Assembly (NCBI RefSeq): GCF_002243045.1
Contig: NZ_MBKP01000006.1
Location: forward strand, 1 to 64,000
Direction: 5' to 3'
Length of the DNA: 64,000 nt
Source: Methanolobus psychrotolerans
Lineage (GTDB): Archaea > Halobacteriota > Methanosarcinia > Methanosarcinales > Methanosarcinaceae
In this document: one piece after another, positions 1 through 64,000 of the stretch
Numbering within the stretch: the stretch's first letter is position 1
Layout: every line of letters starts with the position of its first letter
Program-made: the position numbers and the translations under genes
The notes under the pieces: generated by a model
Databases searched by the model: none
What the model was told of the DNA's origin: nothing
What the model saw: the letters and a program-made list of their open reading frames with translations, nothing else

Positions 1-2
1 GA

Positions 3-176
3 ATGACGAAAGTACAACAGAAGATATCCGGTACCTTCCGTAGTGAACAAGGTGCGAGAAATTTCTGCCGGATAAGAGGATACGTTTCTACTGTTAGCAA
101 GAATTCCATGTCTGTTATAGACTCGATTAATGCAATATTCTATGAGGGTTCACTTATTCCAATATTGCAGAATTGA
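3..176 (+). pseudogene. IS66-family transposase, C-terminal end (cut by window edge)
   Basis: An open frame running in from the left edge encodes 57 residues ending at a TGA. The peptide contains KVQQKISGTFRSEQGARNFC, then CRIRGYVSTVSKN and a final segment ending LIPILQN. This is the characteristic C-terminal tail of IS66-type transposases (the KISGxFRSexGA and fcRIRgYiST blocks). The ATG at position 3 is probably an internal methionine, because the family protein is about 500 residues long. Whether the rest of the transposase is intact lies outside the window. It sits where cbiQ and cbiO would be expected after cbiMN. Confidence in the family is high; intactness is unknown. Confidence 0.8.
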
Positions 177-213
177 TCGTAGAGAGAGAAATCAGCTTGG
201 TGGAAGGGAGCTA

Positions 214-227
214 GGCTGAATAGTTAC
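214..227. repeat. Putative right terminal inverted repeat of the IS66 element
   Basis: About 40 bp after the transposase stop the sequence reads GGCTGAATAGTTAC, whose reverse complement GTAACTATTCAGCC resembles the GTAA-type ends of IS66 elements in methanogens. IS66 elements usually make an 8-bp target duplication, which would be positions 228-235 here. The left end lies outside the window, so neither the partner repeat nor the duplication can be confirmed. Confidence 0.4.
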
Positions 228-263
228 GAAAAATTAATTGATTTGAGAAAAGTAATAGACATA

Positions 264-305
264 CTATAAAAAGAGTTATGTGTGGGCCTTGGTGGGACAC
301 ACACA
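264..305 (-). terminator. Possible terminator after cbiN
   Basis: Read on the minus strand, a GTGTG...CACAC hairpin with a C/G-rich loop region is followed by CTTTTTATAG. It lies just downstream of the cbiN stop and would end the cbiMN transcript before the IS66 remnant. The stem is short, so the call is tentative. Confidence 0.4.
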
Positions 306-310
306 TTCTT

Positions 311-604
311 TTAGTTACTCTTGCTTTTTCCCTTATAATAACCAATGGTGTATCCAATCACAATTGAACCAAAAGCTGCCTGAAGTGCAAAGAGAAGACT
401 TTCAGTTTCCCCTCCAGGCGGCTCAAACATGTAATCAGCAAACCAAGGTTCCATAGGTTCGTATTCCGGATTGATTTCAGCAACAACATCCCCTGCTGCT
501 CCGTCAGCACCACCGAACTCGGAGCCAGGATTTGCGGCCACTCCATAGAAGAACTGGGCGGCAAAGAGCAATACAATAATACCCACAATATACTCCAGTT
601 TCAT
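311..604 (-). CDS. cbiN: Cobalt transport protein CbiN
   Basis: Accessory membrane subunit of the CbiMNQO energy-coupling cobalt importer; it helps load Co2+ into CbiM for cobalamin synthesis. The 97-residue product has the family layout: an N-terminal transmembrane helix (residues 4-24), an extracytoplasmic loop rich in acidic residues and Pro with the PEYEPMEPWF segment, and a second helix (about 68-90) ending in a Lys-rich tail. Its ATG overlaps the cbiM stop by 4 bp (ATGA), so translation is coupled. The ATPase and T components (cbiO, cbiQ) normally follow but are not present before the window edge. Confidence 0.93.
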   Translation of the reverse strand: MKLEYIVGIIVLLFAAQFFYGVAANPGSEFGGADGAAGDVVAEINPEYEPMEPWFADYMFEPPGGETESLLFALQAAFGSIVIGYTIGYYKGKSKSN

Positions 605-1296
605 TGCATAGCCTCCTTGAGTTTTGTAACCGTCGCAGTAGTAAGAACATTAAGATCAACCAACACATCGCTCTTGATCTGGACCACATATTTCATAATA
701 AGTGCTGTAAGGGCACCTTCCAGTATTGCAAGTGGTACCTGGGTTGTTGCAAATATCCCCGCAAATATCATGAACGAACCCAAAACGCCTCCTTCTGGCG
801 TGGGGAACGCTAATGCCAGTTGGACAGAAGTTACTACATAAGTCACCCAATCTGCAATTGCGGTTGCAAGGAAAACATTCAGGTAGAAGTTCATTCCTGC
901 CTTAGATGCTGCCTTATAGAACATGAAGGCAACCAAAGGACCTATTATTGCCATGGATGCAGCATTTGCGCCAAGCGTTGTTATACCCCCATGTGCCAGG
1001 AAAATTGCCTGATATAAAAGAACAATCACACCGAGAACTGCTGTAATTGCCGGGCCGAAAAGAATGGCTGCCATTCCGGTACCGGTCGGATGAGATGAAC
1101 TTCCGGTAACTGATGGCAATTTAAGAGAGGAAAGAACGAATATAAATGCACCTGCAACCGCCAGTAAAGGTACAACCTCTCGCCTTTCACTTACCAGTTT
1201 ATTCATTTTATACATACCATACAATATCACAGGGATAGAGAATACAAACCACGCCTGCCACCAGGGAGATGGTAGAAAGCCTTCGAATATGTGCAT
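601..1296 (-). CDS. cbiM: Cobalt ECF transporter substrate-binding subunit CbiM
   Basis: Membrane S-component that binds Co2+ through its N-terminal nitrogen and a conserved His. The protein begins MHIFEGFLP, with the family His2 that chelates the metal, and carries the SSHPTGTG motif (His near residue 68) used as a further ligand. About seven hydrophobic segments fill the 231 residues, the usual length. It heads a two-gene unit with cbiN. The start is certain because the Met-His N-terminus is functional in this family. It lies 286 bp from cbiE on the same strand, so it may have its own promoter. Cobalt is in high demand in methylotrophic methanogens, which use corrinoid methyltransferases. 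Confidence 0.95.
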   Translation of the reverse strand: MHIFEGFLPSPWWQAWFVFSIPVILYGMYKMNKLVSERREVVPLLAVAGAFIFVLSSLKLPSVTGSSSHPTGTGMAAILFGPAITAVLGVIVLLYQAIFLAHGGITTLGANAASMAIIGPLVAFMFYKAASKAGMNFYLNVFLATAIADWVTYVVTSVQLALAFPTPEGGVLGSFMIFAGIFATTQVPLAILEGALTALIMKYVVQIKSDVLVDLNVLTTATVTKLKEAMQ

Positions 1297-1431
1297 TAAT
1301 TGTCACCTTCCATTTTTGATCACCAGACATAATCAACTAAATTTGATTTGAATATGGGATGTAATATGTTATGGTAGATAAACATAACGATTCTTGAAAA
1401 CGATTAAGTTTGTTTCTATCAAAGATAACAA

Positions 1432-1441
1432 GTATATAAAT
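1432..1441 (-). promoter_or_regulatory. Candidate TATA box for cbiMN in the 1297-1582 gap
   Basis: On the minus strand the gap contains TTATTTATATACTT, a good archaeal TATA box. It would place transcription start roughly 110 nt upstream of cbiM, giving an unusually long leader. No riboswitch fold could be recognised by eye. Nothing coding was found in 1297-1582: the only open frame there has no family resemblance and is AT-rich. Confidence 0.4.
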
Positions 1442-1582
1442 AACATGGAACTACCTGTGTAGATAACAAAACGTACGTATCTGGATATAGTACATATACA
1501 TATGAATGAATAAGAAGAAGGACAAAAATACAAAACAGAATAGATTGTGCAAATGCAACAATAAGATTTGCCTGAAAACAAT

Positions 1583-2164
1583 CTAACGTACAACTATAAT
1601 ACAGTACATATCAGAATGATTCTCCGGCGGTTGGGCTACAGTACCACATACAGCACGCTCATGAGGATATCCTATGTCCTCATAGATACATATCCTTGCA
1701 TCAAAATCCATTTCCTGAAGAACTGCAGCCACTTCCTTTGAACCAAAACTATCAGCTGGCAGCAGAAAAATGTTCTTACCCAGACCAACTTCCCTGATAA
1801 GAGCTTCTTTTGCAGGAGCAGGATCCCTGCCATGGGCAGTAATGAGAGCCATGTTTGACATCTCAACATGAAAACGGGCACATGCAGCCTGTATAGAGGA
1901 TACCCCTGTAACAACCCTGTCGTTTTCCGTGGCGAATTTACCAAGGCCTGAGAACATTGGGTCCCCGGTAGATAATATAACAGCGTCAGCAGGTAAAAGA
2001 TGAAGGTTCTTGTAATCCCTGATCAGATGAGCCTCACATCTGATGAACTCTTCTGCAAGTTCGATGGAGCGACTGGAACCATATATGACCGGAGCATTGC
2101 TAATGACATCTATGGCTTCCTGAGTCAGCATATTAGGCCCGACACCGACACCCACTATGATCAT
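1583..2164 (-). CDS. cbiE: Cobalt-precorrin-7 C5-methyltransferase
   Basis: SAM-dependent methyltransferase of the anaerobic corrin pathway, methylating C5 of cobalt-precorrin-7. The 193-residue protein has the tetrapyrrole methylase fold signature: an N-terminal [13 protein letters not shown] glycine-rich loop, then [13 protein letters not shown] (the GDPxFxG motif) near residue 65, and the [10 protein letters not shown] segment that builds the SAM pocket. Its length matches stand-alone CbiE without the fused CbiT decarboxylase domain. The start overlaps the cbiD stop by 4 bp, so both are translated from one message. Confidence 0.93.
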
Positions 2165-3177
2165 ATTGATTCCCCGCTGTCCATCAACACAGTCCCATCC
2201 CTGTCAACAACAACAATACGAGCACCATTGCCTTTTTCCACAGCCATGTCAAAGGCCTGCTTCATGCGCTCGTTCTGCGGATCAAGCTCAAGCATCTCGA
2301 CTACTGTGGCAAAACCACTGTCCTTCAGCATGTCGGGATTACCCCATTTTAACACAAGACCCGGCAGTCCGCAAATAACAACATCGCCGTGAGCAGCATT
2401 TACAGCTTCTGAAATACGACTTCCGGCAAGTATAACAGTGTGATCGGGGAAAAGCATCGTTGAATATCTTATGCCAATCCGTCCGGTAGTGAGTACAACC
2501 TTGTCGGAACACCTGATGAGATCTCCTTTCATTTCGCCGAGATGGTCGTTCCAGGGTTCTACAAAACCGGTTGTTCCAAGGATAGATATGCCATCTATTA
2601 CACCTATACGGCTATTAAGAGTCTGCTTTGCAATCTCTTTGCCACGTGGAAGATAGATCGTCACCTCTGCGCCTTTCAGACCAAGTTCCTCAACAGCCTC
2701 GGCAATTGACGCCTGTATCTGTTCCATGGGACGTGGATTGATAGCAGGATGCCCTTTTTTGGATTCAAGACCACTGCGGGTGACAATCCCTATACCCTCA
2801 CCTGCATAAACCGTGATGCCATCTGCCTCCCTGGCGTCGGCGGCAAATTCAAGACCCCGGGTAATATCAGATTCATGGTCATTATACATCTTTACCGCAA
2901 CAGCATGCCCCTTACTACCAGTGACATCCAGTTCTGCCCGAAGGCCAACCGGTGTTGGTACTGAAACATGGGTCACATCTCCTGCAAGGGAGAGAACTGC
3001 TGCCTTTGCAGCCATTGCTGCAGTAGTCCCGGTAGTATAACCCCTCTTCAGTACAGAACCGTCGCTTAAAACAACAAGCATTCCGCTCTTTATACCTGCT
3101 TCCAGCTCTGCACGTGGCATTTTTGAGCGATCCAGCCACTCGTCTGGAATCTTGGATTTATTTACCGGGTCGATCAT
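2161..3177 (-). CDS. cbiD: Cobalt-precorrin-5B C1-methyltransferase
   Basis: Methylates C1 of cobalt-precorrin-5B in anaerobic cobalamin synthesis. The 338-residue protein carries the diagnostic [18 protein letters not shown] block near residue 44 and INPRPMEQI and [11 protein letters not shown] segments found in CbiD. It is the first gene of a cbiD-cbiE pair; the gene upstream on the same strand is mutL, 41 bp away, so read-through from mutL is possible. The remaining corrin-ring enzymes are not in this window. Confidence 0.94.
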
Positions 3178-3218
3178 CTCAGGTCAATTGTAATTAATAC
3201 TTTTAAAATCTACCGACT

Positions 3219-5138
3219 CTACCCGGTCCTTTTGAACATCTTAGCCAGTTCGTCCTTAGTAAAGGATATCATGGTAGGGCGCCCATGTGGACATGTATAC
3301 GGATTGCTGCAGCGCATCAACTGACGGAGGAGAGCCTCCATCTGCCCCGTATTGCAGACTGCACCTGCCTTGATAGCTGCCCTGCATGCCATAGTACTGC
3401 AAAGGAGGTCATATCTTTCAGTATCCTCCTTCACCCGCCCCGTGGACAAGAGGTCAGAGATGATATCATGTATTACATCAGTATCCTCAAGTTTTCCGAA
3501 AATACTGGGAACTGTGGTCACTACATAGCTCTTTGGACCAAACTCTGAAATAGAGAAACCCATTTTCTCAAGCTGGGGAATAAAATCATCAATTATAGTT
3601 TTTTCCTTCTGGTTCAGGTCAAGCGTCACTGGAGTGATAAGCTCCTGCCAGGCCATGTCCTGCATCCTGAGTACCTGCTCATACATTATACGTTCATGGG
3701 CAGCATGCTGGTCTATGAGTATCAGCATGCCATCCATCTCGCTCAGTATATAAAGATCGGCATACTGCCCGTATACTTTCACATCGGATGGCTTGAAAGA
3801 AGTACTAAGCTCTGGCACCTCTTCCTGCGTAACGCTCATTTGCAGCCTCTCACTTTTCTTCAAACGCCTCTGGGTATCCTTTGCAGGATAGTGATAAGGT
3901 TCCTTATTCTCTTTGAGGACACCGCTTTGTGATGGAGTTTCCTGATATGCATCTGGAATTTGCGGCTTATCTACAACTTCCGGCACTTCTGACTCATCCA
4001 GCGTTTTACCATTTTCCCGGCTTTCTTTTATTTCAGGCTCCTGTAAAAATGAATGTAAAGGCATATCCTTTTTCTTAACCTGCACTTCAGGGATCAGTGA
4101 TTCTTTTCCAAGTGCTTCCTCTACGGCAGAGATGAGCATGACCTCTATTTCTTTTTCATGGCTCAGCCTGACTTCCCTCTTTGCCGGATGAACATTTACA
4201 TCCACATTCACCGGATCGATCATGAAATTCAGGAAGGCTGCCGGATAGCGACCTTTTGGAAGCAAAGTATAGTACCCAAGCCTTACAGCATTGCTTATCT
4301 GGTTTGAGAAGATAGACCTCCCATTGATAAAGAAGACCTGCAGGTCTTTTCCGCTCCTTGTGAGTTCCGGTTTTGAGATATAACCTGTAATAGTGATCAA
4401 ATCAGATTCATATTCCACCGGAACAAGGGAACGTGCAACATCGGTACCATAAAGATGAACAATGCTATCCAGCATCTTAACCGAGGAAGGTGATCTTAGT
4501 GATACCTTACCATCTACCACAAGCGTGAATGAAACATCAGGATGTGAAAGTGAGTTTCTGGAAACTACATCAACAATATGAGCAAGTTCTGTCCTTGCAC
4601 TCTTAAGATACTTCTTGCGGGCAGGTGTGCTGTAGAACAAATCGTTGACAAGTATGCTTGTTCCTACGGCAGTGCCTGCTGAAGTGATACTTCTGATACC
4701 GCTGGTGTCAACAACAACCTTCGTTCCCTCTATTTCACCTTCCTGTCGGGTGACAAGTTCCACCCTTGCAACCGAAGCAATGGAAGCCAGTGCCTCTCCC
4801 CTAAACCCCATAGTTATAATATGATTGAGGTCCTCGATAGTGTTTATTTTGCTGGTGGCGTGTTTCTTAAAGGCAAGGGACGCATCCATATGGCTCATTC
4901 CGGCACCATTGTCCACAACCAAAATGCTTTTCGTGCCATACCCCCCTATTTCCACTCGAACATCAGTTGCATGAGCATCAACAGAGTTCTCAATGAGCTC
5001 CTTCACCACAGAAGCTGGGCGCTCAATCACTTCTCCCGCTGCTATTTTATTGATGGTGGACTCGTCCAGTAATTTTATTCTGGAACCTTTAATATCACAT
5101 GCTTTATCTGTCATCTGCCACTTCCTGTCCACGTACAT
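3219..5138 (-). CDS. mutL: DNA mismatch repair protein MutL (endonuclease type)
   Basis: GHKL ATPase that links mismatch recognition by MutS to strand incision. The N-terminal domain (about residues 20-340) has NKIAAGEVIERPASVVKELI, the DNGAGM motif and GFRGEALASIASV. After a low-complexity charged linker (about 350-450) the C-terminal domain carries DQHAAHERIMYE starting at Asp476, the metal-binding endonuclease motif of non-methyl-directed MutL, plus ACRAAIKAG and CPHGRP near the end. The nuclease is therefore expected to be active. Two starts are possible, 5138 and 5114. I keep 5138 because the promoter element shared with mutS lies 30 nt upstream of it, the same spacing as in mutS; 5114 has a slightly better purine-rich stretch. 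The gene was probably acquired from bacteria in the Methanosarcinales ancestor. Confidence 0.96.
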   Translation of the reverse strand: MYVDRKWQMTDKACDIKGSRIKLLDESTINKIAAGEVIERPASVVKELIENSVDAHATDVRVEIGGYGTKSILVVDNGAGMSHMDASLAFKKHATSKINTIEDLNHIITMGFRGEALASIASVARVELVTRQEGEIEGTKVVVDTSGIRSITSAGTAVGTSILVNDLFYSTPARKKYLKSARTELAHIVDVVSRNSLSHPDVSFTLVVDGKVSLRSPSSVKMLDSIVHLYGTDVARSLVPVEYESDLITITGYISKPELTRSGKDLQVFFINGRSIFSNQISNAVRLGYYTLLPKGRYPAAFLNFMIDPVNVDVNVHPAKREVRLSHEKEIEVMLISAVEEALGKESLIPEVQVKKKDMPLHSFLQEPEIKESRENGKTLDESEVPEVVDKPQIPDAYQETPSQSGVLKENKEPYHYPAKDTQRRLKKSERLQMSVTQEEVPELSTSFKPSDVKVYGQYADLYILSEMDGMLILIDQHAAHERIMYEQVLRMQDMAWQELITPVTLDLNQKEKTIIDDFIPQLEKMGFSISEFGPKSYVVTTVPSIFGKLEDTDVIHDIISDLLSTGRVKEDTERYDLLCSTMACRAAIKAGAVCNTGQMEALLRQLMRCSNPYTCPHGRPTMISFTKDELAKMFKRTG

Positions 5139-5167
5139 TACCTGTATAGGATCTTTTACGGCAAAAC

Positions 5168-5199
5168 TATCTGGTTGTTAGTATTTTTTTGTTTGCATT
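5168..5199 (-). promoter_or_regulatory. mutL promoter element, shared with mutS
   Basis: A 32-bp block upstream of mutL is identical at 30 of 32 positions to the block at 9232-9263 upstream of mutS. On the coding strand it contains AATGCAAACA followed by an A-run and ATACTAAC, a plausible BRE/TATA pair, then CCAGATA. The end nearest the gene is 30 nt from the 5138 start. The conserved part extends beyond a TATA box, which suggests a regulator site or strict promoter conservation. Confidence 0.7.
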
Positions 5200-5298
5200 A
5201 GCGAATTGACAATTGATAAGTGAATATTGTAAAATGAAGTGCCAACACTCTTATATCAATTCATGCTTTTGGAAGCACATAAAATTTGAAGGTCTTAC

Positions 5299-6489
5299 AT
5301 GGACAATCCCGGTAAACTAAAAAACATAGTGCCTTTGCTAGCTCTTTTAACAGCCTTTCCGGCATTTTCCACAGACATGATACTGCCTGCAATCCCATCC
5401 CTTGCCATGATGTGGAATGAACCACTTGCAGTGGTCAATTTGATCCTCATTTGTTTTTTTGTCACCTATGGATTCTTCCTGCTTTTCTACGGTCCGATAT
5501 CGGATAGATACGGCCGCCGGAAACCATTGATCATCGGAATTTCACTGTACATATTTGCCAGTATGCTGTGTGCTACGGCGAACAATGCAACCACATTAAT
5601 AGCATTTCGCATACTGCAGGCTGCGGGAGCTGCCGCTGGTTCATCATTGTCCATGGCCATGACAAAAGACATCTTTTCAGGAAATGAAAGACAGAGGATA
5701 CTTGCCTATATAGCCATAATCATGGCACTGGCCCCTATGTTTGCACCTATTGTAGGAGGATGGATGTTAGCATATCTTTCCTGGCATTGGATATTCGTTG
5801 CCCAAGGAGTAATGGGTCTCATCGGCCTCCTGGGTGTCCTGAGAACGCCAGAAACGTTGAAAGAAATGTCAGAAACACCTTTGTCAAAGGTCATGCATTC
5901 TTATGGCAGTCTGTTACTTAACAAAAATTATGTAATCATGGTCCTGCTGATGTCCGTGAGCCTTTTACCATTATACAGTTTCATTGCAGGCTCTTCATCA
6001 TTATACATTAACGGATTTGGTCTGAGCGAGCAGAATTTCAGCTATTTCTTTGCCTTTAACGCCTTGGCCCTGATGGCGGGATCAATGTCATGCCTGAAAC
6101 TGACAGATAGAATAAAACCCAAACACCTGATAACTGCCGGTTTTGCAGGAATAGCAGTAGGAGCTGCACTTATTTTAATAATCGGTCAGCATGGACCCTG
6201 GAGCTTTGCTATTCCCATGGCACTGGTCACATATTCCATTGGCATCAGCAGGCCTCCAAGCAACCATCTCGTGCTTGAGCAAGTCCACAAAGATGCTGGC
6301 TCTGCTTCTTCCCTATTGATATTCACATATTTCACCCTTGGAGCTGTGGGCATGTGGCTAGTGTCCCAGGACTGGATGGACAGAATGCAAATATTGGGTA
6401 CCATCACTTTAAGCTGCGGTGTTCTTGTGTTGATCGCATGGATGATCTTACAGAAAAAAGGCATTGGTGCAAACCAACCCCTGGAATGA
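5299..6489 (+). CDS. MFS drug exporter of the Bcr/CflA type
   Basis: Predicted proton-coupled efflux protein of the major facilitator superfamily, 396 residues with about 12 membrane helices. The first helix carries FPAFSTDMILPAIPSL, the D(M/T)YLPAxP signature of the Bcr/CflA/TetA(DHA1) group, and the loop between helices 2 and 3 has GPISDRYGRRKPL (motif A). The motif C region is GGWMLAYLSWHWIF. It is transcribed divergently from mutL, with a short purine-rich site (GAAGGTC) before the ATG. The substrate cannot be told from sequence. It converges on mutS with a T-rich stretch (6520-6545) that may stop both transcripts. Confidence 0.88.
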   Translation: MDNPGKLKNIVPLLALLTAFPAFSTDMILPAIPSLAMMWNEPLAVVNLILICFFVTYGFFLLFYGPISDRYGRRKPLIIGISLYIFASMLCATANNATTLIAFRILQAAGAAAGSSLSMAMTKDIFSGNERQRILAYIAIIMALAPMFAPIVGGWMLAYLSWHWIFVAQGVMGLIGLLGVLRTPETLKEMSETPLSKVMHSYGSLLLNKNYVIMVLLMSVSLLPLYSFIAGSSSLYINGFGLSEQNFSYFFAFNALALMAGSMSCLKLTDRIKPKHLITAGFAGIAVGAALILIIGQHGPWSFAIPMALVTYSIGISRPPSNHLVLEQVHKDAGSASSLLIFTYFTLGAVGMWLVSQDWMDRMQILGTITLSCGVLVLIAWMILQKKGIGANQPLE

Positions 6490-6543
6490 GGCGAATAAGC
6501 ACATGAAGACCTCCAAATTGGAATTAGTTCTTTATTTTATTAG

Positions 6544-9201
6544 TTATTTATCTTTCTGAAGCCTGCTTTTGAGCTGGCTGAGCCGGTTCAGAGCTTCAAT
6601 CGGCGTCATAGAGTTAACGTCCATTTTCTTAAGTTCCTCAACAACAGGATGTAGCCTGCCATCATCACCAGAAGCTGACTGATCGAACAGTATCAGCTGG
6701 GTATATTTGGCACTGCTGCGCTGCTTCTTCCTTCCCTTACGGTCGTCTTCACTGATAACACACTCATTCTCGATATCCTCGAGGATCTCCTTGGCCCGCG
6801 TGGTGACTGCATGCGGAACACCGGCTATTCTTGCAACATGGATACCATAACTCCGGTCAGTTGCGCCCGGCACGATCTTACGCAGGAACACGAGGTCATC
6901 ACCATCTTCCTTTACAGCGATATGGTAATTCCTTACACGTTTTAGGTTGCCTGCAATATCTGTGAGCTGGTGGTAGTGTGTGGCGAAAAGTGACCTGACA
7001 CCCACTCGCCCTTTGTTATGAATGTATTCCACTACAGCCTTTGCGATACTGTAACCGTCATAAGTACTGGTACCCCTGCCGATCTCATCCAGCAGCACCA
7101 GACTTTTAGGAGTTGCATTGTTCAGGATGTTTGCAAGCTCCACCATTTCAACCATGAAAGTACTCTGCCCGCTTGCAAGGTCATCAAAGGCTCCAACCCT
7201 TGTAAAAACCCTGTCCACAATACCGATGGAAGCGTGGGAAGAAGGTACGAAAGACCCTGCCTGCGCCATAATGACTATCATGGCAATCTGCCTCATGTAT
7301 GTGGATTTACCGGCCATGTTCGGACCGGTTATAAGCTGGAACTGGTTCTCACTGCAATCCATTTCCGTATCATTTGGAACAAAACCACCCGGAACTGTGC
7401 TTTCTACGACCGGATGCCTGCCATCCCGGATAAGTAGACGACAGTCAGGTGTTATTGCAGGTCTTACGTAATTGTTGTTGGCGGCCACTTCACCAAGATT
7501 TGCCATTACATCCAGCATGCCAATGAAACCGGCAGTTTCCTGTAACTCCTTTGAGTGTGATGCGACTGTGGAATTGATCTCACAGAGCAGTTCATACTCA
7601 AGGGCTGTCATCTTCTCATCAGCAGAAAGAATGGCACTTTCACGTTCCTTGAGTTCAGGAGTGTAGAACCTCTCAGCATTGGTCATGGTCTGCTTCCTGA
7701 TATAATCATCAGGAACCTGTGATACATTGGCCTTTGTGACCTCAAGATAATAACCGAATACCCTGTTGTAACCGACCTTCATGGACTTGATGCCTGTCCT
7801 GTCACGCTCCTTCTGCTGGAACTTTGCAACCCACTGCTTACCGTTCTTGGAGAGGTCTGCCAGCTCATCAAGCTGTTCATTGTACCCTGGCCTTATCATC
7901 CCGCCATCCCTGACACTCAGTGGTGGCTCTTCCACAATGGCCCTATCTATGAGTTTTGCAAGCTCATCCAGTTTCCCGAAAGAAGATAATTGTGATACGA
8001 TATTCTCCAGCAGGTCAACACCTTTGCATTCCTGAAGAGATCCAATTAGAAGAGGAACAGATTCAAGTGACCTTTTTAATGCTACAAGGTCCCTTGCATT
8101 GGAATTGCCATACATTACCCTTCCTACAAGCCGTTCCATGTCCTTTACATAGGAAAGGTGGGCGCGGATGTCAAATCTAACGAATGTATTGTCCTGGAAC
8201 CAGGCAACCGCATCCAGGCGGTCATTGATAGCATCAACCGAGATAAGAGGTTTCAGGAGCCATTTCTGGAGCAGTCTCTTTCCCATAGGAGTCTTTGTCT
8301 CATCGAGCACTCCGAGAAGAGAAGAATTATTTCCCTCTCCCCTTACATTCCTGACTATCTCGAGGTTCCTCAGGGTGATGGCATCCAGTACCATGAACTC
8401 GGAATCAAAATAAGTCTTCAGGGACTGCACCTGCGACAGTTCCCTCATCTGTGTATCCATTGCATACCGCAATGCTGCTCCTGCAGATGATACCGCACAA
8501 GGTAATTCACTGCAACCCATACCTTCGAGAGTTGAGACTTTAAAGTGCTCAGTGAGAACTTTTTCAGCCCTCTTGAAATCAAAAGCATCCTCATCGAACT
8601 CATGAACGATGATCCTCTGTTCTTTAATACGTTCTGTGAGATGTGGATCTTTAAGCATGGAGCGCGACATGATACATTCCGATGGCCCCATGCGTGCAGC
8701 CTCACTGGCAATCCTGTCGTACGGAGCATTGTCTGTAAGCTGCGTGGTCAGGAATTCCCCGGTAGAAATATCAAGGAACGAAATACCGTATTCATCTTTT
8801 TCACCATACACAGCCATAAGATAGTTGTTCGAGGAATCGGAGAACATGGAAGAATCCATAGCAGTCCCCGGTGTGACCACACGTACAACCCCTCTTTTCA
8901 CAACGCCTTTTGCTTTCTTCGGGTCCTCAAGCTGTTCACATATAGCAACCTTGTACCCTTTTTTGATAAGCCGGGGAAGATAATTATCAATAGCATGATA
9001 AGGGATGCCTGCAAGCGGCATCTTCTCCCCGTCCCTTCCTTTCCCGCGGGTTGTCAGGGTAATCTCAAGTTCCTTTGCAATTGTTTTAGCATCCTCTCCG
9101 AAGGATTCGTAAAAATCCCCCATCCTGAAGAATATGAGGGCATCCTTATGCTCTTCCTTAGCCGAGTAGTACTGCTGCATGGCAGGGGTCATTTTTTCCA
9201 T
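6544..9201 (-). CDS. mutS: DNA mismatch repair ATPase MutS
   Basis: Mismatch-recognition protein, 885 residues as usual for MutS1. Domain I begins MEKMTPAMQQYY and holds Phe30-Tyr-Glu32 in FRMGDFYESF, the Phe-x-Glu motif that stacks on the mispair. The ATPase domain has GPNMAGKST from residue 626 (Walker A), LVLLDEIGRGTSTYDG (Walker B) and FATHYHQL. The C-terminus has the short helical dimer region. It lies 1.4 kb from mutL on the same strand with the MFS gene between them on the opposite strand, so the two cannot share one transcript but do share a promoter element. The TM2-domain gene starts divergently. Confidence 0.97.
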   Translation of the reverse strand: MEKMTPAMQQYYSAKEEHKDALIFFRMGDFYESFGEDAKTIAKELEITLTTRGKGRDGEKMPLAGIPYHAIDNYLPRLIKKGYKVAICEQLEDPKKAKGVVKRGVVRVVTPGTAMDSSMFSDSSNNYLMAVYGEKDEYGISFLDISTGEFLTTQLTDNAPYDRIASEAARMGPSECIMSRSMLKDPHLTERIKEQRIIVHEFDEDAFDFKRAEKVLTEHFKVSTLEGMGCSELPCAVSSAGAALRYAMDTQMRELSQVQSLKTYFDSEFMVLDAITLRNLEIVRNVRGEGNNSSLLGVLDETKTPMGKRLLQKWLLKPLISVDAINDRLDAVAWFQDNTFVRFDIRAHLSYVKDMERLVGRVMYGNSNARDLVALKRSLESVPLLIGSLQECKGVDLLENIVSQLSSFGKLDELAKLIDRAIVEEPPLSVRDGGMIRPGYNEQLDELADLSKNGKQWVAKFQQKERDRTGIKSMKVGYNRVFGYYLEVTKANVSQVPDDYIRKQTMTNAERFYTPELKERESAILSADEKMTALEYELLCEINSTVASHSKELQETAGFIGMLDVMANLGEVAANNNYVRPAITPDCRLLIRDGRHPVVESTVPGGFVPNDTEMDCSENQFQLITGPNMAGKSTYMRQIAMIVIMAQAGSFVPSSHASIGIVDRVFTRVGAFDDLASGQSTFMVEMVELANILNNATPKSLVLLDEIGRGTSTYDGYSIAKAVVEYIHNKGRVGVRSLFATHYHQLTDIAGNLKRVRNYHIAVKEDGDDLVFLRKIVPGATDRSYGIHVARIAGVPHAVTTRAKEILEDIENECVISEDDRKGRKKQRSSAKYTQLILFDQSASGDDGRLHPVVEELKKMDVNSMTPIEALNRLSQLKSRLQKDK

Positions 9202-9231
9202 ATTGACTCACAAAGAATTGGTGCTGCAAAT

Positions 9232-9263
9232 TATCTGGCTGTTAGTATTTTTGTGTTTGCATT
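9232..9263 (-). promoter_or_regulatory. mutS promoter element, shared with mutL
   Basis: Second copy of the 32-bp element seen at 5168-5199, with only two substitutions. It ends 31 nt before the mutS ATG, against 30 nt for mutL. The A-rich ATACTAAC core is a candidate TATA box and would give a leader of about 10-20 nt. Confidence 0.7.
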
Positions 9264-9373
9264 GGGAAGGGAAATAACAACCTATATTAATCAGACACCA
9301 GTTTTATAGAATTGGGAATAAAATTTATTCTTTGTCCGATCGAGTGGAATGTTTGGATCAAAGAGGTGATCTA

Positions 9374-9706
9374 GTGGAATCATACCTGAGTACTATTGAC
9401 GATAATAAGAAATTTTGTACGAAATGCGGAGCTGTGATCTTAAAGGAAGCTGAGATCTGTCCGCGTTGTGGTGTCAGACAGCCCCATACCTATTCAGGAA
9501 GGGGGCGGAAAGATAAAACTGCAGCCGCTTTGCTTGCTATATTCCTTGGCGGACTGGGAGCACATAAGTTCTATTTGAATAATTCTGGCGCCGGACTCCT
9601 GTACCTGTGCTTTTTCTGGACTTACATCCCTTCTCTTTTGGGTTTGATAGAAGGGATAATCTACCTGACGATGTCAAATGAAGAGTTTGACAGAAAGTAC
9701 AATTGA
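9374..9706 (+). CDS. Zinc-ribbon TM2-domain membrane protein
   Basis: Small membrane protein of unknown role. An N-terminal zinc ribbon (CTKCG...CPRCG) precedes a TM2 domain with KTAAALLAIFLGGLGAHKFY and a second helix around YLCFFWTYIPSLLGLIEGI, followed by the conserved DRKYN end. I place the start at GTG 9374 because a strong GAGGTGAT Shine-Dalgarno lies five bases upstream; a TTG at 9332 would add 14 residues without family similarity. TM2 proteins with zinc ribbons are common in archaea and bacteria and are thought to bend or sense membranes, but no function is established. Confidence 0.8.
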   Translation: MESYLSTIDDNKKFCTKCGAVILKEAEICPRCGVRQPHTYSGRGRKDKTAAALLAIFLGGLGAHKFYLNNSGAGLLYLCFFWTYIPSLLGLIEGIIYLTMSNEEFDRKYN

Positions 9707-9737
9707 GATTAGAATGACACAAAGCCAGTGATCCATA

Positions 9738-10211
9738 ATGAACTATATCGCTTCACTAAAACATGAGATCCTTTCGGGATTGAATGAAACGTCAAAGTAC
9801 CTGCTATCGCATCACGAATACCAGGAGTATTATAAATGCCTGGAACTAAAATTTAGCGGAAAAAAGCATTACATATGTTCCAGATGTCTTGGAATATATA
9901 CCGCTATTATATCGAATTTTCTGTATTATAGTTCCATTTCAGAGAAACACCTGCCATATGCAACGATTGCGCTTCTTCCAATGGCAGCACTTGTAGACTG
10001 GTCCGTCACAGCTTTTGGAATTCATAGAAGCAACAACTTATTTAGAATAATATCAGGTCTTCTTCTGGGAATTGCATATTTCAATGGATTGATATTGCTC
10101 TTCCAGAACCAAACTGATCATGTGATTCTTGCTATCGGAGCCTTCTATGCATCAATCTCCCTTTTGTTGCTCTATTTGAAGAAAATGTTAATGACGATTC
10201 CAAATTATTGA
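9738..10211 (+). CDS. DUF2085-type membrane protein
   Basis: 157-residue predicted membrane protein. It has the DUF2085 pattern: an N-terminal soluble stretch, a cysteine-containing KHYICSRCLGIYTA motif at the first helix, and four hydrophobic segments thereafter. The Cys-x-x-Cys at the membrane edge hints at metal or redox chemistry, but the family is uncharacterised. It follows the TM2 gene by 31 bp on the same strand and may be co-transcribed. Confidence 0.72.
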   Translation: MNYIASLKHEILSGLNETSKYLLSHHEYQEYYKCLELKFSGKKHYICSRCLGIYTAIISNFLYYSSISEKHLPYATIALLPMAALVDWSVTAFGIHRSNNLFRIISGLLLGIAYFNGLILLFQNQTDHVILAIGAFYASISLLLLYLKKMLMTIPNY

Positions 10212-10228
10212 CGAAAATTAATCTTCTA

Positions 10229-10912
10229 TCAAGGATGTGCGATCACAAGCATCGTATTCCCGCCCTTCTGGAACTCATAGTTCACTTTCTTCTCATGAAC
10301 AACAAACCCACGGGACAACAGAGAACCAATTACCTCATCAAGATGTATCGACTTCCTTGAATTGAGGTCCAGCAACGGGAATATCCTCACTTCACCCGCA
10401 ATCCTCAGTAGTTCATCGATCGCACGAATGTGAAAATCAAATGATAGCTGCTCCGAGTACAAGAACAGTAGATGCGATACCAGTGCCAGATCAAATGCAT
10501 TGTCGCTGAACGGCAATTCCGGCAGTTCGCCTGCAACGTAACGACCCTGTTTTTTGCCTTCCTCAAAATCCTCCAGAAATAGTTTCATGGAAGCCATGCG
10601 GATATTCCCCAGTTCCTCCACCGAAGAAATATTCCCCCATAAAAATTTATCCTGATTCGCACGGGTCTGCTCAAGCACTTCACTATAGGTTTCATTGATT
10701 CTTTGCTGGATAGTTTCCCTGTAAAAATTATAGACAGGATCCACGGAAATAACCGACTTCCCCTGCCTTGTCATCTCAAAGTTAAAACTTGCAGGACCAT
10801 CCCCACATCCAATAATAGACCTGTTCATGTCTTTATCTGTAAGATCGAACATATCAACATATTCCTGAAACGAACGACCCCATGGGACTATGTTCTGGTA
10901 CTGGATGGTCAT
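10229..10912 (-). CDS. Class I SAM-dependent methyltransferase
   Basis: Predicted methyltransferase of unknown substrate. Motif I is SIIGCGDGPASFNFEMTRQG, followed by the acidic VISVDP strand end that binds the SAM ribose, and LPFSDNAFDLALVSHLLF as motif IV. The N-terminus VPWGRSFQEYVDMFDL is shared with a family found in cyanobacteria and archaea. The open frame extends to 11005, but the extra 31 residues look non-homologous and run into the hicB promoter, so I start at the ATG at 10912. It is convergent with the DUF2085 gene. Confidence 0.78.
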   Translation of the reverse strand: MTIQYQNIVPWGRSFQEYVDMFDLTDKDMNRSIIGCGDGPASFNFEMTRQGKSVISVDPVYNFYRETIQQRINETYSEVLEQTRANQDKFLWGNISSVEELGNIRMASMKLFLEDFEEGKKQGRYVAGELPELPFSDNAFDLALVSHLLFLYSEQLSFDFHIRAIDELLRIAGEVRIFPLLDLNSRKSIHLDEVIGSLLSRGFVVHEKKVNYEFQKGGNTMLVIAHP

Positions 10913-11015
10913 GGAAAACACATTATTCCAATAGCAGATAAATCTGGTGTAAAATTTCGAATGATTAGAACTTCCCGCAAAAATGCTTAAATAAAGCCAT
11001 CGCATACTTCAGCAT

Positions 11016-11258
11016 ATGCAACAATCATACAAGTTCTCTGCAGTCATTCATAAAGAGGGTGACTGGTATGTATCATGGTGCCCTGAGCTGGACATTGCAA
11101 GCCATGGTAAGAATGTAGAAGAAGCTGTTGCTAACCTTAAGGAAGCTGTGGAGCTTTATCTGGAAGATGAGGATGCTACTACAGCAGAAGTTAATTCAAT
11201 CCTTACTACCACCTTTGAGGTCTCTTGTGACAACAATTCCCATTCTGTCAGTGCATGA
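11016..11258 (+). CDS. hicB: HicB-family antitoxin
   Basis: 80-residue HicB-type protein with the partial RNase-H-like fold: FSAVIHKEGDWYVSWCPELDIASHGKNVEEAVANLKEAVELYLED. Antitoxin that binds and blocks the HicA mRNA interferase and usually represses its operon, although this short form lacks a clear C-terminal DNA-binding domain. A TATA-like CTTAAATAAA lies about 25-30 bp upstream, so the message may be nearly leaderless. The hicA reading frame begins inside its 3' end. Confidence 0.87.
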   Translation: MQQSYKFSAVIHKEGDWYVSWCPELDIASHGKNVEEAVANLKEAVELYLEDEDATTAEVNSILTTTFEVSCDNNSHSVSA

Positions 11259-11458
11259 GGTTATTAAAATCCTTGAAGCTGTTGGTTTTCAAATAGTGTC
11301 ACAGAAGGAGAGCCATATTAAAATGAAAAAGAAAACTCCGGAGAAAACATTCATCACCATGTCCAAACTATGATGAAATCCCGATTGGTACACTAAGATC
11401 AATAATACGGCAATCGGGCATGACACCGGAAGAGTTCATGCAATTGTTCTCATTGTAG
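11227..11458 (+). pseudogene. hicA: HicA-type mRNA interferase toxin, frameshifted
   Basis: The toxin partner of the preceding hicB, in a -1/+1 broken form. A GTG at 11227, behind GAGGTCTCTT, opens TTIPILSVHEVIKILEAVGF and continues to the RNA-binding/catalytic SHIKMKKK block (HicA has a catalytic His here), then stops at 11373. The rest of the family sequence, DEIPIGTLRSIIRQSGMTPE, continues in the next frame to a TAG at 11456. Removing one T at about 11369 would restore a single 76-residue HicA. The toxin lacks its C-terminal third as written. It overlaps hicB by 32 bp. The alternative explanation is a sequencing error. Confidence 0.8.
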
Positions 11459-11508
11459 TTGGCCAGATATGCCATTGTGGATTGTTCCACGTTCTGGCAA
11501 ACATCCAC

Positions 11509-11895
11509 TTAATTCTTTTTTTGTACCAGAGCATACCCCATTCCTATAGTATAGATAGGCATACTCAGATATCGCATCCCGATATCTGTGAAGTACTGTC
11601 TAACTGTCATCTGGAAGAATCCTCCAAAAACCATTGAAAGGTCAAGCAAAAGATTCACTGCCAACCAGACAATTCCAAGAATAACACCCTCCCGGACATA
11701 ATCCGTTTCAACATCCCTGAAATACCTTACAGCAAGAAACACACCTACAAGAGCACCTGTAACAATCATAATGGACTTAAAGAATGTTTCATCGATTGTG
11801 AAATTTCCCTGTCTGTCCACAAAGGCAAAGGATACGATAAAAGGCACCATCCATACCAATAGCCCGTAAAGGAACATTTTGAGATATTTATTCAA
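11509..11895 (-). CDS. Four-helix membrane protein of unknown function
   Basis: 128 residues with four hydrophobic segments (about residues 6-27, 40-58, 68-91 and 105-124) separated by short charged loops. I do not recognise a named domain; similar small integral membrane proteins are common in Methanosarcina relatives. It is alone on its strand, convergent with hicBA. The start ATG is preceded by GGGGGACTTTCAAATTG, a weak ribosome site. Confidence 0.6.
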   Translation of the reverse strand: MNKYLKMFLYGLLVWMVPFIVSFAFVDRQGNFTIDETFFKSIMIVTGALVGVFLAVRYFRDVETDYVREGVILGIVWLAVNLLLDLSMVFGGFFQMTVRQYFTDIGMRYLSMPIYTIGMGYALVQKKN

Positions 11896-12024
11896 TTTGA
11901 AAGTCCCCCTGGTTTAGTATTCTTTTGTGAGAAATATCTTTCACTGATAAATTATATGCTTTCTTGATTTCATGCTAATAGGATATAAACGTTAATGAAA
12001 AAGAGATGAGGGATAAATCCCTCT

Positions 12025-15000
12025 TCAAACCACAGTCACATTCATTCCCTTCACCTCAGCCACAACCTCCGGGTTATAGTATGAGTAAGCCTTGCTCTCT
12101 GAAACAATAGCCTTCACCGGGAACAGCGCCTTAACCTGCATACTGAGATTCAGTTCCTCACCCGGCTGCATGTCATCGATATAGAGAATAACTTTTCTGC
12201 CAGCTATTTCGTAGCGGGTTATCAGGGATTCATCCTTGAGAGCTTCAAGACTTGAAGATACCGGACTGAAACCTGTCGGAACCGCAAGGTCCACTATCAT
12301 CATGCCACTGGAAGTTGTGCTGCCATCAATGCCACGGATGCCGTTGTACTTCACATGGGCATTCACGGTTACAATGTCGTTCACGGCTACATCAGTAGAA
12401 TCATATTCCACGTCAAGCTCGATCTCATTCTGCTCGGTGACTTCAGGCAGTATCACATTGAAACGCCTGAGGAGCTGATAGTTCAGGTCTCCTGTGCCAT
12501 CCATTTTTAGCTTCACATTCGATGTTCCGGCAGGGATCTCAATTATCTGCACCACATCGAAATTCTGCTGGTTCACTTTCACTGATCTTATCTCAGTGTC
12601 GTCTGCAATCACATGTACCGTAGCATCAATATCCCTTCCTGCTGATGCTGCTGCACTCATCAGTGCCCTGAAAGCCATGACAGTATCCTGTGTACTGGAA
12701 AATCCTCCGTTGGCATTACGCTGTGCTGAGATCCATTTCAGTGAAGAGATGGCAGTGGGGTTCTTTGCCTCGATCAGGGCAAGGGTCGCATATGCTGTTG
12801 TTTCCACGTTCTTGCTTGAGGGAACGATGAACCCATAACCACCGTAATCGTATGGCAATTCAACATTTCCGCCGCCATAGCCCCAGTAAGTGCCGGCATC
12901 ATCCTGTTTTGCAATTGCCAGCAGGTCATTCAGAGCCTCATCAGCAAATGGGCTGTTGAGTTTCTGAAGGACCAGAGTTCCGATTGCCAGAGCATAGGGG
13001 TCATCCTGGCTGGCAAGGTTGTCCTCAAGGTACTTCTGTGCATTTGCAATGACAACAGGGCTTGCAGAACCATATTCATGCAGTGCAAGGGTCACATATG
13101 CCGTCATGGCATAGGTTCCGCTTACACCACCCATCATGTCCTGGTGTATCACAAAACCGACCTGTTCCCATGAACCATCTTCCTGCTGATGGGACTCTAT
13201 CCAGTCTGCCGCCTCTGAGAGAATATTCTCATCGATGGTTGTCACATCCCTTGCACCACTGAACTGGGATAGTACGAAAGAGGTCAGCCAGAGACTTCCC
13301 TGGGCATCGCTCTCACCGAAGGCCGAGAAGGAGCCATCATTATGGCGGTAAGTCAATTGGCGTTGGTAGCCCGTAATGATAAACATCTCAGCCTTTGCCC
13401 TCACCTCCGGGTTATCCTGTCCGGTTGCCTTCAGGTAGCGCAATACTTCCACGTCAGTGGAGAAAAGCATCATGTTCTGCTCACCGCATCCGTAAGGCAT
13501 ACCCAGCAGGTCATCCACCCCGCTTATGCTCTGTGCAACAATGCTTGGAGTAAAGCTCACAAGCACTTTTTCAGAATCAGGAACTATGCCCTCCGGCAAG
13601 GTTGTGTCCAGTTCCACAGAACCGTTGCTGAGCACCCCGTTATCTACAATCTCACGGGTTGCACCTTCTGCCTCAACGATCATATCCTTCCTGACTGCAT
13701 CAGCTCTTTTTGTAGTCTGTCCCATGATCTCGATAACCTGCTTTCCAACCTCGGTTGGACTTATCGTGAAACTGGTATATCCCACACCATTACCATCCAC
13801 AGTTACGGTCTGCACATCATCACCAATGATATCGAACCAGTCAGCACCCGATAGTGTGAGTTTAACGTCCTGCTCTGTATCAAGATAATTGTATACCTGC
13901 ACCTGAACAGGGAATGTCTCCCCCCTTGTAACGGAATATGGCAGGTCCGGATCAACGAAGAAATCCTGGAAAACTGTCAGACGGGATTCTGAGATGCCAA
14001 TACCCTCCGGTCCGGAAGAAACAGCATGTAACCTCCATGTGGTTATGCTGTCCGGTGCTGTCAGGTCAAGACTTGCAAGACCTGCATCATCAGTGAGTAG
14101 TTCAGGCATCCAGATCCATGTCTCAGGGAAGAACTGGCGTACACGCTGTACCTCTGCAAGCTCCCCGCCTTCGTCACCACTGGAGGCTGTGGTTTCCTCT
14201 GTAGGTATCGCTTCATCCATGGCAGGCATCTCTGCAACCATTTCCTCCTCCACTACAAAGTCCATACCATCCACATCTGCGAAAAAACCTGCAAAATTAT
14301 TCACTTCAAATTCCGCCTTATTCGGTGATTGTGGAACTTCAATAGCAGGTGAAGCCATCACTACCATACCGGCATTTTGCAGCACATCATAGGCACCTTC
14401 CACGTACCATGAAGGATGTGACTCTGCCATTGGCTCCATGAAGCGCTTTTCCAGCTCACTGAAGACCTGCATGAGATTGAGTCTGCCCTCACTTAGTGCA
14501 TAAACGGACTCATCTACTATGGAAAAACCTATCATGGACCTGCTTCCTGCATCAAAATCAACTGTAACATTGTCCCCGGGCTCCACTGAATCACTGTCAA
14601 AGGAACTGGAAAGATCAACCTGTGTTGAGAATTCCACATCAAATGGAAGCACATCCGCAGACACCTCGCTGTTAGGGTTTATCATGTATGCCACTACTTT
14701 TGCCTGCGGGCTCATCTGTGGCGTCACAGGTATGCTTATGTCACTTTCATCACTGGTAGCTGAATATACGGTCCTGCCATTTGCGAACACATCATAGAAC
14801 ACAGTTCCCGGATTTGTGGAGTAGACACGGAAGGAGATCGTGTCCCCTACTTGCGGCACTCCCTCGCTTGTCTGGGAGATATGTATGAAACTGGCACTGG
14901 GCGAGTAGGCTGCATTCAGGGACACACTGGTCCATGCATCATTTCCACTGGCATCGATGAAAAGGTGGTTACTGTCTTCTGGCATCTCGTATTCAAGCAT

Positions 15001-16248
15001 TGCAATACCATCCGTGGTAGTTACCGTTTCCTTGTCCTCAGTAATCTCGTAGGACTCATTCCTTATGCGAGTTTCCACGGTCACTTCAGCATCCACAGGA
15101 TTGCCTCCGGGGTCCTTTGTTACCAGAAGCACCTGCAATGGCATTCCCGGTTTAATCGTATTGGACTCTGGAATAAGCTGGATTACAAGAGGAGACTCGG
15201 AAATTGTGAGCAATTTGTTAGTGGTCTCACTGTGGTTGCCGGTGTCTGTGACAGTCACGTCAAGCATGAGACTTGCCTGACCGCCTGCCCCATATGTTCC
15301 TGCTGCATATTCTACGGCAGGGAGTTCAAACTCAATTGAACCGTCCTCCAGCGTCCCGGAGAAGGTTGCGTATTGCTCCCATTCACCCACATAGCGCGAG
15401 GCTTCCACAAGCACATCTCCTTCAACCTCCTTGCCAAAGAAGTAGTTGACTGAAACCGTACCTGTTATCTCATCAGAGACAAGGAACCATTCCTGTGGTG
15501 TTTCCAGTGAAACGTCGAACTTCGGGAGCACATATTTGTCCACCTGGATATCAACATTGGAGGAAGAATCACCTGCTGTTGCGATTATCTTCCATGTGCC
15601 CAGATTCAGTTCGGATGCAAGTGGCAGGTCAAAGGAAGCAACACCGTATTCGTTGGAGTTTAGTTCTTCCTTGAAGACCTTGATGCCTTTGGCATCTGTG
15701 ATCTCAATGGTAATGTTCTCCTGAACAGGTACAAGATTGTTGTTCAGAGAGAGAATTCTTCCATGTATCGTCTGCCCCGGTTTGTAGATCGGCTTGTCGG
15801 TCTCAATGAACAGTGGATTGCTCCTTACCACTTCCACAGTTGCCTTGAATTCTGTGTCAAAACCCGAAGGCTTCGCGGTCAGCACATAGCTACCCTCTTC
15901 AACATCAGGAACTTCAAAGGAAGCCACAACATTCCCTAAATCAGAGGTTGATGCCCGGACAAGTGTAATTTCATTATTGCCCTCATCAGTTAGTGTATAT
16001 TCCACACACCGGGTCACCGGCTGGTTGTCAGAGAAAGCCGCCATTGTCACTGAACTTTCCCCACCTGCGAAAAGCATCTTCGGTGCAAGTATCAGGAACT
16101 CATCCCCTGAAGAGGACACCTGGCCGCTGCACGGACCGGCTATGTTGGATGATAGTTTATTATCATTCCCGATACATCCTGAAATTAAAACTGCAAACAA
16201 CGATACTATTACTATGAAAGAACCTGCTTTTTTCCCTATTAATTTCAC
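12025..16248 (-). CDS. Alpha-2-macroglobulin-like thioester lipoprotein
   Basis: A 1407-residue secreted protein. It starts at a GTG behind GGAGTGG, has a short signal peptide and a lipobox (VLISGC, Cys near residue 25), so it should be lipid-anchored outside the cell. Successive macroglobulin-type beta domains fill residues 50-650, including FIETDKPIYKPGQTIHGR, a hallmark MG-domain segment. An acidic Met/Glu/Ser-rich stretch around 690-735 replaces the bait region and precedes RVRQFFPETWIW. The thioester is intact: GMPYGCGEQNMM with Cys921, followed by an alpha/alpha thioester domain and a C-terminal receptor-like domain. In bacteria such proteins trap proteases at the cell surface; the same role is an inference here. 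No penicillin-binding protein 1C partner is present. Confidence 0.9.
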   Translation of the reverse strand: MKLIGKKAGSFIVIVSLFAVLISGCIGNDNKLSSNIAGPCSGQVSSSGDEFLILAPKMLFAGGESSVTMAAFSDNQPVTRCVEYTLTDEGNNEITLVRASTSDLGNVVASFEVPDVEEGSYVLTAKPSGFDTEFKATVEVVRSNPLFIETDKPIYKPGQTIHGRILSLNNNLVPVQENITIEITDAKGIKVFKEELNSNEYGVASFDLPLASELNLGTWKIIATAGDSSSNVDIQVDKYVLPKFDVSLETPQEWFLVSDEITGTVSVNYFFGKEVEGDVLVEASRYVGEWEQYATFSGTLEDGSIEFELPAVEYAAGTYGAGGQASLMLDVTVTDTGNHSETTNKLLTISESPLVIQLIPESNTIKPGMPLQVLLVTKDPGGNPVDAEVTVETRIRNESYEITEDKETVTTTDGIAMLEYEMPEDSNHLFIDASGNDAWTSVSLNAAYSPSASFIHISQTSEGVPQVGDTISFRVYSTNPGTVFYDVFANGRTVYSATSDESDISIPVTPQMSPQAKVVAYMINPNSEVSADVLPFDVEFSTQVDLSSSFDSDSVEPGDNVTVDFDAGSRSMIGFSIVDESVYALSEGRLNLMQVFSELEKRFMEPMAESHPSWYVEGAYDVLQNAGMVVMASPAIEVPQSPNKAEFEVNNFAGFFADVDGMDFVVEEEMVAEMPAMDEAIPTEETTASSGDEGGELAEVQRVRQFFPETWIWMPELLTDDAGLASLDLTAPDSITTWRLHAVSSGPEGIGISESRLTVFQDFFVDPDLPYSVTRGETFPVQVQVYNYLDTEQDVKLTLSGADWFDIIGDDVQTVTVDGNGVGYTSFTISPTEVGKQVIEIMGQTTKRADAVRKDMIVEAEGATREIVDNGVLSNGSVELDTTLPEGIVPDSEKVLVSFTPSIVAQSISGVDDLLGMPYGCGEQNMMLFSTDVEVLRYLKATGQDNPEVRAKAEMFIITGYQRQLTYRHNDGSFSAFGESDAQGSLWLTSFVLSQFSGARDVTTIDENILSEAADWIESHQQEDGSWEQVGFVIHQDMMGGVSGTYAMTAYVTLALHEYGSASPVVIANAQKYLEDNLASQDDPYALAIGTLVLQKLNSPFADEALNDLLAIAKQDDAGTYWGYGGGNVELPYDYGGYGFIVPSSKNVETTAYATLALIEAKNPTAISSLKWISAQRNANGGFSSTQDTVMAFRALMSAAASAGRDIDATVHVIADDTEIRSVKVNQQNFDVVQIIEIPAGTSNVKLKMDGTGDLNYQLLRRFNVILPEVTEQNEIELDVEYDSTDVAVNDIVTVNAHVKYNGIRGIDGSTTSSGMMIVDLAVPTGFSPVSSSLEALKDESLITRYEIAGRKVILYIDDMQPGEELNLSMQVKALFPVKAIVSESKAYSYYNPEVVAEVKGMNVTVV

Positions 16249-16389
16249 TTTTAACCACTCCAGACTAAGAGTATTTGTTTCTTAGTATAGAGTTTAGTAG
16301 TGGAACTGTATATACTTTGCTTAAACTTCAAAGATGTTTGAAGTTATAGGGAGTTGAGCAAAGTGGTTTTGAAAATAGAGAACGAAAAA

Positions 16390-17667
16390 TTAAATTTCTG
16401 CTATTGTCCAGCGATCGTAGTGCTCAGTAATAACCACAGACACTCCATCACCCCTTACTGCTGCTGTATCGTTTATCATTGTGAATTTACCCTGATATCC
16501 ACCTGTGACAATATTCCCATTCAGGAAAAGTAAGACATTTTCACCATACTCAAATGAAGGAGCATCTTCAACCCATATGGAATCTTCACCCACAGTACCC
16601 CCCTCAACTCTTATTACCCATTCCTGAGTGTCATAGGAACTTTTAAGATATTTGTTAACATGAATTCCAACATCAGTATAGATCATGTCTTCAGTTCCGA
16701 TGTTCAGTTCACTATCAGGTTTATCCGGTCTTTGTCCGTCAGGAGTATTCCATCTTGACGGGTAAGCACCTGTGACGGTTCCTGCAATAATAAGGGATGA
16801 ACGGGAGTCTAATTCTTCAATAGTTAGAGATTCAGTTATCCCTGAAACTTCCGCGTTCAAACCTTCATTGTCGGAAGCTGATTTTGAGTTAATGAACTCT
16901 TCGAACTCTGTCATATTAAGAGAAGAATTAACGACTTCATAGGGAACATTATCTATCTCTATTGACTTATTGTCCACAATGTAGACTCGTGAAACACCGC
17001 CGGAATAGTTGTAGAAATAAAGAAAATACCTGTATCCATTGGAAAAAGGTTCTTCCGGTTCTTCCATCTGGTAGCTGTCAAGATCAGAAAGTAGTTTTTT
17101 GATTGTGGTTATGTTCTCTGTGGTACCGGATTCCCTGCTCAGTCCATTTATGATTGACACTTTTGTCATTTCGTATGTACTAACCTTTATAAGAGAACTG
17201 ATACTGTCGTTTCCTTCGCCCTTTCGTTGAACAGATACATCCAGAGGATTTACGAGTCCTCTCAATTCAGTCATATTGATCGGCGTATTGTTGACCTTAT
17301 AATAAACTCCATTGATCTCCAGAAGGTCTTCCTGAATTATGCTTAAATTGTAGATTTCGGTTGAATCGTGGAAAAACTTAAAGGAATAATAAGTTCTGCT
17401 TGAAACTGACCCGAGCCCTATTTCTTCTAAATTGAGCGCATCAAGAACTTCGATCAGTTGATCTATAGTTTCTTCATCATCGATTGTGATAAGTTCACCA
17501 TTTAATCCATTACGAGCAGACACACTGGTGATATTATAATCATCTATATCCGTTAGCACTGCAATTGTGTTGTTTTCAGTTTCGTTCTGCTCGGCTAAGC
17601 ATCCTGAAAAAAAGAGCGTACCACACAAAAGAAGACATAAGATTAAATGGCTCATTATTTTGTTCAT
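16390..17667 (-). CDS. Repeat-domain surface lipoprotein
   Basis: Secreted lipoprotein of unknown function, 425 residues from the ATG at 17667; longer starts up to 17763 only add residues before the signal peptide. MNKIMSHLILCLLL is followed by the lipobox LFFSGC. The mature protein has two related domains of about 100 residues, seen in the parallel pairs VSARNGLNGE/VSIINGLSRE and INGVYYKVNNTPINMTE/IDNVPYEVVNSSLNMTE, and a distinct C-terminal domain containing LIIAGTVTGAYPSRWNTPDG. Many N-x-S/T sites suggest glycosylation. The neighbouring pseudogene at 17820-18265 encodes a single copy of the same domain, so the region grew by duplication. Confidence 0.72.
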   Translation of the reverse strand: MNKIMSHLILCLLLCGTLFFSGCLAEQNETENNTIAVLTDIDDYNITSVSARNGLNGELITIDDEETIDQLIEVLDALNLEEIGLGSVSSRTYYSFKFFHDSTEIYNLSIIQEDLLEINGVYYKVNNTPINMTELRGLVNPLDVSVQRKGEGNDSISSLIKVSTYEMTKVSIINGLSRESGTTENITTIKKLLSDLDSYQMEEPEEPFSNGYRYFLYFYNYSGGVSRVYIVDNKSIEIDNVPYEVVNSSLNMTEFEEFINSKSASDNEGLNAEVSGITESLTIEELDSRSSLIIAGTVTGAYPSRWNTPDGQRPDKPDSELNIGTEDMIYTDVGIHVNKYLKSSYDTQEWVIRVEGGTVGEDSIWVEDAPSFEYGENVLLFLNGNIVTGGYQGKFTMINDTAAVRGDGVSVVITEHYDRWTIAEI

Positions 17668-17819
17668 TCCAATATCACTACCAACGTTGAAAGAAAGCAA
17701 ACCTTGTAGGTTAGATAATAATACAATCAAAATTTGATTATTATATAAAATAATTGTGGACATATATCCAACTGAAAAACAGATGGATAAAAACCTGTCA
17801 ACAAATCACTGAAATATAC

Positions 17820-18265
17820 CTATGACGATTCGATAATTTCTCCAAATGCTGCTATATCCACAGAAGAGTTATCAACTTCATAGTAAATTCCATCAACATT
17901 AATAATGCGCTCATCGACAATTGTTATTCTGGAAACTTTGCCTGAGCCACTGTAAAGATCCATGAAATAACGGCAGCCACCTATATCCACTTGATCGTCC
18001 ATCATTTCAAGCGAATAACGGTCAAGCTGGATGATGAGTTTCTCTATTGTTGCTTTATCATCTATACTGCCAGATTCCCCGCTCATCCCATTAAAGACAG
18101 ATATACTTGTAATAGTAAAGCCATCAATCTCAGCAAGTCCATGGCACTTCTGTTATTAGTAGACTCTACGAGGTAACCATCAGATGACTGTGCTATGCAA
18201 CCTGAAAAGAATATGACGATGCATAAAAGAATGCAAACGCCAGGATAGTAAGGTATTCGGCTCAT
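17820..18265 (-). pseudogene. Single-domain paralogue of the repeat lipoprotein, frameshifted
   Basis: The 5' part (from ATG 18265) encodes a signal peptide with lipobox IVIFFSGCIAQ. Around 18131-18140 the frame changes; the continuation AEIDGFTITSISVFNGMSGE then runs to the stop at 17820 through IEKLIIQLDRYSLEMMDDQ and VDGIYYEVDNSSVDIAAF. This matches one repeat of the 16390-17667 product closely, including its position after the lipobox. One missing base near TTGCTGAG would reconnect the frames. It is either a true pseudogene or a base-call error; the two halves alone would give a truncated lipoprotein. Confidence 0.7.
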
Positions 18266-18372
18266 TGAACTCTGTACCAAGTAGGTGCACATAAGATATA
18301 AATGTGTGATACTCGTAAATAAAAACTACAAGTTGACCTTAATGGACCATACATCAAAATCAGGAGATTTGC

Positions 18373-18825
18373 CTACAGAACAGTGATCTTGTCAATTCTG
18401 GCAAAACGATACCTTGATATTTTGCATTCAATTGTATCACCAATCTTTATTTTGTTGAAATCTTCCATACTGACAAAATAAGTGACTGTGTCCCCTTCCT
18501 GAGCATCATTTGCAGGGTCATCAGAGATGAGCCTTATACCAACATAGTAATCAACGCGAGAATATTTCCTTTCCAGAAGCTCTTTTAGTGAATTGTTTAT
18601 ATAGAGATTCCTGTCTTCCTGAGAAAATAATTTTTCTACGTCGCTACTTTCTGCAAGTATCCACGGTCCGTCTGGATATGGTCGATTGAAGATGCTTTCA
18701 CAAGTATTTCCATAATAGCCATTAATCACTTTGTGTTCAACAACACCCTCTACTTCAACAGGCATGAGCATATAGACTATTGGCATACAAATGCAAAAAA
18801 TCAATATCAATAATTTTCTGTTCAT
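18373..18825 (-). CDS. Membrane-anchored or secreted protein, unknown
   Basis: 150 residues with one N-terminal hydrophobic segment (residues 4-22, MNRKLLILIFCICMPIVYML) and a hydrophilic, probably beta-rich remainder. The C-terminal part FVSMEDFNKIKIGDTIECKISRYRFARI resembles a small OB or SH3-like barrel, but I recognise no family. It lies in the run of minus-strand surface-protein genes and is separated from its neighbours by 100 bp or less of AT-rich DNA. Confidence 0.55.
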   Translation of the reverse strand: MNRKLLILIFCICMPIVYMLMPVEVEGVVEHKVINGYYGNTCESIFNRPYPDGPWILAESSDVEKLFSQEDRNLYINNSLKELLERKYSRVDYYVGIRLISDDPANDAQEGDTVTYFVSMEDFNKIKIGDTIECKISRYRFARIDKITVL

Positions 18826-18864
18826 TGTATCATTACAAAAAATATTGCTGGCACTGCCAGCAAT

Positions 18865-19955
18865 TTAACTATAGCTAATATACGGAGATGATGTCGTACT
18901 CAAGGTCTTAGAATTAAGTATATCCTTTCTGAATACGCCTGAAGTACTGACATCTAATATTTTATAATTACCGGTACTGTGTTGGTTCCCACTGGCTGTA
19001 CTTCCGGGATTTACAACCGACGTAGAAGTCTTAGCAACATTACTATTGCATGTCATTTTCCATTTTGCTATGTCAGTACTTGTGCTACTATAACAGATAG
19101 TAGATACATCTGGTTGAGAGTAGGTCCAAGATAGTGATGCAGACACACCACCTGACCCACCTGAAAGTGAAAAACCATTTGAATATTCGCCTGAGATAGA
19201 CGAAGATGGCTTAAACTTAAATAATTGTTCATTTCCTAAATTCCCACTACTCCACTTTTGATAAGCATACCACAAATCATTTTTCCACAATGATATAGGA
19301 TAAGCACAACAACCAGGCTCTAAACCTGATTCTTGGAGAATTGCAAACCAATCTAAGGTACTACTACCATCATTCATGAGGACATATAATTCATAGTTAT
19401 TCATTACCCCCCCATATGGTGATTTGTAGTAATCATCATAGAAGTAGCATGGTTGACTCCATTCAGTTCCACTTTTAGAAGAGATTAAACCATCAATTGC
19501 TTGATTTGTAGTGCCTATAGATTCCTTTTTTTCAAAGGATAATACTTCGGCATTACACCATTCTTTGGCCCTCTCATGAATATTTGAGACCGATTCATTG
19601 TCCCCTGCAATTCCTACATATTGACTTGTTGTTCCATCATCATTAATCTTGAAGCAGTAAGCTATAATTTCTCACCTTCTGGGACTTCAGGTACTGAATA
19701 GATTATAGGGACCTCTGAAATTCCCTTTTCTTTTTTATACTCACTTACTACTTGTTCTCTGATAGTATCTAAATCTTTTAGTGAAAGTGGATTGGAAAAA
19801 TCCTCCGATATGCTTGCATATTTTATATCCCCATATGATTTAACAACACAATCGTTCAGTTCCGTGGTTTCAGAACTGGTAGCTGTTGCTGGCAACATAC
19901 TCACGGCCAGAAGAACAGCTAACACCAGACTATATAAAATAGTATTCTTCTTCAT
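18865..19955 (-). pseudogene. Secreted protein with Gly/Ser-rich C-terminal domain, frameshifted
   Basis: Two open frames join into one secreted protein. The first, from ATG 19955, has a clear signal peptide (MKKNTILYSLVLAVLLAVSM, cleavage after ATA) and runs to IYSVPEVPEGEKL, stopping at 19662. The second is open from 19671 to the stop at 18865 and begins EIIAYCFKINDDGTTSQYVG. No start codon with a ribosome site opens the second frame before 19404. The split lies in a short GAGAAATTATAG stretch where one base change of length restores continuity. The C-terminal half is rich in Ser, Thr, Gly and Tyr (SGGSGGVSASLSWTYSQPDV) and contains several Cys. The family is not recognised. It is transcribed divergently from 20254. 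Confidence 0.65.
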
Positions 19956-20049
19956 TATTTTACCTATTATTAGTTCTTTACTCCAAAGACAAGTCAACAT
20001 AAGTTTTAAACCAAATCAAAGCCAACATCATCTATGTCTTCGGGCAGTT

Positions 20050-20209
20050 CAGGGTTTAACTCTTTTCTCACAAGTCTACAGTTGAACCCTGTAAATTCTC
20101 ATACGTTATAAGTATAAATCTGTTATGTGCAAATCATCGAAATGATGGCCAGTCCCAACTTTACATATCAAAACAGGTTTAACCCTAACTCATTTCGATG
20201 ATTTGCACA
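20050..20209. promoter_or_regulatory. Nested inverted repeats between divergent secreted-protein genes
   Basis: Two inverted-repeat pairs fill the 298-bp divergent intergenic region. Outer-left pair: CAGGGTTTAAC at 20050-20060 and GTTGAACCCTG at 20081-20091 (one mismatch). Right pair: the 20-mer TGTGCAAATCATCGAAATGA at 20126-20145 and its perfect reverse complement at 20190-20209, 44 bp apart; between them lies CAGGTTTAACCCTAAC, which echoes the first motif. The downstream operon includes a DNA-binding regulator, so these are candidate operators; a small mobile-element scar is the alternative. Confidence 0.65.
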
Positions 20210-20253
20210 GAAAAGTTATATCCTAATAAAATTATTTGTAGCCCGGTGATTTG

Positions 20254-20688
20254 GTGAAGTTCTGGAAAACTATCTCGTTGGTTTTGGTTTTGGCTTTATT
20301 GTCGGTCTCTGCAGTCTCTGCAAAAGAAGAATATACTGTCTGTCCTTCTACTGAAGAGAACCAGTCCGTTTCAGTCAAAGTGTACAGCACAATAACACAG
20401 GGACAGACGAAAACATATACATCGAATGTCGGAACCGGGGTTCAGCGGCTGGAAGTAGATCTCAATTGGGGTGATTCCAGTGATTCACTGTCGGTTGCGA
20501 TATACACACCCAGTGGGACATATGTCGGGAAATTCTATGAAAGTGCCGATGGAAATATTGATGGCAGAGTTCATCTTGATATAGTGCCGGGTCAGGGTTA
20601 TGTGCAATCTGGAAAGTGGAAATTCAATATACGTGGGGAATCAGTTGCTGGTACGGAGAACTATAACTTCAATACATACTCTCACTAA
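20254..20688 (+). CDS. Secreted beta-sandwich (PPC-like) protein
   Basis: 144-residue exported protein starting at GTG 20254 (GGTG five bases upstream; a TTG at 20251 is less well placed). After a signal peptide (about residues 1-23, ending VSAK) the mature part looks like a pre-peptidase C-terminal-type jelly roll: GQTKTYTSNVGTGVQRLEVDL, LSVAIYTPSGTYVGKF and SGKWKFNIRGESVAGTENY. No transmembrane segment follows. Its 3' end overlaps the next gene, whose product is a membrane regulator, so the secreted protein may be a signal or ligand for that regulator (inference). Confidence 0.7.
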   Translation: MKFWKTISLVLVLALLSVSAVSAKEEYTVCPSTEENQSVSVKVYSTITQGQTKTYTSNVGTGVQRLEVDLNWGDSSDSLSVAIYTPSGTYVGKFYESADGNIDGRVHLDIVPGQGYVQSGKWKFNIRGESVAGTENYNFNTYSH

Positions 20689-21433
20689 AGCAGGAATTTT
20701 ATTCCTTCTTTTTATTTTCATATTGTATACGCCTGTTGTAGTGGCTACTGAATACTATGTAACACCATGTCAGTATGATGAGCCAGGTGTATCTGTAGCA
20801 GGAGAACATGTTCAGGAAATAGATGTTGTTGAAATACCTTACTGGATGTTTTTGCTATTCCTAAGTGTAGCCCAAGTGAGTTCAATTCCTGAATTTCTGC
20901 TTCTAATTAAATTCGTGAAATTTGTTCCTGCCCTTGGAAGCATTAAAAGAATAAACAAATCAAATATGATGAAAAATTCATGTAGGGAAAATGTATTTAA
21001 TACAATCAAATCTATGCCAGGCATATCTTTTAGCGAAATTGAGAGAGAGATCGACATCAATCGAGGCACTCTGAGATATCATATTAATATTATGGAAAAG
21101 GAAAAGTTAATAGAATCCCATAAAACCAAAGGAAAGGTCAGTTTCTTCAGAAACGACTCCACGTATAGTGAAAGGGAAAAAACACTGATATCCACATTCA
21201 AAAACGACATCAATTACAAAATTATTTCTGAAATATCGAAGTGCCATTCTCTTAACAACAATTCTCTTGCCGATAAGTTAGGAGTTACTGCTTCCACTGC
21301 AAGCTGGCATGTAAAAAATATCAAAGAATTTGGAATTATTGAAGTAAACAAAGAAGGAAAAAATAATGTTTACACCATTAATCCTGAATATCATAACATA
21401 ATAGAAGACGCTTCATATAAATGTGAACCATAA
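20645..21433 (+). CDS. Membrane-anchored transcriptional regulator with two winged-helix domains
   Basis: One-component regulator. From the TTG at 20645 (GGGGA just upstream) the protein has a first hydrophobic segment (AGILFLLFIFILYTPVVVAT), a short extracytoplasmic loop YYVTPCQYDEPGVSVAGEHV, and a second helix (IPYWMFLLFLSVAQV). The cytoplasmic part carries two winged-helix modules: NVFNTIKSMPGISFSEIEREI...GTLRYHINIMEKEKLIE and ISEISKCHSLNNNSLADKLG...STASWHVKNIKEFGIIEV. The frame is open to 20600, deep inside the upstream gene, so translation is coupled by overlap. The layout fits known methanogen membrane-bound regulators; the target is unknown but the inverted repeats upstream are candidates. 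Confidence 0.75.
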   Translation: MLVRRTITSIHTLTKAGILFLLFIFILYTPVVVATEYYVTPCQYDEPGVSVAGEHVQEIDVVEIPYWMFLLFLSVAQVSSIPEFLLLIKFVKFVPALGSIKRINKSNMMKNSCRENVFNTIKSMPGISFSEIEREIDINRGTLRYHINIMEKEKLIESHKTKGKVSFFRNDSTYSEREKTLISTFKNDINYKIISEISKCHSLNNNSLADKLGVTASTASWHVKNIKEFGIIEVNKEGKNNVYTINPEYHNIIEDASYKCEP

Positions 21434-21494
21434 CATTGTTCTTTTTTATGATTGATTTTCACCAGTTATAGACAAGAAAATTAACATATTTAAT

Positions 21495-22112
21495 TCACTC
21501 CCCAACTAACTTCTTCGTAATCTCCGCAACATGTCTTCCCTGAAACCTCGCAATTCCAAGCTCATTCTCACTTGGATGCCTTGTATTAGCACCGCTGCCG
21601 GCAATCGTTGAAGCACCGTAAGGACTGCCGCCTGTAATCTCAGTAAGAACAGATTGTCTTGTTTCTGAATACGGGACACCAACTATTATCATACCATGAT
21701 GCAGCAGTGTTGTGTGGAAACTCAGTATCGTGGACTCCTGCCCACCATGCTGGGTGCTGCTGGATGTAAAGACACTTCCTACTTTCCCTATAAGCTCACC
21801 CTTTGTCCAGATGCCACCTGTCCTGTCAAGGAAGGCACGCATCTGTGCAGCCATCATGCCAAACCGTGTGGGTGTTCCGAAAATTATGGCATCTGCTTCG
21901 GTAAGATTGTCTATTGTTGCAACAGGGATGTGCTCAAAGCTCTTTTTGGACTCTGTTGCTCCCATCTTTTTAAGAATATCAGGCGTAAAGGTTTCCGGGA
22001 CCTGGAACAACCCTACATCTGCACCTTCCACTTCCCTGGCACCTTCTGCAACGGCTTCAGCCATCTTGTAGTTATGCCCGTAGAGACTGTAAAAAATAAC
22101 ATTTATTATCAT
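21495..22112 (-). CDS. wrbA: WrbA-type NAD(P)H:quinone oxidoreductase
   Basis: Flavodoxin-fold FMN enzyme that reduces quinones by two electrons, 205 residues. Seen: [20 protein letters not shown] (FMN phosphate loop), [21 protein letters not shown] (WrbA insertion), [26 protein letters not shown] and the PYGASTIAG loop. In methanogens it is linked to oxidative-stress tolerance. It is divergent from the operon at 22295, and both promoters lie around the palindrome at 22225-22265. Confidence 0.92.
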
Positions 22113-22224
22113 ATTCCCACCTGTTTGAATAACTATGCTTGGTAGCTATTACAACCTGTTATATGGGAACTATACATAAATAATTTGCCAGTTGACCGGG
22201 TTGAAAGATTATTTTAAATACATG

Positions 22225-22265
22225 ATGTTAGATATATATAACATAATAATAGTAATATCTAACAT
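22225..22265. promoter_or_regulatory. Perfect 11-bp inverted repeat in the wrbA divergent promoter region
   Basis: ATGTTAGATAT at 22225-22235 is repeated as its exact reverse complement ATATCTAACAT at 22255-22265, 19 bp apart. The left arm overlaps a TATATATAAC TATA-like stretch for the rightward operon, whose first ATG is at 22295. A protein bound here would cover the TATA box and start site. The XRE-type regulator at 22715 is the nearest candidate. Confidence 0.6.
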
Positions 22266-22294
22266 AATGTTATAAGTATACATCGGAGATTTGT

Positions 22295-22690
22295 ATGAAC
22301 AAACTACAAAAATACACCAAAATCAGTTATACACTGGCCTTTGCACTCATCATGATAGGAATAGCACTGGTTGCAATGTTTGAAGACTATCAACAGAGTG
22401 GTATCAGCCTGATAAACATCGGAGCTATCATTCTCTTTGTCACGTTCATTAGAGCAAGAAGGTATCGTAATGGCCCTGTAAAGGATGAGAGAACAATCAA
22501 GATCGGAGCTTACGGACTTTCATACTCCTGGCTGATCACATTTATTTTAATATCTCTGTTATTCTGGGTTGAGGAATTTGGTGTAGTTCAAATAACAGTC
22601 AAACAGATACTAGCGATACTTATGTTCACAATGATAGTCACCGCAAAGGGTATCCAGTGGTACCTCTTCAGAAAAGGGGATGTGGAATGA
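22295..22690 (+). CDS. DUF2178-type membrane protein
   Basis: 131 residues, four hydrophobic segments in two hairpins (about 11-28, 37-51, 69-90, 100-118) with the conserved cytoplasmic loop GPVKDERTIKIGAYGLSYSW. This loop with a (D/E)ER segment is typical of DUF2178 proteins, which are regularly paired with a short XRE-type regulator, as here. Function unknown. The ATG follows CGGAGATTTGT, an adequate ribosome site. It is the first gene of a three-gene unit with 22715 and 22937. Confidence 0.75.
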   Translation: MNKLQKYTKISYTLAFALIMIGIALVAMFEDYQQSGISLINIGAIILFVTFIRARRYRNGPVKDERTIKIGAYGLSYSWLITFILISLLFWVEEFGVVQITVKQILAILMFTMIVTAKGIQWYLFRKGDVE

Positions 22691-22714
22691 TCCGAAAAAC
22701 ACTGGGATGATCAA

Positions 22715-22921
22715 ATGAAGACGAGGATCAAGGAACTCAGGGCCAGATATGACATGACCCAGGAGAAACTTGCAAACAAAGTTGGCGTCAGGCGTGAAAC
22801 CATTGGTTTTCTGGAAAAAGGGAAATACAATCCCTCACTAAAACTTGCATATAAGGTAGCAAAAACCCTTGGAACAACAATTGATGAATTATTCATATTT
22901 GATGAATCTGATATTGAGTGA
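22715..22921 (+). CDS. Short XRE-family helix-turn-helix regulator
   Basis: 68-residue Cro/CI-type repressor consisting of only the helix-turn-helix: [45 protein letters not shown], ending [12 protein letters not shown]. Such stand-alone regulators sit next to DUF2178 membrane proteins in many archaea and Firmicutes and probably repress their own operon. It begins 24 bp after the DUF2178 stop. The inverted repeat at 22225-22265 is its most likely site. Confidence 0.88.
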
Positions 22922-22936
22922 TAACGGGAGATAAGT

Positions 22937-23482
22937 ATGGAAACAAAAACAAAAGTCTGGCTTGCAGAAGACGGAAAACCCATCATAGGTGCAGGCAAAG
23001 TTGCACTTCTCAAAGCCATAGATGAAGAACGATCACTTCTCAAAGCCTGCGAAAAAATGGATATCTCGTACAAGCATGCCTGGAATGTTTTAAATACCAT
23101 CAATGAAAGGCTTGGAAGAGATGTGGTTACCACCACAAGGGGAGGAAAGAACCAGGGAACCTTCCTCACAGATGAAGGACGCAGACTCATCAAAGAATAT
23201 GAAATGAACAGGAAGTTCATCAACAACACCATGGAAGATGAAGGTTCATGGGAAAATATAGGACTTGCCATATCTGCACGCAATAAGATTCCTGGAAAGG
23301 TAGTGGGCGTGGAAAAAGAAGGACTTGTCTCCAGGATCAGGTTAGAGATAGAGCCATCGGCACTTACATCCATAATAACTTCCGAAGCGGTCGAAAAGCT
23401 TGATATTAAAGAAGGAGACATGGTGTTTGCAATAATCAAGTCTACTGAAGTCCTTATTGGCAAAGAGAAAAAGAAAGAATAG
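22937..23482 (+). CDS. ModE-family regulator with molbindin (TOBE) domain
   Basis: 181-residue regulator. The N-terminal LysR/ModE-type winged helix has IGAGKVALLKAIDEERSLLKACEKMDISYKHAWNVLNTINERLG, and the C-terminal half is one molbindin domain: ISARNKIPGKVVGVEKEGLVSRIRLEI...DIKEGDMVFAIIKSTEVLIGK. ModE proteins bind molybdate or tungstate through this domain and control uptake or molybdoenzyme genes. Full ModE has two such domains, so this is a short form. No modABC genes are in the window. It follows the XRE gene by 15 bp with GGGAGATAAGT before the ATG. Confidence 0.85.
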   Translation: METKTKVWLAEDGKPIIGAGKVALLKAIDEERSLLKACEKMDISYKHAWNVLNTINERLGRDVVTTTRGGKNQGTFLTDEGRRLIKEYEMNRKFINNTMEDEGSWENIGLAISARNKIPGKVVGVEKEGLVSRIRLEIEPSALTSIITSEAVEKLDIKEGDMVFAIIKSTEVLIGKEKKKE

Positions 23483-23589
23483 ACAACTCGTTTTGCAAAT
23501 CTGCTGTTCAAAAACCGTATATACTTTTAAGAACCATATAAATTTGCTATATCTAGCAGTAATGTAAATCACTTGAATATGGGGACTTT

Positions 23590-23805
23590 ATGCCTAATAA
23601 AGAAGATTTTTCATGGGAGAACAGTAAAATAAAAAACGGTAACACTCTTGGGAAAATAGTTAGTATACCTGCTCATGGAGATTCAGATATAGAACCATCT
23701 AAAGACATTAGATTAAATGTTGAGGATAGGAAAGACATAGTTGTCGATGAGTTCAAAGAGAAAATGGCAGAAATTCTCTCGAGAGAACTTCATCAAAACA
23801 AATAA
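23590..23805 (+). CDS. Small charged protein, unknown
   Basis: 71 residues, hydrophilic, no Cys, with a middle segment GKIVSIPAHGDSDIEPSKDIRLNVEDRKDIVVDEFKEK. No family recognised. The gene looks real because a TATA box (ACCATATAAATT, about 23534-23545) precedes it by 45-55 bp and the ATG follows GGGGACTTT. It converges with the permease gene, leaving 14 bp between the stops. Confidence 0.5.
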   Translation: MPNKEDFSWENSKIKNGNTLGKIVSIPAHGDSDIEPSKDIRLNVEDRKDIVVDEFKEKMAEILSRELHQNK

Positions 23806-23819
23806 TGCTTATCCTTGTT

Positions 23820-24929
23820 TTAACACTTCTTTTGTTTGTAAATACCATGAACTATGAAAGGTATCAGCATTAGTGCAAACATTGTTTTTATCCATGGAGC
23901 CAGTATATCGCTTGCGCTGCCAACAATTGAACTGACCTCAATACCCAGTTTCAAATAGATGAAATCAAGAAGCAACCCAAATGCAAGTGAACATATAGCT
24001 ATCATTGTAAGATAGAGAGTTGCACTTCTTTTCCCGAGGAATTTTGCAACCATCGTAATAGTTGCTGCATTTGTGGCAGGACCAGCCAGCAAGAACACAA
24101 AAGCAGTTCCCGGACTCATTCCCTTTACTATCAGGGCAGCTGCAAGTGGTGTTGAAGCTGTTGCACATATATAGAGAGGAATACCCACAACCAGCATTAT
24201 GAGCATTGAGAAAATACCGCCTCCAAGATAATCACCAACCAGTTCATCGGGTATCACATATGAGATTATCCCGGCAAGCAGGATACCTACCATCAACCAT
24301 CCAGAAATGTCTCCCAGAAGTTCAACGAAAGAGTACCTGAAAGCTTCAAGAAACTTACGAGGAGCTGAAGCATCTCGTCCCATGGTTGCACTCGTGTTGC
24401 AGGAACAGGATGATTCGCTGCATTCTGCCATTGGCTGTATCCTCGGAATGGTTGTCTTTTGGGCTAGAATATCCATTTTTTGAGCGCTTTTTTCACCCAT
24501 GATATTTTCTGCAATTCCTGTTAGCAGGGCAGTAATCAGACTGGCAACCGGCCGAAATACGGTCATTATGGGATCCAGTAATGCATATGTGATGGCTATA
24601 GAATCCACTCCTGTTTCCGGAGTCGATATAAGGAAGGAAAGGGTTGCACCTTTCGTAGCACCCCTGTTTTTCAATGAAAGGGCAGCCGGAACTACGCCAC
24701 ATGAACATAATGGCAGAGGAATACCTAACAGGGATGCATTCAGAGCTGACCTGAACTTTCCTGCAGATCTGCCCAGATACTTCACTATTTGTTCATCCGG
24801 GACGAGTACATGTAAAAGACCTGCAACTGCAAATCCCAGGAATAGATAAGGAGCTGCCTCTTGAAACAGGTGCCATGATTCTGTTGCAACTCCTATGATG
24901 ACTGATAGCATTGAATGGAACAAAGTCAT
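23820..24929 (-). CDS. SO_0444/ArsP-type metal efflux permease
   Basis: Integral membrane permease of the DUF318 family (SO_0444-type Cu/Zn efflux, related to ArsP organoarsenical permeases). From the ATG at 24929 it has 369 residues in two similar membrane halves. The first half carries GIPLPLCSCGVVPAALSLKN and FLISTPETGVDSI, the second GIPLYICATASTPLAAALIVKG and FLLAGPATNAATI. The central loop CSESSCSCN is a candidate metal-binding cluster. Its ATG overlaps the reconstructed arsR stop (TAATG), so the two were one operon; the 10 extra N-terminal residues of the longer frame are arsR sequence. Substrate (Zn, Cu or organoarsenical) is not decided. Confidence 0.86.
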   Translation of the reverse strand: MTLFHSMLSVIIGVATESWHLFQEAAPYLFLGFAVAGLLHVLVPDEQIVKYLGRSAGKFRSALNASLLGIPLPLCSCGVVPAALSLKNRGATKGATLSFLISTPETGVDSIAITYALLDPIMTVFRPVASLITALLTGIAENIMGEKSAQKMDILAQKTTIPRIQPMAECSESSCSCNTSATMGRDASAPRKFLEAFRYSFVELLGDISGWLMVGILLAGIISYVIPDELVGDYLGGGIFSMLIMLVVGIPLYICATASTPLAAALIVKGMSPGTAFVFLLAGPATNAATITMVAKFLGKRSATLYLTMIAICSLAFGLLLDFIYLKLGIEVSSIVGSASDILAPWIKTMFALMLIPFIVHGIYKQKKC

Positions 24930-25235
24930 TATTTCATTTCCTCCACATGTTCCCTGCACATAGACATGAATAGTTCAACATGTTCGTCAGCCAGATAGTA
25001 CATGCGAACCTGCCTTCTTTTTTGACCCTTACAATGTCAAGCTGCCTGAGATTTTTCAGGCTATGGGATATTGAAGACTGGGAAATTCCAAGTGCATCTT
25101 CGATACCTTTCACACACATGCCTCCCTGTAACAGCAGGAACAGTATCTTAAGACGTGTACCACATTGGAGAGCATAAAATATCTAACACATAGAAGAAAT
25201 TGACTCTTCAGACGACAACTTTTTAACTTTTTCAT
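24929..25235 (-). pseudogene. ArsR-family metal-responsive repressor, multiply interrupted
   Basis: A full ArsR sequence can be pieced together. From ATG 25235: a Lys-rich start, then in a shifted frame KKLSSEESISSMC, an in-frame TAG at 25183-25185, IFYALQCGTRLKILFLLLQGGMCVKGIEDALGISQSSIS (shown here in parts: LQCGTRLKILFLLLQGGMCV is the family helix pair with Cys), SHSLKNLRQLDIVRVKK, and after a second shift VRMYYLADEHVELFMSMCRE to TAA 24929. The shifts lie in runs of A (near 25225 and 25020). TAG can encode pyrrolysine in Methanosarcinaceae, but with two shifts a dead gene or base-call errors are likelier. It precedes the efflux permease it would have controlled. Confidence 0.72.
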
Positions 25236-25280
25236 AGAGGAGTTTTTATCTGAACAAATGTGGTCTATAGGATTATTATT

Positions 25281-25300
25281 ATATGAGCATATGTTCATAT
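25281..25300. promoter_or_regulatory. ArsR/SmtB-type operator
   Basis: ATATGAGCATATGTTCATAT is palindromic at 18 of 20 positions and has the TGAxC-AT-GTTCA core of ArsR/SmtB-family operators. It lies 46 bp upstream of the broken arsR, next to an AT-rich TATA candidate (about 25300-25312), so a bound repressor would block transcription of arsR and the permease. Confidence 0.65.
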
Positions 25301-25320
25301 ATCAATATATCTCACTGTTA

Positions 25321-26094
25321 TCAGTACGCAATACAAAAGAGAATGAGAAGTATGTACAAAAACAAACAGATATAGTCGTTTTTTTTGAGTCCCATCATAT
25401 GCACAGATGTACGCCCTGTACTTTTATAGCAGCGACTTTCAATTGCAAGAGCTACATCTTCTGCTGCACGCACAGAAATGCTGACAAGAGGTACAGAAAG
25501 AGCGATTATGGCTTTGACAGGATCTTTTTTAATATTCAGCCCGCGGGAAAGCTGGGCATCTTTGAGATTTCGGAAATTATCATACATCATTGGCACAAAA
25601 TAGATTGACATGGACATCATCATGGCAAGGTCATGAGAAGATATCCCCATATACTTCAATGGCAGGGGACGAAGAAACTTTTCAATGCCTGCAGTTATTT
25701 TTGAAGGAGAGGTGGTTGTCGTAAGCAATGCTGCAAAGAGCAGCAGAAAAATGAATCGCAGGGTGAGGATAGTACCGAGCACCAGTCCTTCATAACTGAT
25801 AGTTATCCATTTAGAACTGAAAATTGGCTTCCCTTCTGTAAAAAGTAATTGCATTAGGAATAGTATGACAAAAAAAAGAATCATTGGGCGAGCTGAGTGA
25901 ACAAAGTGCTTCAACGGCAATTTGCATACCAAAATAAGAATTACAAAAACAAGAGCAATCAATGCTATCCATTCAAAAGATGAAGCATAAAAGATACATA
26001 TGCTTGCAAGCATAAGGCCAAGGATCTTTGTCCTCGGATCAAGCCTGTGAATTATTGAATCCCCGGGGACAAATGACATAAAAAGACTATCCAT
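25321..26094 (-). CDS. ecfT: ECF transporter transmembrane component EcfT (biotin system)
   Basis: CbiQ-family T component, 257 residues with five or six helices. The N-terminus HRLDPRTKILGLM and the C-terminal cytoplasmic helices with AQLSRGLNIK (an A-R-G motif that couples to the ATPases) identify it. It overlaps the upstream ATPase gene by 8 bp and is the last gene of bioY-ecfA-ecfA-ecfT. Because the operon begins with bioY and a BirA box, biotin is the expected substrate, though such modules can serve other S components. Confidence 0.9.
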   Translation of the reverse strand: MDSLFMSFVPGDSIIHRLDPRTKILGLMLASICIFYASSFEWIALIALVFVILILVCKLPLKHFVHSARPMILFFVILFLMQLLFTEGKPIFSSKWITISYEGLVLGTILTLRFIFLLLFAALLTTTTSPSKITAGIEKFLRPLPLKYMGISSHDLAMMMSMSIYFVPMMYDNFRNLKDAQLSRGLNIKKDPVKAIIALSVPLVSISVRAAEDVALAIESRCYKSTGRTSVHMMGLKKNDYICLFLYILLILFCIAY

Positions 26095-26920
26095 TCTGCT
26101 TTGCCCCCCTTGATCTCAGAGCATTGCTTATTTCCAGAAATGCATCATCTACAGTCAAAATATCATCACGCACGTTGAAGCCTTCCAGACGTAAATCTTT
26201 CATCAAAGACGTGATCTCCGGCAGTGGGGATGATACTGACATCAAGTACTCCTTAGGAGTTCCAATGAAATCAATGCATCCATTTTTAAGAATAATAACT
26301 TTTTCTGCATGTGGCAAAAGTTCACATATCTGATGCGAAACAACAACAATGGAAATTCCGGAACTGTGAAGCTTGCTCAGTGTCGAAAGAAGCAAATAAC
26401 GATTTTCCGGGTCAAGACCTGAAGTTGGTTCATCCATAACAAGATACTCTGGATTCATGGCCAGTACTCCTGCCAGTGCCACAAGTCTCATCTGCCCGCC
26501 GCTGAGACTGAAAGGTGAAAGAGCAGAAACACCTTCATCAAGACCCACTAATTTTAAGGCATCTCTGACCTGCTTAGCCAGGGCATCGCCTTTTAAACCA
26601 AAATTAGACGGTCCAAAGCAGATATCTTCATAAACGGTCTTTCCGAACAGTTGTTTTTGTGGATATTGCATTAACAGGCTCACTTTTGACCTAACTCCCT
26701 TATTTCGGACATCCATACCGTTTACTGTTATTGAGCCAGACTGCGGTTTAATAAGACCATTTAAATGCCTGATGAGAGTGGATTTGCCTGAGCCGACCTC
26801 CCCCCCGATAAGAACGAACTCACCTTTTTCGATGGAGAAACTGACATTTTCAAGTGCATGTTTTTCAAGGGAGGTTCCCCTATTGTAGAAAAAACTTACA
26901 TTTCTTACATCAATTGACAT
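26087..26920 (-). CDS. ecfA: ECF transporter ATP-binding protein
   Basis: Second ATPase of the biotin importer, 277 residues. Walker A is GGEVGSGKSTLIRH (unusual E in place of the common K/P, still a good P-loop), signature LSGGQMRLVALAGVLA, Walker B YLVMDEPTSGLDP, switch His in VVVSHQ. The C-terminal extension after residue 220 is the dimer-stabilising domain of EcfA proteins. GGGAGGTTTT precedes the ATG; the gene overlaps its upstream neighbour by 16 bp. Confidence 0.93.
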   Translation of the reverse strand: MSIDVRNVSFFYNRGTSLEKHALENVSFSIEKGEFVLIGGEVGSGKSTLIRHLNGLIKPQSGSITVNGMDVRNKGVRSKVSLLMQYPQKQLFGKTVYEDICFGPSNFGLKGDALAKQVRDALKLVGLDEGVSALSPFSLSGGQMRLVALAGVLAMNPEYLVMDEPTSGLDPENRYLLLSTLSKLHSSGISIVVVSHQICELLPHAEKVIILKNGCIDFIGTPKEYLMSVSSPLPEITSLMKDLRLEGFNVRDDILTVDDAFLEISNALRSRGAKQNG

Positions 26921-27720
26921 AAAACCTCCCTGAGTTCCTCCACAGACAAGGGAAAAAAGGCCGGGGTAATCAAACCAGAATCACAGAGCCTTCTTGAAAG
27001 CTCTATTACCGGCGGGAGTTCAATGCCTAAATTTAAAGGATTCCCCTGACGCAAAATGATACGTGGATTCCCGTCATGAATGACACGACCTTTATCCATT
27101 ACTACAAGGCGATCTGCATAAACAAGTTCTTCCAGATGATGAGTTACATACACAACAGTAGTTTTGTTTTCATGCAATTGTTTAACGTGAAGCAGAATAT
27201 CATTCCGGGACATACTGTCAAGCATGGAAGTAACCTCGTCAAATAGTATTACCTCCGGCTCCATTGCAAGGACAGATGCTAGCGCCACTTTCTGTTTCTG
27301 ACCACCACTTAATGTACGGGGAGTGTGATTTTTTTGCCCCATCATACCCATAATGTTAAGAGAACTGTCAACACGGTTTTGTATTTCTTCAGGAGGAAGA
27401 CCCAGATTCTCCGGACCGAATGCAACGTCTTCCTCTACGGTCATTCCAATGAACTGCGACTCCGGATCCTGAAAGACCATCCCTGCCACACGCCGTATAT
27501 CCTGGATATGCGATGTGTCGGATGTGTCCATTCCCTTAACAACAACATAACCTTCACATGGTACCAGGAGACCATTTATATGGCGCAGAAGGGTGGATTT
27601 ACCACATCCATTCTTTCCTGCTATGGCTATGAACTCGCCTTTACGGATGTGCAGATCAACTGAATCCAGTGCCAGTGTTCCGTTTGGGTAGCGATAACTC
27701 AGGTTGTTTATGAAAATCAT
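26905..27720 (-). CDS. ecfA: ECF transporter ATP-binding protein
   Basis: First ATPase of the biotin importer, 271 residues from the ATG at 27720, which has AGG eight bases upstream; a TTG at 27735 would add five residues and overlap bioY. Walker A GKNGCGKSTLLRH, signature LSGGQKQKVALASVLAM, Walker B VILFDEVTSMLD and YVTHH are all present. A heterodimer with the second EcfA is expected. Confidence 0.93.
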   Translation of the reverse strand: MIFINNLSYRYPNGTLALDSVDLHIRKGEFIAIAGKNGCGKSTLLRHINGLLVPCEGYVVVKGMDTSDTSHIQDIRRVAGMVFQDPESQFIGMTVEEDVAFGPENLGLPPEEIQNRVDSSLNIMGMMGQKNHTPRTLSGGQKQKVALASVLAMEPEVILFDEVTSMLDSMSRNDILLHVKQLHENKTTVVYVTHHLEELVYADRLVVMDKGRVIHDGNPRIILRQGNPLNLGIELPPVIELSRRLCDSGLITPAFFPLSVEELREVLCQLM

Positions 27721-27731
27721 GGGACAACCTT

Positions 27732-28274
27732 TCAAATAGAGTATCTGGATGCAATGACTGCAGAAGTCAGCAACTTAAGGAAAGCCCCTGGAATAAATGG
27801 AATCAAGCCAATTGCTACGGCCTCTTGGAGAGAAAGACTTGCAACGTTCATGAGTTGCAAGACACCAAAGAGATAGATTACAGAGAGTCCTGCAAGCATG
27901 AACAGAGCATTGAAATGGACTTTTTCCCTGCCATATCTGTCACATAAAAGTCCGATTATAAAAGCGCCAAATACGAAACCTGCAAGATAACCGCCTGTCG
28001 GACCGAACAGCATACCCAGACCGGAACTACCACCTGAAAATACAGGAAGACCTGCAATACCCAGGAGAAGATAGACTATCACACTTATCGTTCCCCATCT
28101 GGCACCCAGCATTGCTCCTGCCAATAATATGAATAAAGTCTGCAGTGTAACAGGAACAGGACTTACCGGCACAGGAATCTTAATGTAAGCACCAACTGCC
28201 ATCATGGCGGCAAATAGAGATGCATAGACCATTTTTCGGATGTTGCTGTTATGAATGTATACTTTGTCTGCCAT
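27732..28274 (-). CDS. bioY: Biotin transporter substrate-binding protein BioY
   Basis: S component that captures biotin in the membrane, 180 residues from ATG 28274 (GGTGACGAT upstream). Family features: YASLFAAMMAVGAYIKIPVP, VTLQTLFILLAGAMLG, the FGPTGGYLAGFVFGAFIIG motif and a final hydrophobic helix ending RYSI. A longer frame to 28340 would run through the leader and is not needed. First gene of the operon; the promoter holds a BirA box, which argues strongly for biotin as substrate. Confidence 0.95.
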   Translation of the reverse strand: MADKVYIHNSNIRKMVYASLFAAMMAVGAYIKIPVPVSPVPVTLQTLFILLAGAMLGARWGTISVIVYLLLGIAGLPVFSGGSSGLGMLFGPTGGYLAGFVFGAFIIGLLCDRYGREKVHFNALFMLAGLSVIYLFGVLQLMNVASLSLQEAVAIGLIPFIPGAFLKLLTSAVIASRYSI

Positions 28275-28342
28275 ATCGTCACCAATCTTTTGGAAAATAC
28301 CTGCGTGGACTCCGGATATCGAGTGTCCGTAATCATGCAAAT

Positions 28343-28375
28343 ATGTAAACCTGCCGAGAACAGAAGAGTTTACAA
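28343..28375. promoter_or_regulatory. BirA (biotin repressor) operator
   Basis: ATGTAAACC at 28343-28351 and AGTTTACAA at 28367-28375 are separated by exactly 15 bp. This matches the biotin-operon operator TTGTAAACC-N15-GGTTTACAA that BirA recognises in many bacteria and in some archaea. It lies between the TATA box and bioY. A BirA with an N-terminal helix-turn-helix must then be encoded elsewhere in the genome. Confidence 0.85.
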
Positions 28376-28386
28376 ACTATATAATC
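28376..28386 (-). promoter_or_regulatory. TATA box of the bioY operon
   Basis: On the minus strand GGATTATATAGT abuts the BirA box. Transcription should start about 25 nt downstream, inside the operator, giving a leader of roughly 75 nt. Binding of BirA would therefore block promoter access directly. Confidence 0.65.
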
Positions 28387-28469
28387 CTTATGCAAATGAC
28401 TTAATAAATAAAAAGTGACAAAATAAAATAGAATGGACGTGCAGGAAGAACCTGCACAAAAAAGGAATT

Positions 28470-30089
28470 TTACATATCCATATCAGGCTGTGGCATTCCT
28501 GGTGGCATTGCACCGCCCTTGTGACTTGCAGCTACGACATCATCGATCCTTAGGATCATTACTGTTGCTTCTGTTGCTGCGTTGATTGCCTGGGTTTTTA
28601 TCCTGAGTGGTTCAAGGACATTGTTCTCGTACATGTCTACTACCTTACCGGTGTAAACATCAAGACCCATGTTCTTGTTACCCTGTTCATGCTGTGAGCG
28701 CAGGTCAATGAGTTTGTCTATTGGATCAAGACCAGCATTCTCTGCAAGGGTCTGAGGAATAATTTCGAATGCTTCTGCAAACTTGCCGACAGCAAGTTGC
28801 TCTCTGCCCTTAAGTGTCGCTGCGTATTCCCTGAGCCTCAGTGCAATTTCGATCTCCGGGGAACCGCCGCCTGCAACAATCTTTTTATCTTCCAGTGCCA
28901 CACCGATAACACAGAGTGCATCATTCAGTGCGCGCTTAAGACTGTCTACTATGTGTGACGTGCCGCCGTGAAGAATGAGTGACGCTGTCTTCTCTTCCCT
29001 GCATCCAAGGAGGAAGGTCATCTTTGAACCGTGGAGGTCCCTTTCTTCTACAACTTCAGCAGAACCAAGGTCTTCAGTCCTGATATCAGTTACATCCTGG
29101 AACAGTGTTGCACCGGTTGCCTTTGCAAGCTTCTGGAGATCGCTCTTTGTGATCCTTCTGCAGGCATAGATTCCAGCTTTCTCAAGATAGTACTGTGCAA
29201 GATCATCAATGGCCTTCTGACAGAATACCACATTTGCACCACTTGCAATGATCCTGTCAACCATGTCCTTGACCATTTTCTCTTCCTGTTCAACGAAGAG
29301 CTGCATCTGGTCAGGAGATGTTATCTTGATCTCTGCTCCCTTCTCGATCTTCTGGAACTCGATAGCAAAGCTTGCAAGGAGGATCTTCGCGTTCTCAATC
29401 TTTTTTGGCATGTTTGGCCTGACCCTTTCCTTGTCGATGATAAGACCGGTGACAAGTTCAGAGTCAAGGATGCTACCACCTTCACGCTTCTCGATAGTGA
29501 TATCGCTAACATCGACCTTGATACCGTCGTCAGTCTCTTCTACAACTGAAAGCACTGCGTCAAGAGCAATATCTGCAAGGAAGTCCTTGTATTCTCCTGC
29601 AGCTTTTCCTGTCAGGGCTGTCTTTGCCAGCTTCTTAAGTGTTTCCCTGTCGTCTATGGATACATCGATCGTAATGGTCTGTAAGATCTCAATAGCTTTC
29701 TTTGCTGCGTGCCTGTAACCAGATGCAATGATAGTTGGATGAACTCCCTTATCCATAAGCTCTTCTGCTTTTGCAAGAAGTTCACCGGTTAGTACTGCTG
29801 CTGTTGTTGTGCCGTCACCGACCTCGTCATCCTGGGCTTTTGAAACCTCAACTACCATCTTTGCAGCCGGGTGTTCAATGTCCATTTCCCTGAGAATGGT
29901 TGCACCATCGTTTGTGATGACTATGTCTCCCAGTGAGTCAACAAGCATTTTGTCCATACCTTTGGGACCAAGAGTGGTCCTTACTGCTCTTGCAACTGCT
30001 TTTCCTGCAAGGATATTAATGCTTTGAGCATCCTTCGCACGGTTCCTGCTGGATCTGTTCCCTAAAGCGTACATAGGCTGTCCTGCCAA
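28470..30089 (-). CDS. Thermosome (group II chaperonin) subunit
   Basis: ATP-dependent folding chamber subunit, 539 residues. Start is a TTG with TAGGAGG eight bases upstream; sequence opens [22 protein letters not shown]. Conserved: [31 protein letters not shown] at 91-100, and [12 protein letters not shown] in the ATP-binding part. The C-terminus ends in the Gly/Met-rich tail [15 protein letters not shown] that projects into the cavity. Methanosarcinales carry several thermosome genes; which paralogue this is cannot be told. Monocistronic, with a TATA box and inverted repeat at 30191-30222. Confidence 0.97.
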
Positions 30090-30190
30090 TTTTTAACCTC
30101 CTAATAATCATAACATTCTATAATAGAAGTAATATTAGTCACAATTGAGTAATGTGTTACTCTTACTGTGCAATCTAAATGCAGGCAGTT

Positions 30191-30222
30191 CTATATAAAG
30201 CTAACTAGTGAACTTTAGTTAG
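30191..30222 (-). promoter_or_regulatory. TATA box and adjoining inverted repeat upstream of the thermosome gene
   Basis: On the minus strand an inverted repeat CTAACTA/TAGTTAG (30201-30207 and 30216-30222, 8 bp apart) directly precedes CTTTATATAG (30191-30200). The TATA box would start transcription about 75-80 nt upstream of the TTG start. The repeat occupies the position where archaeal activators or heat-shock regulators often bind; no specific regulator is identified. The rest of 30090-30306 is AT-rich and non-coding. Confidence 0.5.
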
Positions 30223-30306
30223 TTATAATAAAAAATATTAATCCTCATATCAAAATCCATCACATAAATTAACAGCGCCTTGCATGGAAAATACGTGAAA
30301 CAGTAA

Positions 30307-30717
30307 CTATTGCTTGTTATAAATCGTGTTAAGGTGTTCCCGTAGCATACAATAAATGTAATCCCTGTAACATCCTGCATCAGGTATATCGAAAATGGCC
30401 ATGCCTCCTGCATTCCATGAAACATTTGATATGATTTTTTTTTGCTCCATTTCATCCATTATATGTTTGAGCATGGAAAAATCATCAACTACTTGCCTCC
30501 AATCACCTGCATGCACTCCGGAAGAAACATTTCCTGCGAGAAGTTCCAGTTGCTGCAGAGCAAATGTATATACCTGGAACAGGCGGATATCATCCTTGGC
30601 AAACTCAATTGAACCATTTTTTGCATCTTGATGCAAGACTTTCATGATAAGTGGAACATCAGACGAAAGAAATGCATTCTTCGCTATTTTTTCAAGATAT
30701 ATATTGATTTCCTGCAT
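30307..30717 (-). CDS. Protein of unknown function
   Basis: 136 residues, soluble and mostly helical, with a central GNVSSGVHAGDWRQVVDDFSML segment and ISNVSWNAGGMAIFDIPDAG toward the end. No family was recognised. Codon use is like its neighbours and the ATG is followed by a clean frame, so I regard it as a gene. Single-gene unit downstream of a 160-bp AT-rich spacer. Confidence 0.6.
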   Translation of the reverse strand: MQEINIYLEKIAKNAFLSSDVPLIMKVLHQDAKNGSIEFAKDDIRLFQVYTFALQQLELLAGNVSSGVHAGDWRQVVDDFSMLKHIMDEMEQKKIISNVSWNAGGMAIFDIPDAGCYRDYIYCMLREHLNTIYNKQ

Positions 30718-30876
30718 ATTTTCACACCCGGGACATTAACCCATATTCAAGATGTCCTTTTATGCAAATAAGTATTGCTAAGGAAAGATGAAAAGAAGAA
30801 TACAAAAGAACAAATGCGATGACCAGTGTTTCACATGTTAACAAGGCCTTTTGAAACTGCATGCGTAGTTACAGGC

Positions 30877-31032
30877 CTAACATGACATCAGTGACTGGAT
30901 GCAGGCGCTTTTAATAAAGTTGATCATGTCGCACCTGAGTTCGAATTCCTGTTCAGAAAGTTCGTCTGTTTCAATATATCTGCAGAACATTTCCCTGAAT
31001 TCATCGAATCTCTTTTCATCTTGTTCCTTCAT
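30877..31032 (-). CDS. Small acidic protein, unknown
   Basis: A 51-residue protein beginning MKEQDEKRFDEFREMFCRYI and ending with three Cys in the last 22 residues. The ATG at 31032 has a strong AGAGGGGA ribosome site four bases upstream, and the amphipathic helical pattern is regular, so it is probably expressed. The frame extends to 31062 without a ribosome site. No family was recognised. Confidence 0.55.
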   Translation of the reverse strand: MKEQDEKRFDEFREMFCRYIETDELSEQEFELRCDMINFIKSACIQSLMSC

Positions 31033-31216
31033 AGATTCCCCTCTAATTTTGTGATATTGCATAAATTAGATATATATTCAACCGTATTATATAAAAATAT
31101 TATGTTGCTGATTCCTCTCAAAAAGCACAATCTATAGATTAATTTAGAAAAATAGGGAGAAATATTCTGAGATTTCAACCATGAACTTCTGAAAATTAAA
31201 AAAAGAGAGAAGCTAT

Positions 31217-31537
31217 TTACTCACTGCCACCTATATTGATACTGTATTCAAAGTTATCTGTGTTGCCGGAGAAAATACTTATTTCCCATTCCCCTATGAC
31301 ACCAGTTGCCTCATAGACCTCGGAGTAGGTTGTGGAATATTGCTGGTATGCAGATGACACAGATGAATACAATACCAGATTATTGCTTCCGAAATTCACA
31401 GAGCCTTTGCTCACTGCCTTTACCAGTTTAAGTTCAACTTCTTTGTCACAATTCATCAACACATGGTCAAAGGATGGCTGGCATTGCATGAAGGGAAAAT
31501 AGCCGCAACTAACATCACAATGTGAAACAAAGATCAA
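31217..31537 (-). pseudogene. Possible remnant of a secreted protein
   Basis: The C-terminal 80 residues (VNFGSNNLVLYSSVSS, GVIGEWEISIFSGNTDNFEY) look like the end of a secreted beta-sandwich protein and recall the last strands of the 20254 product. The N-terminal part in this frame starts in the terminator of the cytochrome gene and is not credible. In another frame a short hydrophobic run MLVAAIFPSCNASHPL resembles a signal peptide before a stop, which suggests a frameshifted or truncated gene. Weak evidence. Confidence 0.35.
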
Positions 31538-31572
31538 AAAAGGATGTGGTGTGATCTATTACACACCACACA
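31535..31572 (-). terminator. Intrinsic-type terminator after the octahaem cytochrome gene
   Basis: On the minus strand TGTGGTGTG and CACACCACA form a 9-bp perfect stem with an 8-base loop, followed by CCTTTTTTG. It lies directly after the cytochrome stop. Confidence 0.7.
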
Positions 31573-31576
31573 GACC

Positions 31577-33118
31577 TTACTTGCGTTTTTTGATAATCAC
31601 TGCAGCAAGTAGACCGAATAATCCCACGAAAAATTCAAATCCAGGGCTTGATTCTACTGACCCTGATTCTGCATATTCTGAGGTTGTACCCATTGATTCG
31701 ATCTCTTTGAGCTCTTTACCACTGATAGCTCTCTCACCAAATATCATAGGGTCACCTTCGTAACCCAGAGCAGCAAAGTCCATTTTTCCGCCATCAAGAT
31801 GGCAATCTATGCATCCAAGAGCATCTTCTTTCGGGGCCACTTCATGGTTTATACTTTCATACAGCGATGTTTCCACAAACTCATATTGACCGCTGTAGGG
31901 CATGTCAACATAATCCATTCCAGCCCGGGATGCCCTGTCCCAATCATAGCTGGCCCAGTAAGAGTCTTCCCCTCCAAACAGATCAGGTATGATCAGATAA
32001 TTGTATTTTGCATCACTTATCTGTTTTGCAAGATGGATCTTGAACGGATATATTTTAGAATTCACATCATAACGATCACCCAATGGAGCAGAGAGAACGG
32101 TCACACCCTCCGAAGCAACCTCGTCCCCCAGGAAATATTTATCGAAGCTTCCATTGAACCAAGTATATGTAGGGGTTACGTTCATACCCCATACGAATTC
32201 GCCCTTCATCATGTTATAGGTGGCCTGCCCATATTCATCGGTTGGTATGTTATCAATGTCCTGTCCTGCTTTGGACCAGTCCCAATACATCTTTGTTGGT
32301 ACCTCACGGGCAAATGCCGGTATGTGACATGTTTGACAGGCAATGGAATCCGAGTGATCATTGATACGATCCTTATATTCACCCTGATGAGGTGTGTCAC
32401 CATGACAATCGGAACACAACACTCTACATTCAGACCCGGGAACACCGGCAAAGCGGCCTGCTACATTGTGTGCAGTTGTTTTGTGACAATTCTGGCACTG
32501 GAAATCCATTCCACCCATATGAACGTCAAGTTCCCTTGAAGGATCAAGCAATGCAGATGACATGTCACCATGCTTTACGTTGTCACCACCACCACCATAG
32601 AAGTGACAATTGCCACCACATGTGTCCCGTGTGGGACTTCCCACACTTTGGGCCACAGCTGCAAGGTCAACTGATGGGTCGACTGCTCCTGCAGCCGTAG
32701 GTATTTTCTTGTAGGTTCCTGTGGTCTCATGGCACACTACACAATCTATGTTCGATTCATTGGTGAAGTCAAAGGTGTTATCCTCCCAGCCGTAACCGGT
32801 GTGGCAGGAAGTACAGCGAGGCTCATTGGATGCGACTGCAACGCAAAAATTATTGATCACTGTCCGCTTGCCTTCTCCTTGAAATTTTTCTTCTTCACAT
32901 CCGCACTCTGCACATGTTGTCCAGAGCCAGTGAGTTGAATTCAACATGTCTGTAGCCTGTTCAGAATGGCATGAGATGCACTCAGCGGTCACATCCTGTC
33001 CTACCTCGTAAGAACCATCAAGGAATGAATGGTTCAGATACGCTGCAGAGGATGGTAAAGACAATGCCACCACGCAAGCCAGCAAACAACAGAACAAAAT
33101 ATAATTATTATGTTTCAT
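31577..33118 (-). CDS. Octahaem c-type cytochrome, tetrathionate-reductase-like, PGF-CTERM anchored
   Basis: Exported multihaem cytochrome, 513 residues from ATG 33118 (GGAG six bases upstream). After a signal peptide (about 1-27) there are seven CxxCH motifs (CISCH, CTSCH, CVVCH, CQNCH, CSDCH, CQTCH, CIDCH) and one CGGNCH, a CxxxCH site, giving eight likely haems. Haem order and length recall octahaem tetrathionate reductase-type proteins; the true substrate is unknown. The C-terminus SSPGFEFFVGLFGLLAAVII plus KKRK is a PGF-CTERM signal, so an archaeosortase should transfer it to a lipid anchor on the S-layer side. A role in extracellular electron transfer is inferred. A Cys-Ala-Glu-Cys-Gly-Cys stretch near residue 70 has no haem His. 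Confidence 0.9.
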   Translation of the reverse strand: MKHNNYILFCCLLACVVALSLPSSAAYLNHSFLDGSYEVGQDVTAECISCHSEQATDMLNSTHWLWTTCAECGCEEEKFQGEGKRTVINNFCVAVASNEPRCTSCHTGYGWEDNTFDFTNESNIDCVVCHETTGTYKKIPTAAGAVDPSVDLAAVAQSVGSPTRDTCGGNCHFYGGGGDNVKHGDMSSALLDPSRELDVHMGGMDFQCQNCHKTTAHNVAGRFAGVPGSECRVLCSDCHGDTPHQGEYKDRINDHSDSIACQTCHIPAFAREVPTKMYWDWSKAGQDIDNIPTDEYGQATYNMMKGEFVWGMNVTPTYTWFNGSFDKYFLGDEVASEGVTVLSAPLGDRYDVNSKIYPFKIHLAKQISDAKYNYLIIPDLFGGEDSYWASYDWDRASRAGMDYVDMPYSGQYEFVETSLYESINHEVAPKEDALGCIDCHLDGGKMDFAALGYEGDPMIFGERAISGKELKEIESMGTTSEYAESGSVESSPGFEFFVGLFGLLAAVIIKKRK

Positions 33119-33495
33119 TTTACACTCCATTAATAAAGACTATCCAGCTTAATTTAGTACTAACAAAGTTGAAAAGTGCTTCTATTTAAATATGAGGGAA
33201 AGCTGCTGAAAGTTTACGAGTACACAGCGTTAACTGTATGCATTCTAGATACTGGAGGAAGAGCGACGAGTCTAAAAACAGGAGTTGAACACGAATAGAG
33301 AACAAAGGAAAAATCAAAACACAAATGCTCTCCGTTCAAGGTGTTAATATGAGCTGCCGCAGCTTTCACCACTACCCTGCTGCTTTCCATGGATGCCAAA
33401 AAACTTACGTTCTTGATTGTCAGGCCCATTGCCTTACCCCGGATTCGATATACAGGTGCCTTCAAAAGTTATTGGATCCATGCCCAGCTTTTGAT
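33119..33495. other. Non-coding or unassignable stretch
   Basis: The part next to the cytochrome gene is an AT-rich leader. Between 33214 and 33465 an 83-residue frame on the minus strand (NVSFLASMESSRVVVKAAAA) exists, but it matches no family I know and overlaps frames on the other strand, so I do not call it. Slightly higher GC at 33330-33480 could mark a decayed gene. Confidence 0.4.
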
Positions 33496-33792
33496 TTAGC
33501 CATGAAGGATCACCATAGTATTACTGACAGTTGCAAGAAGGCCAATGCCGGATACTGCATATCTTGTGATGTTCCAGTAGTAGCGGTCTGCATTCCTGTA
33601 GACATGGTATAACAGGAAGATAAAGCCTATTTTGAGAGGAATAAGCGAAATATATCCATATATTGTGAAGATATAGAACATAACAGGATTACCTTCATAG
33701 AACAGACCTGTCCCTAATGCATAAAATGTTGTTATGGTATCTCCTAAAATGTATAGGAGCAATACAAGCTTTATATCCCCTACAAAAGACAT
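33496..33792 (-). CDS. DUF5658-type small membrane protein
   Basis: 98 residues with three membrane helices. The first carries LLLYILGDTITTFYALGTG followed by EGNPVMFYIF, the GDxxTTxxAL...EGNP pattern of a widespread small archaeal membrane family (DUF5658-like). The last helix is SGIGLLATVSNTMVILHG. Function unknown. It stands alone. Confidence 0.65.
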   Translation of the reverse strand: MSFVGDIKLVLLLYILGDTITTFYALGTGLFYEGNPVMFYIFTIYGYISLIPLKIGFIFLLYHVYRNADRYYWNITRYAVSGIGLLATVSNTMVILHG

Positions 33793-34091
33793 GTGAAACC
33801 CACTCTTGTTCTAATACTGGAAAGTGTATACCTGCAAACGATACCCTTAGCTATCGGATAAATTTTGTTGTCTGAATATACCGGATAGACCCCTATCGGT
33901 AAACTCCATTAATACTCTATAGCGTAAGAAGTGTTAAATCTTACTATATATTTTTATGATGTTTTGAAGATAAAATAGAAAATATAATTGTCCGAATGTG
34001 ACTTTAGAGGTTATAAATCAACCTCATGCACCCACCCTGATCACGAATGCATGAATAGCAATGGTTAGTGATGCTTTGGAATTATACTGGT
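33793..34091. other. Intergenic region
   Basis: AT-rich stretch with GGATAGACCCCTATCGGTAA around 33885-33902 and no open frame of note. It should hold the promoter of the 33496-33792 gene and the end of the transcript from 34092; I see no further feature. Confidence 0.4.
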
Positions 34092-34901
34092 TTAACAAAA
34101 AGCCAGAAAAGTCAGTTCTCTCACCCTGTCAATCAATTCCCTGACCCCATCTTCCTGCAGCTCTTCACCTTCAGCAACATTGACACATTTATCCCTTAAA
34201 GCTACAAAATGCTCTATAATCCCAGACATCTCCAGACCAAAATCATATGCCTTATTCGATTCATGAAGTTTCTGTGCCATTGCAAACATTGTATCCCCGG
34301 ATTCCAATTCAACACCACCAACTTCACATAACATCTTCAGGCATCTTTCAAGAGCATTTCCGGCGATAATACATGCATGACGAACGGATCCTTGCTCATA
34401 CAGACTTTCAGCTTCTTCCAACTCGCCATTCACCAGCTCTGCCATAACAAGCATCTTGCGACTGTTCTTTGACGATACGATAATATGCCCTATTGTGCGC
34501 AGCATATTTACCTGAGTATCAAAACAGGATATGAATTCCTTTTTTAAATGCCTTTTCTCATTCGAATTCGTGGTGGGGTCCTTCAAATTCATCAGACTTA
34601 CTATCTTTTCATAGAGTACCGTGAAATCCCCATGTTTTGAACTCATGCCCTTGCGTGAATATTCCTGAACAAAATCCCTGCAGGCTTCATACCACCCCTC
34701 ATACTTTAGGATAAGGGCATTCTGCAGAAGCTCGTTCTTGGAATTTATCACACAAATCTTATATTCAACATTTTGTAACCCGGTAGAACCATCATCTACA
34801 CACTTCATCCTTCTTTGAGTCGTACCTTCCAGCAGATCCATATACATTTTTTCGATAACTTCAGCTTCTTCGATGTATGTGTCAATGTCTGGAGTTGCCA
34901 T
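34092..34901 (-). CDS. Helical protein with HEPN/DUF4145-like C-terminus
   Basis: 269 residues from ATG 34901. The frame is open to 35006, but a TATA box lies at 34923-34932, which makes the longer start impossible and predicts a leaderless message. The protein is helical; the C-terminal part SVRHACIIAGNALERCLKML...IIEHFVALRDKCVNVAEG resembles HEPN-type or DUF4145 bundles (arginine/asparagine positions not clearly those of HEPN ribonucleases). Function unknown. Confidence 0.55.
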   Translation of the reverse strand: MATPDIDTYIEEAEVIEKMYMDLLEGTTQRRMKCVDDGSTGLQNVEYKICVINSKNELLQNALILKYEGWYEACRDFVQEYSRKGMSSKHGDFTVLYEKIVSLMNLKDPTTNSNEKRHLKKEFISCFDTQVNMLRTIGHIIVSSKNSRKMLVMAELVNGELEEAESLYEQGSVRHACIIAGNALERCLKMLCEVGGVELESGDTMFAMAQKLHESNKAYDFGLEMSGIIEHFVALRDKCVNVAEGEELQEDGVRELIDRVRELTFLAFC

Positions 34902-34922
34902 AATAGTAGAATGGGAAAAATT

Positions 34923-34932
34923 GTATTTAAAT
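34923..34932 (-). promoter_or_regulatory. TATA box for the 34092-34901 gene
   Basis: ATTTAAATAC on the minus strand is centred 26 nt before the ATG at 34901, the spacing of a leaderless archaeal promoter. The remaining spacer to 35195 contains no gene; a short GGGGTTGGGC-like GC patch occurs at about 34985-35000. Confidence 0.6.
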
Positions 34933-35195
34933 GAGAGGATGAAAGTAAGGGTTTTTAAGGGTAGGATGTTCTGGAAAAAATAAGATTTCAGCCCAACCCC
35001 ATACATCTATCCAGATTTTGAGTATGAATGGCAAAGGCTATTGCGTCCGTGTTCTTCATACTGGTATGAATTTACTTTCAGCCATACACAGGAATTCAGG
35101 TTTACATTGGTTTGATGTATAAAGTGGAGAAATTGGGGCGCATATATAATTGTGGGGGGTCGAGGTGAAGAAGATCGATAAATGATATATAAAAT

Positions 35196-36533
35196 CTAAC
35201 TGCTTCCTGATGATATTTTTTTCAATACTTCATCGAATCGGTCTGATCGATAATAAAGGATCTTTTTCTTATCAACTTTATTTTTTCCCAGCAGACCAAG
35301 TTCTTCCAAATTCATTATATCGTTCCTAGCTGTTTGATAAACAACAGATAACCTATTTTCCATTTCTTTTATCGTAAAAGTCATTTTGGGATCATCTGAC
35401 AACCACTTTAAGATATAAGATTGTCTTTCATTTATCCGGGGAATCTTCTTAAAGTCATACAATTGTTTCTTTTCTTCAATTTTCATTGAGATGTATTTTT
35501 TCAGACTTTTGAAGGCATTATCCATTGTCTTCAACTGATAATTTAGAAAATACGTAACATCATTATCATCAAGTTCAGTGTAAATATACGCTTGCGAATA
35601 TTGAGCAGGGGAGTCTTTTATCATCCGTGAAATTGACATATACTCAATCAGCCAGTAGTTATTCGAAAGTAAATACCAGTAAAATATCGCTCTTGCCGTT
35701 CTTCCGTTCCCGTCGACAAATGGATGAATATACCCTATTAAGAAATGTAAAATCGTAGCTTTAATGATGGGGTGAATGAAATCATCATCATGTTTTTCAT
35801 TTGCAAAATCACATAAATTCTGCATTACTTTTGCGATGTGAATGTGCTTTAAAGGTGTATGGACTATCTCACCACTCATGTTGTCAATGACATAAATATC
35901 ATCGGATCTCCGAAATACGCCCACATTATCTGGATCATCCAGTGTATTTTCAGTCATGCTTGCATGAATTGACAGGATAGACTCAATCATCAGCTTTTCA
36001 TTTTTCATTGAAGACAGTTTTTTAATTGTTTTATAATTATTGAAGATCATCTGTTCCGATTTATCCCTGGGCTCCCTTTCCTGCATCAACATTTTTTTAG
36101 CTTCTTTCCGGGTGGTACTTGCACCTTCCAGTTGACTTGATGCAATTGCCTCTTCCATGACCGAGTTTATCAGATATTGCTGCTGATGGTCTTTTCCAAT
36201 AATATTATGACTTTCAAGGGTTCCACCTAAATTCAGATCAAAGTTATGTAATTTTTCCTGAATATATGGGGTCAGATAATAAGTAAGCTCAATGCTGGGA
36301 ATTTCACTTATTTTCAATTGCTCCGAACCTAAACCCCTGCTAAGTTTGAGCAAGAACCACAATTGTTCATGCGTAACAATACCAGGAATCGGCCGGTGTT
36401 TTAACTCAGACCAATATAAGTATCTGGCATTGAATTCTTTCGTAGCCTTGTTCACTTCAGCATTATTAAGATACTGCAAAATATCCTGCAAAGCCGATTC
36501 ATTCGGTTTTGGTGGTGCCTCTGGAATCTTCAT
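35196..36533 (-). CDS. Fic-family AMP-transferase with C-terminal winged helix
   Basis: 445 residues. N-terminal Fic_N region, then the inhibitory motif SSQLEG at 132-137 (class II arrangement, S-x-x-x-E-G) and the catalytic core HPFVDGNGRTAR with His270. The C-terminal 80 residues form a winged helix (INERQSYILKWLSDD, YQTARNDIMNLEELGLLG). Fic proteins transfer AMP or another nucleotide to target hydroxyls; the intact inhibitory Glu136 predicts autoinhibition. The DNA-binding tail and a repeated palindrome upstream suggest that it controls its own promoter. The target protein is unknown. Lone gene, possibly horizontally spread. Confidence 0.9.
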   Translation of the reverse strand: MKIPEAPPKPNESALQDILQYLNNAEVNKATKEFNARYLYWSELKHRPIPGIVTHEQLWFLLKLSRGLGSEQLKISEIPSIELTYYLTPYIQEKLHNFDLNLGGTLESHNIIGKDHQQQYLINSVMEEAIASSQLEGASTTRKEAKKMLMQEREPRDKSEQMIFNNYKTIKKLSSMKNEKLMIESILSIHASMTENTLDDPDNVGVFRRSDDIYVIDNMSGEIVHTPLKHIHIAKVMQNLCDFANEKHDDDFIHPIIKATILHFLIGYIHPFVDGNGRTARAIFYWYLLSNNYWLIEYMSISRMIKDSPAQYSQAYIYTELDDNDVTYFLNYQLKTMDNAFKSLKKYISMKIEEKKQLYDFKKIPRINERQSYILKWLSDDPKMTFTIKEMENRLSVVYQTARNDIMNLEELGLLGKNKVDKKKILYYRSDRFDEVLKKISSGSS

Positions 36534-36549
36534 TTTTGAACCTGTGATA

Positions 36550-36630
36550 GGTAATTACTAATTTAGTAAATATTAGTAATTAATGATAATTAAAGGTAAT
36601 TACTAAATTAGTAAATATTAGTAATTGATG
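36550..36630. promoter_or_regulatory. Duplicated palindromic operator upstream of fic
   Basis: Two 36-bp direct repeats, 36550-36585 and 36595-36630, agree at 34 of 36 positions with a 45-bp period. Each contains TTACTAAATTAGTAA (or TTACTAATTTAGTAA), a near-perfect palindrome, followed by a half-site ATTAGTAATT. They lie 17-97 bp before the fic ATG. Such an array is typical of cooperative autoregulation. Confidence 0.7.
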
Positions 36631-36661
36631 ACTTTTAGAAAGGATATTTCAAATTCTATAA

Positions 36662-37600
36662 TCAATACATTATCTTTTTTCTGTGAGATAATACATTTGT
36701 AATAGTAGAGAGGACTAAAGGCATAAAAACACCAAAAAAGTAACCTGCATAGTGAGCAAGTGAATTAACAACAGCACCATTGTGTATAATGTTCTGAGGA
36801 ACTAAAGAAGGAAGAATAAAAACAGAAACTAAAGTGACCGCTATCAATATAATAAAATATACTTGCTGAAAAATAGATAGATTTCTCAACCAGGTCAAAA
36901 TCTTAAACCTTTTATTTATTGCCTCATTAATAACATCTTTTTGCATATAGACCAACCACAGAGCAATTATTAATATCAACCCATAATGAAATCTTTCAGA
37001 AGGAATGTTTCCAAGAACCATAAAAAGGTTCAGAATAACAATTAAGTAAAGAAAAGTGATAGTTATATTATTAAAGCAGTATTTTTTTAGATGCTTATAC
37101 AGTGCATACAATAAATAACCAAAAAGAGAACTAACTAACCCAGAAAATCCTTGATATGTTGTTTGCAAACCAATCATGCTTACAGAAATTATTGATATTA
37201 TCCAAGGCAAAATTAGAAACATGAAGATTGAGTATGCGTAAAAATCACGTTTCTTGATTTCAAAATTAAAAATTAAAAAACAAGCAGCAAAATAAGAATA
37301 TAAATTTTCTGAAAAGTGTTGTGAACTGCTGTGCACATAATTTGAGAGGAAAAAGGAATAAATTGTTGTTTTTGATGAATCTAAAATGAAATATGTTTCT
37401 TTTAAGCCAACTGGAAGTTCAAAAACTATGAAAAGAAATACTGGTATTGCTACAAAATAAAATAACCAATCATATATTTTCCAGTTTGCAGTAAACAAAT
37501 GAATTGAAAACAGGGACTCAATAGAACATAGTATATGTTTTAACATTTGAGAAGATATTTTGTTAAACATAATATTCCAGATATTCCTTTCTTGTACCAA
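36662..37600 (-). CDS. Rhomboid-like intramembrane serine protease
   Basis: 312-residue membrane protein with about seven helices. Rhomboid signatures: His95-x-x-x-Asn99 (HFSEN) at the second helix, the active-site loop GFSG with Ser153, and His283 in AHYAGYFFG of the last helix, forming the Ser-His dyad. The protein is AT-rich in codon use and has a long N-terminal extension. A start at 37570 (Met11) is equally possible. Natural substrates unknown. It follows fic on the same strand but is separated by the operator array, so it is transcribed on its own. Confidence 0.78.
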   Translation of the reverse strand: MVQERNIWNIMFNKISSQMLKHILCSIESLFSIHLFTANWKIYDWLFYFVAIPVFLFIVFELPVGLKETYFILDSSKTTIYSFFLSNYVHSSSQHFSENLYSYFAACFLIFNFEIKKRDFYAYSIFMFLILPWIISIISVSMIGLQTTYQGFSGLVSSLFGYLLYALYKHLKKYCFNNITITFLYLIVILNLFMVLGNIPSERFHYGLILIIALWLVYMQKDVINEAINKRFKILTWLRNLSIFQQVYFIILIAVTLVSVFILPSLVPQNIIHNGAVVNSLAHYAGYFFGVFMPLVLSTITNVLSHRKKIMY

Positions 37601-37662
37601 TTCTATCTTCAGCTATCCAAGACAAACATTAATTCAAAACCCAATGCCAAAAAAGAAAGTTA

Positions 37663-37734
37663 CGTCCCGACCGAGGATCGAACTCGGATCTAAGGCTCCG
37701 CAGGCCTTAAGGATATCCATTACCCTACCGGGAC
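37663..37734 (-). tRNA. tRNA-Arg (anticodon GCG)
   Basis: On the minus strand a 7-bp acceptor (GTCCCGG with TCGGGAC), a D-arm, an anticodon stem AAGGC/GCCTT around loop CTGCGGA, and a T-arm CCGAG-TTCGATC-CTCGG fold as a cloverleaf. Anticodon GCG reads CGC and CGU arginine codons. Discriminator base G; CCA is not encoded. It has no intron. Confidence 0.95.
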
Positions 37735-37865
37735 ATTGAGGTTCATGCTCTAATGTCGTTCTCTGATATAAAGATTGTTGGTCGTGGAATTGGATGTGGT
37801 TTTCTTACTATCATGATATGTGCACAATCAATAAAAGTTAAATGCTGCAAGAATGATTACTAAGC

Positions 37866-39050
37866 ATGTCGATGACAATAGGGCTTGCAGGAAAACCCAA
37901 CGCAGGGAAATCCACATTCTTTAAGGCTGCAACACTGGCAGACGTTGAAATTGCAAATTATCCATTCACAACAATCCATGCAAACAAAGGAGTAACATAC
38001 GTAAGGGCACAGTGCCCCTGCGTGACACGTGACAAGCGTTGTGGCAACTGTTCTGACGGAATACGTTACGTACCTATTGAACTCATAGACGTTGCCGGTC
38101 TTGTACCTGATGCGCATCTGGGACGCGGACTTGGTAACTCATTTCTCGATGACCTTCGCCAGGCACACGCAATAATCCATGTGATTGATGCATCCGGTGG
38201 CACTGACATCGAAGGCAATCCCGTGGATATCGGTGACCATAACCCGCTTGATGATATTGATTTTCTCAATCGTGAACTCACCATGTGGATGTTTAGCATC
38301 CTCAAGCGCAACTGGGAAAAGCTTGCACGCAAGATACAGGGAGAAGGACTGAAAGTAGAACATGTGCTCGCAGATCAGCTTGCCGGAACAGGAGTAGACG
38401 ACACCCAGGTCAGTTGTGCCCTTAACGAATGCAAACTGGACAGGAGCCATCATACCAAATGGACCGATGATGATCTCATCCACCTCTGTGATATTATCCG
38501 CACCTTGAGCAAACCAATGATAATCGCCGCCAATAAGGCAGATGTGGCACCTGCAGAAAACATCACTAACCTCATGGCACTTGACCAGATGGTAGTACCC
38601 ACAAGTGCGGCAGGAGAACTCGCCCTGAGATCCGCTGCCAAAAGCCACGCCATAAAATACGAGCCCGGAGACAAAGATTTCACGATTATTTCAGATAAGC
38701 TCAATGAAGCCCAGAAAAGAGGACTTGAGCATGTGCGTACCCTCATACAAAAAATGGATGGCACCGGTATACAAAAGTGCATCAACCAGGCAGTTTTTGA
38801 ACTTCTCGACCTCATAATAGTATATCCGGTAGAAGACGAAGGTAAGTGGACCGACAAGAACGGAAGGATGCTTCCCGATGCATTCCTTATGAAAAAAGGC
38901 TCAAATGCCCACGACTTTGCCTACAAGATCCACTCAGATATCGGTGACAGATTCCTCTATGCAGTGGACGCTAAGACAAAAATGCGACTCGGTGAAAAAC
39001 ACGAACTCAACAATGGCGATGTGGTAAAAATAGTCTCCACTGCAAAATAA
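37866..39050 (+). CDS. YchF-like Obg-family GTPase/ATPase with TGS domain
   Basis: 394 residues. P-loop GLAGKPNAGKSTFFKAAT at the N-terminus, switch region YPFTTIHANKG, LIDVAGLVPDAHLGRGLG (G3), NKAD (G4) and a C-terminal TGS domain (YAVDAKTKMRLGEKHELNNGDVVKIV). This is the archaeal/eukaryotic YchF-related subgroup of Obg GTPases (Ygr210-like), linked to ribosome function. The insert CPCVTRDKRCGNC with four Cys may bind zinc. Followed after 28 bp by a cis-prenyltransferase-like gene on the same strand. Confidence 0.92.
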   Translation: MSMTIGLAGKPNAGKSTFFKAATLADVEIANYPFTTIHANKGVTYVRAQCPCVTRDKRCGNCSDGIRYVPIELIDVAGLVPDAHLGRGLGNSFLDDLRQAHAIIHVIDASGGTDIEGNPVDIGDHNPLDDIDFLNRELTMWMFSILKRNWEKLARKIQGEGLKVEHVLADQLAGTGVDDTQVSCALNECKLDRSHHTKWTDDDLIHLCDIIRTLSKPMIIAANKADVAPAENITNLMALDQMVVPTSAAGELALRSAAKSHAIKYEPGDKDFTIISDKLNEAQKRGLEHVRTLIQKMDGTGIQKCINQAVFELLDLIIVYPVEDEGKWTDKNGRMLPDAFLMKKGSNAHDFAYKIHSDIGDRFLYAVDAKTKMRLGEKHELNNGDVVKIVSTAK

Positions 39051-39078
39051 ACAAAAACTGAATGCACCGAGACCACAT

Positions 39079-39738
39079 ATGAACTTTGTAGCTGCCCTTT
39101 ATGAAAAACACCTGCTTCAGCAAATTGGGAAGTATCCCATACCGAAGCACGTATCTCTGGTACTCTCCGAAACCGACCTTATACAAAAAGACGGTTTCAA
39201 AAGACTCAGGGAGTATATCCTTTGGTGCAGACAGCTTGGGATTAAGATAACAAGCATCTACATAGACGTTTTGGACACCGAAGAAACACTCAAATCCGAA
39301 ATGATAGAAAAACTGATCGGAAAGATCAACGAAACCCTTTCAAAAACATCAGGTGACATCAGTTACAGTTTATTCTCGGAGAACGGGGAAACCTGCTCTA
39401 AAAGAGAGGGAAAAGGGTTTCAAATATATGTTTCTGTGGGTTTTGGCGGACGCAAGGAAGTTACAAAAGCAGTGAGATCAATACTTCAAAGCGTAAAAGA
39501 GGGTAGAATAAAACCAGAAGATATAGATGAATCAACCATCGAATCACGTCTGGTTCTGAGAAACGAACCTGACCTCTTCATTCGCTCAGGTGGAAAACAC
39601 CTGTCCGATTTTTTGATATGGCAATCAGTATATTCTGAATATTACTTCACCGATGTCAACTGGTACAATATAAGGAAACTGGACATCATTAGGGTAATAA
39701 GGGATTTCCAGAAACGTCAGAGAAGGTTTGGGAAATAG
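39079..39738 (+). CDS. NgBR-like (non-catalytic) cis-prenyltransferase subunit
   Basis: 219 residues of the UPP-synthase/cis-prenyltransferase fold. The conserved C-terminal block LFIRSGGKHLSDFLIWQS and YSEYYFTDVNWYN is present, but the N-terminal catalytic DGNxR(Y/W) motif is replaced by HVSLVLSETDLIQ, so the metal-binding Asp is missing. This is the pattern of NgBR/Nus1-type subunits that form heteromeric enzymes with a catalytic partner; such heteromers are known in Methanosarcina, where they make glycosyl-carrier dolichyl lipids. The partner is not in this window. Convergent with rimI, with 1 bp between stops. Confidence 0.8.
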   Translation: MNFVAALYEKHLLQQIGKYPIPKHVSLVLSETDLIQKDGFKRLREYILWCRQLGIKITSIYIDVLDTEETLKSEMIEKLIGKINETLSKTSGDISYSLFSENGETCSKREGKGFQIYVSVGFGGRKEVTKAVRSILQSVKEGRIKPEDIDESTIESRLVLRNEPDLFIRSGGKHLSDFLIWQSVYSEYYFTDVNWYNIRKLDIIRVIRDFQKRQRRFGK

Positions 39739-39739
39739 A

Positions 39740-40162
39740 TCATATATCCCTTCCCATTACAATAGCATTGTCATCAAAATAGTATCTTTCTATTTTACCC
39801 TCGACCCTGAAGCCGTTCTTAAAGTAGAAAAGCTGGCCAGCAATGTTCATTTCCCTCACCTCAAGCATTATTTTGTTGAATCCATACAGCTTTACAAGGT
39901 CTATACACCATTCTAGCAGCTTGCTGGCAATTCCCTGTCGCAGATGGTCCCTGTGAACAGCAATGCTCTGCAGATGGGCTTTCCTTTTATCATCGCATAC
40001 GCTGACTATTGCATATCCAAGCACCCCCCCTTCCACATAAACAAGAAAACCTGGATTATTAAGGTGTGCCTTGAAAAGAAAATCGGGCCATGGAACATTA
40101 AATGAACAATTTTCTATCTCAACTATTTCTGAGATATCCGAAATCACTGCTCTTCGTATCAT
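39740..40162 (-). CDS. rimI: Ribosomal-protein-alanine N-acetyltransferase RimI
   Basis: GNAT acetyltransferase, 140 residues from ATG 40162. Motif A is IAVHRDHLRQGIASKLLEW, preceded by VEGGVLGYAIVSVCDD and followed by IMLEVREMNIAGQLFYFKNGF, the RimI EVR-N-Ay-YkkxGF end. Archaeal RimI homologues acetylate protein N-termini broadly. The longer frame to 40285 runs over the promoter of the divergent gene at 40238 and is rejected. Confidence 0.88.
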   Translation of the reverse strand: MIRRAVISDISEIVEIENCSFNVPWPDFLFKAHLNNPGFLVYVEGGVLGYAIVSVCDDKRKAHLQSIAVHRDHLRQGIASKLLEWCIDLVKLYGFNKIMLEVREMNIAGQLFYFKNGFRVEGKIERYYFDDNAIVMGRDI

Positions 40163-40237
40163 CGTATCATTGGATTTGTTTGAGTTTACGCTTCTATGAG
40201 GCTTACTATTTATAGGATACATACTAAAAAGTTGCCG

Positions 40238-40741
40238 ATGACATACGTAGTCATTGTATGCACAAAGTGCAGGAAGAATGCACAAATAATTGAGATAGGG
40301 AATTCAAAGACTACCCGCTGCCAGAAATGTAATGCAAACCTAATAGTCCGAAAGTTACGTGTATTCTTTTCATCAGAGAAGCTTGAAGAGGCTATTTCAA
40401 TCAGAACGCAGATACAGGCCACGATAGCAGAAAATGGAACATTCACCCTTAAAACAGATGGAGAGAACAGCTCGGAAACAGAATATCAGGTCTTTGGCGA
40501 TAAGATGGATGCTAAGACGGCCTGCTTTGTTGACACCAGAAAAGAACAGAAAAAGAAAAAAACAGATGAACTGATAATAGGAATACTCCAGTCCAACAAT
40601 AAACAGATGCATTATGCGGAACTGAAAAATTCAGCAATTGCCCTCGATATAGATGAAAAACGATTTGATGAGATCCTGAAGAAAATGCTGCGGGCAGGAG
40701 AGATATACTCACCTTCAAAAGATATCATCAGAACTGTTTAA
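40238..40741 (+). CDS. DUF5817-type zinc-ribbon protein
   Basis: 167 residues from ATG 40238, placed 30 bp after a TTTATAGG TATA box, so leaderless translation is likely. N-terminal zinc ribbon VVIVCTKCRKNAQIIEIG...RCQKCNANL, then a helical middle, a Lys-rich linker and a winged-helix-like C-terminus MHYAELKNSAIALDIDEKRFDEILKKML ending in SPSKDII. Matches an archaeal family (DUF5817) often near replication or repair genes; function unknown. The frame to 40196 is not used. Confidence 0.75.
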   Translation: MTYVVIVCTKCRKNAQIIEIGNSKTTRCQKCNANLIVRKLRVFFSSEKLEEAISIRTQIQATIAENGTFTLKTDGENSSETEYQVFGDKMDAKTACFVDTRKEQKKKKTDELIIGILQSNNKQMHYAELKNSAIALDIDEKRFDEILKKMLRAGEIYSPSKDIIRTV

Positions 40742-40891
40742 GTTCTCCGTGAATCCACAATTAAACCAGATTCTGCTGTTTTGCATAAAGATAACAAATT
40801 CAATTGAAGTATACACAAAATATATCTAAAAAGATGTATAATATGTAATGTCTGAACGGTTTACTTCCGATCAAAAATGATTTGACCAGGT

Positions 40892-42169
40892 ATGAATATG
40901 TCCGATATAACCCTTGACATCGTGGAACTGCTACTCACAGCACAAATATATAACAAATATCCTGAAATGGATGTAAGTGATCTACCTAAGGATATACGCA
41001 AATATTATTGGAGCAGAGATCAGAAAACAGTTCCAAAACCCATCAGGGTTACAGTTAATGATATTGAAAAGATGTTTGCTGCTGAGAATATCGGTAACAA
41101 ATTAAAACCACTTCCGTTTGTTAATCTCGATGAAATTGATTTTTCTGCGAAAATTACCGCTCTTGAAATCGGAGCAGAATGGTTCCAGAAGAAAGATGAA
41201 AACAGGGATAGGATATCACAAAATCCTGCTCTTGCATTCTATTTTGAGAAAAAGAAAACAAACGGCGCAGATTACAATACTGCAAAATCAAAAGTAAGGC
41301 CAAAAGAAGTTGATAGGGAATGGATAGAATCCCTGATAGCAGATATTGAAAAAGAAGAAGGTGGCCCCGATATGCTTAAACTGGTGCACGTCAACGCACC
41401 GGAAGACATTCGCCAGACCATGAAAGACTTTGTCCTCACAACTGAACAGGAAGAGGAAACAAAGAAGATCGTCAAGGCAATACAGTACAGGGATTATCTT
41501 AAACATATTGGCCTTTATGACGTTGGAAAAATACTCATGGTCGGACCGCCAGGAACAGGAAAGACATCGCTTGCAAGGGCAATGTCAGGACATCTTGCAA
41601 TTCCTTTTGTAGAGGTCAGGCTTTCAATGATAACAGACCAGTATCTTGGAGAAACTGCAAAGAACATAGACAGGGTATTTGCACTTGCCAAGAAACTGAG
41701 CCCATGTATCCTCTTTATCGATGAATTCGATTTTGTAGCAAAGACACGCTCATCCGATGAGCATGCAGCTCTTAAGAGAGCCGTGAACACCTTGCTCAAG
41801 GCTATTGATGACATTAGCCTAACAACAGATGGCGTACTCCTCCTTGCTGCAACAAACCACCCCAAGATGCTCGATTCTGCAGCATGGCGCCGTTTTGATG
41901 AAATAATGAAATTCCCTCTTCCTGATGTTGACATGCGTAAGAAGATACTCGACATTGTCACAAAAGAGATCAAAGGTGACTTTGATACAGCTGAAATAGC
42001 AGCCCTGACACATGGCTATAGTGGTTCAGACCTGCGTATGGTTATTCGCGAAGGCGTGCTAAGTGCACTTGTCACAGAGAGGACAGAACTTACGCAAAAA
42101 GACATGCTCAATGCAGTAGCAACATTCGATGAAAGGGCAGTCATCAAGACAAATGAATATGAAGATTGA
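40892..42169 (+). CDS. AAA+ ATPase of unknown function
   Basis: 425 residues. A family-specific N-terminal part (residues 1-200) precedes an AAA module: Walker A GPPGTGKTSLARAM, pore-loop-like QYLGETAKN, Walker B CILFIDEFDF, sensor 1 LLAATN, arginine-finger region AAWRRFDEIM, and the lid GYSGSDLRMVIREG. Resembles Cdc48/proteasomal ATPase domains but is a single-module type. A second Met at 40898 fits the AGGT ribosome site slightly better. 18 bp before the MBL-fold gene on the same strand, so the pair forms an operon. Confidence 0.88.
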   Translation: MNMSDITLDIVELLLTAQIYNKYPEMDVSDLPKDIRKYYWSRDQKTVPKPIRVTVNDIEKMFAAENIGNKLKPLPFVNLDEIDFSAKITALEIGAEWFQKKDENRDRISQNPALAFYFEKKKTNGADYNTAKSKVRPKEVDREWIESLIADIEKEEGGPDMLKLVHVNAPEDIRQTMKDFVLTTEQEEETKKIVKAIQYRDYLKHIGLYDVGKILMVGPPGTGKTSLARAMSGHLAIPFVEVRLSMITDQYLGETAKNIDRVFALAKKLSPCILFIDEFDFVAKTRSSDEHAALKRAVNTLLKAIDDISLTTDGVLLLAATNHPKMLDSAAWRRFDEIMKFPLPDVDMRKKILDIVTKEIKGDFDTAEIAALTHGYSGSDLRMVIREGVLSALVTERTELTQKDMLNAVATFDERAVIKTNEYED

Positions 42170-42187
42170 AGGCAGACCGGGCAATTC

Positions 42188-42931
42188 ATGAAGATCACAC
42201 TTCTTGGAACAGGAGATGCTACCGGAACTCCTGTTATTGGCTGCAATTGTCCTACGTGCCAGGATGCCCGCATGGGCGGGAAAAGCCAGCGAACCAGGTT
42301 TGCAATCCTTGTGGAATCATCCCGGGGAAGCGTGCTGGTGGACACAGGACCTGATCTTCGATACCAGTTACTCAAGCAGGGCACAAAACACATTGATGGA
42401 GTGATATGGACACACGGTCATTACGATCATTTTGCAGGCTTTGCTGAGTTCCACAGGATCCAGTACAATGTTGATGTTTACGGACTGCCTGAAACACTTG
42501 AATATATTCTTAGCTACCTGCAATTCCTTCATCCTAAAAAGCATCCAAGGAAACTGTATGAACCTTTTGAGCTTATAGGTCTGGAGTTCACTCTTTTTGA
42601 GGTAATACACCCACCCGTGAAAAAATCTGTTGGCGTGATGATACGGGATGGTAATACTAAAGTTGTTATTACAGGGGACACACAGAGAGATATCCCGAAA
42701 ACAAGTATTGACATTATCATGGAACCGGACCTGTTAATTGCTGATGCCATTGTGCCGCCCACAATTGAGGTCAAAAAACACATGAACACAGAAGAAGCCA
42801 TGGACCTGGCACATGAAATAAAAGCAAAAAAAGTGGTATTCACACATCTCAGCCATTTCTTCAAGCCCCATGAGGAGGCAGTTAAAGAATACCCACTGGG
42901 ATATGACGGAATGGTTTTCGAATACCTTTAG
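42188..42931 (+). CDS. MBL-fold metallo-hydrolase (PhnP-like)
   Basis: 247 residues with the beta-lactamase-fold metal site: THGHYDHFAG (HxHxDH), then TGDT and THLSHFFKPH. The Cys-rich N-terminus GTGDATGTPVIGCNCPTC is typical of PhnP-type phosphodiesterases, where such Cys bind a structural zinc. It may cleave cyclic phosphodiesters; the substrate is not known. Its stop overlaps the end of the convergent DUF5803 gene by 4 bp. Confidence 0.88.
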   Translation: MKITLLGTGDATGTPVIGCNCPTCQDARMGGKSQRTRFAILVESSRGSVLVDTGPDLRYQLLKQGTKHIDGVIWTHGHYDHFAGFAEFHRIQYNVDVYGLPETLEYILSYLQFLHPKKHPRKLYEPFELIGLEFTLFEVIHPPVKKSVGVMIRDGNTKVVITGDTQRDIPKTSIDIIMEPDLLIADAIVPPTIEVKKHMNTEEAMDLAHEIKAKKVVFTHLSHFFKPHEEAVKEYPLGYDGMVFEYL

Positions 42932-43842
42932 TCCTTTCCTTTCTTTTTGGGAACTACTACCTGCTTCTCAATCTCATTGCGCAACATTTCCAGCGTCTTC
43001 TTTTGAAGCTTATACCTGAAATATACAAAAAGAGCAATCAGACCGAGAATAGTGCCAGCAATTGCCAGTCCTCTTGGTGCTGAACTTGTGTAGAACTTAA
43101 TGCTGATGAGTTTTGGAATTGGCTCAATTTCCGTCTGGTTGACCTGAGAATATCTACTCAGCATCCCCATAAAACCACTGGGTGTTACTTCGTTGTACCA
43201 CACATAATTCTCACGCCCGGATGCATCATCATAAACCACATCTGGCAATGGTCTGGCCTTGCCTATGAACGGATTGCCGGTAGTGTATCCTTCAGGTAAT
43301 ACATAACGAACTACAGAAGGTGGCGTTGTGATGTAAATGAAATTCTGGCCTAAAGAGTTTGACATCGTATAAGCTACAAAGCCTGTCACTGGTCCTTCAA
43401 ATTCGATGAATATATGCTTTTGCCCACGAATAACATCTTCTGATATTGTATAATTGATCTTAGAGGCTTCTTCCATCATAGCGAATTTAGCAAGTGTTTC
43501 CGGTGTTGCATTGGTATTGTTGGAAAAATTCCCAAGTACAACAATATTGCTTACAATTTCACTATCTGAAGAGCGTATGTCTTCAAGAGGGATGATATCA
43601 ATAACAGATTCATTATCAACTAATGAAACAACCTTTGCAGAGCCATTCTTTGAAAGATAGAACGTATGTGTCGGGATTAATTTTCCATTATCGTAACTAT
43701 AATTCAGGAAAAACTCAAATTCGTATGCTGATAACTCCTGCTGAGCATCTTCTTTGTTTACAGGCACAAGATCATCGATGCAGCCACCTGCAAGGAGAGA
43801 CAGAACAAGAAGACACAATGCCAGGAAAAAATATTTTTTCAT
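42928..43842 (-). CDS. DUF5803-type lipoprotein with C-terminal membrane helix
   Basis: 304 residues. A lipoprotein signal (LLVLSLLAGGC, Cys21) leads to an extracytoplasmic domain with NATPETLAKFAMMEEAS and VRYVLPEGYTTGNPFIGKA, and a single helix near 265-285 (IAGTILGLIALFVYF) with a basic cytoplasmic tail. This pattern is an archaeal family of unknown role (DUF5803). Being anchored at both ends is unusual for a secreted protein. Confidence 0.7.
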   Translation of the reverse strand: MKKYFFLALCLLVLSLLAGGCIDDLVPVNKEDAQQELSAYEFEFFLNYSYDNGKLIPTHTFYLSKNGSAKVVSLVDNESVIDIIPLEDIRSSDSEIVSNIVVLGNFSNNTNATPETLAKFAMMEEASKINYTISEDVIRGQKHIFIEFEGPVTGFVAYTMSNSLGQNFIYITTPPSVVRYVLPEGYTTGNPFIGKARPLPDVVYDDASGRENYVWYNEVTPSGFMGMLSRYSQVNQTEIEPIPKLISIKFYTSSAPRGLAIAGTILGLIALFVYFRYKLQKKTLEMLRNEIEKQVVVPKKKGKD

Positions 43843-43972
43843 TGCTACACCAATTGATGATTTATTTTATCAACCTATCGCTACACATTCTTTGATTATT
43901 AGATATTTACGAGATATATATTCATAATACTCTGCAAAATAATATTTTAACTCTTTTAACCATTCCGTTTGG

Positions 43973-44764
43973 TCAGACAATCAGTTTTTTCTTCATGAGA
44001 TTAATCGAAAGTATCAGCAGAATTACACTTACAAACAGAACCCATGCAATATCAAACAACAAAGAGAACTCCAGTATCCCAAATGAAAGGGACCTTATAA
44101 CATTTACAATATGCGTCAGTGGTAAAAAAGCAATTGCAAAATACTGGATTGGCAAAGGAAGAGCACTCAATGGGAAGAAAGTACCGCTGAAGAGGAACAT
44201 TGGGGTTATGAACAACAATACCGGATAATTGAGGGACATTATATTGGGAGTCAAAGCAGTAAAACACATACCAATGGCTGCAAATAGAAGTCCCCCAAGT
44301 AATGCGAACAAAATTATAAGAAGAGAATATTTCATATCGATAAGACCAAAAAGAGCTATCACAGGTATCATTACAGTTGCGTTTATCACGCTCCGTGTGG
44401 CTCCCCATAGAAGCTCGCCTGCTATCACATCCTCGATGGTCAGAGGTGTTGCTATGATCGCATCAAAGGTCTTCTGGTAGTACATCCTTACATAGGAACT
44501 GTAACTGCACTCAAAAAAAGAGGCATACATGACTGAAACAGCTATCAACGCAGGAGCGATGAATCTGGCATAAGGGATACCATCTATACTCTCTACGAAT
44601 TTACCGAGGCCAAAACCCAATGCTATCAGATATAATATTGGTTCGAGAAAAGGAGGAAGGAAATTCAGCTTTATGTCCTTCATGAAAACGTCCTTGTTTC
44701 TCTGCCATACCTTAAACGATCTGGAACTTATGCCAGGAACCCTGAAATAATCCACCAGTTTCAT
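43973..44764 (-). CDS. ABC-2 type transporter permease
   Basis: 263 residues, six helices, with the ABC-2 signature: FFECSYSSYVRMYYQKTFDAIIATPLT followed by membrane helices with FLFSGTFFPLSALPLPIQY (quoted in part), the short amphipathic reentrant hairpin of NodJ/DrrB-type exporters. It overlaps the ATPase gene by 4 bp, so the two form one transporter, probably an exporter of lipids, polysaccharide or drugs. Confidence 0.9.
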   Translation of the reverse strand: MKLVDYFRVPGISSRSFKVWQRNKDVFMKDIKLNFLPPFLEPILYLIALGFGLGKFVESIDGIPYARFIAPALIAVSVMYASFFECSYSSYVRMYYQKTFDAIIATPLTIEDVIAGELLWGATRSVINATVMIPVIALFGLIDMKYSLLIILFALLGGLLFAAIGMCFTALTPNIMSLNYPVLLFITPMFLFSGTFFPLSALPLPIQYFAIAFLPLTHIVNVIRSLSFGILEFSLLFDIAWVLFVSVILLILSINLMKKKLIV

Positions 44765-45654
44765 TCCCGAAGCCTCCTGCCAGTGAGTTTCAGGAATACA
44801 TCCTCAAGTGTTGCGGGTCTTGCACTTATCTTTGAAAGGGAACATTCCATGAGAAGATATTCGGACAATTCCCTTGCATTATCGGCATAAATGTGAACTA
44901 TATCACCAATAACTTCGTAGCTGGCTTCTTTTTTCTCAAGGCATTCCAGAAGTTTAGGGTTATTTTCTGCCTCGACAATATCCGAACCTATGAACTCCTC
45001 TATCACCCCTGCGGGACTGCCTTCCACCAGTATCCTTCCATAATCCATTACCACCAGCCTGTCGCAGAGTTTTTCCACCTCGTCAAGGTAATGGGAAGTC
45101 AGAACGATTGTTACTCCCTGTTTTTTAAGCCCGCGGAGCTTTTCCCATATGAGATGGCGTGCCTGTGGGTCCAATCCGACAGTGGGCTCATCAAGGATCA
45201 AAAGCCGGGGTCGGTTTATAAGCGCCCGTGCCAGGACCAGCCTGCGTTTCATTCCACCTGACAGGCTTTCTGTCATCACATCCCTTTTTTCCTGAAGATG
45301 CACAAAGTCAAGCAATTCCTCTATCCTTTTTTCTGCTTCTTCCCGCGGAATGTCAAAGTACCTGGAATAGACCAGCAGGTTCTCATAGACAGTAAAATCC
45401 CCGTCCAGATTGTTCTCCTGGGGAACAACACCCATGAAGGATTTTATTTCCCTCTGTTGAGTGTTTACATCCATTCCCATAACCTCAAGCTTGCCTGCAG
45501 TTACTGGAGAAACACATTGTATCATCCGCATGATGGTGGTCTTACCTGCACCGTTTGGTCCAAGAAAGCCAAACATCTCACCTTCATCAATACTAAAATT
45601 GATGCTATTCACAGCTGTGAGGTCTTTAAATGACTTTTGCAGGTCTTTTGCCAC
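44761..45654 (-). CDS. ABC transporter ATP-binding protein (DrrA-like)
   Basis: 297 residues. Walker A GPNGAGKTTIMRM, signature LSGGMKRRLVLARAL, Walker B LLILDEPTVGLD, H-loop VLTSHY, and the C-terminal DrrA-type domain after residue 220. The start is a GTG at 45654; no ATG is available in frame before a stop, and the ribosome site is not obvious. Partner of the permease at 43973. Confidence 0.92.
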   Translation of the reverse strand: MAKDLQKSFKDLTAVNSINFSIDEGEMFGFLGPNGAGKTTIMRMIQCVSPVTAGKLEVMGMDVNTQQREIKSFMGVVPQENNLDGDFTVYENLLVYSRYFDIPREEAEKRIEELLDFVHLQEKRDVMTESLSGGMKRRLVLARALINRPRLLILDEPTVGLDPQARHLIWEKLRGLKKQGVTIVLTSHYLDEVEKLCDRLVVMDYGRILVEGSPAGVIEEFIGSDIVEAENNPKLLECLEKKEASYEVIGDIVHIYADNARELSEYLLMECSLSKISARPATLEDVFLKLTGRRLRE

Positions 45655-45806
45655 AATTATAGAGACTATAGGTTACCACCTTTTAATGAGTTGGAGCGAC
45701 TTAGTATTAATTATTTCGATTGAGAGTTTTTTCCAACGTTAGGTATGCGCTCAAACCTTTTTTGAATAATAAAGAACATAGGTAAGAGCAAATAAGAGGA
45801 TTGGAA

Positions 45807-46214
45807 ATGACTGAACTGAAGAACCTGATAACAACAGCAAAAGAGAAGGGATCTTTTTCGACCCTCATGAAAGCCGCTGAGAAACTTAACCTCATTAATA
45901 AGTACAGCAATGAAGGACCATTCACCATCTTTGCACCGGTAGAGGCAGCGTTTGAGCCCATACCTGATGAGGTCATTGATGAATCCTTTGATGACCACGG
46001 ATACCTTCTTGGAATAATCAATTATCACATAATCGAAGGAAAATATACCACCGCAGACCTTGCAAAGCTCACAGAGCTTGAAACGATAAGCGGAAACAAG
46101 CTGAAAATCACCGTCAAAGACGGAATAAAGGTGGACACCGCAAAGATAATAGTAGGAAATATCGAGTGTAGCAACGGAATTATTCATGCTATTGATGAGA
46201 TTCTGGTTCCATGA
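45807..46214 (+). CDS. Fasciclin (FAS1) domain protein, no signal peptide
   Basis: 135 residues forming one FAS1 domain: GPFTIFAPVEAAFEPIP, LLGIINYHIIEGKY and the end SNGIIHAIDEILVP. Start ATG 45807 follows GAGGA by six bases; a TTG at 45801 overlaps that site. No export signal is seen, unlike most FAS1 proteins, so it may be cytoplasmic. Function unknown; in methanogens such single-domain FAS1 proteins recur. Confidence 0.85.
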   Translation: MTELKNLITTAKEKGSFSTLMKAAEKLNLINKYSNEGPFTIFAPVEAAFEPIPDEVIDESFDDHGYLLGIINYHIIEGKYTTADLAKLTELETISGNKLKITVKDGIKVDTAKIIVGNIECSNGIIHAIDEILVP

Positions 46215-46256
46215 AACTGACGATATTCTTTCTTTTTTTGATATCAAATAATTAAA

Positions 46257-46334
46257 TGGTGGGGCCGCGGAGATTTGAACTCCGGTCGCAAGACCCCCAG
46301 CCTTGCAGGATGGACCAGTCTACCCTACGGCCCC
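46257..46334 (-). tRNA. tRNA-Pro (anticodon GGG)
   Basis: Minus-strand cloverleaf: acceptor GGGGCCG/CGGCCCC, anticodon stem CAAGG/TCTTG with loop CTGGGGG, and T-arm CGGAG-TTCAAAT-CTCCG. Anticodon GGG reads CCC and CCU. The CCA end is encoded (ACCA at the 3' end), unlike tRNA-Arg in this window. Confidence 0.95.
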
Positions 46335-46367
46335 GCAGGATTGTAACTAGATATACATTACAGTATT

Positions 46368-47114
46368 TTAGGTTTTCCGAGACTGAGAGGTTAACCACAT
46401 ATCATAAGCCTCAACGACTTCCTCACCTTCTACAAAAACAAGGTTGTGAGCTTCACCATACTGCTTTGCATCATTTTTTGCAAGAGCCCTGCCATTTTGG
46501 TCATCCAACATCTCGCAGACTACCATTGCAGGAGTTATGCCGGCAATCTTTGCAAGAGCAATGGAGAGTTCAGTCTGCCCCATACGTTCATGAACAAGTC
46601 CTTTTGCAGCACGCAGAGTTGCAACATGTCCCGGTGTTCTGAATTCACTGCCGAAATGGACCTCTTCCCCGTTGAATGTCCTGTCAACGATCTCGCCAAG
46701 TTTGTTGATGGTCAGTGCCCTGTCATTATCAGGAATTCCAGTACGTGTGTCTCTGTGGTTGACCCAGATTGAGAATGATGAACGTGAATCGTATTTGAGA
46801 TCGCCGCCTTTTTCCACGATCTTGCTTAGTGCTGTACTGCACTGGTTGGCTTCTCTCACAATATCAGCCATGAATGGAAGACCAAGTTCCTCTGAGGCTT
46901 CGGAATCAAGAGCAACACAGATGAGACCGCCTGCATCCTTGCGCATCCACCTGACATCAGCAGGAGTTACAGCATTTGCGGCAATGGTGAAATCTGTTTC
47001 AGCCTCACGTCCATCCATATCGAAAAGGAGGATCATTTCACCATTCTGAAGAGCGGTTATAGCTCTCTGTATATTCTCACTGTATTTTTGTGCACCTGAA
47101 TCCATTATTATCAC
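46368..47114 (-). CDS. ribB: 3,4-dihydroxy-2-butanone 4-phosphate synthase
   Basis: Riboflavin pathway enzyme that converts ribulose 5-phosphate to the four-carbon precursor. 248 residues with LLFDMDGREAETDFTIAA (acidic metal site), the FGSEFRTPGHVATLRAAKGL block and RMGQTELSIALAKIAGITPA. Start is ATG 47114 or Met4 at 47105. It is downstream of ribK on the same strand with 16 bp between them, forming a riboflavin/FMN unit. Confidence 0.94.
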   Translation of the reverse strand: MIIMDSGAQKYSENIQRAITALQNGEMILLFDMDGREAETDFTIAANAVTPADVRWMRKDAGGLICVALDSEASEELGLPFMADIVREANQCSTALSKIVEKGGDLKYDSRSSFSIWVNHRDTRTGIPDNDRALTINKLGEIVDRTFNGEEVHFGSEFRTPGHVATLRAAKGLVHERMGQTELSIALAKIAGITPAMVVCEMLDDQNGRALAKNDAKQYGEAHNLVFVEGEEVVEAYDMWLTSQSRKT

Positions 47115-47130
47115 TCACACTTTTTAATTA

Positions 47131-47802
47131 TCATTTGCATTTTTGGGGGTTCTTTACAACTATCTTAACTTCGTCACCGTCGCTTATCCTGAGTACTTCA
47201 CGCAGTTTTACAGGTGCGATTATCTCAAGGAGGTCTGCTGGATAGTGAGTCCTGTCGGGTATGATGACAGCACTTTTTATGCCGTCTATCTCTATGGGAT
47301 AGCATTTCCCTCCACCGAAACTACGCTCACCGTCACTGAATCCGTTAATGATGAGAGGCTGCATAAGATCCATGTTGTCACGCATCTGCGCACTCTGGTC
47401 GTTGAGTCTCACATTAAGAGTTCCGGGGAATGGTTTGAAGTCTAGTTTGTCCCTGAACTGGGACATGTATCCGTCCTTTGCAATGTAGTACTGTCCTTCT
47501 CCAAGACCTGTTATGACCTCACCATAGAGCTCAAGATCAGCATGAACCTTACAGAATATCTGCTGGTAATCTGCATACTCCTTTTTGAGAAGTGTGACGC
47601 CTGATTCTGTAAGCTGGACCATCTGCCCCCCTGCAACAAGTTGCCTGGAAATGTAACCGTCTTCTTCAAGTTGTTTAAGTACCCTTGCAGCAGTCTTGGA
47701 ACTGGCGGAGATGTAGTGCATGAACTCACTTGAAGATATTTTCACAGGTTTCTCAATAGCACCAAGCAGTGCCAGTCTTTTCAGGGACGTTATTCCGTAC
47801 AT
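47131..47802 (-). CDS. ribK: CTP-dependent riboflavin kinase with N-terminal winged helix
   Basis: Archaeal RibK makes FMN from riboflavin using CTP. The C-terminal half (from about residue 95) has GLGEGQYYIAKDGYMSQF, FKPFPGTLNVRLN and APVKLREVLRISDGDEVKI. The N-terminal half is a winged helix (EFMHYISASSKTAARVLKQLEEDGYISRQL), the fused arrangement in which the enzyme probably regulates flavin genes. First gene of the ribK-ribB pair. Confidence 0.93.
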   Translation of the reverse strand: MYGITSLKRLALLGAIEKPVKISSSEFMHYISASSKTAARVLKQLEEDGYISRQLVAGGQMVQLTESGVTLLKKEYADYQQIFCKVHADLELYGEVITGLGEGQYYIAKDGYMSQFRDKLDFKPFPGTLNVRLNDQSAQMRDNMDLMQPLIINGFSDGERSFGGGKCYPIEIDGIKSAVIIPDRTHYPADLLEIIAPVKLREVLRISDGDEVKIVVKNPQKCK

Positions 47803-47972
47803 TGCCTTACCACATGAATCTCACATTTGAGTAGAATCTCATTTATGAGAAGAGAGTAGATAAAGGTTTTGACATATGAACTTACCACCAATAATGAAAC
47901 GTTCGATTAATATAAATGCAAACAATCGAAATATATAAATGCTGTTTGTGCATATTGAATTAATGTGATCTA

Positions 47973-49235
47973 ATGAAAAGAACAACGAGTATTTTGATAG
48001 GCATATTGCTTATCGCAACTCTATGGTCAGGTTGCATTGAATCGACCGGAGATGCCACCAGTGAATCAGAGGATATACTTATAGGAGCACTTTTACCACT
48101 TACAGGAAATCTTGCCTCTATCGGAGAAGCAAGCCAGGCAGCACTTGAAGTATCAACTGGGGATATCAACGGTTATTTCTCAGGACTTGGTTCCGGAAAG
48201 AACGTAGAAGTGATTGTGAAGGATACAGAAAGCAATCCGGAAAAGGCTCTGGAACAGCTCAAGGAACTTGATGAAATGGGAATAACGCTGGTTATCGGCC
48301 CGCAGGCAAGTAATGAGGTAGAAGCTGTTCTGGATTATGCAAACGAGAATGGCATCATCCTTCTGAGTACTGCATCAACAGCTCCATCTTTAGCGATCCC
48401 TGACGATAACCTGTTCAGGCTCGTACCTGAAGACACAAACCAGGGAATGGCACTGGCGACATTCATGCAGGAAGATGAGATCAGTGTCGTTATCCCGATG
48501 TACAGGAATGATGTGTGGGGTACCGGACTCGTTGATGAGATTGAAAAGAGTTTTGCGGCTCTTGATGGCACAGTACTTGAAGGAGTTATATATGAAACAG
48601 ATAACGTAGACCTTTCCGCAGAAGTAGAGTCGCTCAATGAAAAAGTAGTAGCAGCTACTTCACAATACGATAAGGGATCCGTAGCTGTAGTTCTTTGTTC
48701 CTATGGAGAGGTAACAGAGATCTTTGCTTTAGCACAGACCTATCCTGCCCTTTCAGAGGTCGACTGGTATGGTACCGACGGCATAGCACTGAACAAGGGA
48801 CTGATCAACGATGATGATGCGGCCGGTTTTGCTGCAACAATCAATCTCAAGGCACCGATGTACGGATACGTGAGCGCGAATGACAGATATCAGGAGATTG
48901 CACCCCGGATCGAAGAACAACTTGGAAGAATTCCTGAGTCTTACGCATTGACCACATATGACGCTTGCTGGATAGCTACATTTGTTGACCTGGATGCCCT
49001 TCCGGATGACGAAGAAAGTATCAAAATGGCAATGGACACCATTACAGAGACATATTATGGAATTAGTGGATGGACAATACTCAATGAGAATGGAGACAGA
49101 GAATACTGGAACTATGACATCTGGACAGTCACTGAAGCAGATGGAAGTTACCAGTGGGAACTTTACGGCAAGATACTTCTCCCGGTCAAGGATAACATGA
49201 TTATCATGCGTGGCGAAGAACTAAGATTTGCTTAA
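47973..49235 (+). CDS. Orphan ABC-type branched-chain amino-acid/ligand-binding lipoprotein
   Basis: 420 residues. Signal peptide with lipobox ATLWSGC (Cys21), then a type 1 periplasmic-binding fold: ILIGALLPLTGNLASIGEASQAALE, VIGPQASNEVEAVLDYANENG, and a C-terminal lobe with YALTTYDACWIATFVDLDALP. Members bind amino acids or other small ligands for LivFGHM transporters or sensors. No permease or ATPase is adjacent, so it may feed a distant transporter or a sensor. TATA-like AATATATAAA lies about 40 bp upstream. Confidence 0.88.
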   Translation: MKRTTSILIGILLIATLWSGCIESTGDATSESEDILIGALLPLTGNLASIGEASQAALEVSTGDINGYFSGLGSGKNVEVIVKDTESNPEKALEQLKELDEMGITLVIGPQASNEVEAVLDYANENGIILLSTASTAPSLAIPDDNLFRLVPEDTNQGMALATFMQEDEISVVIPMYRNDVWGTGLVDEIEKSFAALDGTVLEGVIYETDNVDLSAEVESLNEKVVAATSQYDKGSVAVVLCSYGEVTEIFALAQTYPALSEVDWYGTDGIALNKGLINDDDAAGFAATINLKAPMYGYVSANDRYQEIAPRIEEQLGRIPESYALTTYDACWIATFVDLDALPDDEESIKMAMDTITETYYGISGWTILNENGDREYWNYDIWTVTEADGSYQWELYGKILLPVKDNMIIMRGEELRFA

Positions 49236-49242
49236 TAAATGT

Positions 49243-49288
49243 TGGTGTATTCACACCACCATTTACATTTTTATTCTCTCTTTTTTGA
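49243..49288 (+). terminator. Terminator after the binding-protein gene
   Basis: A hairpin TGGTGT/ACACCA with a four-base loop starts 8 bp after the stop and is followed by runs of T including TTTTTTG. Confidence 0.55.
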
Positions 49289-49383
49289 TTCTGCAGATAA
49301 TTTCTCGGAATTTGCATCATTCTGCTCTATTACAACTACAAATTCGGTGATAATATCAGCCACAATTATCTTCCTGTTGTGCA

Positions 49384-49722
49384 TTATGAATTCAATTCAT
49401 TCAACAAATACTCAATTACAGGTTTTGCTAGGGATGCCTTCTTTTACACTAAGCCAGACCACTTCAATATCTACACCAAAATAAGCGTGAATTAATTTGT
49501 CCCTTATGCCTGCCAGATCTTTCCATGGAACAGCAGGATACTTTAGTCTTATGTCCTCAGGAACGTTCTTTGCTGCTTCACCAATTATTTCCAATGCTCT
49601 GATGACAGCATACTGAGTCTTGATGTCCTCGGTGAAATCCTCAAAGTAGAGTCATTTACAAAGCCCTCTGCTGCTTCCATGGCATTATAGATATCCTGTA
49701 CATAATCTTTTATGTCCCTAAT
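49384..49722 (-). pseudogene. hepT: HepT-type toxin of an MntA-HepT pair, multiply broken
   Basis: A complete HepT (DUF86, HEPN RNase) can be assembled across three frames. Part 1 begins at ATT 49722 behind a GAGGTG ribosome site, where ATG would be expected: [25 protein letters not shown]. Part 2 after a frame change: [27 protein letters not shown], through [12 protein letters not shown], the catalytic R-x4-6-H motif. Part 3 after a second change: [15 protein letters not shown] to TAA 49384. So there is a start-codon change plus two frame changes. The antitoxin gene mntA immediately upstream is intact, as is usual when the toxin is lost. Confidence 0.72.
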
Positions 49723-49731
49723 CCTAACACC

Positions 49732-50040
49732 TCAAACAGCTTCGACCTCGTTCAGTATGTATTTCCCTATATTCGGCTTCAGTGCATTCTTCATGACCAG
49801 ATCAACTTTTACTCCAAGAGAATCTGAAAGGTAGTTCTCGAGATGAACAAACCTGAAAATGGTCGGAGTCCTGCTAAACTCCGCCAGCACATCAAGATCA
49901 CTTTCCAGAGTGTGCTCTCCACGCACATAGGAACCGAATAACCCTATGTAACTGACATTGTATTCTTCTTCCAGCTCCGGCAGCATTTCATGGAGCTTTC
50001 TTCTGTAAGTTTCAATATTATTTTTAGCTGGCATTTTCAT
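49732..50040 (-). CDS. mntA: MntA-type nucleotidyltransferase antitoxin
   Basis: 102-residue minimal nucleotidyltransferase. The active-site motif GLFGSYVRGEHTLESDLDVLAEF has the GSxxRG...SDxD pattern with two metal-binding Asp. MntA antitoxins AMPylate HepT toxins to silence them. Its stop is 9 bp before the hepT start position. With hepT broken, the enzyme is left without a local target. Confidence 0.88.
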   Translation of the reverse strand: MKMPAKNNIETYRRKLHEMLPELEEEYNVSYIGLFGSYVRGEHTLESDLDVLAEFSRTPTIFRFVHLENYLSDSLGVKVDLVMKNALKPNIGKYILNEVEAV

Positions 50041-50178
50041 CTCAAAAACTGTTTTTCAGTTATATGTTATTTTTAAGTAACTATTCAGCCATCCTTCCAG
50101 CAATAAGGTAAAAATCAATATACTATGACCTCATTCTAACGTTCAGAAAAAATATTCTATTGATCTGAGGGGATTCAT

Positions 50179-50400
50179 ATAGAACGAGAAGAAATACTTG
50201 CGGTTTATGAAGCTGGTCCAGAAGCAGTAGTAGAACTTGTGACCCGATTACTTGGAATAATTGAACAACAAGCTATAATCATCGAACAACAGGCTCTTAA
50301 AATTGCACAACTTGAGGAACGGGTCAAGCTTTTTTCTTTGCAGCACCTCAAACTCAATGTCAAAGTCGCTTTCCAATTTGCGGACCTCTTCTTAGAATAG
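50179..50400 (+). pseudogene. IS66 transposase N-terminal fragment fused to flpA-derived sequence
   Basis: From an ATA at 50179, where ATG is expected (GAGGGGA upstream), the frame reads EREEILAVYEAGPEAVVELVTRLLGIIEQQ and QQALKIAQLEERVK, the coiled N-terminus of IS66-type transposases. From about 50317 the DNA instead matches the 3' part of the fibrillarin gene, and the frame ends after about 25 unrelated residues at TAG 50400. The fragment is therefore a truncated, chimeric remnant, with the start codon also lost. Confidence 0.75.
50317..50390. repeat. Partial copy of the flpA 3' region
   Basis: Positions 50317-50390 match 50877-50950 (inside flpA, antisense) at 68 of 74 positions, in the same orientation. 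The first 14 bp, GAACGGGTCAAGCT, are identical in both and also encode the IS66 ERVKL peptide, so they may be the crossover point of a microhomology-mediated event. Confidence 0.85.
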
Positions 50401-50468
50401 CTATTTCCAAACAACTACGGCCCATACTATTAGACCTGATATCAGTCGGAAACAACAGCTACAGACAT

Positions 50469-50522
50469 ATTTGGTCTGATAGGCCAAATAATCTGGACGT
50501 TATTTGGTTTAGCAAACCAAAT
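50469..50522. promoter_or_regulatory. Two TTTGG/CCAAA palindromes upstream of the antitoxin-like gene
   Basis: ATTTGGTCTGATAGGCCAAAT at 50469-50489 and ATTTGGTTT-AGC-AAACCAAAT at 50502-50522, the latter with perfect 9-bp arms. Their left edges are 33 bp apart, about three helical turns, so two dimers could bind on one face. They end about 70 bp before the small gene at 50595. The rest of 50401-50594 is AT-rich and non-coding. Confidence 0.5.
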
Positions 50523-50594
50523 AGATGTACTAAAAATAACATACTATTGCTAATTGAGAAAACTTTTAACTTAAAAAACAATATTAAAACAAAA

Positions 50595-50714
50595 ATGACT
50601 GACAATTACACAAACAAGCTTCGTGGCTTGCACAAAGAAATCTGGGAAAATGTCGATTCAGAAGAGTTTCTGAAAAAGGAAAGGCAATCCTGGGAAAAAC
50701 ATGCTGATAAATGA
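50595..50714 (+). CDS. Orphan VapB-like antitoxin peptide
   Basis: 39 residues containing YTNKLRGLHKEIWENVDSEE and FLKKERQSWEK. The KLRGxHKEIWxxvDxeeyl(kr)ER.SW pattern is found in small antitoxins that accompany PIN-domain toxins in methanogens (family memory, not checked). No PIN gene follows within 100 bp. The upstream palindromes fit autoregulation. It may be left over from a lost module. Confidence 0.45.
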   Translation: MTDNYTNKLRGLHKEIWENVDSEEFLKKERQSWEKHADK

Positions 50715-50822
50715 AGAGAGTTAGGAGATAGGCACATATTCAATGTAATATCTGGAACATGCCGCCTGCGGCGGATGGTTGCACTGGCTCTGATCCTGAA
50801 AAACTTATTCCTTTAAGTTCCT

Positions 50823-51518
50823 TCAGTCCTCATCATCCACAAACATCCGTGCCACCAGACCTAAATGGTCCTCGTGGAACGGGTCAAGCTCTTTTCTTTG
50901 CAGAACCTCGAATTCAATGTCAAAGTCGCTTTCCAGTTTTCGGACCTCTTCCTTAAATACCTTTTTTGGGCTGGCTACGGTGTCGATGCTCCTTGACTTG
51001 ATGGAGAGCATCAGGTGGCCGTGTTCTTCTAAGAAGTATTTTGAGTTGATGGCTGCTATCTCGGCCTGATTGGGCTGGGCAACGTCCTGGAAGATGACAT
51101 CCACTTTTTCCACGATGTGAGCGTAGGACTGGGGTTTATTGGCATCTGCAAGTATAGGGATAATGTTTGGGCGCTGGTCGCAGAGCTGGATAAGGTCACG
51201 CATGGTGCGTGGGGAGAATTCGACTGCGTAGACAAGACCGTCTGTCAGCATGTCGGATACATGGCTTACTGTTGTCCCGGAAGCAGCGCCAAGATAGAGT
51301 ACTGTGGAATCCGGTTCAAGAGGAATCTCGAAATTCTTAAGCACCATGGCTCCGAGTTTGCTTCTGCTGGGTTCCCACTGGCGATATTCTGTACCGTCAT
51401 CAACAATGAGGCGCTCACCGTAGACACTCAGGCCGGGCATGATATTCCTGGTTGCAAGCATCTTCCTGTCATCTAAATTCAGTTCATAGATACCACGGGA
51501 TAACTCTTTAACTGACAT
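50823..51518 (-). CDS. flpA: Fibrillarin-like rRNA/tRNA 2'-O-methyltransferase
   Basis: Catalytic subunit of archaeal box C/D RNPs, 231 residues. SAM-binding VLYLGAASGTTVSHVSDML near residue 80, VYAVEFSPRTMRDLIQLC, the VDVIFQDVAQPNQAEI motif and catalytic Lys in MLSIKSRSID. The ATG overlaps the nop5 stop by 1 bp. Its 3' end is partially duplicated at 50317-50390. Confidence 0.96.
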   Translation of the reverse strand: MSVKELSRGIYELNLDDRKMLATRNIMPGLSVYGERLIVDDGTEYRQWEPSRSKLGAMVLKNFEIPLEPDSTVLYLGAASGTTVSHVSDMLTDGLVYAVEFSPRTMRDLIQLCDQRPNIIPILADANKPQSYAHIVEKVDVIFQDVAQPNQAEIAAINSKYFLEEHGHLMLSIKSRSIDTVASPKKVFKEEVRKLESDFDIEFEVLQRKELDPFHEDHLGLVARMFVDDED

Positions 51519-52567
51519 TAGCGCTTACCTCCCTTCCTCTTACCTCTATGTGTTTTCTTACCGCCTTTCCCCTGCGGCTGGGCTTTTGGCTCTCTCTTTG
51601 GCGGATTTGGGTTCGCCTGCCTGATACTGTCCAGTTTCTTATCAAGGGCCTCCTTAATGGATGGACTAAGTTCACCGGAATAGAAATCAGTCCTTGCAGC
51701 CAGGCTTATCTTGGCGGCAAGTGCCCTTGCAAGCTTGCCTCTCTGCCACCAGGGCGCATTCTTGATTACCGGATTGTTAAAGATGGTACCATGTTTTGGG
51801 GACGGTGCACGGGAACGCAGATGCTTGAAAAGCGCCCTGCTTGCACCGATCACCTGAACTGTGCTGGAGGGGAAGGCTGCAAGTTTCTGCAGGCTTCCGG
51901 CCATGCTTATAAGACGGGCACCAATGGATGCACCTGTAATGTTGCAAAGGTTCGGTGCAACCGAGCCCATGCTTGTATTAATGTAATTCTCGATATACCT
52001 GCGGGTGTCATACAGACTGCAGATATTGTTAGCAAGAGCCCTCAAAAGCTCTTCATCGGCAAATGAAAGTTCAGCACCCATGGACTGTGACGCCTTCTCA
52101 GATAACGCATGTCCTTCAGGAACATTTGCCCGGGAACCATAAGCAGAAATAAATCTTGCAAGCTCCTCGCCTGTCATTTCAAGTTCCGGGAAATACCTTC
52201 CGTACCACTCGAAAAGACGCTCGCTCAGCTCATTGACATTCTTATCAATATCATCCAGCGCCTGAACAGCCTGGATAATCCTTGAATCATCAGTATCTGT
52301 CTGGGATATCTGGCTCTTTGCAGCCCTGATGCACACATCCCTCAGGAGTACGTCATAATCCTCATCAAGTTCCACAAAACAAGACTCAAGGGCAACCTCA
52401 CGCAGGTCCGGCCTTTGCAGAGGGACATCCTGCACATTCCCATGTAGCTCAACAACCAGTCCAGCCAGTTTTTCAGGGTCTTTATCGAAGAGGCTGCAAT
52501 CCTCAAGTTCACCGGCATCGCCTAATTTCAGTTTCCCAAACCACGCTGTAAATTCCATATCCGCCAT
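51518..52567 (-). CDS. Nop5/Nop56-family C/D RNP protein
   Basis: Scaffold that holds fibrillarin and guide RNA, 349 residues from ATG 52567 (GGAGGG six bases upstream, a strong site); the frame is open to 52591 but that start is worse. N-terminal domain, coiled coil around 100-200, then the Nop domain with SMGSVAPNLCNITGASIGARLISMAG (quoted in part) and SKHGTIFNNPVIK-type end. C-terminal KRKGGKR-like basic tail. Operon with flpA, one base overlap. Confidence 0.95.
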   Translation of the reverse strand: MADMEFTAWFGKLKLGDAGELEDCSLFDKDPEKLAGLVVELHGNVQDVPLQRPDLREVALESCFVELDEDYDVLLRDVCIRAAKSQISQTDTDDSRIIQAVQALDDIDKNVNELSERLFEWYGRYFPELEMTGEELARFISAYGSRANVPEGHALSEKASQSMGAELSFADEELLRALANNICSLYDTRRYIENYINTSMGSVAPNLCNITGASIGARLISMAGSLQKLAAFPSSTVQVIGASRALFKHLRSRAPSPKHGTIFNNPVIKNAPWWQRGKLARALAAKISLAARTDFYSGELSPSIKEALDKKLDSIRQANPNPPKREPKAQPQGKGGKKTHRGKRKGGKR

Positions 52568-52568
52568 A

Positions 52569-53528
52569 TCAGACCCTCCTGATCTCTGCACCAGTATTGT
52601 TCGCCTTTGTAACTATGACCCTGCCGCCTATTGTCCTGTCAAGGAGGTCCTGCACATCCTCCTGCAGATAAGCAGCATCCTCATTATTGTCAACGATACC
52701 ATAAACAGCCGGTCCGAATGAGCTCATACCGGCACCATAGGCACCATTATCCTGCATCAGTACCATAACATCCCTCACAACCTGATGCTGAAGCTGTACC
52801 TCACGCTTCTTAAAACCAATATTCTGTATGTGATTAATGCAATAACCAAAAGCCTCGATGTCCTGCTCGATTATGGCAGGCATCATTTTCATAAGAACGA
52901 TATGGGACAGTTCCTGCACTTCACTAACAGGAATAGGACATTCCTTCTGGAATATATTGACCTCTTTTGCATCATATGCACCCTGGGTGTCAGGAAGTGC
53001 AAGCACTATATCCCAGTCCGGGAAATCATGCCTGAAAAGCACCGGCGCCGGGTCAGCCTTGCTTGCGGATGAAGGGGAAAATGAACCTTTGTCGCTGAAC
53101 CTGTGGCCTCCATCAACAATGAAGCCGCCCATCTCAAATGACGCGACCCCTATTCCGGAAGTGCCTCCGCGTCCCACTGCAATGGCAAGCTTCCTTACAC
53201 TCATACCCAGACCATACAACTCATTCACAGCCGCAGCCGCAGATAACGCTGCCTGGGTACCGGAGCCAAAACCGACGTGTGCCAGCATATCCTCTTCTAT
53301 CTTGATGCGAATACCTTCACTCTCGGGAAGGACCTGCTTAACAGCATTCTCCATCCTTTCCACAAGGAACGAGTCACCCACCACTTCAACAATATCTGAC
53401 TTCTCTGCTGAGACCACAACATGGGGCGATGCCAGAGAAATTCCTGCACCTCCGTCCACTCTGCCAAGCTGTGCATTCATATCGATAAGAGTAAGATGAA
53501 GCCTTGATGGAGACTTAATTGTAATCAT
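52569..53528 (-). CDS. Beta-ribofuranosylaminobenzene 5'-phosphate synthase
   Basis: First committed enzyme of tetrahydromethanopterin synthesis; condenses p-hydroxybenzoate (or pABA) with PRPP. 319 residues of the GHMP-kinase fold: ITIKSPSRLHLTLIDMNAQLG, the glycine-rich HVGFGSGTQAALSAAAAV loop near 90, and VGRGGTSGIGVASFEMGGF. Start ATG 53528 is preferred over 53549. Next to nop5 with a 1-bp gap; an RNA-modification and a cofactor gene in one operon is likely coincidental. Confidence 0.93.
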   Translation of the reverse strand: MITIKSPSRLHLTLIDMNAQLGRVDGGAGISLASPHVVVSAEKSDIVEVVGDSFLVERMENAVKQVLPESEGIRIKIEEDMLAHVGFGSGTQAALSAAAAVNELYGLGMSVRKLAIAVGRGGTSGIGVASFEMGGFIVDGGHRFSDKGSFSPSSASKADPAPVLFRHDFPDWDIVLALPDTQGAYDAKEVNIFQKECPIPVSEVQELSHIVLMKMMPAIIEQDIEAFGYCINHIQNIGFKKREVQLQHQVVRDVMVLMQDNGAYGAGMSSFGPAVYGIVDNNEDAAYLQEDVQDLLDRTIGGRVIVTKANNTGAEIRRV

Positions 53529-53555
53529 GCCATGGAGTATCAGTGCCACATACTA

Positions 53556-54230
53556 TTAAAGATTAACACTTGGCTTTTTAGAAGCTCTTTTCATGATACT
53601 TTTCCTGAGAAAATGCCATGAAAAACGCAACACATTCCCGTCAAGGATAAAGAGCAGGATCACAGGAATAAAACGGTACAACCTTATCCTGACCTTGCCT
53701 GACATGTCAAGGTCAAGCCTGCGGTCTACGAAATGAGGCACCAGTTTAATTTTGAGGGTCTCTGAGTGGCAGGCAAGATAACCAGTCAGTGCCCAGGCAT
53801 AACCGTATGCCATTCCTGTGTATGCCGGATCAACAAAACCAAACACAATGTTTACCTTTGCATACGGTATCCTGACAGCATGAATTATCCCATCCAGTAA
53901 CCGGAGGACAGGAGCTTTCAGTTGTTTAAATAACTGCACTATCTCTGAAAAAGATATTTTTTTTATCTTTTTTTGCTTTTTTGGCTTCTGAAACTGTCTG
54001 GTTACCTGTTCACTTACAAACTTATTTGCATTCTCAACTTCTACAGGAATATCATCATCCTCTTTCGCAGGACTAACTAACCGGGAAAAAACTAGCCAAT
54101 GTACAGTAACACTATGTTCAATAGAGAGCCCGGACCCCTTCGCCTCAAAAACAATATCAATTGCAGCAAATAAGACTAAGAGGACCGCAAGTACTATAAG
54201 AAGCAGTATCACCGTTAAAACAGATAGCAT
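53556..54230 (-). CDS. DUF2953-domain membrane protein
   Basis: 224 residues. N-terminal helix (TVILLLIVLAVLLVLFAAI), a charged linker with a Lys-rich segment KPKKQKKIKKISFSEIVQL, then the DUF2953 domain (VNIVFGFVDPAYTGMAYGYA, LKIKLVPHFVDRRLDLDMSG) and a second helix near 193. DUF2953 genes regularly neighbour GerW-like genes, as here; in Firmicutes both relate to spores, whereas the archaeal role is unknown. Confidence 0.82.
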   Translation of the reverse strand: MLSVLTVILLLIVLAVLLVLFAAIDIVFEAKGSGLSIEHSVTVHWLVFSRLVSPAKEDDDIPVEVENANKFVSEQVTRQFQKPKKQKKIKKISFSEIVQLFKQLKAPVLRLLDGIIHAVRIPYAKVNIVFGFVDPAYTGMAYGYAWALTGYLACHSETLKIKLVPHFVDRRLDLDMSGKVRIRLYRFIPVILLFILDGNVLRFSWHFLRKSIMKRASKKPSVNL

Positions 54231-54269
54231 AGCTGCTCCCGGGCAGGAACGTAAATGAAAAAAGGATGA

Positions 54270-54686
54270 TCAGTCTTCAGAAGACTCAGCATTCTCTTTG
54301 CATGGCTCTGATTCATCCTGACAGCTGTCACCTTTCTTTGATTTCTTCTTCATTGACCTGACTTTCTCGATAAGTCCTGGAACAGATTCAAGTATTTTAC
54401 CGAAATCACTCTGGCCGGACAGAGTCATCAGACGTGTACCTTCAGGTGATATTACGATGAATCCCACAGGCTCTATCTTTGCGCCTGCACCGCCACCGCC
54501 GCCAAAGCCTTCTTCTTCGCCTTTCTTCTTACCCTCGCCGCCACCGCTTCCAAATCCAAAGGAAACCTTAGTGACAGGAATAATGGTTGTCTCACCTACA
54601 ACCATGGCCTCCCCGACAACGGTCTTGGTGCTCACAAGTCTTTCAAGCTCTGCGGATACTTCCTTCATAAGATCTTCAAGTGCCAT
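54270..54686 (-). CDS. GerW/YtfJ-family protein
   Basis: 138 residues: MALEDLMKEVSAELERLVST, GEAMVVGETTIIPVTKVSFGFG, a glycine-rich loop GFGGGGGAGAKIEPVGFIVI and a Lys/Cys/Glu-rich tail. This is the YtfJ (GerW) family, named for a Bacillus germination factor but common in non-sporing archaea. Forms a pair with DUF2953 (39-bp gap). Confidence 0.88.
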   Translation of the reverse strand: MALEDLMKEVSAELERLVSTKTVVGEAMVVGETTIIPVTKVSFGFGSGGGEGKKKGEEEGFGGGGGAGAKIEPVGFIVISPEGTRLMTLSGQSDFGKILESVPGLIEKVRSMKKKSKKGDSCQDESEPCKENAESSED

Positions 54687-54794
54687 ACTAAAACCCCTTT
54701 AGAATAATGGATACTTATCAGTAATATTACTTATGATAAAGAAAGAGTCCACAGAATATAAAGAAGTAACCCCTGGGAAATATAGAGAACATAT

Positions 54795-54836
54795 CACAAC
54801 TATAGTACCACAACTATAGTACCACAACTATAGTAC
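54795..54836. repeat. Triple 14-bp tandem repeat
   Basis: CACAACTATAGTAC occurs three times without gap at 54795-54808, 54809-54822 and 54823-54836, followed by TATAATTACC. Each unit has the palindrome ACTATAGT. It lies between the helicase gene end and the gerW-like gene, about 110 bp upstream of the latter; a copy-number variable tract or a binding-site array. Confidence 0.8.
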
Positions 54837-54850
54837 TATAATTACCGGCA

Positions 54851-57028
54851 CTATGCATTGTCCTGGAAGAAATTCATCAGGGAGTATTTTACCTTCTCAG
54901 GTTCCACGTTAATGAACTCTTCCCTCTCTTCAGGAGGGAATATCTCAAATACAGAGAATTTGCCAAATTTTTTAGGAGCATCTGTTGTAAAACGTCCGTC
55001 TAGGAGAATCCTCACACCGTAGTCAGTTGGAGAACGCACAACCCTGCCCATGGCCTGGCGTATCTTACGGATGGCTGGCACCTGTACGGCATATTCCCAT
55101 CCTGCACCGTAACCGAATGTGTGATCGTAGGCTGACTCTACTGCATTCATCCTGTCATTAAGAGCCGGATATCCCACACCTACTATTATAACTGTCCTGC
55201 CCCTTCCATCACGATAATCGATACCCTCACTAAGTGTGCCCCACAAATATGAAACAAGTACAGCCTTACCACCGGACTCGCCTATCCTGAAGAAATCCTC
55301 CCTTACCTCCTGGGACGAAACACCTACTTCGTCAAGGAAAACAGGCACATTCACATGGGATTCCAGTTTTCCATAGTACCTTCTGGCCTCAAATGAGCTC
55401 TGAAAAAATATGATTACGTTGCCCTCAGTATATTCCACAGCATCAAATATGACCTCTTCAAGAACCTTCAGGGTATGCGAGTCATCCCTTGTCTTTGCAA
55501 ACAAAGGTGGAACGGACACCGAGAGAGTAAGACGTTTGTCTTCAGGGAAAGATGTGGCATAAGAGAGGTCGCAGGTTGGCCTTCCAATTCCCAGTGTGGC
55601 CTTTATCATATCGAAAGGACGCAGCGTGGCTGACATAAGCACCGCGGAAAAAACCGAGTCAAACAGCGGTTCTGTTACATTCTTTGGAATACATGTGAAA
55701 AGCTCGATGCGGCCATATATCTCATCATTGAGGTCGCGCCTGACATTAAGAATAGGATAGTAGTTCAGATTATTGGAGAGTACAAGATACGATGAGAGGA
55801 AATCCGCAGCGTACCGTATATGTGATCGCTTCAGAATTCCACTCAAACCTTTTTTGTACTGCTCACGATAATTTTCATCCAGCATCGCACCGAATGCACT
55901 TGCCTCCATGAGTACTTTCTGTATATCTGGCTCATCACCAAAACCTGCATCCTTTGCAAGCTTAAGGAACTTTCCGCAAACCATATCGTTGCGCTCGTAA
56001 GGATCACTTATACGCATGTCATACCAGTGCTTTCCAACCCTCTCCCGCTCACCGAACTTGAAGCGGGAGTTATAGATATCCTGCATAATGCTTTGAAGCA
56101 TTTTGAAAAGGTTGTGAGCACCCCCATCGGGCATCTGGTCAATATTCGCCTCAATTTCCGCGATTGCTTTTTCCAGCGTGTGCTCTGTGATAGTGATAGA
56201 TGAATGCGATCTTGCTGCAGACTCTATATTATGTGCCTCGTCAAAGATGACGATAACATCCTGGGGTTCCTTTTCGATCCAGTTAAGCACCGTTGAGAAT
56301 ATCTCAGAATTTAATACATGATGGAAATTGCAGATCACCAGTTCTGCATTCTTAAGCTCACGTTTCAGCAATTCATAGCCGCACATGCCTTTCTGGAAAG
56401 CATAGTCGTTTACCTCTTCAGGGGTACGCACATCTTCAAACAGCCATTGCCTGAAAGCTTCACCGTCATATAGTAAAACTTCATAAAGATAATTGCAGGA
56501 CCTTTTTCGAAGCTCTTTTGACTTTTCCTCGGCAACATCCAGCTCCTTTGAAAGAGCATCACGAAGTGCCACAAGCGCAGGATCCTTTGAACGTTTGTAA
56601 TTCTCAAATGCAGACTTCATTTCCTGTTTTTTAAGGACAAGCTCCCTTTCGGTTTCCATGAGTTCAAAAGTGTTCTCGCGTTTGAGCCTGCATTCCTCAT
56701 AGTCAGTCTCATTCGGGCACATTGCAGTCTTACCCTTTACAACTGCAACTTTCAGGTCGTTCGTCTGCTTTATTTCACGTGCCTCATTGATGAACTGGAC
56801 CATCTGCTGATGAACATTGGTAGCTATGATCACCGTTTTCTGGAGCTGTTTCCCTACATTCAGGGAAGGTGCCAGGGCACTGAGAGTCTTACCTGTACCG
56901 CATGCTCCTTCAAAAAGTATGATCTCTTTGTTTATGAGGGAAGAATGGATCTTATCCATTGCATCCTGCTGATTTGGATAACAGGTCTCTTTCGGGAAAT
57001 ATCTCATGTATCCGCTTTTGCCGCTCAT
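54851..57028 (-). CDS. XPD/Rad3-type iron-sulfur helicase
   Basis: 725-residue 5'-3' DNA helicase. Walker A GACGTGKTLSALAP at 41-54, DEAH box in IVIFDEAHNIESAARSHSS, and C-terminal motifs VSYLWGTLSEGIDYRDGRG and AMGRVVRSPTDYG (quoted in part). Cys104, Cys113, Cys178 and Cys216 are placed as the 4Fe-4S ligands of XPD/DinG helicases. Expected roles are repair and removal of structures at forks. Methanogens carry several XPD-like proteins. Confidence 0.93.
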   Translation of the reverse strand: MSGKSGYMRYFPKETCYPNQQDAMDKIHSSLINKEIILFEGACGTGKTLSALAPSLNVGKQLQKTVIIATNVHQQMVQFINEAREIKQTNDLKVAVVKGKTAMCPNETDYEECRLKRENTFELMETERELVLKKQEMKSAFENYKRSKDPALVALRDALSKELDVAEEKSKELRKRSCNYLYEVLLYDGEAFRQWLFEDVRTPEEVNDYAFQKGMCGYELLKRELKNAELVICNFHHVLNSEIFSTVLNWIEKEPQDVIVIFDEAHNIESAARSHSSITITEHTLEKAIAEIEANIDQMPDGGAHNLFKMLQSIMQDIYNSRFKFGERERVGKHWYDMRISDPYERNDMVCGKFLKLAKDAGFGDEPDIQKVLMEASAFGAMLDENYREQYKKGLSGILKRSHIRYAADFLSSYLVLSNNLNYYPILNVRRDLNDEIYGRIELFTCIPKNVTEPLFDSVFSAVLMSATLRPFDMIKATLGIGRPTCDLSYATSFPEDKRLTLSVSVPPLFAKTRDDSHTLKVLEEVIFDAVEYTEGNVIIFFQSSFEARRYYGKLESHVNVPVFLDEVGVSSQEVREDFFRIGESGGKAVLVSYLWGTLSEGIDYRDGRGRTVIIVGVGYPALNDRMNAVESAYDHTFGYGAGWEYAVQVPAIRKIRQAMGRVVRSPTDYGVRILLDGRFTTDAPKKFGKFSVFEIFPPEEREEFINVEPEKVKYSLMNFFQDNA

Positions 57029-57079
57029 CGCTACCCCTATGACCTCACATTACTTAAACGATATTGATACTCCAAATTA

Positions 57080-57721
57080 TCATTCGGCCAGGCAGACCAA
57101 GCATTCAGATTCGGAGATAATGCGCTGAGTTTCCTTATCGAATACCTTAATAGTTATCCAGCGGTCCTCTTTCAAACCATAATTATCAGAAGTATTTGTC
57201 ATACCGTTGACTGCAACATGCACTGAAGAAGGAACATTTCCATCAGGACTGTCATGTCCATTCAAAACGAGTTTCTCCCCTGCAGACCAGACGCCATCCA
57301 ATATGTCAGGATTATTTGAAGCATACGGCGAGTCTTTTCCATTAATAGTGAGATCATCATAACTGATGAACAATTCACCATAGAGAAACGATCCTCTGTG
57401 GGCAGCAACACCTGTATAACCGCTCCCTTCACCACTTATTATGACCCTTGTGGAGTCCGCAAGCAAAGGGTCTCCACCTTTATGTACCAGATACAGAAAA
57501 TTCTTGTCGTAGCTCACATCATTTGGCACACCCCCCTCCACATATTCCACTTCAATTAAAGCCATGGGTGCCTTAGTCAGGGATGAAACAAGACCTCCCC
57601 CGTACACAGAGGATATAGTGATCCCTGCCAGCAGGATGGTCAGGAAGAGCATCAGCACAGCTCCTAAAACCGGCGACATTGCCTCTCTGCGACTGTTAAT
57701 ATCCAAAATTTGTTTTTGCAT
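57080..57721 (-). CDS. Archaeal type IV pilin-like protein
   Basis: 213 residues from ATG 57721 (the frame to 57799 adds a leader-less AT-rich stretch). The N-terminus INSRREAMSPVLGAVLMLFL has the class III signal and hydrophobic helix of archaeal pilins (DUF1628/pilin_N type), cut before the Met-Ser-Pro-Val start. The rest is a beta-rich ectodomain with KGGDPLLADSTRVIISGEG and a Cys-containing end SECLVCLAE. Needs a prepilin peptidase; assembly genes are not nearby. Confidence 0.85.
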   Translation of the reverse strand: MQKQILDINSRREAMSPVLGAVLMLFLTILLAGITISSVYGGGLVSSLTKAPMALIEVEYVEGGVPNDVSYDKNFLYLVHKGGDPLLADSTRVIISGEGSGYTGVAAHRGSFLYGELFISYDDLTINGKDSPYASNNPDILDGVWSAGEKLVLNGHDSPDGNVPSSVHVAVNGMTNTSDNYGLKEDRWITIKVFDKETQRIISESECLVCLAE

Positions 57722-57945
57722 AAGCTTAATTTTAGATATAACTATATAAATTAATCTTAATTTGTCTAATATATTCATCACCAGTATAATACAAAGCAAA
57801 TTAAAAATACAGATATTTCAGAGAATTTTTAAGACAGTAGATTGGAACTAATAAGAGCACATGCTCCTTGATTTTAGACAGATAACGATAACTTTTTATC
57901 TCACTTGTGTTATGATAGTGTGTAGAGGTCTACTAATATATAGTA

Positions 57946-57957
57946 GATAAATATAAA
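57946..57957 (+). promoter_or_regulatory. TATA box of the ferredoxin gene
   Basis: ATAAATATAAAA about 43-54 bp before the ATG at 58000. A 12-bp palindrome GAGCACATGCTC lies upstream at about 57855-57866 in the otherwise non-coding 57722-57999 gap. Confidence 0.6.
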
Positions 57958-57999
57958 AGCGAAAGCGCATTGTTATACAATGAAAGGAGCGTAAAACAA

Positions 58000-58176
58000 A
58001 TGGTAGCAATTATTACTGTCGATGAATGTGTCGGTTGTGGAACATGTGTAGATGAATGCCCGGCAGAGGCAATTTCACTCAACGGAGACAACATTGCACT
58101 CATAGATTCAGGCGAATGTCTGGACTGCGGTGCATGTGTTGACGTGTGCCCGACAGACGCAATAGCAATGGAATAA
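58000..58176 (+). CDS. 2[4Fe-4S] ferredoxin
   Basis: 58 residues with two clusters: [12 protein letters not shown] and [12 protein letters not shown], the C-x2-C-x2-C-x3-C-P pattern twice. Low-potential electron carrier, as used in methanogenesis and acetyl-CoA metabolism. Start ATG 58000 follows GGAG (TGAAAGGAGCG); a TTG at 57970 upstream is rejected. Expression should be high from a good TATA box. Confidence 0.95.
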
Positions 58177-58237
58177 AAAGAACATATTATTCCATCTTCT
58201 TACTTTTCTATTCTTTTTTTATCCCAGAGGGAAATTT

Positions 58238-59269
58238 ATGCCAGAAGTAATCAAAGCAGGTATTTTGGGGGCAACAGGTGCTGTTGGTCAGAGATTCATA
58301 CAGGCACTTGAAAAACACCCATGGTTCGAAATAACATCACTTGCAGCATCAGAAAGAAGTGCCGGAAAGGAATACGGAAAAGCGGCAAACTGGAGACTTG
58401 AAAGCAAACTCCCTGACTCTGTCAAGAACATGGAAGTTGTGCCGGTAGATCCAAAGAAGGTAGATGCCGATGTCGTGTTCTCAGCACTGCCATCAGGATA
58501 TGCGAAAACTGTCGAAGCTGAGTTTGCGAAAGAAGGATTCGTTGTCGCAAGCAATGCATCTGCATACAGGATGGAAAAAGACGTGCCTCTTGTAATTCCG
58601 GAAGTCAATTCTGACCATCTCGGACTCATAGATGTACAGCAGGACAAACGCGGATGGGACGGCTACATTGTAACAAACCCCAACTGTTCCACCATTGTCA
58701 TGGTGCCCACACTCAAACCACTCATGAAGTTTGGACTTGAATCAGTTACTGTTGCCACTATGCAGGCAATATCCGGTGCAGGATATGATGGGGTTGCTTC
58801 AATGGCAATACTTGACAATATAATTCCATACATCGGCGGGGAAGAAGAAAAAGTAGAAACAGAGCCATTGAAACTCCTTGGGGAATTCGATGGTGCCGAG
58901 ATAATTGAGGCAGACATCAAGATAAGTGCCTCTTGTAACAGGGTGCCTGTAATGGACGGACACACTGAAAACATATGGGCAAAGATGACCGCTAACCCAA
59001 CCCCTGAACAAGTAAAGGAAGCTTTCCTTAGCTTCAATCCAAACCTTGGAGATCTACCTACAGAACCTGAACAGGTCCTTATTGTAAGAGATGAACCGGA
59101 CAGGCCACAGCCTCGTCTTGACAGGAATATGGGCAGAGGAATGGGCATCACAGTAGGGCGTATAAGAGAAGGCATCCGCTACACTGTAATGGGCCATAAC
59201 ACTATTAGAGGAGCTGCCGGTGCCAGCGTGCTCAACGCAGAGTTACTCCACAAAATGGGAAAACTCTGA
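58238..59269 (+). CDS. asd: Aspartate-semialdehyde dehydrogenase
   Basis: Reduces aspartyl phosphate to the semialdehyde for lysine, threonine and methionine synthesis. 343 residues: NADP loop [17 protein letters not shown], active-site Cys150 in [22 protein letters not shown] and the catalytic His region [13 protein letters not shown]. This is the archaeal/fungal type. Followed after 12 bp by a surface-protein gene and then pyrH, all on the plus strand. Confidence 0.96.
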
Positions 59270-59281
59270 ACAGGTGATATA

Positions 59282-60019
59282 ATGCTGGATGGCAGTATGA
59301 TGAGAACAATATTCATGGCAATGCTGTTGCTGAGTTGTACTGCCACAAACGCATATGCAACGATGTTTGAACTTGAGGTAGTACCTATCTCCAAAATAAA
59401 TGGAGATCCAACTGCCTATGACAGTACTATGGCTTATCGTAAAATAAGCGTAATCGGCAATCTATCAGAATTGGGCAAACAATCTGCAACCCTTAATGAT
59501 GGCTTCGATTCATTGAAGATCGACATAAGGAAAACAGAACTTTTTGAAGGATTCAACGTTAATGATCAGGCCATCATAACCGGGGAATTCATATATGAAC
59601 CAATAGCTCAGAGCACTCTTGTACCCACATACGTCCTTCATTATCCGACCGAGGATATGGGGCATGTCAACATTAGTAGCATTGTAAATAATGTATCCGC
59701 CTTAAATGGGAGATACATGACCGTTACAGGAAATCTATCCAGCCTTGAAATGAACATGGGAAGATATACTGCCACTGTTGTGGATGGGGAAAATAATGCA
59801 TTGAAAGTTTATTACTATGGCTCCACAGATCTCAGGACAGGGGACGGGGTAAAAATATTCGGACTTTTTAATGGAAGGGTCCTTCATAGTGAAAGTATAG
59901 GCCTGAACAAGTCACCATTATCAATTTCAACTCTGGTGCCTGGGTTTTCTTCAATGATGGGAGCATTTGCACTCCTGTCCCTGGCGTTACTTTTAAAATC
60001 AAAACAGCGTTACGACTAG
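59282..60019 (+). CDS. PGF-CTERM-anchored secreted OB-fold-like protein
   Basis: 245 residues. A signal peptide (about residues 8-26) precedes two similar OB-like domains; compare ISVIGNLSELGKQSATLNDG with MTVTGNLSSLEMNMGRYTAT and DQAIITGEF with DGVKIFGLF. The C-terminus VPGFSSMMGAFALLSLALLL plus KSKQ is a PGF-CTERM signal, so it should be processed by archaeosortase. Function unknown. It sits between two housekeeping genes in the same direction, 12 and 8 bp from them. Confidence 0.75.
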   Translation: MLDGSMMRTIFMAMLLLSCTATNAYATMFELEVVPISKINGDPTAYDSTMAYRKISVIGNLSELGKQSATLNDGFDSLKIDIRKTELFEGFNVNDQAIITGEFIYEPIAQSTLVPTYVLHYPTEDMGHVNISSIVNNVSALNGRYMTVTGNLSSLEMNMGRYTATVVDGENNALKVYYYGSTDLRTGDGVKIFGLFNGRVLHSESIGLNKSPLSISTLVPGFSSMMGAFALLSLALLLKSKQRYD

Positions 60020-60027
60020 AGATTATC

Positions 60028-60729
60028 ATGTTAATTGTATTATCAGTCGGTGGATCGATACTGGCAAAAGAAATTAAACCAGATAGTTTTCTGGGATATG
60101 CTGATGTGCTTAAAGAGCTTTCTAAAGAGCACAGGCTTGTAGTAGTAACCGGGGGCGGAGCTGCTGCAAGAGATTACATCAACGTGGCACGCAGTACGGG
60201 TGCTAACGAAGTTGTATGCGACTATATAGGCATAGATATAACCCGCCTGAATGCGAGACTTCTCATTTCTGCACTGGGAGATGCTGCATACCCTGAACCT
60301 CCGAAGGATTACAAACAAGCCCAGGAAGCTCTTTCTTCCGGAAAGATCGTAGTCATGGGAGGAGTGATCCCGGGGCAGACAACCGATGCAGTAGGTGCCA
60401 TTCTTACTGAATATCTCAGAGCAGACCTTCTGGTCATACCTACGTCCGTTGACGGAGTATATTCTGCTGACCCACGTAAGGACCCAAAGGCTGTCAAATA
60501 TGAGACCATGACAGCAAAACAACTTGTTAATACAGTAATGACAACAGAAATGAAAGCCGGCTCTAAATCACCTGTAGACCCGCTTGCTGCAAAAATTATA
60601 GAACGCTGCAACATTGAAACGATAGTCATGGAAGGCAGTGACCCACAGAATGTGCTGAATGTTATCCTGCAGGAAAGTAAGGCCGGAGAAAAGAAAGGCG
60701 TTTTCCTTGGAACCCGGATAGTAGGGTAA
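60028..60729 (+). CDS. pyrH: UMP kinase (archaeal type)
   Basis: Makes UDP from UMP. 233 residues of the amino-acid kinase fold: VLSVGGSILAKEI, VVTGGGAAARDYI and the IPTSVDGVYSADPRKDPKAV block. Archaeal form without the bacterial GTP-activation features. Last gene of the run, convergent with the coiled-coil protein. Confidence 0.95.
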   Translation: MLIVLSVGGSILAKEIKPDSFLGYADVLKELSKEHRLVVVTGGGAAARDYINVARSTGANEVVCDYIGIDITRLNARLLISALGDAAYPEPPKDYKQAQEALSSGKIVVMGGVIPGQTTDAVGAILTEYLRADLLVIPTSVDGVYSADPRKDPKAVKYETMTAKQLVNTVMTTEMKAGSKSPVDPLAAKIIERCNIETIVMEGSDPQNVLNVILQESKAGEKKGVFLGTRIVG

Positions 60730-60756
60730 TCAGTTGAAAAGATAATTTGTGGCTTT

Positions 60757-61065
60757 TTAAATATAAGCCACCAGATATTCGGATGTTTCACGGGGAGTAT
60801 CCTTACAGGAAACAACCATTTTCAATTTCTCATTGGATCTTCTGAGCGATTCGATTGTCTGCTCAAATTTTTGCATTTGCTCTTTTGCCTTCTGGACCTT
60901 CTCGTTTTCAGCTGCAAGCTTTTCCATAAGGGCCTTGCGCTGCTCTTCAGGAATGTCAGCAGTACTTATCTGCTGTTGATAGTTTAAAGAGAGCTTTACA
61001 TATTTACGAAACATCTCGTTCATGACACCAAGGTCATTTTCCAGTTCTTCAATTGTTTTTGCCAT
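60757..61065 (-). CDS. Small coiled-coil protein
   Basis: 102 residues, nearly all helical with heptads: ENDLGVMNEMFRKYVKLSLN and EKLAAENEKVQKAKEQMQKF. The C-terminal part has one Cys (VVSCKDTPRETSEYL). Looks like a prefoldin-type or structural coiled coil, but no family is recognised. Single gene. Confidence 0.6.
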   Translation of the reverse strand: MAKTIEELENDLGVMNEMFRKYVKLSLNYQQQISTADIPEEQRKALMEKLAAENEKVQKAKEQMQKFEQTIESLRRSNEKLKMVVSCKDTPRETSEYLVAYI

Positions 61066-61249
61066 ACGAGGTCACACTCCTCAGTGAAGGTCTATAGTGC
61101 TATCATTTAACTCTGTAGGCCCGGTAGCTATAAGTATACAATTATATGGTACAAATACAGCTATATAATAATATCTGTTGTTGAGAATATAATCACTATG
61201 ATTATGATGAGAGAATATAGCACAAAAATAGAAAAAGGAAAAAAAGGAA

Positions 61250-61786
61250 CTAACAGATAATATTCTCTGTTAGGTCACACAACTGGAAAGTCGTTACCTT
61301 TGGATTAGCCGCAAGCGCCGCCATCAGTTCTTCCTTACAGGAACTTGGAATGTCAACGAATCCCCTGTCCATTTCAATGTAATCTACAATAGGGACATTG
61401 TCAGGAACCTCTATTACATCGTAACCGTTTATCCTGAACATTGTTTCAAGGATGGCGATCTTTTCATCCCTCTTATCTTCATTGATAAGCTCTATTACCA
61501 TACTGTCATTTGCTTTTTTGCAGTTATCATTATTATCCAATACTGACAAACCGGCTTTCATAGCATTGGATGCTGCAAAAATATGAAGGAGACATGCATT
61601 TCCCTCTTCAAACATATCCCCAACTGCTTTCATGCCTTCGAGAAATCCCTTCTCAATAAACTCATTGGTGTCCAAACCCATTTTGAGGGCTTCAATAGCT
61701 GCATTTTCTGCACCTTTCTCATCAAACTCCAGAATCGAACTCTTTGCACTTTCTATGAGCTGTTTTATAGTTTTTTCCTGAGACAA
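61250..61786 (-). CDS. Corrinoid-protein paralogue lacking the B12-binding motif
   Basis: 178 residues from TTG 61786, which follows GAGGGATGATATA; the frame to 61843 is not supported by a ribosome site. Residues 1-75 are the helical cap of methyltransferase corrinoid proteins (SILEFDEKGAENAAIEALKM, GLDTNEFIEKGFLEGMKAVG, CLLHIFAASNAMKAGLSVL). The following Rossmann half reads SMVIELINEDKRDEKIAILETMF...NGYDVIEVPDNVP, where the DxHxxG cobalamin-ligating motif and its Gly are absent. It should therefore not bind a base-off corrinoid. A regulatory or structural role is inferred. Confidence 0.75.
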   Translation of the reverse strand: MSQEKTIKQLIESAKSSILEFDEKGAENAAIEALKMGLDTNEFIEKGFLEGMKAVGDMFEEGNACLLHIFAASNAMKAGLSVLDNNDNCKKANDSMVIELINEDKRDEKIAILETMFRINGYDVIEVPDNVPIVDYIEMDRGFVDIPSSCKEELMAALAANPKVTTFQLCDLTENIIC

Positions 61787-62088
61787 TATATCATCCCTCT
61801 GATATGGAATATGTACATCCAGAATTGCATTAGTTATGTGCAATTTTGTAACAAATTTGACAATTTTCCTATTTTATATAAAACCTTCGATTCGAAGAGC
61901 CATATTTATTATGAATATACATAATAAAATAATAATATACAAAATAAATCAAGCTATTATTATTCTAGAACAAAATGATACGCTAGAGAAAATAAGTATA
62001 ATTATCAATATCTGAAGCGAGCACAAAAAGAGAAAAAAGATATGGAAAATATAAGAAAATGCACCCTTATAGGATGCAAAATGAGAAT
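61787..62088. other. Intergenic region with corrinoid-paralogue promoter
   Basis: On the minus strand a clear TATA box TTTTATATAAAA spans 61872-61883. The rest (61900-62088) is very AT-rich with scattered runs of A and T and no open frame of note. It includes the end of the leuB transcript. Confidence 0.5.
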
Positions 62089-63216
62089 TTACTTACCAAG
62101 TACTATTCTTGCAATATCGTCACCGACGTCGGAAGTTCCTGCAGAGCCGCCCATATCATAGGTCCGGACCTTTGCTTCACGTATGTTGGTCTCAATAGCA
62201 GAGACAATGGCATCTGCAGCTTCCTTTTCACCGAGCTGCTCTATCATCATGGCACCTGCCCAGATAGTTGCTATTGGATTGACCTTATTCAGTCCCTTGT
62301 ACTTTGGTGCAGAACCATGGATCGGTTCGAACATACTGGTACCTTCTGGGTTGATATTTCCACCAGGGGCAAGTCCAAGTCCTCCCTGAACCATTGCGCC
62401 AAGGTCAGTGATAATGTCACCGAACATGTTCGGAGTTACAACAACATCGAACCACTCCGGATTCTTCACGAACCACATGGTCATTGCATCGACATAATTG
62501 AAGTCTGTAGTAACATCCGGGTGCTCTGATGCAATACTTGTAAATTCTTCTCTCCAAAATCCGTATATGTCGGAGAGTACATTTGCCTTGTCAACAGAAG
62601 ACACATGTTTCTTACTCTTCTCTGCAAGGTCAAATGCATACCTTATAACTCTCTGTGTACCTTCCTTTGAGATCATACCGATCTGATAACCGATCTCTTC
62701 ACTGTCAGTCTCGATGTCAAGACCGAACTTTGCAGAGTAAAGGGTTCTTGAGACTTCCAAAAGGTCCTTGCTGACGCCCTTCTTTGCACGCCCGCCTATA
62801 CCGATATAGAAGTCCTCGGTGTTTTCCCTGACAACTGTAAAGTCAATGTCTGCAGGGGTCTTGTCCTTTATAGGTGTCCAGACACCTTCAAGCAACTTGA
62901 TAGGGCGAAGGTTCACATACTGGTCAAAGTAAAATCTGGCGGCGAGAAGTACGCCCTTTTCAAGGATACCTGGTGCCACCCTCGGGTCACCTATTGAACC
63001 AAGGTAAATAGCGGAATAATTGGAAAGCTCTTTCAGGGAATCTTCTGAGATAAGTTCCCCTGTTGCAAGATAATGATCTGCACCGTGTGGGAACTCAGTC
63101 CATTCAACATCAAATCCAAATCTCTCACCTGCAGCATCGATTACCTTACGGCCTTCGGCAATGATCTCAGGTCCTATACCGTCTCCTGGAATTACAGGTA
63201 TTTTATACTGTGTCAT
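62089..63216 (-). CDS. leuB: 3-isopropylmalate dehydrogenase
   Basis: Leucine pathway enzyme of the beta-decarboxylating dehydrogenase family, 375 residues. [55 protein letters not shown], the metal site [14 protein letters not shown] and [13 protein letters not shown]. Close relatives include homoisocitrate and tartrate dehydrogenases, but the neighbouring leuD makes leucine synthesis the best call. The [10 protein letters not shown] end matches archaeal LeuB. Confidence 0.88.
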
Positions 63217-63272
63217 AATTACTCCTTAGATAAGATCTTCTTGATAATAACAAACATATGATCAGAATATGA

Positions 63273-63752
63273 TCAGATAATTTGTCTTGTGTATTCGATC
63301 AGGCCACCAGCATCCATTATGCCCCTGACGAAATCCGGCAGAGGTGTTGCCTGATACTTTTCGTTCTTTGTGACATTGGTGATTTCACCTGATGCAAAAT
63401 CAACAGACAGTTCATCACCATCATCTATTCTGTCAGTGTCAGGACACTCAAGAAGTGCCACACCGATATTAATAGAGTTCCTGAAAAAGATACGTGCAAA
63501 TGATTTCGCGATCACACAGCTTATCTTTGTTCCTTTCAGTGCAATTGGAGCATGCTCTCTTGAAGAACCGCAACCAAAATTGTTACCGGCAACGATGATG
63601 TCGCCTTCTTTGACCTCTTTTGGGAATTCAGGCCTTACACCTTCAAAAGCATGTGCTGCGAGTTCCCGGGGAGTATTCATGATAAGATACCTTCCCGGAA
63701 TTACAGCATCCGTATCAACGTCATCTCCGAATTTCCAGACTCTTCCGCTCAT
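63273..63752 (-). CDS. leuD: 3-isopropylmalate dehydratase small subunit
   Basis: Aconitase swivel domain, 159 residues: VWKFGDDVDTDAVIPGRYL, NNFGCGSSREHAPIALKG and SFARIFFRNSINIGV. The loop reads YLIMNT; homoaconitase small subunits have YLRT here, so the isopropylmalate enzyme is preferred. 56 bp upstream of leuB on the same strand. The large subunit (leuC) is not in this window. Confidence 0.88.
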   Translation of the reverse strand: MSGRVWKFGDDVDTDAVIPGRYLIMNTPRELAAHAFEGVRPEFPKEVKEGDIIVAGNNFGCGSSREHAPIALKGTKISCVIAKSFARIFFRNSINIGVALLECPDTDRIDDGDELSVDFASGEITNVTKNEKYQATPLPDFVRGIMDAGGLIEYTRQII

Positions 63753-63878
63753 ATTTCCACCTGATTAAGATTTTTATATAAATGCTATACTATAAGTTGA
63801 AACTATACCATAGATATCATTATACTAAATAATACTACTGGCGAATGGAGAAATCCTAAAATACATTACAAAGCAGTT

Positions 63879-63904
63879 GTTAAGAGCATATAGCATGCTC
63901 TAAC
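63879..63904. promoter_or_regulatory. Inverted repeat upstream of the right-edge gene
   Basis: GTTAAGAGCAT and ATGCTCTAAC form an imperfect inverted repeat around TAT-AGC (one extra A in the left arm). It lies 39 bp before the ATG at 63943 and 127 bp from leuD, in the divergent promoter region. A regulator site is possible. Confidence 0.4.
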
Positions 63905-63942
63905 AATAATCCATTAATAATAGCAAACCTAAGTTTAATCTG

Positions 63943-64000
63943 ATGGTAAGTAAAAAAGATGAGATCATACTTTCTATACTTCAAAATGGAGCCAGAACAC
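63943..64000 (+). CDS. Start of a probable winged-helix (Lrp/AsnC-like) regulator, cut by window edge
   Basis: Nineteen residues, MVSKKDEIILSILQNGART, are visible before the sequence ends. A (D)xxILxxLQxngR start is typical of the first helix of Lrp/AsnC-type or MarR/ArsR-type helix-turn-helix proteins. Divergent from leuD, so leucine-pathway control is conceivable. Too short for certainty. Confidence 0.4.
   Translation, partial: MVSKKDEIILSILQNGART

Follow-up and report, generated by a model that had tools for sequence, protein, structure and literature searches.

A promoter-type element common to mutS and mutL in Methanolobus, probably copied after the splitting of an operon

The window analyzed here, 64,000 nucleotides of contig NZ_MBKP01000006.1 of Methanolobus psychrotolerans, carries mutS, mutL and, between them on the opposite strand, a gene for an MFS transporter of the Bcr/CflA subfamily (Table 1). 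The identities that the initial annotation gave to these three genes agreed with the NCBIfam profiles. The start of mutL, previously placed at ATG 5138, was corrected. In relatives (loci L003 and L012) stop codons lie in frame above a conserved mutL start, MT-(D/E)-K-(A/S)-CD, and ATG 5138 is therefore not the start. The start common to nearly all relatives corresponds to ATG 5114, with a ribosome site like GGAAGTGG before it.

Table 1. Coordinates of the genes and of the promoter-type elements in the window
Feature	Position	Strand	Basis or remark
mutS, 885 aa	6544..9201	-	NCBIfam TIGR01070 / NF003810 above cut-off
mutL, 631 aa	3219..5114	-	TIGR00585 above cut-off; start ATG 5114 from comparison with relatives
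Bcr/CflA-type MFS transporter gene between mutS and mutL	5299..6489	+	TIGR00710 above cut-off
mutS copy of the element	profile match 9228..9264; 32-bp block 9232-9263	-	whole-genome scan, profile, conservation at mutS
mutL copy of the element	5164..5199; 32-bp block 5168-5199	-	restricted to clade A of Methanolobus
presumed A-rich, poor TATA box AAAAATA of mutS	9246..9252	-	distance from the mutS start in several lineages; published TATA-TSS distance
presumed TATA box AAAAATA of mutL	5182..5188	-	by analogy with the mutS copy

The mutL-side block, AATGCAAACAAAAAAATACTAACAACCAGATA, and the mutS-side block, AATGCAAACACAAAAATACTAACAGCCAGATA, were identical at 30 of 32 positions. The likeness between the two copies was about 40 bp long, and the flanks beyond it were unrelated save for a few bases. 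A search of the entire 3.16-Mb genome for the 32-bp block with up to three mismatches returned only these two copies, at mutS and mutL; dinucleotide shuffles gave an expectation of 0 matches. An 18-base core matched 15 places at 3 mismatches, compared with 12 for a reversed control pattern. This indicated that shorter parts of the block are not enriched beyond the two copies. Scored by a profile of the element, the two mut copies reached 49 and 41 bits, and all other places in the genome 11.3 bits or less. The scan and the shuffles thus bore out the near-identical pair in unrelated flanks that had been described. The scan and the profile pointed to a promoter-type element common to mutS and mutL and carried by no other gene.

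The two blocks had been said to lie at the same distance from their start codons. This did not hold with the corrected mutL start: the spacing was 30 nt at mutS and 53 nt at mutL (counted from ATG 5114). Across Methanolobus the mutS spacing was almost constant, and the mutL spacing differed between species.

The block was divided into an upstream, BRE-like part (ATGCAAAMRC), the A-rich AAAAATA and a conserved stretch toward the start site. The AAAAATA lay about 26 nt from the mutS ATG in genus g11, about 35 nt in Methanoperedens and 44–46 nt in Methanolobus, in every case far enough for a TATA box. In Methanolobus psychrophilus R15, the mapped distance between TATA box and transcription start is 19–22 nt (PMC5378194). 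The spacing would leave room for a start 19–22 nt below the box, with the Shine-Dalgarno sequence, where there is one, inside the transcript. Transcription is accordingly predicted to start near 9224 for mutS and, by analogy, may start near 5160 for mutL. The block held the sole recurrent TATA-like position across mutS orthologues, and no TATA-like site recurring further upstream was found among them. GATAATTT was also considered as the mutS TATA box and rejected: its distance from the ATG is about 13 nt in g11, and in genus g7 and Methanoperedens transcription from it would begin at the Shine-Dalgarno sequence or past it.

For a TATA/BRE matrix, 389 upstream regions of two Methanolobus genomes served as the training set. 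Matches to it were poor, the best score falling at the 11th percentile of upstream regions for mutS and at the 31st for mutL. The identification of the block as a core promoter therefore rests on spacing and conservation. It resembles the core promoters (BRE and TATA) of M. psychrophilus R15 (PMC5378194) in its position relative to the gene start, in having an A-rich stretch above an A/T-rich box, and in occurring once per transcription unit. On the other hand, its AAAAATA fits the TATA matrix of the genome poorly, and conservation goes on below the box for about 15 bp (ACTAACARCCAGATA).

The distribution of the element was followed with a 22-base core in 112 genomes of the family. Near-consensus sites, one or two per genome, were present in 25 of the 26 Methanolobus genomes with mutS; in the 26th (G057) the mutS copy was decayed and displaced. 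Single sites stood at the mutS start in g7 and g10. Direct reading of the mutS upstream regions revealed the same element in diverged form in g2, g3 and g11, and no element in those of g13, g5, g6, g9, g12 and g14. Five other genera of the family thus carry it at mutS (g2, g3, g7, part of g10, and g11). By profile, the mut sites of the Methanolobus genomes scored 31–49 bits and every other place at most 17.4 bits. The 17.4-bit match was the decayed mutS copy of G057, and the next-best place away from the mut genes reached 16.0 bits. A profile search for further regulon members in Methanolobus gave nothing above 16 bits besides the mut sites.

In a class-wide profile search, Methanoperedens-type genomes (f5) matched at E values of 0.008–0.09. 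The 11 Methanoperedens regions examined had the element, ATGCAAAARCAAAAATAGGAAYAAAC or near it, directly before mutS, and loci L008, L009 and L011 also had it at the mutS start. Of the weak matches retrieved from other families, six were unrelated to mutS. The mutS copy is deeply conserved, in Methanolobus, the related genera and Methanoperedens.

In the outgroup genus g7 and in Methanolobus genomes G041, G048, G052, G054 and G056, mutL directly followed mutS, with one element. In the 14 genomes of clade A (G000, G039, G042, G043, G045, G050, G053 and G057–G063) the MFS gene was between mutS and mutL, and the element was before each gene. The clade B genomes with the MFS gene (G040, G046, G049, G051, G055 and G064, and G044 with a decayed remnant of it) had one element, at mutS, and their mutL was preceded by an unrelated sequence, AAGGAAAAGTATGTGTATTYCC. 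This sequence was present before mutL in six clade B genomes, and elsewhere in the genus only two matches, each with 3 mismatches, were found. It constitutes a conserved, clade-specific mutL promoter with GGAAA...TTYCC ends (for example G044:C1:1934512-1934533). The element sought at the mut genes of close relatives was therefore present at mutS and, in clade B, absent at mutL. The pairing of mutS and mutL is not generally required, since this sister clade has the same gene order with an unrelated mutL promoter.

Clades A and B were separate with strong support in the MutS tree. Operon genomes were nested in both of them, and the MFS gene therefore probably has a single gain and several losses behind it. 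In one clade A genome an IS-like transposase in two frames (122 and 136 aa) was present between mutS and the MFS gene (G061:C1:1219900-1222950; L252).

When an operon is split, the stranded gene may acquire a new promoter. The mutS-mutL locus is alike in that an inserted gene split the operon and mutL has its own promoter. It differs in that the mutL promoter of clade A was copied from that of the old operon; the one in clade B is unrelated. The pattern expected of a promoter duplicated after the splitting of an operon was observed, with a one-promoter operon in the outgroup and a split locus with a second copy in the derived clade. We interpreted the block to be the core promoter of the ancestral mutS-mutL operon, of which about 40 bp was copied to mutL after the split, with no need for a dedicated regulator, and assign this reading a probability of about three in four. 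The ancestral operon would have had a single promoter, the element before mutS. Insertion of the MFS gene on the opposite strand would have left mutL without a promoter, and in the ancestor of clade A a short duplication of the mutS promoter would have supplied one. Selection may then have retained both copies, so that mutS and mutL would still be expressed in parallel. A recent duplication had been thought unlikely because nothing else is duplicated. Duplication of the promoter only gives the best explanation, although an old one and not a recent one. We infer that the duplication took place in clade A; replacement in clade B of a mutL promoter once shared by both clades would predict the same pattern.

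The conservation of the element had also been taken as a sign of a dedicated regulator or an unusual constraint. It was compared with that of control promoters taken from 400-kb stretches, the names of the control genes being assigned by reading the sequences. Over ten genomes of clade A, mean identity in the best 32-bp block upstream was 0.956 for mutS and 0.90 for mutL, and the control blocks reached 1.00 (CDC48-like), 0.99 (alpha-2-macroglobulin-like), 0.96 (cbiM-like) and 0.955 (radA-like). Between the promoters of G042 and G044, mutS ranked 9th of 114 and mutL 109th, its 18/32 equalling the median for unrelated pairs. In the comparison of G042 with G021, a g7 genome, mutS ranked 5th of 51, some of the higher ranks probably reflecting coding or RNA overlap. 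Of the best control blocks of clade A, two were not retained in clade B proper. The CDC48-like block was confined to clade A, and the radA-like block was present in clade A, in G052 and in three genomes of g11; conservation of the mutS element reaches deeper than that of these two controls. By conservation the mutS promoter belongs to about the top tenth, deep and not unique. Other promoters of these genomes matched it in conservation.

Two of the control blocks lie in the window. The block AACATCTTTGAAGTTTAAGCAAAGTATATACA, at about 16307–16338 upstream of a 1407-aa alpha-2-macroglobulin-like gene (12025–16248, minus strand), had 0.99 identity in ten Methanolobus genomes, and a segment overlapping it still matched at 28/32 in g7, so that its conservation is at least that of the mutS block. 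Upstream of the cbiM-like gene (601–1296, minus strand) a conserved block, ATCGTTATGTTTATCTACCATAACATATTACA, has a GTTATG/CATAAC dyad and is possibly the operator of a regulator.

Alternatively, a dedicated regulator of mutS and mutL may bind the block, either an activator serving the poor TATA box or a repressor over the region below it. Conservation below the TATA box, the poor TATA/BRE match, the restriction of the element to mut genes and its persistence over two families would all fit. ACTAACARCCAGATA could be a candidate regulator site, and the poor basal match leaves an activator-dependent promoter open. Among activator-dependent archaeal promoters with weak BREs, the fla promoter of Methanococcus with its activator EarA (PMC5512572) and the promoters of TFB-RF1 in Pyrococcus (PMC5937170) are the nearest described cases. 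A poor basal match with strong conservation would be in line with them; they differ in that here the activator and its site would be hypothetical. Against such a regulator, no dyad is conserved (the TGCAAA-N25-TTTGCA of this genome is lost in relatives), mutL of clade B manages without the element, and blocks at other genes are equally conserved. A regulon with a shared operator would be expected to have several linked units in more than one lineage. Two sites were found in one clade and single sites elsewhere, and conservation did not exceed that of ordinary promoters. We therefore consider a dedicated regulator unlikely. The same doubt applies to its wider form, in which a transcription factor reading the 32-bp element would control mismatch repair in Methanosarcinaceae and Methanoperedenaceae, the site having been copied at the split to keep mutL controlled. 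A dispersed mismatch-repair regulon, as proposed in the initial annotation, was not supported: the second copy is confined to one Methanolobus clade, and nothing beyond mutS and mutL in that clade points to a regulon under a regulator of its own.

It is highly improbable that the block acts in translation, as an RNA element of the 5' UTR or as a short leader reading frame. The block has a widely conserved ATG near its 5' end, and in most Methanolobus copies a six-codon frame (ATG CAA ACA CAA AAA TAC TAA) ends inside the block. However, in several species the frame is shifted by one-base indels, and in some copies the ATG is replaced by GTG, ATA or ATC; the leader frame was rejected on these grounds. 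A canonical TATA box upstream, which would make the block 5' UTR, was rejected as well, since none recurs across species. Moreover, the distance to the mutL start varies freely, the block ends about 10–15 nt before the mutS start in g11, and it matched no described Rfam family of structured RNA.

We give next to no credence to repeated gene conversion holding the two copies alike, or to a very recent strain-specific copy: the slight excess of similarity within genomes over the full block (permutation p = 0.011) amounts to 0.5 base in 32 and is gone from the TATA box onward (p = 0.78), and the mutL copy is common to fourteen species and has bases of its own. The mutL copies have features in common with one another (GATATTTTTGCC versus GATAATTTGCAG), and bases of their own below the TATA box. 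Pairs of mutS and mutL copies from the same genome agreed at 28.7 of 32 positions and other pairs at 28.2, with no clear gene conversion. Both observations would be expected of a single old duplication, and the best fit is a duplication of this kind in the clade A lineage, with both copies held by selection thereafter.

MutS and MutL are patchily distributed in archaea and were probably acquired from bacteria, and their deletion in Halobacterium hardly changed the mutation rate (PMC2943090). Our literature search found no paper on the regulation of mutS or mutL in methanogens. The element offers a starting point for studying whether there is any regulation of archaeal mismatch repair, and from its two copies the mutS/mutL promoter can be confined to about 32–40 bp. 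The locus constitutes a natural experiment, in which one operon received one inserted gene and two sister clades have different fixes for the lost mutL promoter. As a claim about a regulon it is modest; as a case of promoter copying it is tidy.

Individual copies of the element have changed in two clade A genomes. In G057 an insertion of about 1.1 kb separates the element from mutS, and the orphaned copy has decayed (AAAAATG...), with several core positions changed; the mutL copy of this genome is intact. The orphaned copy shows the fate of the element without selection. The insertion (L251, G057:C1:331800-334200) carries a 272-aa collagen-like gene with GPQGPQGE repeats. In G053 the mutL copy (L012, near 10966) contains a 13-bp tandem repeat inside the element, ACTAACAATCAGA-ACTAACAATCAGATA.

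Follow-up and report, generated by a model that had tools for sequence, protein, structure and literature searches.

We find that a region between two secreted-protein genes of Methanolobus psychrotolerans, lying within the 64,000-nucleotide stretch of DNA analysed here (the window), holds what reads as the Methanolobus version of the sRNA162 locus of M. mazei, with the orientation of the operon reversed. Few regulatory RNAs of archaea have targets that have been tested, and sRNA162 is one of them. The interpretation we prefer, and regard as fairly probable, is that of an sRNA162-type locus in which divergent promoters each carry a box, a membrane regulator would act on the boxes and an antisense RNA would act on the leader of the neighbouring gene. 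The initial annotation had described the region as a self-contained surface-sensing module composed of a secreted protein, a membrane regulator and its operators; it did not foresee an antisense RNA, homology with the sRNA162 locus or a dispersed leader.

In M. mazei, sRNA162 is a 191-nt RNA with stem-loops SL1-SL3 and a 39-nt linker (Jager et al. 2012, PMC3510493). It is flanked by MM2442 on one side and the operon MM2440-MM2441 on the other; over its first 65 nt it overlaps the 5' leader of MM2442 and binds to it, and the linker binds at the start of MM2441. That paper gives homologues only for M. acetivorans and M. barkeri and leaves the role of MM2442 open. According to PMC11456600, the M. 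mazei RNA has RNA-seq coverage without ribosome footprints. As in the sRNA162 and sRNA171 loci of M. mazei, the window contains a cargo gene, a predicted antisense RNA and a unit of a secreted protein and an ArsR-type regulator; the 5' part of the RNA is antisense to the cargo leader, the family model has three stem-loops, and the two operon genes overlap, by 37 nt in M. mazei (where MM2441 starts that far before the stop codon of its partner; PMC3510493, section 19) and by 41 nt in the window, measured from the predicted regulator start to the partner stop codon. The window differs in that its operon points away from the cargo gene and runs in the same direction as the RNA; the M. mazei-like operon converges on the RNA. 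Its cargo gene also encodes a different protein, pairing of the linker with the regulator is unsupported, and the score of the RNA lies under the Rfam cut-off. Two sRNA162-type copies about 5 kb apart are found in the M. mazei-like genome G097 (locus L069).

Table 1. Features of the sRNA162-type locus, by position in the window
Feature	Position	Strand	Remarks
Left (cargo) gene, C-terminal part, other frame	18865..19404	-	66.7% to L158 ORF residues 190-366
Left (cargo) gene, N-terminal part with signal peptide	19662..19955	-	40.8% to L158 ORF residues 2-99
Left gene leader element	19954..20107	-	Hairpin, stem GAAGACA/TGTCTTT around antisense promoter, ribosome-binding site
Predicted TATA box of antisense RNA, TTTTAAA	20004..20010	+	TTTAAA conserved in homologous loci
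sRNA162-like antisense RNA, predicted, 183 nt	20036..20218	+	RF02792; 5' end placed after the M. mazei homologue
GGGTTTAAC inverted pair	20050..20091	+	SL2 of antisense RNA; read on the - strand, the hairpin with which the left gene's leader starts
Predicted TATA box of left gene	20112..20119	-	Placed from the positions of box and leader at homologous loci
Upstream box copy 1, left arm of 20-bp repeat	20122..20143	-	Adjoins left gene TATA box
Upstream box copy 2, right arm	20192..20213	+	Adjoins TATA box of right-hand operon
Predicted TATA box of right-hand operon, TTATAT	20217..20222	+	TATA element after box
Small secreted protein, MM2440-like partner	20251..20688	+	145 aa, TTG start; homologue identities
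MM2441-like membrane regulator, two winged helices	20645..21433	+	262 aa, predicted TTG start within partner gene

The genes flanking the region are homologues of MM2440 and MM2441. Identity of the partner is 67.6% to L079 (Methanolobus), 61.4% to L080 (same genus) and 45% to the M. mazei-like L069, and that of the regulator is 57% to L079 and 41% to L069. Domain matches of the regulator are HTH_24, HTH_HVO_0163_N and ArsR-type, and like the HVO_0163-type and ArsR-like regulators (PF24266, PF01022, PF13412) it has two winged-helix domains; it differs from them in its two hydrophobic segments and short outer loop, which precede the winged helices in our reading of the sequence, and in the co-encoded secreted partner. 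The two hydrophobic segments are probably membrane-spanning. We note that the stretches after the hydrophobic segments are alike in the partner and in the predicted outer loop of the regulator (EEYTVCPS and TEYYVTPC, at 20251-20400 and 20645-20860); the Y, V and P of the regulator stretch are invariant in six aligned regulators, similar stretches occur in partners at distant loci, and the shared stretch may mark an interaction between the two proteins. The left gene is split by a frame change into an N-terminal part of 97 aa and a C-terminal part of 179 aa, as compared to one 367-aa ORF at L158, and this interruption (18865-19955, minus strand) appears to be a frameshift, a pseudogene or a base error. 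Elsewhere in the window (12025-16248, minus strand) lies a lipoprotein-like ORF of 1407 aa with a CGEQ motif, which we take to be reminiscent of the alpha-2-macroglobulin thioester motif.

The leader of the left gene was followed with two models, R1, built from 22 leaders with the window included, and R2, built from 14 Methanosarcina leaders without Methanolobus. R1 scores the window leader at 97.2 bits, the window being part of that model. R2 matches it at 19951-20107 (minus strand; 53.2 bits, E 3.6e-9), and it is to this leader of the exported-protein gene that the 5' part of the window RNA, from its putative transcription start, is antisense. Further R2 matches lie at Methanolobus loci besides the window, at two loci of Methanoperedens and at one of Methanogenium. 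The R1 leader is present in 68 of 111 genomes of the family (10 of 14 genera) and, at the level of the order, in 97 of 185 (17 of 27 genera), with at least 28 matches in the top genome and six in the genome of the window; 107 of the 112 R1 matches were analysed, the five weakest (E 1.7e-5 to 9.9e-4) being left out. Rfam at E<=1e-3 gave no match in five loci with leader copies, so those copies lie outside Rfam coverage, and a literature search of titles and abstract openings, with most subscription papers outside its scope, found no description of the leader family. Rates over the 62 loci that were chosen for a prior leader, regulator or RF02792 match are not genome-wide, since those loci were preselected by earlier matches.

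The same gene set is present at L079, L080 and L009, the last in another family of the order and with a doubtful cargo gene, and at these three loci as in the window the operon is divergent from the leader, with a common promoter region; the closest locus to the window is that of G015 (L007/L079), in the same genus. The check for the gene pair in relatives that had been proposed thus found it at L079, L080, L009 and the M. mazei-like L069. A protein scan with the sequence of the window regulator by itself gave no relative; a scan with an alignment did. Of the 107 leader matches, 36 have an MM2441-like regulator no more than 3 kb away, and the annotated arrangement of a secreted protein and a membrane-bound two-winged-helix regulator opposite a divergent secreted protein indeed recurs, at the 19 of the 107 where the regulator is divergent. 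The proposal that the module is self-contained did not survive, because the leader is dispersed across genomes and 71 of its 107 matches have no regulator within 3 kb.

Behind the leader, an ORF of at least 40 aa starts near the end of the element in 97 of 107 matches. A hydrophobic N-terminus was scored in 94 of these 97, as compared to 278 of 497 background ORFs of at least 150 aa, by a crude secretion score that is biased because the choice of start codon rewarded a hydrophobic N-terminus. The 89 cargo ORFs of at least 60 aa fall into 35 groups by similarity of the mature part, and among the 85 that were scanned (the family scans left out four short ORFs, L140:2310, L080:4921, L163:2587 and L156:2557) there are 11 with Reprolysin_5 (M12 metalloprotease), six with Peptidase_C39_2 and, at E<=1e-3, two with TIGR04449 (halocin C8) and one with TIGR04450. 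Some cargo genes after the same leader encode domains of halocin C8-like archaeocins, whereas the cargo protein of the window itself is not halocin-C8-like; the M. mazei-like cis target (L069, 8100-8876) has a Cys-rich end and no match to the halocin models.

Several of the leader copies merit separate mention. In the genome of the window, a second copy (L082, contig C21, 2966-3747; 124 bits) stands before a gene for a secreted protein with a Cys-rich C-terminus and a weak halocin C8 match (E 0.078); the antisense RNA there seems to lack SL3 and to end at a T-rich stretch, and close by is a thioredoxin/DsbD-like gene. L126 and L127, in 33 kb of G098, are tandem arrays of leaders with a different secreted protein after each copy, and resemble a cassette array open to recombination via the shared leader. 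Outside the Methanosarcinales, Methanogenium sp. MK-MG carries a leader match of 57.7 bits near an MM2441-like regulator (L206, 1482-1632), for which transfer or a deeper origin are both possible.

The inverted repeats to which the initial annotation had drawn attention are real. A perfect 20-bp inverted repeat (20126-20145 and 20190-20209) has its arms 44 bp apart and is the one perfect 20-bp inverted pair with arms up to 100 bp apart in the 64-kb window, as compared to about 9e-6 expected for independent bases. The second pair, here the GGGTTTAAC pair, consists of CAGGGTTTAACT at 20050-20061 and AGTTGAACCCTG at 20080-20091 (18 nt spacing, 92% complementary), and the third related copy, GGTTTAACCC, is at 20176-20185, inside the interval between the 20-bp arms. 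The genome searches proposed for both were run. Allowing up to 3 mismatches, the two window arms are the sole sites of the 20-mer in the 3.16-Mb genome (106 contigs), with no matches to the reversed 20-mer used as a control, and for the GGGTTTAAC type the GGGTTNAAC/GTTNAACCC pair has one further occurrence (C20:1929-1976).

The two pairs are different things. As we read it, the 20-bp pair is a 22-bp box present twice in inverted orientation (the consensus is AGTTTGATGATTTGGCCAGAAA, the variant in the window ATTTCGATGATTTGCACANAAN), with one copy for each predicted divergent promoter and each by a putative TATA box, and as a candidate it looks like two operators. Enough clean upstream sequence was available for 101 of the 107 matches, and the better half of these regions served to train a weight matrix for the box. 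At a score of at least 8 the box is found near the leader promoter in 56 of the 101, as compared to 1 reversed, 0 shuffled and 0 far-upstream controls; of the 18 divergent loci, 6 fall short of this threshold on the leader side, and five of these 6 are from Methanolobus. Where the regulator is divergent, an inverted second copy, which was outside the training, is present at 15 of 18 loci; the figures are 10 of 12 where the regulator is tandem and 25 of 71 where none is near, and a same-strand second copy is present at 0 of 101. Beyond the second copy a TATA-like element is found in 38 of 39 pairs (in A+T-rich DNA and with no control), and an ORF starts outward of it at 11 of 11 divergent, 0 of 9 tandem and 5 of 19 other loci. 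The spacing of the pairs is 69-72 bp in 16 of 39 and 79-83 bp in 15 of 39, with 70 bp in the window; that the 71- and 82-bp classes are about one helical turn apart is only suggestive, since the Rayleigh value over all 39 pairs peaks at 12.5 bp and the pairs are not independent. The copies differ at a mean of 3.9 of 22 positions within a locus versus 7.0 between loci, with relatedness not removed, and both the spacing and the mismatch counts are weakened by the non-independence of related sequences. With up to 3 mismatches the box pattern has 7 matches in the window genome versus 2 for the reversed control, three of the 7 being at leader copies, namely the two arms in the window and C77:3619-3640, and 34 versus 5 in the M. 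mazei-like genome G097. The box is also present in 32 of the 71 leader copies without a near regulator, and so another protein may bind it. At Methanosarcina loci, for instance L069, an outward box and TATA element are kept downstream of sRNA162, where the operon is reversed and there is no outward ORF; these are either a relict or another promoter.

It might be argued that all of this is RNA, i.e., that both repeats are only SL2 and SL3 of the sRNA162-like RNA, the 20-bp arms, which coincide with SL3, being no DNA operators. In a permissive Rfam scan of 19700-20600 the predicted RNA matches RF02792 over the whole model (1-190) at 41.5 bits (E 7.4e-6), short of the gathering score of 78 bits; its fold has an energy of -52.1 kcal/mol and a z of -5.6, with SL2 and SL3 in the minimum-energy structure and SL1 absent there, its pairs (GUC/GGC) being able to form. 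Across 21 aligned RNAs (the window and 20 homologues) two-sided changes occur in 13 of the 30 predicted pairs of SL1-SL3, the alifold energy is -27.2 on the sRNA strand versus -23.2 on the opposite strand, and over all 30 pairs there are 69 G-U versus 15 A-C combinations. SL3 of the M. mazei RNA was moreover confirmed as an RNA structure by probing, as described in section 17 of PMC3510493, and the 20-bp arms may therefore serve in the RNA too. However, the 69:15 excess is carried largely by SL1, SL2 and the outermost columns of SL3. At 60 loci with arms like those of the 20-bp repeat, wobbles are about equally frequent on the sRNA strand (85) and on the leader strand (95), so the RNA signature is absent there, and the 20 other aligned rows, read in the register of the window's 20-bp repeat, have 16 G-U and 25 A-C. 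The box occurs, too, singly or paired at spacings of 32 to 176 bp, with the TATA-like elements after it on both sides (again with no control). We consequently judge the RNA-only account unlikely.

The converse account, that both pairs are operators of the membrane regulator within one self-contained module, is the one with which the region was initially annotated. The recurring divergent arrangement and the operator-like behaviour of the 20-bp pair favour it, and for that pair, with a box copy by each TATA element, the operator reading fits. The GGGTTTAAC pair, by contrast, lies inside the predicted transcribed 5' leader of the left gene, which means that the repeats do not all occupy a plain intergenic spacer, and it recurs in the dispersed leader copies, most of which have no regulator nearby. 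Read on the leader strand, two-sided changes occur in 6 of 14 pairs over 22 leaders, and the window leader folds with a z of -2.6. Over 112 model-aligned copies, in an alignment fitted to the leader structure and biased that way, the nine pairs of SL2 have 46 RNA-strand versus 26 leader-strand wobbles, and the second leader stem, around the antisense promoter, has 30 leader-strand G-U versus 3 A-C. Because of this conservation and covariation of the leader, we disfavour the operator reading of the GGGTTTAAC pair, which seems better explained as an RNA hairpin, and consider the two-operator module quite improbable. Still less credible is a mobile-element scar or MITE-like insertion, which a 40-bp inverted repeat of 85% identity and short spacing, also detected at the locus, might bring to mind by its resemblance to terminal repeats: the 20-mer pair has no further copies in the genome, the 124-bp block is single copy, and the homologous region lies between the same genes in other genomes. 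With no repeated copies and conserved neighbours, we reject the scar.

Returning to the sRNA162-type locus as we prefer to read it, the analysis shows the homology, the order of the genes, the conservation of leader, hairpins and box, and the wobble counts; that the RNA is transcribed in Methanolobus, that DNA is bound, that a signal is sensed and in which direction expression is changed are what we infer, and the promoters and 3' end of the RNA are predicted. The RF02792 match over the whole model and the two-sided changes in SL1-SL3 count for this reading as well, and the score below the Rfam gathering threshold counts against it. There would be two divergent promoters, one for the exported-protein gene on the left and the other for the secreted partner and the membrane-anchored winged-helix regulator, each with one 22-bp box just upstream of its TATA element, and it is the inverted copies of this box that would form the 20-bp repeat. 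The cytoplasmic winged helices of the regulator would bind the box, and this binding might tie the left gene, and the operon that encodes the regulator, to an outside signal, via the regulator or the secreted partner. The antisense RNA would have a third promoter, within the left gene's leader and with its putative TATA box about 26-32 nt upstream of the RNA 5' end; the first ~55 nt of this RNA (stem-loops 1-2, which hold the GGGTTTAAC pair) show complementarity to the leader, and it presumably dampens expression of the left gene. Pairing of the linker with the regulator start found no support in the window, a partial run of complementarity seen by eye not being significant against shuffles: in a permissive test with accessibility not counted, the pairing energy was -14.4 kcal/mol and 82% of 300 shuffles were equally good, as compared to -28.1 kcal/mol and 6% for the M. 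mazei-like control locus. Within the genus of the window, 0 of 27 genomes reach the RF02792 cut-off; a search at E<=10 gave weak matches in unrelated control genomes as well, and its first pass missed the window.

More tentatively, and with somewhat less than even confidence, we speculate that across the Methanosarcinales a dispersed, multi-copy cassette of box, promoter and structured leader with antisense RNA runs exchangeable exported enzymes and antimicrobial-like peptides, that membrane-anchored winged-helix regulators with secreted partners sense the outside and act on the boxes, and that the conserved 5' domains of the antisense RNAs let the copies cross-talk, sRNA162 being one special member and MM2442 the precursor of an exported Cys-rich peptide. 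If this is true, the cargo set of the cassette would include halocin-C8-like peptides, M12 metalloproteases and C39-like peptidases. A single stretch of DNA may hold an operator pair and an RNA stem together, and wobble counts can help to separate the two. The family, with its shared promoter box and membrane regulators, represents a testable regulon for the MM2441-type regulators, and our findings suggest that the sRNA162 RNA system governs secretion and competition, beyond the choice of methyltransferase.
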